DNA of 40,365 nt from a bacterium. Lineage in GTDB: Bacteria > Patescibacteriota > Saccharimonadia > Saccharimonadales > OMJO01. The stretch covers positions 1 to 40,365 of the forward strand of contig OMJO01000017.1 of assembly GCA_900299395.1 (NCBI GenBank), given 5' to 3'. Shown in pieces: positions 1-40,365 of the stretch. The position numbers were made by a program, and so were the translations under genes. Position 1 is the stretch's first letter. Every line of letters starts with the position of its first letter. A model generated the notes under the pieces. That model was not told the origin of the DNA and did no database searches. It saw nothing but the letters and a program-made list of their open reading frames with translations.

Positions 1-7
1 AGGTGGT

Positions 8-41
8 AAATAAAAAGAGACCGGTTTTGGAACCAATCTCT
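8..41 (-). terminator. Intrinsic terminator downstream of tRNA-fMet
   Basis: Minus-strand RNA AGAGAUUGGUU-CCAA-AACCGGUCUCU (11 bp with two G.U pairs) followed by UUUUUAUUU, just past the tRNA CCA end. Confidence 0.75.
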
Positions 42-57
42 ATCTGTTATTTTCATT

Positions 58-132
58 TGGTAGCGGGGGGAGGACTCGAACCTCCGACCTTGTGGTTATG
101 AGCCACACGAGCTGCCACTGCTCTACCCCGCG
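58..132 (-). tRNA. Initiator tRNA-fMet (CAT), CCA encoded
   Basis: Cloverleaf CGCGGGG-TA-GAGC-AGTGGCA-GCTC-G-TGTGG-CTCATAA-CCACA-AGGTC-GGAGG-TTCGAGT-CCTCC-CCCCGCT-A-CCA. C1xU72 mismatch and A11:U24 pair are initiator hallmarks. Confidence 0.93.
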
Positions 133-175
133 ATATCATTTAGCTTGAGTATCTTATCAAACAGAGGTAAAAAAG

Positions 176-628
176 TCAACGCGTGGCCTGGCGACGAAAC
201 AAGAAATCAATCCAGGCCTCAAAGTTCCGTTGATACAGCGGCTTTTGCACAGCTTTCGGTGCGGGCTTGTTCTTGCTGGACAAATCTACCGTGTGCGCCA
301 GTGCTACTTTTTTGGGGACCAGCAGCAGTGTTTCACCCGGAGCAGCCTTACCAAACTGACGGCGCGCCTGTAGCTCTAGGTACTCGTCAGTCCTGAAGTA
401 TTCGTTGCCAAGCTTCATGTTTTTGTTCTGTAGCTCGTAGACTTCGTTTTGCTGCTGTAGGGCCGATATCTGCTTTTGTAGTTGATAGTTCGCCTCGATT
501 ACCCCGATACCACTCCAAGTCACCAAAAGCACTAAAACACCAAAAACTGTAAAGCCTATAACCCGCACATCCTTGAACTGCTGGACAAAGGGATGTTTTA
601 TAAGATTGTTTATTTTTTCGATCATCAT
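176..628 (-). CDS. Septum formation initiator family (FtsB/DivIC-like) protein
   Basis: Short cytoplasmic N-term, one TM segment, coiled coil (QLQKQISALQQQNEVYELQNKNMKL), then ARRQFGKAAPGETLLLVPKK. Start at one of the tandem ATGs at 628/625 rather than the ORF-track start at 685. Confidence 0.75.
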   Translation of the reverse strand: MMIEKINNLIKHPFVQQFKDVRVIGFTVFGVLVLLVTWSGIGVIEANYQLQKQISALQQQNEVYELQNKNMKLGNEYFRTDEYLELQARRQFGKAAPGETLLLVPKKVALAHTVDLSSKNKPAPKAVQKPLYQRNFEAWIDFLFRRQATR

Positions 629-659
629 TTTGATTATACCCGATAACGGGGAACATCTG

Positions 660-665
660 GTATAC
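660..665 (+). promoter_or_regulatory. Extended -10 (TGGTATACT) for the tRNA gene
   Basis: TATACT at 660-665 preceded by TGG, 23 nt upstream of the tRNA 5' end. Confidence 0.45.
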
Positions 666-688
666 TCATCTCTGTTACCGACCATTGA

Positions 689-764
689 GGGGGTGTAGCT
701 CAGTGGTTAGAGCAGTCGGCTCATAACCGATTGGTCGAAAGTTCAATTCTTTCCACCCCCACCA
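689..764 (+). tRNA. tRNA with CAT anticodon (elongator Met or Ile2), CCA encoded
   Basis: Cloverleaf GGGGGTG-TA-GCTC-AGTGGTTA-GAGC-A-GTCGG-CTCATAA-CCGAT-TGGTC-GAAAG-TTCAATT-CTTTC-CACCCCC-A-CCA. Fully paired acceptor stem, so not initiator. Confidence 0.93.
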
Positions 765-819
765 GACTGTTATTCAAACCGCATATGCAATTCAGTTTGC
801 TTCAAATATACTTGAGGTT

Positions 820-2214
820 ATGCACTACCGAGCGTTTGTCGCAAATCTAAAACGAAAAAATACCAGACAAAATGTGCTAATCGTCATGTTCATTGCTGTG
901 TTCACGATTGCTGGTATATCAGCGTTGTTTATGTCTGGCGCGGCGACGCCACGCGCCGATAAGGAAGCTGAGTCGGGCGCACTGAGTGGCAATGCTAAGA
1001 AGGTGACAGATGCCAATCGATCTGGTGGTCAGTATGTACAGTTTAACGCAAAAACATGCACCTCTTTTACGGGTCCTATCACTATCACAACCGGGGGAAC
1101 GTACACCGGCTGTTGGCAAACCACTGACGGAGCCACCCCTGCCATACGCATCAACACCAAAGAACCCGTAACCATTGCCAACTCGACCATAAAAGGTAAT
1201 TACATGTTGATTAACGATGCTGCGCCTGGCGTTAACCTGACGGTTACTAATACCCACTTTATCGGGGTAGAACCTACTTCGCCAGTCACTAGCCGCCGCG
1301 CCATTCGCTTGGGTCGTGGCGCATCAAATCTGGCAGCCAGCAATAATTTCTTTGAAAACACTGCAGGTATCAAAATCACTGGCTGGACAACTAATGCATC
1401 GGCGAATCCCAATACTATTAAAATTCTTCAGAACAAAGCAAAAAACATAACCAACAAAAATATTGCCGAAGGCGACGCAAGTAGTGACGACCATCTCGTA
1501 CAATTTGTACAACTTGGTCAGATGCGGCTATCCAATGTTGAAATTGCCTGGAACGAAGTTATCAATACTTTTGGTCGAAGCAGAGTTGAAGATAATATTA
1601 ATCTATATAAGACAGGTGGGACAGGGAATGCTGTTTCTTCCCGTATCCGTGTTCATAACAACTTCATCTGGGGCGCCTTCCCCGAAACTGTTGGAAATAA
1701 CTATCGTGGTGGCGGGATTATTGCAGGTGATAGTAGCCAAAATCTTGATGTTGGCTGGGTTGATATTTACGACAACCAAGTCGTGGGTACTATCAACTAT
1801 GGGGTATCGATTGTATGTGGACATGACAGCCGAGCATACCGTAACCGCGTGATAGGAAGCGGCCTGAACGGACCAAACGGTCAACTAATGGCTGCCGCTA
1901 ACGTTGGGCTTAGTGGCAATAACGCAAGAGCCTGGTTAGGAAGATGCGACCCCGATAACTACAGAAACAACGTATTTCAAGATAACTACGTAGGTTGGAT
2001 GAACGGAAACGGAAAACGTAACGATATGACGTTTCGCTGCAATGACTATAACGCCGCCAATCCTCCGGAACTCATTCTGTGTGCTAACAACATTAACACT
2101 ACACAGGTGCAACCTACCTCCGCCGCAATAACCTACGCCATGGAGCAGGCAGAATACACTAGTTGGCAAAAGAAACTATCTGACAACAACGTCAGCATTG
2201 GTCTCAAGCAATAG
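820..2214 (+). CDS. Secreted or anchored parallel beta-helix (pectate-lyase-fold-like) protein
   Basis: N-terminal TM/signal anchor; EAESGALSGNAKKVTDANRSGGQYVQF motif; repeating N/I-rich turns (INLYKTG, IRVHNNFIWG, VDIYDNQVVG) typical of right-handed beta-helices. Confidence 0.7.
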   Translation: MHYRAFVANLKRKNTRQNVLIVMFIAVFTIAGISALFMSGAATPRADKEAESGALSGNAKKVTDANRSGGQYVQFNAKTCTSFTGPITITTGGTYTGCWQTTDGATPAIRINTKEPVTIANSTIKGNYMLINDAAPGVNLTVTNTHFIGVEPTSPVTSRRAIRLGRGASNLAASNNFFENTAGIKITGWTTNASANPNTIKILQNKAKNITNKNIAEGDASSDDHLVQFVQLGQMRLSNVEIAWNEVINTFGRSRVEDNINLYKTGGTGNAVSSRIRVHNNFIWGAFPETVGNNYRGGGIIAGDSSQNLDVGWVDIYDNQVVGTINYGVSIVCGHDSRAYRNRVIGSGLNGPNGQLMAAANVGLSGNNARAWLGRCDPDNYRNNVFQDNYVGWMNGNGKRNDMTFRCNDYNAANPPELILCANNINTTQVQPTSAAITYAMEQAEYTSWQKKLSDNNVSIGLKQ

Positions 2215-2216
2215 AA

Positions 2217-3158
2217 TTATCGGTAGCTGTCTAGTCGGCGCAGGAGTTCCTCTGGCGTTTGGCAACTCATCAGTTCTTCGCGCAGTTCTTTGGCGCCATC
2301 AAAATCATTGATGTAGATCTTGCAAAACTTATTGAGCGTATAGATCTTACGCTCGTTGTCATTCCAGGTTTTTTGAAACAATTCGACTTGCTTACGATAT
2401 AGGTCTAACTTCTCGGCTCTGGACATGTTTGGCCAAGGACTTTCTAAAGCAAATGCGTACGGATCGTGGAAAATCCCCCTACCAATCATAATGCCGTCGA
2501 GCTGGTGCTTTTTGGCCAACTCTTCCCCTTGCGTTCGATTCATAACATCGCCGTTGCCCACGATGAGCGTGGTAGGGGAGAGCTTGTCTCGTAAACCTCG
2601 CACATGCTCAATAGCATCCCATTCAGCCGGCACTTTACTGAGTTGCTTGGCCGTTCTGCCATGAATAGTTAACATGTTAAGTTTTTGCTGTAATAGAAAC
2701 TCGTGCCACGTGTAGTCTACTTCATTGAGCCCCAGCCTCGTTTTTACCGATAAGGGCAGGGAAGACCCCCCTTCCCTGACTGCCTGAATAATCTCCCCTG
2801 TTAGTACCCTGTTATTGATAAGTGCAATGCAGCACCCATTTTTGATAACAGCTTTGTCTGGACAGCCAAGGTTGATATCTATACCATCAAAACCCATCTC
2901 TACGATGTCTCGCGCTGTTTTGTAATAGTTTTTCGGGTCTTTACCCCATAGTTGCGCAATGATGGGCTTTTCTTTCTTAGAAAATTTCAGTTTCTTGAGT
3001 AGCTTTTCCCTGCCTGGGCTTTGCAAACCATCAACATTTACAAATTCCGTAAAGTACAGGTCTGGGGCAGCACACTCTCCAACTATCTGCCGAAAGACGG
3101 TGTCGGTTACGTCGTCCATGGGTGCCAGCACAAAAAACGGACGAGGCAATTTTGTCAT
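2217..3158 (-). CDS. tRNA-dihydrouridine synthase (Dus family)
   Basis: FVLAPMDDVTDTVFRQI, INLGCPDKAVIKNGCC, LTIHGRTAKQL, VGNGDVMN, IMIGRGIFHDPYAF. Internal ATG at 3158 is the likely start. Confidence 0.92.
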   Translation of the reverse strand: MTKLPRPFFVLAPMDDVTDTVFRQIVGECAAPDLYFTEFVNVDGLQSPGREKLLKKLKFSKKEKPIIAQLWGKDPKNYYKTARDIVEMGFDGIDINLGCPDKAVIKNGCCIALINNRVLTGEIIQAVREGGSSLPLSVKTRLGLNEVDYTWHEFLLQQKLNMLTIHGRTAKQLSKVPAEWDAIEHVRGLRDKLSPTTLIVGNGDVMNRTQGEELAKKHQLDGIMIGRGIFHDPYAFALESPWPNMSRAEKLDLYRKQVELFQKTWNDNERKIYTLNKFCKIYINDFDGAKELREELMSCQTPEELLRRLDSYR

Positions 3159-3174
3159 AAAATTGCCTGCCGTA

Positions 3175-4074
3175 CTATTCTTCAACTTCTTTGGCTCCAG
3201 AATAGAGGTGCGCAAGAAAAATATCTAAATCTTGCTCGGTGCGCAGATCTTCGTCTGACAGGCGGTTACCAAATGCTTCGACGGTGGCCTGGTATCTGTC
3301 ACCCCAGTACTCTAGTCGCTTGTCTTGCTCTTGTTGCGCAAACTCCACCAACCCCATATTTGCAATTAGCATTTCGGGGTGTCCATTCGCTGCATACTGC
3401 CCAATATGCTCAATCGCGTGCGCCGTAGTTATGTCCTGTCCAACGTGTCGCAATAGCCCTGCCCCTTCTGCGCTTCTGAGACAGTAACCAAGATCGGCAA
3501 TGGCACCGCCTGTATGCCTCACAACATCTTCGGACGGATCGCGACCCATACTTACTTCGGCAATGAAGCCGTCTATGTGCGCCATGCGCCATGCAGCTAT
3601 ACTGGTTTTTAGCCATAAATTCCACTGCAAATTGTCACGAGTATGCTCGAGGCTTCTCGTAGCTGCCTGATTAAACACGGGGATAAGCTTCGGATCTTTT
3701 ACTTCAGCATGAACTCGAGCGAGATATTTACGGTTTTGTGGCATACCGTACTGCTCTGCAGCTTTCGGGTAGGGGTAAATGTCGTATTTGGCTGTAATCT
3801 TGTCTGTCAGTGGCGGCATACTACGTGACTTCTCAAGAAGTGTTTGAACCAGCAGTGGGTCAATATTGACAGGTGGTGGGACTTCGACACCATCAAAAAG
3901 CCAATCTCTGGTGTAGCCACGCACGGCGACACCCCCAGCAGGTACGGCTATTTTTGCTCGTCGAGTAGCACGCCGCTCAGCTCGGAAATTTGGATCCTCC
4001 ATAAAACGCCGCATGTCTGCTTCAGACAAAAACTCGGGCACTTCGAGGGGTCTCTGTGGTCTTCGGTTAGCCAT
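3175..4074 (-). CDS. Hypothetical protein, mostly alpha-helical
   Basis: 299-codon ORF fitting between neighbours; no family recognised. Confidence 0.7.
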   Translation of the reverse strand: MANRRPQRPLEVPEFLSEADMRRFMEDPNFRAERRATRRAKIAVPAGGVAVRGYTRDWLFDGVEVPPPVNIDPLLVQTLLEKSRSMPPLTDKITAKYDIYPYPKAAEQYGMPQNRKYLARVHAEVKDPKLIPVFNQAATRSLEHTRDNLQWNLWLKTSIAAWRMAHIDGFIAEVSMGRDPSEDVVRHTGGAIADLGYCLRSAEGAGLLRHVGQDITTAHAIEHIGQYAANGHPEMLIANMGLVEFAQQEQDKRLEYWGDRYQATVEAFGNRLSDEDLRTEQDLDIFLAHLYSGAKEVEE

Positions 4075-4117
4075 TGGACCCGTATTTTACACCTATGAGG
4101 GATGTTTGTCACCTCCA

Positions 4118-4525
4118 CTAACTGTGGCTACGTGGATGTCGAACTTGGCGCCAGCCGCCAGGACCAGTTGCGCGGCGATAATGCGCAACTTCAGCCTTCC
4201 GTGCATTTGCATTCCTTTGCGCGCTGGTAAGAGAATTTGTGGCCACTACGGCACCGCTTAAACCTGCGCGTCGCATGCGTTGCCACTCGGCATCTTCTTC
4301 AGGGTCTGCCAAATGACCTTCTAGACGTGGTTCTTCGTCACCGTCAACGCTAACGCCCGCATGAGCCTTTACCATAACGCGTTCGTGATCTTCGTAACGA
4401 AGGTCACTTGTTTCGGGAACATGATAACCCATCTCTGCAAGAACTTCGGGGTCCGCGCCACGCTGCATTTCTTGATGAGCTCGGTGAATAACGTCGGGAG
4501 GAATATTAGATGCTTCTTTGGACAT
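4118..4525 (-). CDS. Hypothetical protein
   Basis: 135-codon ORF co-oriented with neighbours; no family recognised. Confidence 0.6.
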   Translation of the reverse strand: MSKEASNIPPDVIHRAHQEMQRGADPEVLAEMGYHVPETSDLRYEDHERVMVKAHAGVSVDGDEEPRLEGHLADPEEDAEWQRMRRAGLSGAVVATNSLTSAQRNANARKAEVAHYRRATGPGGWRQVRHPRSHS

Positions 4526-4563
4526 AATAACCTAACTATATCACGTTTATGCTTTATTTTCAA

Positions 4564-5667
4564 CTATTCCCAGCGGAAGACGCGGAAGGCAATCAAATAC
4601 ACCACCACAAACCAACCAAGCAACAGGCCAATTTGTGGCCCTACTTGCGTGAGGTGTTTGCCCTCTGTGGCAATCAGACGAATACCGTCAATAACCGGTG
4701 TTAGCGGAAGATACCCCGAGGCGTTTTGCAGCCACAGAGGCATCAAAAATCGTGGGAAAAACGTACCACTCAAGAACATCATTGGAAACACTACCAAGTT
4801 GCCCAACGGGGCAGCCTGCCGCTCATTTTGTGCCCAGCCTCCGACTGCCAGACCGATACCCAGAATGGTGATGATACTTAGTGTTATAAAGAGCGCCAGC
4901 TCGAAGACGTTACCCACTACTTTCAAGTGAAAAACGGCGATTGCCACTGCAAAGAGCACGACCATCGTTACTAGACCAATGATTGCCTGCGATAAAGCCG
5001 TTGAAACAAAATACTGCCGAACTCTCAGCGGAGTCGTATGCAAACGGCGCAGGATGCCTTGCTTCTTCAGTTCGGGGAATACATTGATTGGTCCGAAAAT
5101 CCCCAAACCAATAATCGAAAAACCTAGAAGGCCAGCAAACGTGTAGTCAAAACGTGATAATTCTTTGTCGTTCGTCTGTTTACCAACGACCGTAAACTGT
5201 TCTGTCGTCTTGGTTATCTGTGAGTTTACACCCTTAAATTGGGCACCTATTACGGAGATCAGTGTCTGACCAGCAGTTTCGTTATTCTGCGTATAGTAGA
5301 CCTCTGCCTGCCCGCTTGGTGTAGCTCCATTCACCGCACCAAAAGATTCAGGCAACACAACAGCGGCGTCAATTTCACCTTTGCTCATCTTTTCTTTGGC
5401 CGCATCAAGCGTCGTTAACTTATCATCGATCTTGAAAAGAGGATTCTTTCGCGCCTCTTGTACATAGTTTTGTGCAAAACTGGTATTTGATCTGTTAATA
5501 AGCGCTATCTTGAACGAGGTCCCCCGATCCTTGCCAAAAATACCACCAAACACAAACAAGAAGATAAGCGGGAATACTATGGTAAAGAAGATGGCTAATT
5601 TATCGCGGAAGAACCGTTTTGTTGAGATTTTGACAAAAACACCAATGGTGTAAAACGACTTTTTCAT
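4564..5667 (-). CDS. ABC-2 type transporter permease
   Basis: N-term TM, large extracytoplasmic loop, then five TM segments (RQAAPLGNLVVFPMMFLSGTFFP); overlaps the upstream ATPase. Confidence 0.9.
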   Translation of the reverse strand: MKKSFYTIGVFVKISTKRFFRDKLAIFFTIVFPLIFLFVFGGIFGKDRGTSFKIALINRSNTSFAQNYVQEARKNPLFKIDDKLTTLDAAKEKMSKGEIDAAVVLPESFGAVNGATPSGQAEVYYTQNNETAGQTLISVIGAQFKGVNSQITKTTEQFTVVGKQTNDKELSRFDYTFAGLLGFSIIGLGIFGPINVFPELKKQGILRRLHTTPLRVRQYFVSTALSQAIIGLVTMVVLFAVAIAVFHLKVVGNVFELALFITLSIITILGIGLAVGGWAQNERQAAPLGNLVVFPMMFLSGTFFPRFLMPLWLQNASGYLPLTPVIDGIRLIATEGKHLTQVGPQIGLLLGWFVVVYLIAFRVFRWE

Positions 5668-6425
5668 TAGTCCCTCAAATGTTTCCCTGTTAGATCAATA
5701 AACACATCCTCAAGATTTGCCTGCTCTACTATTTGCTTTTTCGTGAAACCACGACCCAGTAACTGTTTTACTAAGTTCTTTGGCGTATCAATAACCTTTA
5801 TCTCACCCTCATCCATAATGGCTACGCGATCACAAAGTAGCTCGGCCTCTTCCATATAGTGTGTCGTCATAATGACGGTAATTCCACGTTTTTTGATATC
5901 TTGCACCAAATCCCACAGATTGCGCCGCGCCTGTGGATCAAGGCCAGTCGTTGGCTCATCCATAAAGAATACTTTGGGATTATGCACCAGGGCAGCAGCA
6001 ATGCTAAAACGTTGCTTTTGACCACCAGAAAGACTTTCTACAAAAGAGCTAGCCTTTTCTTCAAGGTTCATTTCTTTCAAGAATTTGCGAGGATGTACTT
6101 TTTCGCCATAAGCCGCAGCGAACATCTCGAGCAGCTCTGTTAGCTTGGTCTTGTCCTGAAACGCAGGTGCTTGTGGCTGTACCCCTATGATATATCGTAT
6201 CTTCTGTGGTTCTTTGGCTACGTCGATGCCATTGAGCAGTACTGTTCCGCCGTCAATTGGCCGCATCGCCTCGATCATCTCAAGAGTTGTGGTCTTCCCT
6301 GCACCGTTCGGGCCCAAAATACCAAAGATTTCGCCTTTTTTTACTTCAAAACTAATACCCTTTACGACCGTACGGTCACCGTATTGCTTCTTGAGCTGAT
6401 CAACTTTAAGAATTATGTCTGACAT
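5667..6425 (-). CDS. ABC transporter ATP-binding protein
   Basis: Walker A GPNGAGKTT, signature LSGGQKQR, Walker B VFFMDEPTTGLD. Confidence 0.95.
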   Translation of the reverse strand: MSDIILKVDQLKKQYGDRTVVKGISFEVKKGEIFGILGPNGAGKTTTLEMIEAMRPIDGGTVLLNGIDVAKEPQKIRYIIGVQPQAPAFQDKTKLTELLEMFAAAYGEKVHPRKFLKEMNLEEKASSFVESLSGGQKQRFSIAAALVHNPKVFFMDEPTTGLDPQARRNLWDLVQDIKKRGITVIMTTHYMEEAELLCDRVAIMDEGEIKVIDTPKNLVKQLLGRGFTKKQIVEQANLEDVFIDLTGKHLRD

Positions 6426-6441
6426 ACCGTATTACTATAGC

Positions 6442-6479
6442 AAACAAAGGCACCCGTGCTATGACGGGTGCCTTTGTTT
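6442..6479 (-). terminator. Intrinsic terminator, near-symmetric
   Basis: Perfect 16-bp stem AAACAAAGGCACCCGT-gctatg-ACGGGTGCCTTTGTTT, downstream of the 80-aa ORF. Confidence 0.85.
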
Positions 6480-6492
6480 TGTATGCGTACTA

Positions 6493-6687
6493 TTAGCCGC
6501 GCTTTACGGTCAAGAAACCGTTGCGTGGGTTTTCGTTCACAGACATACCGCTTGGCAGGTCAGAAGCTTCTGGGCGTTCGTCCTTGCTGAAGTAGTAAAT
6601 AGTCTGCTGCTTGCCGCCGCGAAGCGTTACGAGCTTTGAGTTTAGGTAGTATGTCACCCCTTTAGAGTTTGTGTGCTTGTATGCCAT
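6493..6687 (-). CDS. Small conserved-looking hypothetical protein
   Basis: MAYKHTNSKGVTYYLNSKLVTLRGGKQQTIYYFSKDERPEASDLPSGMSVNENPRNGFLTVKRG; GAGGGAGA upstream of the ATG at 6687; terminator downstream. Confidence 0.75.
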   Translation of the reverse strand: MAYKHTNSKGVTYYLNSKLVTLRGGKQQTIYYFSKDERPEASDLPSGMSVNENPRNGFLTVKRG

Positions 6688-6875
6688 TGCTACAATCTCT
6701 CCCTCTCTTGTAATTAGTAATGGTACTCCTAACATACTCTGGGTGGTTTTAGATTGTCAACCCTGTTGTCCAAACAACTCACCTTTTGTGCACAGGCGTT
6801 TACATAGGAGTTGCACTAGAATACGCTTATGCATTACACTACTACTCGTATAGTTAACATAAAAGGTGGAGATTC

Positions 6876-7478
6876 ATGGACTGGATGAACCGGGGCACAC
6901 GCCCAAACCCAACAGTGAGCCAACCCGCTGGACAACCAACCGCGAGCGGCCACACAACTAAGAAACGACTTAAAAATCAGCGATGGCTTCGTATAGCTTC
7001 GATTGCTTTATTATTTTCTGGCACTGCACTATTAGTAGCCTTGGTACTATATACGTCCTTTGGTTCGCGCAGTGACGAGAATAAATATGTTGATAGCAGC
7101 AAGACGCAAGCCGTGTTCCTAAATGGAGGCCAGGTTTACTTTGGGCACATTAAAGCGCTCAACAATAAGTACATCACTATGTCTGGCGTCTTCTATCTTC
7201 GCGTCAACCAGCAAGTGCAGCCTAACGGTCAGCAGCAAAACTCGAATCCAGAGCTTGTAAAGCTGGGCTGTGAGCTTCATCGTCCAAAAGACGAGATGGT
7301 AATCAACCGCGAACAAGTAACCTTCTGGGAAAACCTTAAGGAAGACTCCTCGGACAAGACAGTTCCTGGTGCTATTAAGAAATACATTGCAAACAACCCG
7401 AATGGTCAGACCTGTACTGACACTACAACACAATCAAACGACACCACAACAAACAGTAGCGCAACGAAAAAACAGTAG
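6876..7478 (+). CDS. Hypothetical membrane-anchored protein
   Basis: One TM (ASIALLFSGTALLVALVLY), extracytoplasmic domain; AAAGGTGGAG Shine-Dalgarno; promoter-like TTGCAC/TACACT upstream. Confidence 0.8.
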   Translation: MDWMNRGTRPNPTVSQPAGQPTASGHTTKKRLKNQRWLRIASIALLFSGTALLVALVLYTSFGSRSDENKYVDSSKTQAVFLNGGQVYFGHIKALNNKYITMSGVFYLRVNQQVQPNGQQQNSNPELVKLGCELHRPKDEMVINREQVTFWENLKEDSSDKTVPGAIKKYIANNPNGQTCTDTTTQSNDTTTNSSATKKQ

Positions 7479-7492
7479 TACGCTGCCACTTG

Positions 7493-7525
7493 ATAAAAAC
7501 ACCCGCATATAGCGGGTGTTTTTAT
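7493..7525. terminator. Bidirectional intrinsic terminator between convergent genes
   Basis: ATAAAAACACCCGC-atata-GCGGGTGTTTTTAT, 14-bp perfect stem with A/T tracts both sides. Confidence 0.9.
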
Positions 7526-8140
7526 TTATAGCTCATTCTTTACGTAGTAGCGTAGCCAATACTCGAGTGCTACACGAACAACGAGGATAAGAGCAAACAA
7601 CCCGACGAGTAGTACGCTCCAACCAGCAAGATCTGGTGACCATACGGGTGAGGCAAAATCAAACTTATACAAAGCATCGGGGACAGGCTGTTCTTGTTCA
7701 CCATGCTTGGTGACATAGTCCTGGATACATGGAACGCGGCCACGGCCACTGAGGCCTTCAGGGAACTGTTTTTCACATGTTGCTTGAGCTTCGGTATATA
7801 TGCGAGCGTTGCTGGCCGATACGCGAGCTTTTTCCGCAGCGACGAGTCTGTCGTAGCGATACTTCAGCTGTACCGGCGGCTTGATGGCATTTGGGCCAGA
7901 AGCCAGATTAGTATTCATGTGACTATACACGTACTCACGCAGTGTTTTCAGGGCGGCCTCAACATCACTATTATCTTTATCGGCTTGTGTAACAGCGTCC
8001 CGAAGGCGAAGAGCAGTCACATTATTGTTGCGTAAGGCGACGACAGCGACGACACTGCTAATTACTAAGCCAATGATGAAATACCACGAGCTTATGATCT
8101 GGAGCTTCTTAAGTAGGTTTTTTAGCATTGTTTTGGTCAC
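7526..8140 (-). CDS. Hypothetical membrane protein (two TM segments)
   Basis: TM near the N-term (SWYFIIGLVISSVVAVVAL) and near the C-term (WSVLLVGLFALILVVRVALEYWL). Confidence 0.75.
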   Translation of the reverse strand: MTKTMLKNLLKKLQIISSWYFIIGLVISSVVAVVALRNNNVTALRLRDAVTQADKDNSDVEAALKTLREYVYSHMNTNLASGPNAIKPPVQLKYRYDRLVAAEKARVSASNARIYTEAQATCEKQFPEGLSGRGRVPCIQDYVTKHGEQEQPVPDALYKFDFASPVWSPDLAGWSVLLVGLFALILVVRVALEYWLRYYVKNEL

Positions 8141-8175
8141 GATGCTTATGATTATACAGTGACGGAAGATATAGT

Positions 8176-8205
8176 TTGAGATATTACGCTACTTATCCTT
8201 ATACT
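8176..8205 (+). promoter_or_regulatory. Promoter of murC-like gene
   Basis: TTGAGA (8176-8181), 18-nt spacer, TATACT (8200-8205), then 6 nt to ATG 8212. Confidence 0.6.
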
Positions 8206-8211
8206 AGTGGT

Positions 8212-9501
8212 ATGCATGTTTTCTTCTCAGGTATCGGTGGTGCTGGCATCGGCCCCCTCGCCCTCATAGCCAAACAAGCGGGATATGATGTGTCAGGTTC
8301 CGATAAACAAGAGTCTGATTATATCCTCTACCTAAAAAAACACGGTATAGATACGATATCAATCGGGCAGACGGAAGCTGATATTGCTCAAGTCAATGCA
8401 CAAAAACCGATTGATTGGCTTGTCTATTCGTCGGCAGTCGCCATTGAAAATCCCGATTCACCGGAGTTCCAGTTCTGCAAAAAACATGGCATCAAGACAA
8501 GTAAACGCGATGAGTTTCTCAACGAAATCCTGACAGATAAAAAGCTGCGTCTCATCGCAGTTGCGGGGACACACGGCAAAACCACCACAACCGCAATGCT
8601 GATCTGGCTCTTCAAACAGCTTGGTAAACCCATTAGTTATTCAGTCGGTGCAAAATTAAGTTTTGGGGACATGGGCGAGTACGACAAGGGCTCAGAATTT
8701 TTTGTATACGAAGCAGATGAGTATGACCGCAACTTTTTAGCATTTCATCCCTACATGAGCCTGATTACCGGTATCGACTGGGATCACCCTGACATTTATC
8801 CTACACGAGAAGAGTACGAGTCTGCGTTTTACCAGTTCGTCGAGCAAACACGCTGGACGATATTTTGGCAGCCTGACTTTGAAAAGCTGGGCCTGCAGTC
8901 TGAAGAAAAATATTTGGTACTGGACGAGAACGAGCCGCAGATGAAAAGCATTATCTTGCCTGGTCATGTCAACCGCAAAGACGCCTGGCAAGTTATTCAG
9001 ACCGTGCATGCTATCACTGAAGCCCCTCTTGATCAGCTCATAGACTTTATGAATATCTTCCCTGGTATTTCGCGTCGATTTGAGCTCATTGTACCGAACC
9101 TTTACACCGACTATGCTCATACTCCTGAGAAAATTCGGGGGGCGCTACAACTCGCCAAAGAAGTAGCCGGTGATAAATTTGTCGTCGTGTACGAGGGACT
9201 GCATAACACGCGGCAACACTTCATAAAAGATGAGCTGGTCCACATATTTGATGACGTCAAACACACCTATGTAGTACCGAGTTATCTCGCGCGGGAGGAC
9301 AAAAATCTACCTACTCTGTCGCCCCAAGATATCGTCAATATGTTTAGTAAACCGGAAAATGCAACGGCTGCACAAGTAGACGATAACCTCAAAGAAATAA
9401 TTAATCGTCACGTACATGCCGGTGACCTCGTCCTCTGTTTATCGGCTGGCGGCGGTGGCAGCCTCGATGAGTGGCTCCGGAAAAACTTCCATGCGATCTA
9501 G
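8212..9501 (+). CDS. murC: UDP-N-acetylmuramate--L-alanine ligase (Mur ligase)
   Basis: MHVFFSGIGGAGIGPLALIAKQAGYDVSGSD, AGTHGKTTTTAML, EADEYDRNFL, DYAHTPEKI. Confidence 0.88.
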   Translation: MHVFFSGIGGAGIGPLALIAKQAGYDVSGSDKQESDYILYLKKHGIDTISIGQTEADIAQVNAQKPIDWLVYSSAVAIENPDSPEFQFCKKHGIKTSKRDEFLNEILTDKKLRLIAVAGTHGKTTTTAMLIWLFKQLGKPISYSVGAKLSFGDMGEYDKGSEFFVYEADEYDRNFLAFHPYMSLITGIDWDHPDIYPTREEYESAFYQFVEQTRWTIFWQPDFEKLGLQSEEKYLVLDENEPQMKSIILPGHVNRKDAWQVIQTVHAITEAPLDQLIDFMNIFPGISRRFELIVPNLYTDYAHTPEKIRGALQLAKEVAGDKFVVVYEGLHNTRQHFIKDELVHIFDDVKHTYVVPSYLAREDKNLPTLSPQDIVNMFSKPENATAAQVDDNLKEIINRHVHAGDLVLCLSAGGGGSLDEWLRKNFHAI

Positions 9502-9533
9502 TCTACTAACCGTTTTAAAGTCAAAGAATATAG

Positions 9534-9857
9534 TTGCACTCCTTGCAGTTGGCAACGTTCATGCTTGGCTCAAGTGACAGAACATACTTTTCATACCAAT
9601 ATACGCATTCAAAATCGAGTCCATTGGAATGGCACACCTGGTGGGATACAGATTATGGCAGTCCCCTAGACACGTATGCAAAAGATACGCCAGGCGTTTA
9701 CGTGAGGAACTTTGCCAAAGCTAAGGTAATAGTTAATCCGTCTCCCTCGCAAACACCTAGTTACGCACTCGGGGCAAGCTATCAAACAATAGATACAAAA
9801 CAGACGGTAACAAGTGTTACTCTGGCACCCAGGACAGCCGAGATTGTAACAAGGTAA
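9534..9857 (+). pseudogene. C-terminal remnant of a putative glycoside hydrolase-like protein
   Basis: LATFMLGSSDRTYFSYQ...DYGSPLDTYAKDTPGVYVRNFAKAKVIVNPS...TSVTLAPRTAEIV resembles the C-terminal part of large putative glycosyl hydrolases; in-frame TAG directly upstream; no N-terminal catalytic region. Confidence 0.55.
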
Positions 9858-9858
9858 G

Positions 9859-10191
9859 TTAGCGGTTGTCGCCCTTGCCCTTTATGACACCTCTGTTTTG
9901 ACGATCCTTCAGCTTTTGTACGTTTAGTTCCATCACTTCATCAAAGGTAAGACCTAGGCTATGGGCCAGAACCGCAATATACCAGACCACATCACCTAAT
10001 TCTTTTTTGAGCTCTGCTTTGTCGTCATCACTGATATGGCCATCCTTGTAGGCAACAATCTTTTTCCATTTTTCTAGAACCTCACCTGCTTCACCGGCCA
10101 CACCCATAGCCCAAATGGTTTTATCCATGAGATCATCTGGGTGATTATGGGCAGTCGTGAGGGCTTGCCGCTGATATTCGTCAAAAGTCAT
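9859..10191 (-). CDS. MazG-like nucleotide pyrophosphohydrolase
   Basis: AMGVAGEAGEVLEKWKK...KKELGDVVWYIAVLAHSLG, the EExxE/ExxD pattern of the all-alpha NTP pyrophosphatases. Confidence 0.85.
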   Translation of the reverse strand: MTFDEYQRQALTTAHNHPDDLMDKTIWAMGVAGEAGEVLEKWKKIVAYKDGHISDDDKAELKKELGDVVWYIAVLAHSLGLTFDEVMELNVQKLKDRQNRGVIKGKGDNR

Positions 10192-10784
10192 GTAAGAACC
10201 TTCCCTGTTTCTGCGTCTATTGTAACAGCACCCTCTCGTAATACTTCCACCACATCATCCACCACGCGGATAACGGTCGATGCTTTGCGGCCATGCAGAT
10301 CACCCCCATCAACATAAAAATCGACAGCGTCACCAAAGTATTCTCTAGCATTAGTCATAGTACCTGCCGGTGGGCTACCTGGTGTATTTGCACTGCTTGT
10401 TAGTAGAGGACCTGTTTGAACAAGTAGCTTATCTAGCTCTTTATTCTGTGGAATCCGCACGGCTACACTGCCCACCCCTTGATGCAACCACTCCATATCA
10501 ACACATGGAATCACCACGCTTACGGCTCCGGGCCAATACTGGGCAACCGCCTTGAGATAACGTGCTTTGAAACCCAGCTCCTCTAACTGACCAAGATTCG
10601 CTGCAATAACGGTCCCAGGTTTTTTCTGACGCTGTTTGAGAGCGTAAAGTCGTTGCACCGCCTGGTGCTGTGCTGCACTTGTCGCTACACCATATACAGT
10701 ATCCGTGGGCAACACACCAACTGCCCCATTTTGGAGAAGTTGGACCAAAGCTTTATTGGCTAATGAGGTAAAATTGGTCGGCAT
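10188..10784 (-). CDS. L-threonylcarbamoyladenylate synthase (Sua5/YciO/YrdC family)
   Basis: GGxxPTDTVYGV-like GVLPTDTVYGVATSA, KQRQKKPGTVI, WPGAVSVVIP, VAVRIPQNKEL, LLTSSANTPGSPP. Confidence 0.9.
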   Translation of the reverse strand: MPTNFTSLANKALVQLLQNGAVGVLPTDTVYGVATSAAQHQAVQRLYALKQRQKKPGTVIAANLGQLEELGFKARYLKAVAQYWPGAVSVVIPCVDMEWLHQGVGSVAVRIPQNKELDKLLVQTGPLLTSSANTPGSPPAGTMTNAREYFGDAVDFYVDGGDLHGRKASTVIRVVDDVVEVLREGAVTIDAETGKVLT

Positions 10785-10793
10785 TACCGACTA

Positions 10794-11330
10794 TTATAGG
10801 CCAAGTGTTGCGTCTGCCAGGTCTGTTGCAGCAAAATCTTTGCTGTCGTTTGCACTAGCCAGCGACTTATCAAGTTCCTGCGAAGTACTATCGACATCTG
10901 TAGCCTTAGCTGGTGTAACGGTAGCTGTGGTTGATTGTGTGGTTTTAGTTGCTGCAGGTTTGTCGTCATGCTTCATGGTTTTCATGTAGGCATAGTAAGC
11001 AGCCCCGGCTAGCGCAAGCGCTACTACTGTAGCTACAACAATGACTAAGCCTGTGCGCTTCTTCTTTGGAGCTCCCTGTTGTGGAGCAGCCATAGGGTTC
11101 TGTACGACAGGTGCAGGAGTACCGCTGTCTGTTGCTGGTTGAGGCGCAGAAGCTGGCTCTTGTGGTGATTCAGGGGCTGCTGGAGGTGCTACTGGTCCTG
11201 CTGGGCCTTCGGGCGAGATAGTATCGTCCATGGTTGGAGCGGCCGATGGTGAAACCATACCACCAACTTGTGGAGGTGCTACTGGCTGGTCAGGAGTTGG
11301 TGCTGATCCTGCTGGTTTGATGTCATCCAT
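10794..11330 (-). CDS. Hypothetical Pro/Ala-rich membrane-anchored protein
   Basis: Pro-rich N-term, KKKR then one TM, Thr/Asp-rich tail; TAATG overlap with the upstream gene. Confidence 0.75.
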   Translation of the reverse strand: MDDIKPAGSAPTPDQPVAPPQVGGMVSPSAAPTMDDTISPEGPAGPVAPPAAPESPQEPASAPQPATDSGTPAPVVQNPMAAPQQGAPKKKRTGLVIVVATVVALALAGAAYYAYMKTMKHDDKPAATKTTQSTTATVTPAKATDVDSTSQELDKSLASANDSKDFAATDLADATLGL

Positions 11331-12040
11331 TACTGTGTCCCCCCTGTTGTGCTGTTAGTAGTGGTTGTCGTTTCCTTCTCTTTTGCCTCCAGTGCTGCGC
11401 GAATCTCTTTGAGTGTAGGCTTGATAGTGTCGTTTACGTATGACTTTATCTCTTGCGCATCTTTAGTGACTTGTTCTCGCAAGCTTCGAGCTTTCTCAAG
11501 CGAAGCCTTGAATGAAGTCGGGTCACTTGCACAGTCCATGCTCTTGAGGTCAAGAACAGCTTGCTTGTACTTAGCTAGATCGGTCTCAAAGGTAGCTATT
11601 TTAGTCTTTAGCGTAGCTATCTCCGCTTCGAGCTTGGTCGTATCGACATTTTTAGCTTTGAGCTTCTCATCAAGCGAGGTCAGACGATTTGTCAGGTTCT
11701 TATACACTTCGCTGCGGCTTGTCTCAACACCTTTGATACGCCCGTAAAGCGAGCTAACGCTGCCTGTTTGTGCCGGCTTACATTTATCCTTTAGACGCGT
11801 TTCTTCAGCAGTGGTGAGTTTGGTCTTAAGCTCAGTCTTGCGCTCTGATAGACGCTGCAATAACAATTTGTCATCAGGCTTGATTGTATCTTCTGTCGTG
11901 TCATCGGTCTTTGTGGTTGTCGTACTGTTGGACGTGTTTGAGGTGCCCGTTTCAGCACTTACAAGTGCAGTTGTGCCTACCGTTAATGCTGGAACAGCTA
12001 ATAGTAAACTAATCAATAATCGTATTCTTTTCATTATCAA
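11330..12040 (-). CDS. Secreted coiled-coil protein
   Basis: Signal peptide (RLLISLLLAVPALTVGTTALVSA), Lys/Glu/Leu coiled coil, Thr-rich C-term. Confidence 0.75.
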   Translation of the reverse strand: MIMKRIRLLISLLLAVPALTVGTTALVSAETGTSNTSNSTTTTKTDDTTEDTIKPDDKLLLQRLSERKTELKTKLTTAEETRLKDKCKPAQTGSVSSLYGRIKGVETSRSEVYKNLTNRLTSLDEKLKAKNVDTTKLEAEIATLKTKIATFETDLAKYKQAVLDLKSMDCASDPTSFKASLEKARSLREQVTKDAQEIKSYVNDTIKPTLKEIRAALEAKEKETTTTTNSTTGGTQ

Positions 12041-12079
12041 GAATGCCTCCTAAAAACATTCTACCATAAGCTGTTTGGG

Positions 12080-12895
12080 CTATGCCAGACGAAAGCGCCC
12101 CTTATGATAAAGAATTAGACCTTCAGCAATCAAGTCGTCTAACACGCTTTCGAGTCGCACGTCATCTATACGTTTGGTAAGTTGTGCTTTTGTACAAGAG
12201 GCCTCCGTCAGGGACCTTAGTATCTGGCCACGCAGCTGTCGTCTTGAACCATCAAATGCTGGCTGTTTCGTAAAGTGTTTGCTCTGGCGAGATATATTGC
12301 CCACTGCAGTCTTCAAATACGAGCCGTAATCCATGAGAGCCCAGTACCATTCTCGCGCACGGCCCACTGGAACTGTGCGTGCAATGATCGGCTCTAACTT
12401 CTTGTCTGACACCTCATGGGCATCAGGGAAAAAGTGATGAATATATGCCGTACGTATGTTTGTCTCGATAAATATACCTGGGATGTTATACGCATAAGCA
12501 AGTACGGCTCCAGCCGTGTTCTTGCCTACTCCTGGCAGATTCACGAGCTGCGTCATGTCATCAGGAACAACCCCTTTATATGTGTCGACCACTACTTGCG
12601 CTGCCTGCCATAGATATTTTGCTCGTCGGTTATACCCAAGACCATTCCATACTCTTAACACATCACCGAGCGAGCCGTCTGCAAGGTGGTAAATATCTGG
12701 GAATTCTCGTAAAAATTGCTCGTATTTCGGCACAACTCTACTGACTTGCGTTTGTTGCAGCATGATTTCAGATACAAGTATTTTGTACACGTCAAATGAG
12801 CCATTGGCTTCCGGACGGCGCCACGGTAAATGATTGCGGGCATTGCGACGATAAAATTCCCAGACAACATCTTGAAAACCACTACTATCGTTCAT
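12080..12895 (-). CDS. mutY: MutY-like A/G-specific adenine glycosylase (HhH-GPD), lacking Fe-S cluster and NUDIX domain
   Basis: SEIMLQQTQVSRVVPKYEQFL, VWNGLGYNRRAKYL, LVNLPGVGKNTAGAVLAYAY. Confidence 0.8.
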   Translation of the reverse strand: MNDSSGFQDVVWEFYRRNARNHLPWRRPEANGSFDVYKILVSEIMLQQTQVSRVVPKYEQFLREFPDIYHLADGSLGDVLRVWNGLGYNRRAKYLWQAAQVVVDTYKGVVPDDMTQLVNLPGVGKNTAGAVLAYAYNIPGIFIETNIRTAYIHHFFPDAHEVSDKKLEPIIARTVPVGRAREWYWALMDYGSYLKTAVGNISRQSKHFTKQPAFDGSRRQLRGQILRSLTEASCTKAQLTKRIDDVRLESVLDDLIAEGLILYHKGRFRLA

Positions 12896-12913
12896 CCTCG
12901 GTATTGTAACAGG

Positions 12914-13135
12914 TCAGGAATGTCGAGTTGCAACCCACGTCATGACGACCGTGGCAGCAATCCATTGCGGAAAGATACCCAGCAGCGTGTCGCTTATGGA
13001 GTGACTGCTACGATCTACCAGAACAAAACTTGCTACCAAAAATGATACGAATGGTATGTACGTTACCCAACCCTGCCAGGAATTGGGGAGATAGCTACCT
13101 CGTACCTTTTTAAACCACTTTACTCGTCGTGCCAT
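12914..13135 (-). CDS. Small hypothetical membrane protein
   Basis: 73 aa, two TM-like segments. Confidence 0.55.
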   Translation of the reverse strand: MARRVKWFKKVRGSYLPNSWQGWVTYIPFVSFLVASFVLVDRSSHSISDTLLGIFPQWIAATVVMTWVATRHS

Positions 13136-13140
13136 ACGGT

Positions 13141-14943
13141 TTAGTAGTAGTACCAGCGATCAATGCCAGTTGTGTTGGTGACATCTTTGATCTTGAGTGG
13201 ATCACCGCCATCAATGCTCATTACATAATCAGCGGTTTCTTGGCCGCTATTAACACGGTAGACGAGCGTACTATTGTTAATCCATGTTACAGGATTGGTT
13301 AGACCATTCTGTGTGCGGGCCGTGGTATCTTTGTTGTTTGCTTGGTCATACGAAACCAATACACCCTTACCATCACGACTGTCTACCCATACTGTACGTT
13401 TACCATCAGGACTATCAGCATAAATTCGGTTGCTCTGGTTCGCCGGAGCACCACTAAGGGTAGTAAGCTTATTATTGCTTACCTGTAAGTCTTGCCATTT
13501 CTGCTGCAATGCTAGCGTCAGATGATCGTAACCACTCCTCGAGATGCTCCATACCTCATCGGTAGTGATGTTTTGTCGATTCTCACCGCTCGTGTCGATC
13601 CTGAAGAGTCCGGTGCTGCCAGCCGATTGGTACGCACTGGAAGCAGAGTAGTACAGTTTTCCACCCACTACTTGCATGTCATTAAAGTAATTTGCCGCAG
13701 CAAGTTCTTTCACGACACGCGTGTCGTAATCATAGCTCATGATTCGATTGCGCTTTGGGTTGGCCGCACTTGTACCTGCGGCAATTTGGACATAGATAAG
13801 CTTACTGCCAGACCACCCTATAACTTGCACACGCTCCGACTGGACAATGTTAATGATGCCATTATCCTTTAAGTTGATAAGTGTAAGGCTGCTCAGTAAA
13901 TAACCATCAGCATTGTGCTTATTGTCACGAGTTGAAACCAATGCTGCTACCCGCTTTGACGGATTGACTACGAGGCTAATGTCATCCCGCTCGCTTCCGG
14001 TGCCGGCAAAAGCAAGCTGCTCATTTTTTCCATCAACATCAATCTTGTACACATCATATTTGCCTGATCGCTTGCTAACAAAAGCATGCTGTTGATCGGG
14101 GACAAGCTTTACATTTTGTACGTCCTTAGTGGTGCTACTAAATTTTGCTTTTTCTTCACGGTAGCCGTCGCGTTTTATAGTAACCTCTACATTTTCTTCG
14201 GGCTTATCTATGGTAATTTTGATGACGCCTTTGTCGTCGGCGATAGCGCTCGCCTCACCACTTGTTGCCTCAGCTTTAGTGATAGGTTTCTTTGATAAAA
14301 AGTCACTGACACTCAACACAAATTGCGTACCTTGCGGTGTTAATTTCATAGTCCCCAACGGATTACTGCCCCAACCGACCGTGATCTTTTTAGTGGTGGT
14401 GGCAAACCCTCGCTTTTCAACAACAAGTTGACTACTACCGAGACGAACATGAGCCAACTGCACGTTACCGTCTTTGTCAGTTTCACCATTTTGACCACCA
14501 ACACTAACACGAACATTTTTAAGTGGTTGCTGTGTACTATCATCTAGCACCGCAATTGATGCTTTGCTTCGCACGCCAGCAGTATTAAGCATGAAATATC
14601 GTGATGGTGGGATAGCAATTAGAGCAATAAGCACTGCCACAAGCCCAGCTATAGTAGACCATCGAGCAACGGGGTTTTGCCACCACCGTGCAAAAAAGTC
14701 CTTCACCTTATCCCATTTACTATTATCTTCAGGTTTAAAAGCTTCTGCTAGTCGCTCATCATGAGCTTCGATAAGTTCATCACCTTCTTTGGCGACAATG
14801 TCATCAACTACTTCGTCCGAACCCTCGGGCATTGGCAGCTTCTCCGGTTTGGGAGATTGTAACGTTTCATCTACCTTGGTTTGTAACTCTTGTTGATCAT
14901 CACCGGGAAGGCCCGGGGTGTCGTTTTGTTCAGCTGTTGCCAT
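13141..14943 (-). CDS. Membrane-anchored protein with PEGA/carboxypeptidase-regulatory-like repeats and TolB-like beta-propeller
   Basis: Acidic N-term, one TM, two Ig/PEGA-like segments (VRVSVGGQNGETDKDGNVQLAHVRLGSSQLVVEKRGF), then blades such as SGKYDVYKIDVDGKNEQLAF and GLFRIDTSGENRQNI. Confidence 0.75.
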   Translation of the reverse strand: MATAEQNDTPGLPGDDQQELQTKVDETLQSPKPEKLPMPEGSDEVVDDIVAKEGDELIEAHDERLAEAFKPEDNSKWDKVKDFFARWWQNPVARWSTIAGLVAVLIALIAIPPSRYFMLNTAGVRSKASIAVLDDSTQQPLKNVRVSVGGQNGETDKDGNVQLAHVRLGSSQLVVEKRGFATTTKKITVGWGSNPLGTMKLTPQGTQFVLSVSDFLSKKPITKAEATSGEASAIADDKGVIKITIDKPEENVEVTIKRDGYREEKAKFSSTTKDVQNVKLVPDQQHAFVSKRSGKYDVYKIDVDGKNEQLAFAGTGSERDDISLVVNPSKRVAALVSTRDNKHNADGYLLSSLTLINLKDNGIINIVQSERVQVIGWSGSKLIYVQIAAGTSAANPKRNRIMSYDYDTRVVKELAAANYFNDMQVVGGKLYYSASSAYQSAGSTGLFRIDTSGENRQNITTDEVWSISRSGYDHLTLALQQKWQDLQVSNNKLTTLSGAPANQSNRIYADSPDGKRTVWVDSRDGKGVLVSYDQANNKDTTARTQNGLTNPVTWINNSTLVYRVNSGQETADYVMSIDGGDPLKIKDVTNTTGIDRWYYY

Positions 14944-14994
14944 GATGCTTATCCTTATCTGCTTGTAGTGTAGCAGAAAAAACAGCCTTTATGT

Positions 14995-15291
14995 CTAGCT
15001 TGTAAGGACTTTTTTAGCAAAGATTGCTACAACAATTACACTAGCAAGTAACAAACCACCGCCGAGCAGATCTATCGATGGCACAGAGCTTTGTTTTTGG
15101 GTGGTTGAAACGGCGGCAACACAATTGTTTGAGCAGCCCGGCTGCACCTGAAGCTTTTGTGAAGTAGATAGGTCAGGCTGGCTTGTGGGCGAACTCTGAA
15201 TACTAGAAAAATTAGCAACTTGCGAGCTAATTGTTGTTGTCTGTGGATCAGTTCCTGTCGCCCCGGCGGTATTACTTTGCAACATATCCAT
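14995..15291 (-). CDS. Small hypothetical protein with C-terminal TM
   Basis: Gln/Ser/Thr-rich 98 aa with C-terminal LLGGGLLLASVIVVAIFAKKV. Confidence 0.6.
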   Translation of the reverse strand: MDMLQSNTAGATGTDPQTTTISSQVANFSSIQSSPTSQPDLSTSQKLQVQPGCSNNCVAAVSTTQKQSSVPSIDLLGGGLLLASVIVVAIFAKKVLTS

Positions 15292-15303
15292 AAGCCTATT
15301 GTA

Positions 15304-16266
15304 TCAGTTTGGGAATGTCCCGCTCAGAACAAGGTGGATAAGTGCCATTCGCACATACATACCGTTACCCGCCTGACGAAAGTACCGTGCTCGCGGGTCC
15401 GCATCAACAACGGGATCAATCTCACCATCTATTGGCATGGGGTGCATAATCATACTTTCTTTAGGTAATATCTCGAGTGCTGTTTTCCCAAGTATGAATC
15501 TTGGATCCTGCTCTTCAACCATAACTGGCTGACCGTCAGCCCCAAGCTCATCTAACGGTCGCTCTTTTTGCAGTCTTGTCCAGTACACCACATCGGCATC
15601 CCCGAAAGCCTCTTCAGGATCTTCACTTTCGGTAAACGGCACACCACGTTCAGTTAGAAGATTCTTAACATCATCCCTCATAGCAAGTTCAGGAGTCGAT
15701 GTGAATGTATAGCGATTATCGGGGTACATGGACAGTACCTTAACGAGCGACCTGGCTGTTCGTCCGCGCGCTAAGTCTCCGCCAAATACCACATGGAGCC
15801 CACTCAACGTCTGCCGTTCGTTATAGATTGTATGCGCATCAAGTAGTGCTTGTGTTGGATGTTCACCGTTGCCATCACCAGCATTAAAAATTGGGACCTC
15901 CGAAGCTTCGGCAGCTTGAGCCGCAGCGCCAGTTGCCTTATGCCTAAGGACGATGACGGATGGACCATACTCAGCTAGAACCTTTATGCTGTGCTCGAGC
16001 GTTTCACCTTTAGCCGCCGATGAAAATTGTTCGGCGTTTTCCGTTCCCACCACGTTCATACCCAGTCGCTGGGCAGCAAAATCAAAACTTAATCGTGTAC
16101 GGGTAGACGCCGCATAAAAAAGGTTTACCAGAAACTCATCTTCATGCAATGTAGCAATTTCGTGACGAAGGTCTTGGTCGGCTACTTGCTCACGAAACTC
16201 GTCGGCGAGCATAAAAATATCGCCGAGCATCTCTGGTGTGAACTGCTCTGACGATAATATATGCAT
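15304..16266 (-). CDS. pyrB: Aspartate carbamoyltransferase catalytic-chain-like protein
   Basis: STRTRLSFDFAAQRLG, GDGNGEHPTQALLDAHTI, FGGDLARGRTARSL, WTRLQKERP, MHPMPIDGEIDP. Confidence 0.85.
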   Translation of the reverse strand: MHILSSEQFTPEMLGDIFMLADEFREQVADQDLRHEIATLHEDEFLVNLFYAASTRTRLSFDFAAQRLGMNVVGTENAEQFSSAAKGETLEHSIKVLAEYGPSVIVLRHKATGAAAQAAEASEVPIFNAGDGNGEHPTQALLDAHTIYNERQTLSGLHVVFGGDLARGRTARSLVKVLSMYPDNRYTFTSTPELAMRDDVKNLLTERGVPFTESEDPEEAFGDADVVYWTRLQKERPLDELGADGQPVMVEEQDPRFILGKTALEILPKESMIMHPMPIDGEIDPVVDADPRARYFRQAGNGMYVRMALIHLVLSGTFPN

Positions 16267-16338
16267 CCTAGATTTATATTGTAAACAATTTGCTTGTGGT
16301 TGAATATTGTGTTCTTGCCAACGAACTGACTAGTGTTA

Positions 16339-17097
16339 CTAAACGGTTTTCTTGTACAACCACACCGCTAACGGCGCAGCGATGACGATAATTCCCGAGG
16401 CCCATAATGCCGTATGTAGCACAGCTTCGGATGAACCAACGTTTTGCGTTAAATGTCGCACAGCATTTACCACCTGCGTTACGGGTTGATTTCGAGCAAA
16501 TACTTGCAGCCAACTTGGCATGGTTTCAACTGGTACAAAAACTGAACTGGCAAAGACCATTGGGAAGACCCATAGAAATCCTGCCACTTGCACGGTTTCC
16601 GAATCTTTCAATAGCAGTCCGATAATAGCGCTAACCCAGCTGAACGAATACGCAAAGAAGAGAACAAGCAAGATTGCCAGCATAAAGTTCCCGAAACCAT
16701 GGTGATACCGAAAGCCCAAGATCGAGCCAACAACAGACATCAGGATAATGACAAAAACGTTTCGTACCGCATCTGCCACCGTGCGGCCAGTCAGCACCGC
16801 GTAACGGGCAATTGGCAAGCTTCTCAGGCGATCAACAACACCCTTACTTAAATCCTCTGCAAGCCCAACCCCGGTTTGAATAGCACCAAACAGGGCGGTT
16901 TGCGCCAAAATACCTGGCAACAAGAAATTGATGTATTTTTCAGACCCTGTACCTCGAACTGCTCCACCAAAAACATAGTTGAATAAGAGCAGGAAGATAA
17001 TGGGCTGGATGCTACTAAATATTAATAGTTGCGGGATACGGAAATTACGCTTTACGTTGCGTTTGATGATTTGCAGTGTATCAGTAACGCCGTGCAT
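16339..17097 (-). CDS. ABC-2 type transporter permease (daunorubicin-resistance-type)
   Basis: Six-TM ABC-2 permease: QPIIFLLLFNYVFGG, FLLPGILAQTALFGA, DRLRSLPIAR. Confidence 0.92.
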   Translation of the reverse strand: MHGVTDTLQIIKRNVKRNFRIPQLLIFSSIQPIIFLLLFNYVFGGAVRGTGSEKYINFLLPGILAQTALFGAIQTGVGLAEDLSKGVVDRLRSLPIARYAVLTGRTVADAVRNVFVIILMSVVGSILGFRYHHGFGNFMLAILLVLFFAYSFSWVSAIIGLLLKDSETVQVAGFLWVFPMVFASSVFVPVETMPSWLQVFARNQPVTQVVNAVRHLTQNVGSSEAVLHTALWASGIIVIAAPLAVWLYKKTV

Positions 17098-18044
17098 TAT
17101 TTTTCGGCCTTCTCCCCTGTTATTGCCAAGAATACATCATCCAGACTGGGACGGTGCACACTCAGTTCTTCTGCCTTGATAGATGCTTTTTTCAGGGCAC
17201 CGGCAGCTGTAAGCAGATCATCACTGCCATTCTTTGTGCGCAGAAGCAGCCTACGAGTAAGTTCATCCTCTTCAACTTCTTGCTTTAGGGCTTTTTGGAG
17301 GGCCTCGCGCGCTTTTTGGAGATCTTTGTCGGCAACCTTGAGTTCAATAACGTCTTGGCCAAGGCTGCTTTTGAGTTGTTCTGCCGTTCCTTTTGCGATC
17401 ATTTTCCCATGATCGATAACGTACATGTAGTCCGCGAGTGCATCGGCTTCCTCGAGATACTGGGTTGTCAGCAAAATCGTCACCCCACGTTTTACCAAAT
17501 CACGAATAATGTCCCATAGCTGAAGACGAGTGCGTGGATCAAGGCCTGTTGTTGGTTCGTCTAAGAAGAGGACGCTAGGGGTAGCCACAAGACTGGCACC
17601 GAGATCTAGACGGCGGCGCATACCACCAGAATAGGTTTTTGTCTGACGATCAGCAGCCTCTGTGAGATCTAAGCGATCCAGTAGTTCCGCAGCACGTTGC
17701 TTGGCTTCTTTCCGCGGGAGGTGATACAACCGCGCAACCATCTCGAGCGTTTCTCGACCAGTCAGGAAATCATCGACGGCAGCAAATTGCCCTGCAAGCC
17801 CAATATGCTTACGCGCTTTGGCGGGGGTTTTCAGAACATCAACTCCGTCTACAAAAACTGTTCCGCTATGTGGTTCCAATAGGGTAGTCATAACCCTGAT
17901 AAGCGTGCTTTTACCGGCACCATTGGGCCCCAGTAAACCTGTAACTTTTCCGCGGGCAGCCGTAAGATCAACATCATCGAGTGCCTTCAACGAACCAAAG
18001 TGTTTACTGACTCCCCGTACTTCAATAGCATTGTCGTTTTTCAT
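17097..18044 (-). CDS. ABC transporter ATP-binding protein (DrrA-like)
   Basis: GPNGAGKSTLIRVMTTLL, YSGGMRRRLDLGASL, LFLDEPTTGLDPRTR. Confidence 0.94.
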   Translation of the reverse strand: MKNDNAIEVRGVSKHFGSLKALDDVDLTAARGKVTGLLGPNGAGKSTLIRVMTTLLEPHSGTVFVDGVDVLKTPAKARKHIGLAGQFAAVDDFLTGRETLEMVARLYHLPRKEAKQRAAELLDRLDLTEAADRQTKTYSGGMRRRLDLGASLVATPSVLFLDEPTTGLDPRTRLQLWDIIRDLVKRGVTILLTTQYLEEADALADYMYVIDHGKMIAKGTAEQLKSSLGQDVIELKVADKDLQKAREALQKALKQEVEEDELTRRLLLRTKNGSDDLLTAAGALKKASIKAEELSVHRPSLDDVFLAITGEKAEK

Positions 18045-18085
18045 TCTCTACTATTTTAGAACTAAATACTTAACAGGTAAAGTTT

Positions 18086-18349
18086 TTATCTAGCCTGGTG
18101 CGCTAATTCAATAGTCGCTTGGTTTATGCCGTTTGTTACATCTGTATATCCCTGTTGCTGCAACATCCTCATAACTACTGTTGCCCGGCTGCCGGAACGA
18201 CAATAGACCACTAGTGCCGATTCTTTATCAATCGTGCTTAGATCATATGTCTTTTGCAATAGCTTGGATAAAGGCACGTTCAGAGCGCCCTTCACATGCC
18301 CTAAGGCATATTCATCAGGTTCACGAACATCAATGTATGCCTTTGTCAT
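18086..18349 (-). CDS. Rhodanese-like domain protein
   Basis: AYIDVREPDEYALGHVKGALNVPLSKL and active-site loop YCRSGSRA; start at internal ATG. Confidence 0.9.
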   Translation of the reverse strand: MTKAYIDVREPDEYALGHVKGALNVPLSKLLQKTYDLSTIDKESALVVYCRSGSRATVVMRMLQQQGYTDVTNGINQATIELAHQAR

Positions 18350-18353
18350 GCTG

Positions 18354-18968
18354 TTACGCCAATCTTGCCACGACCCTGGCTGGTGCGCCGTCAAACTCAA
18401 GTTTGAGTGGCAAGGCAATGAGCTCGAAGTGTTGACCGACTAGTTCTTGCACGCTTTGGGATAGGTTTTCGATAATCAGAATGTCATTGCCGAGCAATGA
18501 TTTATGCATAGGGAAATCCTCTCCACTGTCTACACTGCCTGCATCGACACCAATCAGACTCACTTTCTTTCGGACTAATGCTTCAACGCATTTTTGGTCC
18601 ATGACAGGATAGTTCTCCCAATAATTCGGCTGGGTAAAATACTGACCCATACCGGTATAAAACAACACAGCACCACCTTCTTTTATTTCTATGGCATCAA
18701 TGAGATTGGCGTCGAAGCCAGTGGTCGCATCAATACAAACTGCCGGGACAATGAAACGCCGGAGCATAATGTCATTGAGCTGCTTGCCACCCTTGATCAT
18801 ATGAGCTGGAGCATCGATATGGGTACCGACATGTGTACCAAAACTAACTTTATGATCAACGAAACCATCCTTGTCCAGATCCCCCGACGATACAATCTCA
18901 ACCGCTGGATCGCCCGGATACACTGGCGTCTGACTATTGATAGGGTGAGTTAGATCAACAATGTTCAT
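18354..18968 (-). CDS. Cyclase family protein (kynurenine formamidase-like)
   Basis: DLTHPINSQTPVYPGDPAV and metal-binding HVGTHIDAPAHM. Confidence 0.88.
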   Translation of the reverse strand: MNIVDLTHPINSQTPVYPGDPAVEIVSSGDLDKDGFVDHKVSFGTHVGTHIDAPAHMIKGGKQLNDIMLRRFIVPAVCIDATTGFDANLIDAIEIKEGGAVLFYTGMGQYFTQPNYWENYPVMDQKCVEALVRKKVSLIGVDAGSVDSGEDFPMHKSLLGNDILIIENLSQSVQELVGQHFELIALPLKLEFDGAPARVVARLA

Positions 18969-20291
18969 TTACGGTGCGAGGCGGTTAATATCACGCGGGA
19001 AGAGTGTCGCTTCTTTAACGCTGTTAAGGCCAAGAATCCGCTGTACCGTTCGCTCAAGCCCCCAACCAAAGCCACCATGTGGAGGCATGCCGTACTTGTA
19101 GACACTGAGAAGGGGTGCAAAACCAGGGCTGTCTGGGTCACCACCCATCGATTTAAGCTGCTGTACGAGTCGATCGTACCGGTGTTCGCGCATACTAAGC
19201 GTCGCAATCTCTACACCCCTGAAAAGAAGGTCGGCACGGTCAGCAATGTCTGGGTTTTCTTCGTTAGCACGGTGATAAAACTTGAACGTCTTGCTCTTGC
19301 TTGGCCATCCAACTACAAGCACCGCTTCACTGCCAAGTTCTTTTTTGGCATAGTCACACACCCATCGCTCTTCAGCAGGAGCAAGGTCATCTTCACCCGT
19401 GTGATCTTCTTTGGTAGCCTGTAGGAATTTTTCGTGGATGTCATGGATGCTTAGGCGTGGAATGTCTTCGGCTTTCTTTGGCAGTACAAATTTTTCTACA
19501 TTCCACATTTTGAGTGCGTCAGCACAGTCTTTTTCAACGGCACTGACCACCGCTATGAGGGCACCGCCAGCAAAGTTCATGAGATCTTCAAACTGGATGA
19601 AACCCATCTCGGCATCAATCGTTATGTACTCCGTCATGTGGCGAGTGGTCGCACTTGGTTCGGCGCGGAATGTTGGGTTTGTCTCGAATACTCGCTCGAA
19701 CACCCCAACCATCATCTGCTTATAGAACTGAGCAGACTGCGCTAAGGTAGCTGTTTTACCAAAGTAATCGAGTTTGAAAACCTCTGCCCCACCTTCTGTT
19801 GCTTCGGCGAGTAATTTAGGACTGTTCATCTCGGTGAAATCGTTGGCTTTAAAGTGCGCACGAAATGCTTCAAGCACCTTGGCCTGCACCTTAAAGATCG
19901 CTGTTTCCTGTATGTTGCGAAGTCCAATCGGACGATGGTCGAGTAGCGTGTCGAGATTGTCAGACTTATGACTGAGCGGCTTATCTATTTCTATTGGCAG
20001 CTCTTCTGTTACTGGTATCTCCACCGTTAGTGTGACGTCATGCAATTCAACACCGCCTGGCGCTCGGGGCTCTTCTTTGACTGTACCTGCCAGCTGAAGA
20101 ACTGTACCAGTTTGCAGACCACGAAGTTTTTCAACTTCGTCTTTATCCTTAACAACGGCTTGGATGAGCCCACTGCGATCACGTAAGTTAATGAACGTAA
20201 TACCGCCAAGTAAGCGTTTTTTATGTAGCCACCCTTCTAGTTGAATCTTTTTGCCCACATGTTGGGCGCTGTCTTTTGTGAGAACTCTCAT
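18969..20291 (-). CDS. aspS: Aspartate--tRNA(Asp/Asn) ligase, archaeal/eukaryal-type
   Basis: OB fold GWLHKKRLLGGITFINLRDRSG; class II motifs FRAEPSATTRHMTEY and GGFGWGLERTVQRIL; 440 aa with no bacterial GAD insertion. Confidence 0.93.
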   Translation of the reverse strand: MRVLTKDSAQHVGKKIQLEGWLHKKRLLGGITFINLRDRSGLIQAVVKDKDEVEKLRGLQTGTVLQLAGTVKEEPRAPGGVELHDVTLTVEIPVTEELPIEIDKPLSHKSDNLDTLLDHRPIGLRNIQETAIFKVQAKVLEAFRAHFKANDFTEMNSPKLLAEATEGGAEVFKLDYFGKTATLAQSAQFYKQMMVGVFERVFETNPTFRAEPSATTRHMTEYITIDAEMGFIQFEDLMNFAGGALIAVVSAVEKDCADALKMWNVEKFVLPKKAEDIPRLSIHDIHEKFLQATKEDHTGEDDLAPAEERWVCDYAKKELGSEAVLVVGWPSKSKTFKFYHRANEENPDIADRADLLFRGVEIATLSMREHRYDRLVQQLKSMGGDPDSPGFAPLLSVYKYGMPPHGGFGWGLERTVQRILGLNSVKEATLFPRDINRLAP

Positions 20292-20388
20292 GGTAATTCC
20301 TTGATTGCTTTTTAAGTAATACGGCCGAAGTGGGCTATAAACATACTGCTCGCCTTAGCAGTAGCCAGCCCCGCAATTCATATTGGTA

Positions 20389-21507
20389 TTACTTCTTCGT
20401 ATCATCAGGGGTTATTGTACCATCATCTTCTTTGACAGGTGTATCTTTTTCTGGCTTTTCTTCATGTCGTGCTTTTCTATCGGCTTCCGCGGCACGAGCA
20501 GCTACCGCCCGCAGGTCATTATATTGGTCGAACTCATCGATAATAACCTTGCCGACTACCTGCTCGAGGATATCTTCTAGCGTAATAATCCCGACGTATT
20601 CTTCAAAACTATTTACGACTACCAACAAATGGTGGTGTGTCTTGATAACTGCTTGAAGAGCATCGTACAGGTTTTGTTCTTCATGCACATAGGCAACGTC
20701 TGTCTTCATAACTGACTTCACCGAGCCACCAGATCGTGCATTAACTAGGTCCCGCATATACAATGTGCCGACAATATTATCTTTTTTGCCATCATGCACA
20801 GGAAATCGGGAGTGGCCACTCTTGTGTAGTTCATCCATCAGTAGTGGCCCAATGGTTTCACTTACCGATACTGTTTTAATCATGCGGCGTGGCGTGAGAT
20901 GCTTACGGACTAGCTGCTCACCGAACTTGAGGGCGCTCGCTGCAATTTGAAGCTCGAGCTTATCAATGCGGCTATCTACCTGGGCTTCCTGAAGTTCCAT
21001 AAACTCTAGAAGGTCTTCTTTCTCGTACAGCCCCGTGTGTGAGGCAAGCGGGCGGCCTCGGTGCACAACGCCAATACCACGGTTAATAACAGGGTGTAGA
21101 TAATTTAGAAGCCACCCGAGTGCTGGGGCCAACCACACAGCTATGTGCTCCCCTATCGCAGTTATTCTGCTGTTTGGTAGCCACACATAGGCAATCCACA
21201 GCAAGGCAATGCTGGTTGTCAGTGCAAACCAGAGTGGTGCAGTGCGATCTACAACCACAAAAAACAATGCGCTACACACTATGATGACTAGCCACAACAA
21301 TGCCCGAAGGCTTTGACCATATGCGGCAACACGGTAAATCGTACGGGCCGCATGATTGCCCACCCGAGCTCGTCTCTTAATTTCTTTAACAGGTAGCGCC
21401 GTATATGTCTTTTGTAGCGTTACTGCCAGCAGTACGAGTCCAGCAGTTACGATATTCCATAATGAATCCATCCTTCTAATAGTACGATTGACGCTTATGA
21501 TTTTCAA
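20389..21507 (-). CDS. CBS-domain membrane protein (CNNM/CorC-like)
   Basis: TM segments followed by a tandem CBS pair (HSRFPVHDGKKDNIVGTLYMRDLVNA, HHLLVVVNSFEEYVGIITLEDILEQVVG). Start may be 21471. Confidence 0.8.
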   Translation of the reverse strand: MKIISVNRTIRRMDSLWNIVTAGLVLLAVTLQKTYTALPVKEIKRRARVGNHAARTIYRVAAYGQSLRALLWLVIIVCSALFFVVVDRTAPLWFALTTSIALLWIAYVWLPNSRITAIGEHIAVWLAPALGWLLNYLHPVINRGIGVVHRGRPLASHTGLYEKEDLLEFMELQEAQVDSRIDKLELQIAASALKFGEQLVRKHLTPRRMIKTVSVSETIGPLLMDELHKSGHSRFPVHDGKKDNIVGTLYMRDLVNARSGGSVKSVMKTDVAYVHEEQNLYDALQAVIKTHHHLLVVVNSFEEYVGIITLEDILEQVVGKVIIDEFDQYNDLRAVAARAAEADRKARHEEKPEKDTPVKEDDGTITPDDTKK

Positions 21508-21552
21508 AGGGTGAAAGCTCAGGTACTATATAGTCACAAAGGGAGAACACAT

Positions 21553-22188
21553 ATGTCTAATCGTTTTACGCTCGTTGTTATCGCACTCATTATTGGCTTT
21601 GCTGGTATATTTTGGGCTACCAAGAAAAAGGCTGACGCCCCCTCAAATAGCAACAGTTCACAGTTAACTGAGCACAAGTACGGCACTGGCACGAGTGGTG
21701 TCACGCTGATTGAGTACGGTGACTTTGCCTGCCCGGCATGCTACCAATATTTCCCGATCGTCGAGCAAGTGAGAGAAAAATATAAAGAACAGATCACGTT
21801 CCAATTCCGACACTTCCCACTGCTCGAGATTCACCAAAACGCCCTCCTTGCTGCCCGGGCGGCCGAGGCTGCCGGCAACCAAGGTAAATTCTGGGAAATG
21901 TATGCCCAACTCTACCAGACGCAGCCAAACTGGAAGGACAGCAACAACCCACAACCCCTATTTGAACAATACGCCCAACAGCTACGTTTAGACTCTCAAA
22001 AATTTGTCACCGACCTCAAGAGTGACCAAACAAACAGTATCATTCAGGCAGACCGCAACGATGCAAAAGCACGTGGTTTTAGCGGCACCCCAACATTTGT
22101 ACTTGACGGTAAAAAAATAGAAAGCCCCCGCGACGCCGAAAGTTTCTACAAGCTTATCGAAGACGCGATAGCTGCCAAGAAAAAATAA
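21553..22188 (+). CDS. DsbA-family thioredoxin-fold protein
   Basis: N-terminal TM, GDFACPACYQYFP (CxxC), GFSGTPTFVLDGKKI; AAAGGGAG upstream of ATG 21553. Confidence 0.88.
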   Translation: MSNRFTLVVIALIIGFAGIFWATKKKADAPSNSNSSQLTEHKYGTGTSGVTLIEYGDFACPACYQYFPIVEQVREKYKEQITFQFRHFPLLEIHQNALLAARAAEAAGNQGKFWEMYAQLYQTQPNWKDSNNPQPLFEQYAQQLRLDSQKFVTDLKSDQTNSIIQADRNDAKARGFSGTPTFVLDGKKIESPRDAESFYKLIEDAIAAKKK

Positions 22189-22222
22189 AACAGCCGGATA
22201 ATCCGGCCGTCTATCGACTAAC

Positions 22223-22345
22223 CTAAAAGGCTAGTAATTGATGAATTGTTGCCAATAAGGCCTTTTTACTTTTACGTCCACGCGAATACTCCTGTGGTTT
22301 ATGATTTTTATTTTGATTGGCATAAAGCCGTTCCTCCCGTTTCAC
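22223..22345 (-). CDS. Candidate small basic protein (40 aa), not in ORF track
   Basis: GTG-started frame reads MKREERLYANQNKNHKPQEYSRGRKSKKALLATIHQLLAF in an otherwise empty 330-bp gap; composition is protein-like. Confidence 0.3.
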   Translation of the reverse strand: MKREERLYANQNKNHKPQEYSRGRKSKKALLATIHQLLAF

Positions 22346-22519
22346 CAGAAACAATACGTACGTCTCAAATACTTATTGTTTTTGAATTGTTTTTTGTATT
22401 TCTCATGGCATGATGACCACTTGAAGTAATGGTATATTCCCACAAGCATATGCGGCTTGTCAACAATAATTTATGTTGTGGTTATGTTTGTGGGGTATAC
22501 TTGAGCCAAGGCCACCAAA

Positions 22520-23896
22520 ATGGAAGAACAAGCAAAGAAAACTATTCGAAAAATTAGCGAAGCACCAGCCAAGGCGCTTGATGTTGCAGTATCTACTTCC
22601 ACGGCGATGACAAATAAGATTCCGGCTGGGCAGATCGTCAAGAAGACCAAAGCCTACTGGCATTCACTCGGACCTGGTTTGACAACAGGAGCTTCTGATG
22701 ACGACCCATCAGGAATTGCAACATATTCGCAAACGGGCGCACAATACGGATTTCAACTTCTCTGGCTATCTGCGTTCACTTTTCCGTTGATGGCCGTCGT
22801 CCAAGAAATGTGTGCGCGCATTGGACTAGTAACTGGTCGTGGTCTGGCCGGAAACATACGTGTGCACTTCTCCCGAAAAGTGATCGTTGCCTGTACCGTG
22901 CTACTTTTTGCAGCCAATGCATTTAACGTCGGTGCTGACCTTGGAGCGATGGCTAAAGGAGTGCAGCTCTTAAAGCCAGATCTTAACTTTGGGGTGCTGG
23001 TGGTTGGCTTTACGCTATTCAGTCTATTCATGCAGATTTTTACCCCGTACGCCAAGTACGCAAAGTATCTGAAATGGCTCGCGATGGTGCTATTGGCATA
23101 TATATTCTCAGCTATTCTGGCCAAGCTAAACTGGGGAGAAGTATTGCACCAAGGATTCATACCGCACATCACGTGGGACAAAGATCAGCTGCTACTCATA
23201 TGTGCTATTTTGGGTACCACGATTTCGCCGTATCTTTTCTTTTGGCAAACATCACAAGAAGTAGAAGAGCAGATTCTTCAAGGCAATACTTCTCTGGTGC
23301 AACGACAAGGCACAACTAAAAAAGCCGTCAAAGAAATGCGCATTGATGTGTGGTCCGGTATGTTTCTTTCCAACATAGTAATGTTCTTTATCATTGCCGC
23401 TTGTGGCGCCTTATTATTCAAAAATGGTATTACCAATATTACCTCTGCCGCCCAAGCTGCAGAAGCACTGCGCCCTTTTGCTGGCAACGCAACGTACTGG
23501 CTCTTCGCAATCGGCATTATAGGGACCGGCTTGCTGGCCATACCAGTGTTAGCTGGGTCAAGTTCCTATGCTGTTGCCGAAAGCATGCGCTGGCACCAGC
23601 AGGGACTCAACAGCAAACTGAACCAGGCTCATGCATTTTATGGCATTGTGATTATCTCGATGTTTGCTGGTCTTGCCATGAACTTCATTGGTCTCGACCC
23701 AATCAAGGCACTAATCTATTCGGCTATTGGGAACGGATTGGTTGCCCCAATTGTTTTGTTCTTGGTAGTACGATTGAGTAGCAACAAAAAAATTATGGGC
23801 GAATGGGTCAATAAACCATCCACCACAGTCATCGGTTGGTTTGTGACAGGCTTAATGGCAATCGCTGGAGCCGCAGCAATCATCTCGATGTTCTAG
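22520..23896 (+). CDS. Divergent NRAMP (SLC11)-family divalent metal transporter
   Basis: GPGLTTGASDDDPSGIATYSQTGAQYGFQLLW in TM1 and ILGTTISPYLFFWQTS in TM6; about 11 TM segments. Confidence 0.88.
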   Translation: MEEQAKKTIRKISEAPAKALDVAVSTSTAMTNKIPAGQIVKKTKAYWHSLGPGLTTGASDDDPSGIATYSQTGAQYGFQLLWLSAFTFPLMAVVQEMCARIGLVTGRGLAGNIRVHFSRKVIVACTVLLFAANAFNVGADLGAMAKGVQLLKPDLNFGVLVVGFTLFSLFMQIFTPYAKYAKYLKWLAMVLLAYIFSAILAKLNWGEVLHQGFIPHITWDKDQLLLICAILGTTISPYLFFWQTSQEVEEQILQGNTSLVQRQGTTKKAVKEMRIDVWSGMFLSNIVMFFIIAACGALLFKNGITNITSAAQAAEALRPFAGNATYWLFAIGIIGTGLLAIPVLAGSSSYAVAESMRWHQQGLNSKLNQAHAFYGIVIISMFAGLAMNFIGLDPIKALIYSAIGNGLVAPIVLFLVVRLSSNKKIMGEWVNKPSTTVIGWFVTGLMAIAGAAAIISMF

Positions 23897-23921
23897 GTAA
23901 GAGCATAAGCCTTTCAAACCG

Positions 23922-23937
23922 TTACAATTCATTGTAA
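23922..23937. promoter_or_regulatory. Palindromic operator candidate upstream of antiporter
   Basis: TTACAAT-TC-ATTGTAA, perfect 7-bp arms, between a TTTCAA-like -35 and a TAAAAT -10. Confidence 0.4.
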
Positions 23938-23965
23938 AATTACCCCCGAAGGGGTTAAAACACAC

Positions 23966-25657
23966 ATGCATCAAGACGTATTTGCCGAACTGAGTCTCGT
24001 CATCGCCATCACTGCTGCGGTATCCATTTTTATGCGCCTCATCAAACAACCACTGATCTTGGGATACATCGTCGCGGGCCTGTTAGTCGGACCATCCCTA
24101 TTAAACGTCATCCATTCGGTTGAAACATTCCAAGTATTCTCAAATATTGGGATTGCCCTGCTACTATTCATCATTGGCCTCGGTATGAATGTGTCGGAAT
24201 TGCGTAAGTTGGGGCGCGTTGTACTGATAGCCGCGACTGCTTCTTTATTGACTATCACCTTGCTTGGTTACGCCACCAGCAGTGTGATGGGCTTCACAAA
24301 AACCGAATCTTTTATAGTTGGGCTTAGCTTATTCTTCAGCAGCACGATTATTATCGTTAAAATTCTGTCAGACAAGAAAGAGCAAAACCGTTTGCATGGA
24401 CAGATTGCTATCGGTGTCATTTTGCTTGAGGACTTAGTAGCCACTATTGCTCTTCTTTTTTTGGTAGCCGGGAAAGATGGCGGACTGGACGCCGGCCAAG
24501 TAAGTACTCTCATGCTAAAAGGCTTCGCTCTTATGCTGTTCTTGATCATTTGTAGCACAAAGATACTACCGGTTGTCTCAAAGCATATTGCCAGTTCCCA
24601 GGAATTGCTTTTTCTGTCTGCAATCACATGGGGTTTTGGCATTGCGACATTATTTAAGCAAGCTGGTTTTTCTATCGAGGTTGGAGCTCTGTTTAGTGGC
24701 GTAGCTCTAGCACCCTCACCGTATGCACGGGAAATTAGTGCCCGCTTAAAACCATTACGTGATTTCTTCATTGTGCTGTTCTTTATTACGTTGGGTGAGA
24801 GCATGAACGTCAGTAACCTATCGTCTGCTGTTGGGCCAGCACTCGTTTTATCGGCAATCGTCATGTTCGCCAAGCCTCTCGTCATCACTTCGACAATGGG
24901 CTTGCTTGGCTACACAAAGCGTGTCAGCTTCAAAACGGGTGTGAACTTATCTCAAATTAGTGAATTTTCGATTGTCTTAGTGGTACTTGCCAGTAATGCA
25001 AAACTGGTTGACCCACGGTTAAGTGCCATCATCACACTGGTCGCTATTATTACCATCGCCACCTCCACCTATATGATGCAGTACGACGATGAACTATTTG
25101 CTATTTTTGACAAATTTAAACTTCACCTTTTCGAAAAAGAAGTTACATATAAGGAAAATCGATCACAAGGAACTCATTCACTATTGCTTTTTGGGTATCA
25201 CCACGGCGGACATGAATTTATCCGAGCCTTTAAAGGTATCGGGAAGCGATATCTCGTGGTCGATTACGATCCATCTGTGATTGAATCGCTAGAGGCGCAA
25301 GAGATTCCATTTTTGTATGGAGATGCAACTGACGTGGAACTGCTGGATGAAGTCGGTATTGATAAAGCAAAACTTATCATCAGCACTTTTTCGGATTTTG
25401 AAGTGTCCAAACAGCTTGTTACGAATATTGTAAAGGTTAACCCTGGTGCGGTTATTATTTGTCACGCCGAAAACAAGGAACAAGCAGTTGAGTTATACGA
25501 CACTGGTGCAACGTATGTGATGATTCCCCAATACATTGGTAGTGAAAAAATTAGCTCATTCATCCGAAAAAACGGACTCAACAAGACCGAGTTTGAGAAC
25601 CATCGCGCGAAACACCTTGACTATTTACAGTCGCATTTCGAACCAGCAGAAGTCTAG
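23966..25657 (+). CDS. CPA2-family cation:proton antiporter with TrkA-N (RCK) domain
   Basis: LGYIVAGLLVGPSLLN, LLFIIGLGMN; C-terminal LLFGYHHGGHEFIRAF...YLVVDYDPSVIESLEAQEIPFLYGDATD. Confidence 0.92.
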   Translation: MHQDVFAELSLVIAITAAVSIFMRLIKQPLILGYIVAGLLVGPSLLNVIHSVETFQVFSNIGIALLLFIIGLGMNVSELRKLGRVVLIAATASLLTITLLGYATSSVMGFTKTESFIVGLSLFFSSTIIIVKILSDKKEQNRLHGQIAIGVILLEDLVATIALLFLVAGKDGGLDAGQVSTLMLKGFALMLFLIICSTKILPVVSKHIASSQELLFLSAITWGFGIATLFKQAGFSIEVGALFSGVALAPSPYAREISARLKPLRDFFIVLFFITLGESMNVSNLSSAVGPALVLSAIVMFAKPLVITSTMGLLGYTKRVSFKTGVNLSQISEFSIVLVVLASNAKLVDPRLSAIITLVAIITIATSTYMMQYDDELFAIFDKFKLHLFEKEVTYKENRSQGTHSLLLFGYHHGGHEFIRAFKGIGKRYLVVDYDPSVIESLEAQEIPFLYGDATDVELLDEVGIDKAKLIISTFSDFEVSKQLVTNIVKVNPGAVIICHAENKEQAVELYDTGATYVMIPQYIGSEKISSFIRKNGLNKTEFENHRAKHLDYLQSHFEPAEV

Positions 25658-26247
25658 TTTGCAGTGTAAAGCTGCTCCGTAGCGATATAGTCCAGCACTT
25701 CAGGAGGAACCGTTTGCGGAGTTTTGCCCTTTCGCAGTGCAGACCGAACCGCACTTGAAGAAACGCGCGATGAATCTGCCTGGAAAATACTGTACGTTAA
25801 TCGTAGTCCACGTGTCTGCTGCAACGCCACCAGCGTTTCTTTTACTTCCTTCTCTGAACGCCGTCGTATGCCAATAACAAAATGTACCGCTTCTATTAGC
25901 TCTGTTACATGTGGCCAATTTGCGAGATGATCAAGCATATCTTCTCCCATAAGCATGTAGAGCGCAGCTCCTTGAAATCGGGCCTGCAGAACCGGTAGTG
26001 TCTCATGCGCAGTGAAGCGTGCTTGGTTGAGAATAATTAACCCTAAATTTGCATGACGTTTGATTGCAAGCTCCACCATTTGTGTACGGTGCTCGAGGGC
26101 TTTGACGCCTTGTTTACGACGAGGTCGGGGCTCGACCAAAAAGAAGACTTTATCAAGCCCGTATTTTTCTTGAGCCTCAAGTGCAAAACGCACATGACCA
26201 TTATGAATAGGGTCAAACGTGCCGCTATATATACCGACGCGCTTCAC
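25654..26247 (-). CDS. nadD: Nicotinate-nucleotide adenylyltransferase
   Basis: GIYSGTFDPIHNGHVRFALEA, PRRKQGVKALEHRTQMVELA, SSSAVRSALRKGK. GTG start at 26247 overlaps the preceding stop (GTGA). Confidence 0.88.
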   Translation of the reverse strand: MKRVGIYSGTFDPIHNGHVRFALEAQEKYGLDKVFFLVEPRPRRKQGVKALEHRTQMVELAIKRHANLGLIILNQARFTAHETLPVLQARFQGAALYMLMGEDMLDHLANWPHVTELIEAVHFVIGIRRRSEKEVKETLVALQQTRGLRLTYSIFQADSSRVSSSAVRSALRKGKTPQTVPPEVLDYIATEQLYTAN

Positions 26248-26408
26248 TCGGCTGGTATCCCTTCGCAACACTTTGTAGGCATATGACAAGCCGGGCACAT
26301 AAAATGCCCATGAACCGGTTCGATGGGATAATGGCCACAATTATCGCAAAAAAACTCTGGCGATTTCTCTTTTACAAGTTCTTTGTATATTTCATCGTCG
26401 GTATTCAT
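26244..26408 (-). CDS. Small zinc-ribbon-like protein (54 aa), absent from supplied ORF track
   Basis: MNTDDEIYKELVKEKSPEFFCDNCGHYPIEPVHGHFMCPACHMPTKCCEGIPAE; two CxxC knuckles; ATGA overlap with upstream CDS and GTGA overlap with nadD. Confidence 0.85.
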   Translation of the reverse strand: MNTDDEIYKELVKEKSPEFFCDNCGHYPIEPVHGHFMCPACHMPTKCCEGIPAE

Positions 26409-27727
26409 GCGGCTACTCCTAGTTTTTTGCTATCAAATTTTGCCTGACAACCACGACACACACTACATGGCCCTACTTCTGTCTTACCTGGACGAGTAGG
26501 ACAAGTCTGGACCCTACAAATACCCTGCTTCCATTTCCATGATTCTTTTGCTTCCTCAGTTAGCGTTTTTAGATCTGCTAGTTCTAGGCCGAGTTCAGCA
26601 GCCCGCTCTGGCGTCAGAGTGACCCCACAAAATGTGACTGACTGTTCGCCCGCTTGGCTGGCACGTATTAACGCCATGGCACCCTCCGTATCACCGATAG
26701 CAATATGCTCCGAGGCCGCGTAATAGAATCGTGCTGCTTCTTCACCAAAGCAGTCCTTAGCGTACTCAGGCGCTAACGAACAAATGCTACGCAAGCAAAT
26801 TCGTACTTGTTCGGCATACTGCGCTTGGCGTTCCTCAAGGCTAATTGTCCCTGCCTCTACCTGGCTGTCAAGCAGCGCCTCGTAGTGTGCGAGAAGCCCG
26901 ACATAGTGTTCAATTTGCTCTTCACGTACATAGGATAGTTCACGAATCGCTTCGTATTCAACATGTGCGCTATTCGTACCTTCAATTTCACCATATCGTA
27001 TCTTTTGACCAGCTGCTCTATCCAGCATGCGCTGGATATCAACAATGCCATCAGCTAGCTGCTCAGTGTTGTACACTACGGGTGTTCGTAAACCTGCGAT
27101 GTCCGGTTCAAAGCCAGATTCTACTCTGATACCTACTTGCTGAAAAAAGCCAAACGTTGAACGCCAATCGCTGTTGCTACGGCTGATCGTTTCGATCACT
27201 CGAGTATACTGGCCATCTTCGTGTTGAATAAGATGCGTCGAACGAGACATACCCTTCCGGTTCGCATCTCGATAGCCGAGTGATAAACCAGCCAGTGCTT
27301 CCGGCCAATCTGATACCTCAGCAATGCTTGTCCTAGGCGGAAGCATGTTTGCTGCAATGGCAGTGTGTACCCTTTGGATATACAGCTCATTGACTATCTC
27401 CGCGAAACGGCGTTGTTGTTCGTGATGCGGAAGTGCTGCACTCCACCCATTCAGCAAACGGCTCAACACTTGTGCGTTAATATCATCGAGGTTGCCAGAA
27501 ATTTCTACTCTTGATAGGTGCCCTGATGCAGTAAGTGCTTCCATTAGTGCCGTACGTGCGTTGTCTTCTCGTTCGGGCATATGCACCAGCGGATTCTCGA
27601 TACTAGTCCGCTGGTCTATCAGCTGCCACGCTTGTTGCTCTAGCGATACACGGTCAATCAGCAGTTGGGCATCCAGAAATTCTGGTGCGCTCTGTTGTTC
27701 AGGTGTATACGTTTCTATGTTGACCAT
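26405..27727 (-). CDS. Hypothetical protein with C-terminal Cys-rich (zinc-binding-like) tail
   Basis: 440-codon ORF; tail CRVQTCPTRPGKTEVGPCSVCRGCQAKFDSKKLGVAA; no family recognised. Confidence 0.8.
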   Translation of the reverse strand: MVNIETYTPEQQSAPEFLDAQLLIDRVSLEQQAWQLIDQRTSIENPLVHMPEREDNARTALMEALTASGHLSRVEISGNLDDINAQVLSRLLNGWSAALPHHEQQRRFAEIVNELYIQRVHTAIAANMLPPRTSIAEVSDWPEALAGLSLGYRDANRKGMSRSTHLIQHEDGQYTRVIETISRSNSDWRSTFGFFQQVGIRVESGFEPDIAGLRTPVVYNTEQLADGIVDIQRMLDRAAGQKIRYGEIEGTNSAHVEYEAIRELSYVREEQIEHYVGLLAHYEALLDSQVEAGTISLEERQAQYAEQVRICLRSICSLAPEYAKDCFGEEAARFYYAASEHIAIGDTEGAMALIRASQAGEQSVTFCGVTLTPERAAELGLELADLKTLTEEAKESWKWKQGICRVQTCPTRPGKTEVGPCSVCRGCQAKFDSKKLGVAA

Positions 27728-27734
27728 CTAAAAA

Positions 27735-27755
27735 CCCTCGTTCCGCGAACAAGGG
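27735..27755 (-). promoter_or_regulatory. Terminator/attenuator-like hairpin containing the probable Shine-Dalgarno
   Basis: Minus strand CCCTTGTTC-GCG-GAACGAGGG-TTTTTAG-ATG: 9-bp stem plus T5, with GAGGG 7 nt before the start codon. Confidence 0.65.
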
Positions 27756-27759
27756 CCTG

Positions 27760-27951
27760 CTACACATAAAATGTGCGCTCCTGCTCGGGAGTCTTCTTCC
27801 GTGTCTGGCTATCACAGTTGCGGCACAGCTCAGGATTTACACCTGATTCCGGTAATTGTAAATGTACTAGTAGAATAGCACCTTTTGAAAACGCTATATG
27901 TAGTATTTTTTGCTTGAATAATACATAGGTAGTCGCTATGCTTGGGGACAT
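27760..27951 (-). CDS. Possible leader ORF or gene remnant (up to 63 aa) with CxxC
   Basis: Frame ends LPESGVNPELCRNCDSQTRKKTPEQERTFYV; stop lies 4 nt before the hairpin. True start unclear. Confidence 0.35.
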   Translation of the reverse strand: MSPSIATTYVLFKQKILHIAFSKGAILLVHLQLPESGVNPELCRNCDSQTRKKTPEQERTFYV

Positions 27952-28978
27952 GTCAGTATTCGAATACGAGGCACTGGAGTATGAGGATCGCTTATTGATT
28001 CATAACGCACTAGCCGAAACAACCACCCGGCACATCGTTGCAAATGAAGGCCTATTCACTCCCCGGCCATTTAGCCCCGCTGCAAATCCCTCACAATTAC
28101 TAGAAACAACCCATCTCTTTCCTGTACCGGCAACGTTTGACGATGTCGGTGACGAGCTTGGCATTAGAACACTGGCGCGTGTAGCCGCCGGCAATTTAGA
28201 TGAGGCCATACGTCAGGAACTGAGGAAACAAAAGTCCTTCATCAGTCTGGCCGAACACAATCGGCGTGAGGGTAAGCACTTGTTTAACCTCACCACCCAC
28301 CAAAAAATGATTGATGTAGCGGATTATGACGCTGTTTGGACTGAGTTTACCGAGCATGACCATTGGCAAGACGATAGTGGTATTGGCATTAGCCGGGGCG
28401 TGACAACAATCGAGGCGTTTGACATGGCGGCCTCCGAAGTCGCCCAAAAAATCGGGCATGTATTTATGAGCTTCCCTCGCACCGATACCATCATGAGACT
28501 AGCAGAAACATTCAAGGGGCGGCAGGCTGAACGCCAACGAGAAAACCCGCATGTTCGTTTTATTGATATTGATGCCTTGATTGAAACAAACAATCGAGAT
28601 ATGCGTGTCGGAATACGTGAGTGGTTGGGAGTCAGTCCAAGCTCACGCATTCACAGACTGGGCCGGCACGCAACGGGACGATACTTCAACTGGGCAATCG
28701 AAGGTGCAACAACACAAGTTGAGTATGGTGATGACCATCGACCAGAGCGCATACAACTTGGCAAAGTTGCGAAAGGTGTCGTGGATGTCTTAAAGCATGG
28801 CTACTCTATACCGATTGTCCTGTGGGACCAAGACGATCCGATTGTTGAACTTGGAGAGGTAACTGAAGTAAAAAGTATGGCAGACGTTGCCCAGATTCAA
28901 GAATGGCAACGCAAGACGCTTGCCCGACGACTCAATATGCCCGACGAAGCGGTGACCATCAGACAAGAAACTGCTTAA
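27938..28978 (+). CDS. Hypothetical protein (346 aa)
   Basis: Long ORF with AGGTAG upstream of ATG 27938; divergent from the 26.2-27.9 kb genes; no family recognised. Confidence 0.75.
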   Translation: MLGDMSVFEYEALEYEDRLLIHNALAETTTRHIVANEGLFTPRPFSPAANPSQLLETTHLFPVPATFDDVGDELGIRTLARVAAGNLDEAIRQELRKQKSFISLAEHNRREGKHLFNLTTHQKMIDVADYDAVWTEFTEHDHWQDDSGIGISRGVTTIEAFDMAASEVAQKIGHVFMSFPRTDTIMRLAETFKGRQAERQRENPHVRFIDIDALIETNNRDMRVGIREWLGVSPSSRIHRLGRHATGRYFNWAIEGATTQVEYGDDHRPERIQLGKVAKGVVDVLKHGYSIPIVLWDQDDPIVELGEVTEVKSMADVAQIQEWQRKTLARRLNMPDEAVTIRQETA

Positions 28979-29772
28979 CGAAGTGTAACCAACAGGATTG
29001 CTACTACACCTACCACCAACCGGTAATAGGCAAACACGGCGAGTGAGTGTTTTGCCAAGTAATTAAGTAAGAACTTTATAGCAAAAAGCCCGCTTATAAA
29101 CGCTGTAAAAATACCGATAGCAAAAAGCCCAGCTTCACTTTGAATCTGCTGCATCGCTTGACCACTCGTTAACACCTTCAGAATCGCTCCTGCCGTAATT
29201 GGCATTGCGAGCAGGAACGAGAAGCGAGTGGCAGCTACACGGTCCATGCCGACAAATAAACCAGCAGTGATTGTTGCGCCCGACCGAGATACACCTGGCA
29301 CTACGGCCGCTGCCTGTGCTAACCCAGTAATAATTGCCTGCTTGGTGGTTGTTTGTTCGAGCGCTGTATGACGACGCCTACGCTTGGCATACCATTCTGC
29401 TCCGAGCATAAACAACGCTGCCACCATCAAATCAATACTGACCAAGCGCACTGATCGAAAAGTAGATTCGGCTGCCGTCTCAAGTAATACACCAACAATA
29501 ACCGCTGGTATAGTTGCAAGAATCAGTAATAGGGCAAGCCGCTGTTTGTCATTTTTTCCGAACAAACCAAGCAACAGTTCCCAAACATCTTTATAGAAAA
29601 ACAGTAGCAGTGCCGCAAGTGTTCCAAGATGCAATGCGACATCAAATGATAATCCATTTTCTGTTATCCCCAAGGCATGGTGCATGAGCACCAAGTGTCC
29701 TGAGCTAGAAACAGGAATAAATTCTGTTAATCCTTGCGTTATGCCGAGTATGATTGCCTGTATTACATTCAT
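28975..29772 (-). CDS. uppP: Undecaprenyl-diphosphatase (BacA/UppP)
   Basis: AIILGITQGLTEFIPVSSSGHLVL and PGVSRSGATITAGLFVGM. Confidence 0.96.
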   Translation of the reverse strand: MNVIQAIILGITQGLTEFIPVSSSGHLVLMHHALGITENGLSFDVALHLGTLAALLLFFYKDVWELLLGLFGKNDKQRLALLLILATIPAVIVGVLLETAAESTFRSVRLVSIDLMVAALFMLGAEWYAKRRRRHTALEQTTTKQAIITGLAQAAAVVPGVSRSGATITAGLFVGMDRVAATRFSFLLAMPITAGAILKVLTSGQAMQQIQSEAGLFAIGIFTAFISGLFAIKFLLNYLAKHSLAVFAYYRLVVGVVAILLVTLR

Positions 29773-30233
29773 TATTTTCTGGCTACCTTCCTTTTTAATT
29801 CGCTTAGTCGTGGCACAAATGATTGAGCTGCACCATCAAGGCCTAAGACTTTTAGTGAACCCACTAAAACGTAGAGTTCATCCAGTTTAGACTGCTCAAT
29901 AATTTTACCCTGCTCCATGGTCTGAAAAAAATGCTCAACTTTTTTTACCAGCCACTTTTCTTCAGCCGGTTTGACTTCATTAGTAGTGATTGGCTTGGCA
30001 TCCGATGGAGTTACCACCTCTATTGATCGAGCCGAGTGGTCGCGCTTCTGTAAGTGACCGCGCTTGATTAAATTCCCAACATGCAGAGCCACCGTAGCAA
30101 CCGATGTGTACTCTAGCCCACTCATAATTTCCCGGTAGCTCGGACTATACCCATGCTCAGCTATGAACGACTCGATAAATGTCAGTAGTTCGCGCTGTTT
30201 TTTCGTTGGTCGTACTGTTGTAGTGTCGCTCAT
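29772..30233 (-). CDS. LexA-type winged-helix protein lacking the S24 protease domain
   Basis: TKKQRELLTFIESFIAEHGYSPSYREIMSGLEYTSVATVALHVGNLIKRGHLQKRDHSARSIEVV, then a Lys/Glu-rich helical C-term with no S24 motifs. Confidence 0.8.
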   Translation of the reverse strand: MSDTTTVRPTKKQRELLTFIESFIAEHGYSPSYREIMSGLEYTSVATVALHVGNLIKRGHLQKRDHSARSIEVVTPSDAKPITTNEVKPAEEKWLVKKVEHFFQTMEQGKIIEQSKLDELYVLVGSLKVLGLDGAAQSFVPRLSELKRKVARK

Positions 30234-30721
30234 TGACCTGACCTATAGGCACTATGTCCATGAGCCCGGTGAGCTACGACCCGAGTTATAGCAGCACCGC
30301 GGCGGACAGGACTTTGTTTTTTAAATTGTTCGGGGAAAACCCACCAGCGATACCACACATAATTCCAAACTGTAAAAAACCCTGAGGATACAAATTGGCC
30401 AAGATAGGGTGTGAGACCAAGCGCCTTGAGGCTCGCCACTATAAGGTAGTCCAGAACAAAATCAATCAATGTTATGACGATGTAGCGTGTTGTCACCTCA
30501 GTTTGATGCTTTGCGAGGGCTGGGTTCTTGAAAACCCAATACCTTTGAAGCGCGTAGTTAATGAGCCATCCTGTTATATTTGCGAAAAGCTTTGCCCACC
30601 ATAGGCTGAGGTGTAGACCTTTATCGAGAGCAAAGAACATTGCGTAACCCGCCCAGAAGTATGCGCCTCCGCTAATAAGGTACTCGACTATTCGTTGGGC
30701 TTCGTGCTTATTTCTTGGCAT
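30230..30721 (-). CDS. GtrA family membrane protein
   Basis: FLISGG-like EYLISGGAYFWAGYAMFFAL, NITGWLINYALQRYWVFKNP, four TM segments. Confidence 0.85.
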   Translation of the reverse strand: MPRNKHEAQRIVEYLISGGAYFWAGYAMFFALDKGLHLSLWWAKLFANITGWLINYALQRYWVFKNPALAKHQTEVTTRYIVITLIDFVLDYLIVASLKALGLTPYLGQFVSSGFFTVWNYVWYRWWVFPEQFKKQSPVRRGAAITRVVAHRAHGHSAYRSGQ

Positions 30722-32024
30722 ACCGCTTTCGCTTTTCGTTCAGTATAGCAGGTGCAGCCACCATTGCTGCTAGACCCCACCAAAGATATACAAGCGTATC
30801 ATCGGACCATGCGTGAGAGACAAGGTTAATCAAGGTGATCCCAGCCCATGTTGCCAGCAAGACCCGCGCCAATGCTAAAGATCGTTGCCGCCATAATGCC
30901 CGAACCACTAAGAGATTGATACAGATAAAAGTAACTACACCCATGACCCCCACTTCCTGTCCTATCTGTAAGAAATAGTTTTCGGCTATGCGAGCTGGTT
31001 TGTCATTCCGAAAACTTGCTGGGCCAGCTGTTCCTGGGCCTCTCCCAAGTGGCTCGTGCACAACATCTTTTGTTGCTTGCTTAATCTGATACAGTCGACT
31101 GGCGTTTGAACTAACACTAGACCGCGATGTTTCATCCGTATGAAACAAGCTATTCTGTACGACGTTGCTGTTACGAAATGCAAACACTCCTGCTACACCA
31201 AGCACGACCATCAAGGCTGCTGCTGCGAAAACTATCCGTCGAGAACGGGCATTTGTTTTCCAATAGACTAAAATCGCGGCGGTTACCACAAGACCGAGCC
31301 AGGCACTGCGTGAGTACGTGAACAATAGCGTGAGCACGCCCGCCACACCAAGTACCCAACGTCGCGATGTACTTCTGACCCCCACCACAAGCAATGGAAG
31401 CAGCAAAACCAAGTACGCGCCGAGCGGATTAGCACCGCGCAATGTTGATTGTATCCGCCTATATTGTAATTTTTGATCGACTGTTTGATAGGCAGGGATG
31501 GTGTGAGGACCATATCCTAAGTGTTCAAGGAAGTTATACGGCAAAACTAGCTGCAATAAGCCAAATACAATAACCACTACTGCTGGCCCAATAATTATCG
31601 TACGCCAGTGCTTCATCAAAAAATCACTGTGTGAAACAAATACCGTAACTATTACAAAGAAACCTAAGAAACGCAGATTGATTAATAGCGCATACACGAA
31701 TGCCACGGGCGTAACCGCATGCTGCACCAGTGCCATGTAGCCAATCAGAAGATGTAGTACTACATAGAACAGTAACAGTGTTGCTAACCAGCTCGAACGA
31801 GTCCACCGTCGAATTGCGGAGTCACTCCAGGCAATGTACAGGGCGAGTGGCAAAAGTAATCCAAAGATGATCAATTCTTTCCAGATACGAAAGAGATCAA
31901 TATAGCCAAAATTTGCGCCAAGCCATGTTGTAAATACCGCGTGAAATGGCAACAACACAAGTATGCCAGCAACGATATATGATGCGGTTCGAGCTATTGT
32001 ACGTGTTCGGTCAGAATGGTTCAT
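30708..32024 (-). CDS. O-antigen ligase/polymerase-like (Wzy/WaaL) membrane protein
   Basis: Polytopic; RGANPLGAYLVLLLPLLVVG, LLFTYSRSAWLGLVV, AENYFLQIGQEVGVMG. Confidence 0.85.
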   Translation of the reverse strand: MNHSDRTRTIARTASYIVAGILVLLPFHAVFTTWLGANFGYIDLFRIWKELIIFGLLLPLALYIAWSDSAIRRWTRSSWLATLLLFYVVLHLLIGYMALVQHAVTPVAFVYALLINLRFLGFFVIVTVFVSHSDFLMKHWRTIIIGPAVVVIVFGLLQLVLPYNFLEHLGYGPHTIPAYQTVDQKLQYRRIQSTLRGANPLGAYLVLLLPLLVVGVRSTSRRWVLGVAGVLTLLFTYSRSAWLGLVVTAAILVYWKTNARSRRIVFAAAALMVVLGVAGVFAFRNSNVVQNSLFHTDETSRSSVSSNASRLYQIKQATKDVVHEPLGRGPGTAGPASFRNDKPARIAENYFLQIGQEVGVMGVVTFICINLLVVRALWRQRSLALARVLLATWAGITLINLVSHAWSDDTLVYLWWGLAAMVAAPAILNEKRKRYAKK

Positions 32025-32045
32025 AGATGCTACAATCTAGTATAG

Positions 32046-33467
32046 ATGAAAAGTAACGCATCCCTGCTGTATAACGCGTTTTTGGTAGTGGGTGATTTCC
32101 TCGCCCTTGTTTTTGCCTTTGTTACGGCCTTTGTCCTGCGCGTCTCTTTGGACTCGCGGCCAATAGCCTCGGACGTTCCTGCGCTAACATACTTACGCGT
32201 ATTTCTTGTTCTGCTACCCTTCTGGATTCTTATTTTTACCCTACTTGGCTTGTACGAAAACCGTATTTATGAAAAACGCTTTATAGAAATTGGGCGTTTA
32301 TTTGTTGGGTCATTCATTGGCCTGCTTTTTGTTATCTTCTGGAGCTTTTTATCAGTTAAACCTATCTTCCCTGCAAAACTTGTCCCAATTTATGGTTTTG
32401 GGCTTGCCTTTGTTATGCTTGTTATCTTTCGTAATGCAGCCCGATATTGTCGTACACTTTTGTTTCGTTATGGCCATGGCATTACCAATGTTCTTATTAT
32501 TGGCGCAACAGATATCGCAACAGAGCTAGCAGATTCCTTATATAATAGTGGCCTCTCCGGTTATAAGGTTGTTGGTATCGTAGGTGGGAAGTCACAAAAA
32601 CATAGTGACATTAAATCGTATGACTCATTCCATGCAGCATGCGAGGCGGTTGGCACTACAAACATCCACAGCATTGTGCAAACAGAGCTATACGGTAATA
32701 ACGAGAAGAATAATACAATCCTCGAGTATGCACAGGCAAACCACATAGCCTACCGATTTATCCCTGGTAATACCGAGTTATTTGTGGGTAACATTGAGGT
32801 TGAGCTATTCAGGGCTTCCGTCCCGGTTATTGCCGTTCATCAGACTCCGCTACTAGGATGGGGCCGCATCATAAAACGTCTGTTCGACCTAGCTGCAAGT
32901 TTAGTACTACTCGTTATAACCTCTCCTCTTATCCTGATTATCGCGCTTCTCGAGCTACTTAGTGGCAATGCTGTTTTCTTTCGTCAAACACGACTCACCC
33001 GATTTAATCACGAGTTTCGTGTCTTCAAATTTCAAACACTTATCAAGCAGTACAACGGACTGACACCCGAAGAGGGCTTTGAAAAAATGGGACGCCCAGA
33101 ATTAGCAACACAATTTCGGAAAAACGGTGATTTCTTGCCAAATGATCCACGCTTATCAAAATTAGGTCGATTTTTGCGCCGAACAAGCCTCGACGAATTG
33201 CCACAACTTTTCAATGTTTTACGAGGTGAGCTAAGTCTCGTTGGACCGCGCGCATTGATTCCACAAGAACTAAGTCAGTACGAAAAAAAACACGCCATCC
33301 TCAGTGTCAAATCTGGCCTTACTGGCCTCGCGCAAGTCTCAGGACGCAAGAACATCAGTTTTGAGGAACGACGACAGCTTGACATCTACTACGTACAAAA
33401 CTGGAGCTTTTGGATGGACATTGTCATTCTTGTTAAAACAGTACGCGTGATCTTGCAGGGTAGCTAA
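32046..33467 (+). CDS. Undecaprenyl-phosphate sugar phosphotransferase (WbaP/WcaJ-type)
   Basis: N-terminal TM bundle, CoA-binding-like domain, C-terminal KRLFDLAASLVLLVITSPLILIIALL...RLSKLGRFLRRTSLDELPQLFNVLRGELSLVGPRAL. Confidence 0.93.
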   Translation: MKSNASLLYNAFLVVGDFLALVFAFVTAFVLRVSLDSRPIASDVPALTYLRVFLVLLPFWILIFTLLGLYENRIYEKRFIEIGRLFVGSFIGLLFVIFWSFLSVKPIFPAKLVPIYGFGLAFVMLVIFRNAARYCRTLLFRYGHGITNVLIIGATDIATELADSLYNSGLSGYKVVGIVGGKSQKHSDIKSYDSFHAACEAVGTTNIHSIVQTELYGNNEKNNTILEYAQANHIAYRFIPGNTELFVGNIEVELFRASVPVIAVHQTPLLGWGRIIKRLFDLAASLVLLVITSPLILIIALLELLSGNAVFFRQTRLTRFNHEFRVFKFQTLIKQYNGLTPEEGFEKMGRPELATQFRKNGDFLPNDPRLSKLGRFLRRTSLDELPQLFNVLRGELSLVGPRALIPQELSQYEKKHAILSVKSGLTGLAQVSGRKNISFEERRQLDIYYVQNWSFWMDIVILVKTVRVILQGS

Positions 33468-34561
33468 TGAAGACTCTCCGTGTCGCTATCGTCCATGATT
33501 GGCTCATCGGTGGTGGTGCAGAACTCGTAGTGCAAGAACTCCACAAGATGTACCCCGAGGCCCCTATATACACTTCGTATTGCACAGACGAATGGCGCCA
33601 AAAACTTGATAATCGAGTTGTCACTGGTTATTTGCAGCGATGGCCATTTTCGATACTTCGTAAGTATTTACCCGTACTACGTTTTTGGTGGTTCAACAGT
33701 CTCGACCTAACAGGCTACGACCTTGTTATTAGTAGCTCAGGAAATGGTGAGGCAAAAAATATACGTGTCCCTAACGGTAAACACATTTGTTACTGTCATA
33801 CACCAACGCACTTTTATTGGCGACACTATCAGCAATACCTTGCACACCCTGGTTTTGGGCCCTTTGGTAGTATTGGTCTTCGTTTGTTAGTTGGGCCGCT
33901 ACGGCGTAAGGACTTTGCCGCAGCAAGACGACCTGACGTTTTTGTTGCAAATTCTACTCATATCCAACGCGATATCAAAGCGTATTACCAACGTGAATCC
34001 ACAGTCGTACACCCCCCAGTTGATGTCGATCGTTTTGCAAAAAACGCCCTTTCAAAACGGCAGGGTTTCGTAAATGTTGGACGTCAAGTTCCTTATAAGA
34101 AAGTCCACCTACTTGTTGAGGCATGCAATAAGTTATCTTTGCCCCTCACAGTTATTGGCGCTGGCCCCGACCACGAAAAATTAGCAAGACTCGCTGGCCC
34201 CACAGTCACGCTGTTATCAAACATCTCGAATGACCAAGTCGAACAGGTTATGAGCTCATCGCAAGCATTTCTTTTTGCTGCCTTTGAAGATTTCGGCATC
34301 ACGCCAGTCGAAGCAATAGCGGCAGGGACACCAGTAATAGCTTATAAAGCTGGAGGTGCCTTAGACTATATCCAGCCTGGAATCAACGGTGCATTTTTTG
34401 AGGCACAGACTGTTGACTCTGTGATAAACGCCCTGCAATCTTTTCGTCCAAAACAATACGACCACGCAAAGATTACCGCTTCCGCAAAGAAGTTTAGTGC
34501 TGATGTTTTTCGTAAAAACATGTTGAAAATAATTGCAAAAGCCACGGAGGAAGAAGTATGA
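33467..34561 (+). CDS. Glycosyltransferase family 4-like
   Basis: VAIVHDWLIGGGAELVVQELHKMYPEAPIYTS; FAAFEDFGITPVEAIAAGTPVIAYKAGG. Confidence 0.92.
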   Translation: MKTLRVAIVHDWLIGGGAELVVQELHKMYPEAPIYTSYCTDEWRQKLDNRVVTGYLQRWPFSILRKYLPVLRFWWFNSLDLTGYDLVISSSGNGEAKNIRVPNGKHICYCHTPTHFYWRHYQQYLAHPGFGPFGSIGLRLLVGPLRRKDFAAARRPDVFVANSTHIQRDIKAYYQRESTVVHPPVDVDRFAKNALSKRQGFVNVGRQVPYKKVHLLVEACNKLSLPLTVIGAGPDHEKLARLAGPTVTLLSNISNDQVEQVMSSSQAFLFAAFEDFGITPVEAIAAGTPVIAYKAGGALDYIQPGINGAFFEAQTVDSVINALQSFRPKQYDHAKITASAKKFSADVFRKNMLKIIAKATEEEV

Positions 34562-35904
34562 GTATCTACACAGAAATATTTAAAGCGTACGACGTTCGGG
34601 GTAAAGTCGGTAGTGAACTCAACGATGAAACCATTAAGACCATTGGGCAGGCATTTGGAGCCTGGCTGCCCGAAAGAGGCATTGTAGCAGTTGGGCGCGA
34701 TATGCGTCCGGACTCAGCCCAACTTGCCAATGCCATCATTAATGGGCTGCGGGCCAGCGGCCGCGATGTCTGGGATATCGGTGAAGTAACGAGTGATATG
34801 ATCTACTTCGTCACGGGGCACTATAAGCTGGCCGGGGGCGCCATGATTACCGCCAGCCACAATCCAGGTGAATATAACGGCATTAAGTTGTGTCGTGAAG
34901 GCGCGAAGCCTGTCGGCGAAGAATCTGGGCTTTTCGAAATTCGTGACAATGCCGAGTTGGGCACATTACATACTGCAGATACAATTGGATCTTTGACAGA
35001 AAAGGATGTTATTGAAGACTGGATAACCCATACGTTGTCATTTATAGACGTTGATGACCTCAAACCGCTTCATATCGTGGTAGATGCTGGTAACGGTATG
35101 GCTGGTAAAATTTTTCCCGAGTTGGAGCCATATGTTCCATTTACCGTTGAAGAACTTTACTTTGAACTCGACGGTACATTCCCCAATCATATTGCTAACC
35201 CACTTGAGCCAAAAAATCTTGTTGATCTACAAGCAGCTGTTAAAAAACATGGCTGCGACGCCGGCGTAGCGTTTGATGGCGACGGAGACCGCGCTGTGCT
35301 TATTGACGAGCGGGGCGAACCACTAACTGGGACGGTTATGACAGCCATCCTTGCAGAGTACTTTTTAGACATACACCCAAAGGCTACCATTCTTCACAAT
35401 GCTATCTGTGGTCGTGCCGCCATCGAAGCTATTCAAAATAATGGCGGAACGCCAGTACGAACGCGAGTAGGACACTCATTTATTAAAGCTGATATGCGCA
35501 AACACAACGCCGTTTTTGGGGGTGAACACAGCGGTCACTACTACTTCGAGGATAACTTCATGGCAGACAGTGGCCTAATTGCTGCAATCATTGCACTCTA
35601 CGTACTGGGCAAAAGTGGCAAAAAACTTTCAGAGTTGGCCGCACCATTCCGTAAAGCATACGTGCAGATCCACGAAACCAATTTTGAGGTCACTGATAAG
35701 CAAGCAACTATGAAGCGTGTCGCCGCAGCCTTCTCTGAAGGAAAGCAGGATTGGTTGGATGGCCTAACTGTTAACTTTGACACGAAATGGTTCAATGTAC
35801 GCCCCAGCAACACAGAGCCGCTCTTACGTCTCAATGCTGAGGCCACAAACCAGAGTGATTTAGATGCAATGGTGGAAGAAGTTACTGCGCTTATTCAGCA
35901 GTAA
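34558..35904 (+). CDS. manB: Phosphomannomutase/phosphoglucomutase
   Basis: FKAYDVRGKVGSELND, TASHNPGEYNGIKL, DGDGDRAVLIDE, GGEHSGHYYF, RPSNTEPLLRL. Confidence 0.93.
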   Translation: MSIYTEIFKAYDVRGKVGSELNDETIKTIGQAFGAWLPERGIVAVGRDMRPDSAQLANAIINGLRASGRDVWDIGEVTSDMIYFVTGHYKLAGGAMITASHNPGEYNGIKLCREGAKPVGEESGLFEIRDNAELGTLHTADTIGSLTEKDVIEDWITHTLSFIDVDDLKPLHIVVDAGNGMAGKIFPELEPYVPFTVEELYFELDGTFPNHIANPLEPKNLVDLQAAVKKHGCDAGVAFDGDGDRAVLIDERGEPLTGTVMTAILAEYFLDIHPKATILHNAICGRAAIEAIQNNGGTPVRTRVGHSFIKADMRKHNAVFGGEHSGHYYFEDNFMADSGLIAAIIALYVLGKSGKKLSELAAPFRKAYVQIHETNFEVTDKQATMKRVAAAFSEGKQDWLDGLTVNFDTKWFNVRPSNTEPLLRLNAEATNQSDLDAMVEEVTALIQQ

Positions 35905-35905
35905 A

Positions 35906-36943
35906 CTACTTTTTGAAGCGTTTACTAACCTCTCCAACATGTTGGGCAAGATCTTTTCGTGCCACCAAAATTCCATCTTTGGTATTAACGACTACGACGT
36001 TGTCCAGCCCAATAACCGCTACAGGCTTTTCTTCATGATTTTGCACAAATGAGTTTTCAACATTTTCTAGTTGGACGGTTTCACCGTGTACGTGATTGCC
36101 AAACTCGTCACTATCCACTGCCTTGTGAAGATCAGTGTATGATCCCAAGTCCATCCAATCGAATGAGGCTTGCACCACCAGCAAATCATCAACCTTTTCG
36201 ATGAGCGCGTAGTCTATCGAGTTGTTTTCAAAGCCCAGATATGCCTCGGTAAAGGCTTTTGGTGTCGCAGCCTTGAGTAGTAATCCGTACTCATCCATGA
36301 GAACGGGTGCATGTTGCTCCATGGCGTTCAAAAATGTTTGAAGCGTGCCGACAAAGTATCCGCAGTTCCATAAATAATCACCACTCTTAAAGTATTTGTT
36401 GGCCACGGTGTATTCTGGCTTTTCTTTAAAGGAATGCACCTCAAAGACTGATCCCTTTTCATCAAAAATACCGTTTTTCTGAATGTAGCCAAAGCCTGTT
36501 GCCGGATATGTTGGCTCTGCCCCGACTAAGACGATCCGACCGTCTTTCTTTGCGACCGTCTCAGCAAGCTTGAACGAACGAGCAAAACCAGCTGTATCTC
36601 GTACGTAGTGATCTGCTGGCAAAAAGGCTATTGGCTCGTCGGCGGGTAATCCCATTTTCTTTACCTGTGCTAAAGCCGCGATGATGCAGCTAGCCGTACC
36701 GCGACGAGCTGGTTCGATAATAAATGCTTCTTCGGGCAATTCTTTGAGCGCTTCTTTTACATGGTCAGCATGACCGGCTTCTGTTAGGACAAGTACGGTG
36801 TCGCTTATTTTCTTAGCTCGTTCGTAGGCATAGCAAACAAGCGAACGGCTCCCAGTCAGTTTTAATAAGTGTTTTGGGTAATCAGGTGTCGATAATGGCC
36901 ATAGCCGCGTACCTGAACCTCCAGCGATAATAATACTTATCAT
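35906..36943 (-). CDS. manC: Mannose-1-phosphate guanylyltransferase
   Basis: [73 protein letters not shown]. Confidence 0.93.
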   Translation of the reverse strand: MISIIIAGGSGTRLWPLSTPDYPKHLLKLTGSRSLVCYAYERAKKISDTVLVLTEAGHADHVKEALKELPEEAFIIEPARRGTASCIIAALAQVKKMGLPADEPIAFLPADHYVRDTAGFARSFKLAETVAKKDGRIVLVGAEPTYPATGFGYIQKNGIFDEKGSVFEVHSFKEKPEYTVANKYFKSGDYLWNCGYFVGTLQTFLNAMEQHAPVLMDEYGLLLKAATPKAFTEAYLGFENNSIDYALIEKVDDLLVVQASFDWMDLGSYTDLHKAVDSDEFGNHVHGETVQLENVENSFVQNHEEKPVAVIGLDNVVVVNTKDGILVARKDLAQHVGEVSKRFKK

Positions 36944-36985
36944 ACGTTCCTTATATTAGAGCAAAGTGGTCATCTTATCCAATAT

Positions 36986-36994
36986 TGGTATACT
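36986..36994 (+). promoter_or_regulatory. Extended -10 (TGGTATACT) for rfbB operon
   Basis: TATACT 36989-36994 with TGG upstream, 8 nt before ATG 37003. Confidence 0.5.
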
Positions 36995-36996
36995 AA

Positions 36997-38553
<1,557 letters not shown>

Positions 38554-38561
<8 letters not shown>

Positions 38562-39408
38562 TTCTACCATATTTATTGTTGGCGCTAACGGTCAGCTCGG
38601 AACAGCACTAAGAGAAAAGTACCCTAATGCCAAGAGCGCGGACATTGAAGAGCTGGACATTACCGATAGTAATTCCGTAAACAGTTTTGATTGGTCGGGT
38701 ATAAAAGTGCTCATTAATGCTGCGGCGTACACCAACGTTGATGGCGCCGAGACTCCCGAAGGGCGTGTGGCTGCCTGGAAAGTGAACGCCGAAGCTGTCA
38801 AAAATCTGACTCATATTGCCTGGAAGCACAACATAATACTGGTACACATTTCTACTGATTATGTTTTTGATGGGACAAAAACGCCTCATTCGGAATCAGA
38901 ATATTACGCACCGCTCAGTGTCTACGGCGCTAGTAAGGCAGCGGGTGATTTACTCGTTTCACAACTTGAACAGTACTACATTCTCCGCACATCTTGGGTA
39001 ATCGGTGAGGGCAAAAACTTTGTGCGAACCATGCTTAGCGTTGCCCAAAAGGGCATTGATCCAGCGGTTGTGTCAGACCAAGTAGGACGTCTGACGTTTA
39101 CGAGTGAACTAGTAAAAGCCATCGATCACTTACTTTCAAATCACTGCGAATTTGGCACCTATAATGTTTCAAACGATGGCCTACCGGCCAGTTGGGCTGA
39201 TATTACACGTAAGATCTTTTCATTTGCCGGATATAAAAATTCTGTAACCGACACTACGACCGAGGAATACTATAAGGGGAAGGAAGGTATTGCACCCCGA
39301 CCATTACAAAGCATCTTTGATCTGGCTAAACTTCAGTCGACGGGCTTTACCAGTAGCGATTGGGAGAAGGATTTGGAATCATACGTAAAAAAGGAGATGA
39401 ATCAATGA
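38554..39408 (+). CDS. rfbD: dTDP-4-dehydrorhamnose reductase
   Basis: [55 protein letters not shown]. Confidence 0.93.
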
Positions 39409-40271
39409 AAGGCATAATTCTCGCAGGTGGTTCTGGTACACGCTTGTATCCACTTACCAAAGCAGTCAGTAAGCAACTAATGCCAATCTACGACAAACCG
39501 ATGATTTATTACCCGCTTAGTACTCTCATGTCTGCAGGCATTCGTGACATTCTAATTATTTCCACCCCACAGGACTTGCCACGCTTTGAAGCACTGCTTG
39601 GTAGCGGTGAGCAAATTGGCTGTAACTTTACCTACAAAGTGCAGGAAAAACCGCGCGGACTTGCCGACGCCTTCATTGTTGGCGAAGATTTCATTGGTGA
39701 CGACAAGGTTGCCATGGTGCTTGGTGACAATATCTTTTATGGCTCTGATATGGATGGCAAGCTCCAGGCTGCTGCCGACCCAGACGGAGGGGTTGTTTTT
39801 GGTTACCCAGTTGCTGACCCAGAACGGTATGGGGTTGTTGAATTTGATAAAGAGATGAACGTGGTATCAATCGAGGAAAAACCAGAAAAACCCAAATCAC
39901 ATTACGCTATACCTGGTCTGTACTTCTTCGATAACGATGTCGTCGAAATTGCCAAGAGCGTTAAGCCAAGCGCACGCGGGGAAGTTGAAATTACCGAGAT
40001 TCATAATGAATACCTGCGACGCGGCAAGTTGACGGTCATCTTGCTCGATCGCGGCACCGCTTGGCTCGACACCGGAACTTTTGCCAGCATGACACAAGCA
40101 TCTCAATTTGTACAAGTCATCGAAGAGCGGCAAGGCATGAAGATTGGCTGCATTGAAGAAGTGGCATTCCGACAAGGTTTCATAAACGCCCAGCAGCTCG
40201 AAGCACTAGCGCAAGATCTTATAAAAAGCGGCTACGGCAAATACTTACTACAGATTCTTGAATCGAAATAG
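39405..40271 (+). CDS. rfbA: Glucose-1-phosphate thymidylyltransferase
   Basis: [46 protein letters not shown] overlap with rfbD. Confidence 0.95.
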
Positions 40272-40272
40272 T

Positions 40273-40365
40273 CTAACGCGGGTGTTGCTTCCTAAAGTCA
40301 CGAATATAATCTAGGATATCGAGTGTCGTTTCCCACCCCAATTCTTCGCGGGCTTTAGTAGGTGA
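40273..40365 (-). CDS. C-terminal end of an NAD-dependent epimerase/dehydratase (partial)
   Basis: Frame open to the window edge: SPTKAREELGWETTLDILDYIRDFRKQHPR*, typical extended-SDR nucleotide-sugar tail. Confidence 0.65.
   Translation of the reverse strand, partial: SPTKAREELGWETTLDILDYIRDFRKQHPR

Follow-up and report, generated by a model that had tools for sequence, protein, structure and literature searches.

Among the closest known counterparts of the arrangement described here is the repressing cobalamin riboswitch of Priestia megaterium metE, in which, by experiment, a kissing loop stabilises P13 and leaves the terminator free, and in which the 5' side of the terminator is paired by the 3' side of P13 in the ligand-free state (PMC10653944). 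In activating riboswitches, a sequence is shared between P13 and the terminator (PMC10653944). A connection to deoxyribonucleotide synthesis is on record for Streptomyces, where, according to the passages of PMC3293853 that cite Borovok 2006, a B12 riboswitch controls nrdABS and nrdRJ encodes the class II enzyme. A literature search returned no paper describing cobalamin riboswitches in Patescibacteria-type genomes. The locus analysed here lies in a stretch of 40,365 nucleotides (the window), in which a hairpin at the start codon of a 440-aa gene probably serves as the expression platform of a cobalamin (corrinoid) riboswitch by which abundant B12 switches the gene off. What would be new is the fusion, in a cobalamin riboswitch, of a terminator with a Shine–Dalgarno hairpin, and its placement ahead of an undescribed gene family that has a link to the nrd regulon.

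The window locus has the L5–L13 kissing loop, P13, the terminator, and the antiterminator made of the P13 3' side and the terminator 5' side in common with metE (PMC10653944). It differs in that the 3' arm of the terminator doubles as the Shine–Dalgarno sequence, in that the T-tract nearly abuts the start codon, in that the target is the undescribed family rather than metE, and in the minimal P6 arm of its aptamer. The Streptomyces nrdABS/nrdRJ system, as far as it is set out in those passages, shares a B12 riboswitch, nrdR, a B12-dependent nrdJ and the link to deoxyribonucleotide synthesis, whereas the target in the window is no recognisable ribonucleotide reductase.

On the minus strand, positions 27762-27725 read TAG CAGG CCCTTGTTC GCG GAACGAGGG TTTTT AG ATG, with a GTG codon directly before the TAG. 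Sequence and ORF coordinates agree exactly with the order given in a preliminary description of this DNA (TAG, 4 nt, stem, GCG, stem, TTTTTAG, ATG). The elements are as follows:
27760-27762, minus strand: TAG stop codon (27762-27760), flanking the hairpin
27735-27755, minus strand: sequestor/terminator hairpin with a 9-bp stem and a GCG loop; layout kept in relatives with paired sequence variation
27735-27739, minus strand: Shine–Dalgarno sequence GAGGG, within the 3' arm of the hairpin
27730-27734, minus strand: T5 tract, read from the sequence; a T-tract follows the Shine–Dalgarno-bearing hairpin in 36 of 72 leaders
27725-27727, minus strand: ATG start codon (27727-27725), flanking the hairpin on its other side
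26405-27727, minus strand: target gene, 440 aa, of an undescribed Cys-rich family; homologues lie behind the aptamer in relatives
25654-26340, minus strand: NadD-like nucleotidyltransferase, the next gene downstream (PF01467, E = 1.3e-16)

The GC-rich stem of 9 bp is followed directly by the T5 run, as in an intrinsic terminator; the run ends 2 nt before the ATG, and the distance from stem to ATG is 7 nt. The 35-nt element folds with an energy of -15.2 kcal/mol (z = -3.63), and one of 200 dinucleotide shuffles was equally stable. A generic terminator scan of the window did not list the hairpin at 27735-27755, probably because the stem pairs on into the T-run through G-U pairs and leaves too few T. 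Termination of transcription at the hairpin is predicted from this layout. The same resemblance to an intrinsic terminator would suit a plain terminator of the upstream transcript, with the 440-aa gene served by a promoter of its own after the hairpin, an option that the preliminary description had offered for the short ORF upstream. This option appears exceedingly unlikely: the Shine–Dalgarno sequence lies inside the 3' arm, the 7 nt between stem and ATG leave no room for a promoter, and in relatives whose sequences differ this layout again comes after the aptamer.

What the preliminary description had overlooked is the aptamer, together with P13, the kissing loop and a pairing in competition with the hairpin. 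Directly 5' of the hairpin and on the same strand, a match to Rfam family RF00174 was located at 27757-27898 (30.9 bits, E = 3e-6, 401 bp searched), the only one in the 705-kb assembly. The parts of the leader were assigned as follows:
27798-27853, minus strand: cobalamin aptamer core with P3, P4, P5/L5 and P6 (RF00174, 30.9 bits; R1, 79.2 bits)
27799-27810, minus strand: B12-box-like segment AGCCAGACACGG, assigned by comparison with relatives
27821-27825, minus strand: L5 half of the kissing loop, UGCCG; complementary to L13 CG(N)GCA at all 62 loci analysed
27778-27791, minus strand: P13 hairpin CTCC[CGAGCA]GGAG, with L13 at 27782-27787
27762-27776, minus strand: small spacer hairpin between P13 and the sequestor, from folding; similar small hairpins occur in many relatives

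The score lies just below the curated gathering cut-off of RF00174 (31.5 bits); strictly, the window RNA is a near-member of the family by score that, judged by its structural features, would work like a member. It has the P3–P6 core, L5, the B12-box-like segment and P13/L13 in common with the family. The Rfam alignment, in contrast, places P13 on the B12-box columns, where it sets CTCCCGAGCAGGAG, whereas the relatives point to AGCCAGACACGG instead. R1, a model of our own built from a 42-sequence alignment, gave 79.2 bits at 27777-27857, a value that is not independent since the window sequence is among the 42.

Helices P3, P4 and P6 covary among the relatives, and L5 and the B12-box region are conserved. 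L13 (CG-A-GCA) can pair with L5 (UGCCG) if one base is bulged out, which departs from RF00174 and has a precedent in the bulged kissing loop of env8HyCbl (PMC10653944). The bulged base is A, G or C, and the five pairs are invariant in 62/62 loci, so that covariation cannot support the kissing loop. A rule located the P13 stem in 71 of 77 loci (misplaced in one of them, L079), inspection by eye added 4, and this stem does covary (CTCC/GGAG, CTCT/AGAG, CTTC/GAAG, TTCC/GGAA, GATCT/AGATC). For aptamer and P13 together, 95.3% of the cells of the 42-sequence alignment were paired as against at most 44.2% with partners slid, and 221 double-change cells were counted against 72.7 in shuffled alignments; these permutation tests treat loci as independent and are uncorrected for relatedness. 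A corrinoid is the presumed ligand, and the associations that bear on it are the DUF4430/DUF6580 genes behind the aptamer in some relatives and the co-occurrence with class II ribonucleotide reductase (RNR). Long P6-arm insertions were seen in L093, L100, L105, L107, L117, L121 and L122, with core lengths of up to about 240 nt compared with 81 nt in the window. Separately, in L071 (positions 3001-3127 and downstream, G062 contig 2), a second aptamer-like match lacks P13 and precedes a TauD-like 428-aa protein, which has a weak match to an RNR N-terminal domain (E = 7e-4).

The short ORF at 27760-27951 (minus strand) does exist as an open frame of 63 aa, and its stop codon lies 4 nt before the stem. 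From this geometry, the preliminary description had proposed a translated-leader attenuator, in which ribosomes on the 63-aa frame decide whether the hairpin forms, and upstream ORFs inside B12 aptamers can indeed be translated in M. tuberculosis (PMC11260477). The frame, however, runs across the covarying, structured cobalamin aptamer; its ATG is located upstream of the likely -10 hexamer (27872-27877), and after the likely transcription start no in-frame ATG, GTG or TTG occurs except as the last codon. A comparable leader ORF ending near the hairpin was present in only 7 of 43 relatives. Leader-peptide attenuation, which we regard as having next to no chance of being correct, was rejected on account of the unconserved frame and its start codon upstream of the likely promoter. 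The dual-use element of the earlier interpretation is thus retained and its attenuator discarded.

The hairpin's 5' arm is complementary to the 3' half of P13 plus L13, as in a metE-type platform:
27746-27753, minus strand: sequestor 5' arm segment CTTGTTCG, which can pair with P13 CGAGCAGG (27780-27787) as antiterminator/antisequestor

The pairing of CGAGCAGG with CTTGTTCG comprises 8 bp including 2 G-U pairs. Across loci, the complementarity is locus-specific: the mean score was 16.0, as against 14.6 (sd 0.28) with partners swapped, where 0/300 swaps reached the observed score, and 10.5 with shuffled arms. In L090, P13 contains one extra base, for which the arm has a partner (CGAGCTAGG / TCTAGCTCG). 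When the window transcript was cut before the 3' arm, the antisequestor was favoured (-16.3 versus -10.6 kcal/mol); in leaders cut at the same place, it replaced P13 in 38 of 43, compared with 24% when the downstream part was shuffled, with a median gain of 8.6 versus 2.0 kcal/mol. These comparisons across loci, too, are uncorrected for relatedness. For the full window leader at equilibrium and without ligand, the hairpin state (-24.9 kcal/mol) was 3 kcal/mol better than the antisequestor state (-21.9), so switching must be kinetic and decided during transcription.

Since the 3' side of P13 in the window is complementary to the 5' side of the terminator and not shared with it, an OFF switch is predicted. 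An activating corrinoid riboswitch is known from A. halodurans cobT (PMC10653944), and an ON switch was considered for the window on that ground; the cobT design, however, shares the P13 3' side with the terminator 5' side, as opposed to the complementary, repressing design found here, and an ON switch is accordingly given very little credence.

The distribution of the riboswitch was assessed among relatives. In a covariance-model search of 197 genomes of the order, 98 had an RF00174 match, almost always a single one, and 38 of the 197 passed the cut-off of the family; with R1, matches were obtained in 76 of 99 genomes from the order and, across the phylum, in 94 of 382 sampled. Seventy-five RF00174 loci of the order and the window, 76 in total, were compared. 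The family of the window protein follows the aptamer in 64 of the 76, a count that rests on profiles grown inside these same neighbourhoods. In an independent protein search of 99 genomes, a homologue was found in 16, with the aptamer directly upstream in all 16. Elsewhere in the phylum, the aptamer precedes genes for other, uncharacterised Cys-rich proteins as well as genes of other sorts. In L061, L077, L086, L093, L110, L052 and L112, the genes behind the cobalamin riboswitch resemble DUF4430 plus DUF6580 (Pfam confirmed the families for L052 and L110; in the other five they were assigned by size and place), and in at least two of the 64 loci the target-family member sits after such genes. 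DUF4430 resembles the B12-binding domain of transcobalamin, and the two genes are a plausible B12-uptake pair.

For the survey of start-codon hairpins, the start codon was chosen by a hairpin-blind rule. A stable hairpin ending at most 12 nt from the start was found in 50 of 72 leaders; in 44 of the 72 its 3' arm carried a Shine–Dalgarno-like sequence, and in 36 of those 44 a T-tract followed as well. The corresponding values were 12.2%, 3.4% and 0.4% for shuffled leaders, and 20, 4 and 0 for 304 control ORF starts of the same DNA. The parser was conservative, and the T-tract class omits the window itself because its stem extends into the T-run. The closest relative, L003, and the window have one layout with different stem sequences, and in many loci both sides of the stem have changed; since these stems were selected for pairing, their variety counts as evidence and the percentage paired does not. 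The claim that a single element combines a terminator-like structure with the Shine–Dalgarno sequence thus holds in relatives, where the layout is kept through paired sequence changes, and the refuting outcome named in the preliminary description, a stem lost while the start codon stays, does not count against it.

By the rule used, half of the leaders lack a clear T-tract, and so in these termination may play a secondary part or be absent. This raises the reading that the riboswitch is as proposed and its hairpin acts on translation only, the T-tract being incidental. Shine–Dalgarno sequestration is wider than the T-tract (44 versus 36 of 72), the hairpin is kept without a T-tract in L082, L089, L078 and L108, and known translational cobalamin riboswitches act in this manner (PMC10653944). 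A T-tract directly 3' of the stem in 36/72 leaders, against 0.4% of shuffled leaders and 0/304 control starts, speaks against this reading, and a purely translational switch is judged unlikely, though worth keeping in mind. Given the relatives without a T-tract, translation control is likely the common function of the hairpin and termination an addition.

The riboswitch with a hairpin able to stop both elongation and initiation is the reading that we favour, and it was assembled from features visible in the sequence: the aptamer, P13, the kissing complementarity, the hairpin and the competing complementarity, together with their conservation and covariation. After transcription of the leader, a corrinoid would bind the aptamer; in the bound state, L5 would kiss L13 and lock P13; the downstream hairpin would then fold and hide the Shine–Dalgarno sequence and, where a T-tract is present, would also release RNA polymerase. 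In the ligand-free state, the 3' side of P13 would pair with the 5' arm of the hairpin, so that GAGGG would be left open and transcription would go on.

Upstream of the aptamer, two further elements were recognised:
27872-27880, minus strand: likely extended -10 element (TGC TATTCT); GTGnTAnACTACTA is conserved at this place in relatives
27891-27906, minus strand: NrdR-box-like element ATACTACATATAGCGT, with 13/16 matches to the consensus ACACWATATATWGTGT

The extended -10 element presumably functions as the promoter, and many relatives share ATACTAYATVTAGYGT upstream of the aptamer, a sequence similar to the NrdR box. Boxes were scored against letters that we take to be the NrdR-box consensus, ACACWATATATWGTGT. 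The 14-base pattern ACTAYATVTAGYGT has two perfect matches in the 705-kb genome, at 27891-27904 and in the nrdR–nrdJ promoter; as the pattern was drawn from riboswitch promoters, only the nrdR match is independent. A consensus match of at least 12/16 was present in 37 of 71 riboswitch promoters, compared with 4.5% of shuffles and 7.6% of other ORF upstream regions, and in 25 of 30 nrdR promoters, many of which have a second box 32-33 bp away. The NrdR box is described as a 16-bp palindrome (PMC12051234), which the riboswitch promoters have in common with it; they carry one clear box only, whereas pairs 32-33 bp apart are frequent in the nrdR promoters of these genomes. No second strong box was found at 31-33 bp in the riboswitch promoters, where two boxes would be separated by a spacer of 14-17 bp. 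With a box in the promoter and NrdR in the genome, the promoter of the 440-aa gene probably also answers to NrdR, which would place the gene with the B12-dependent RNR. The box-like site lies between the 440-aa gene and a divergent 346-aa gene (27938-28978, plus strand) and could serve both; the 346-aa protein has no significant Pfam match, and in the closest relative the gene divergent from the riboswitch gene encodes a protein 63% identical to it.

The nrdJ product of the window genome is a B12-dependent RNR by family model (NF005122, 1385.7 bits, cut-off 859). By R1, 70 of the 83 genomes that have a class II-type RNR carry the riboswitch, compared with 0 of 6 for class I (p = 5e-5). A family model decided the class for three genes, length and score for all others, and, since the six class I genomes represent two families, the p-value implies more independent events than there are. 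In nearly all genomes, the true NrdR is accompanied by a second, divergent NrdR-like protein with a weak TIGR00244 match (for example, G000 C12:65889-66278, L145). Two nearly complete genomes, G020 (L122) and G063 (L115), have the riboswitch and the target gene; an RNR large subunit and a strong NrdR were not found in them.

The 440-aa family returned nothing significant from Pfam, NCBIfam, PHROGs, PADLOC or PDB sequences, and Foldseek gave no significant fold match in PDB or BFVD. With regard to an RNR identity, 57 members gave no notable Pfam match and there was no PDB fold match. Two branches make up the family; they can be aligned over their full length (hhalign 99.8%, E = 4e-29) and have four invariant cysteines (C367, C409, C421 and C424 in the window protein), and an ORF of about 200 aa follows the target gene in many relatives. 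The protein could either handle corrinoids or spare B12 in the supply of DNA precursors, both roles being compatible with the data.

The bacteria that carry the riboswitch mostly depend on a B12-requiring RNR, and the riboswitch, as a rule present in one copy per genome, suggests that they sense B12 as a nutrient, probably one obtained from a host. It also offers a handle on a widespread protein family without known function. In organisms without inducible systems, for which the need has been stated (PMC11665869), the dual-use hairpin may offer a compact natural design by which to place a gene under B12 control. We tentatively suggest, as a speculative possibility, that the riboswitch-controlled, NrdR-linked family forms the arm of DNA-precursor synthesis that these reduced-genome bacteria use in B12 shortage, with one hairpin gating both transcription and translation. 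If so, the family would let cells with only a B12-dependent RNR live on little B12 or, alternatively, would capture or handle corrinoids taken from the host.
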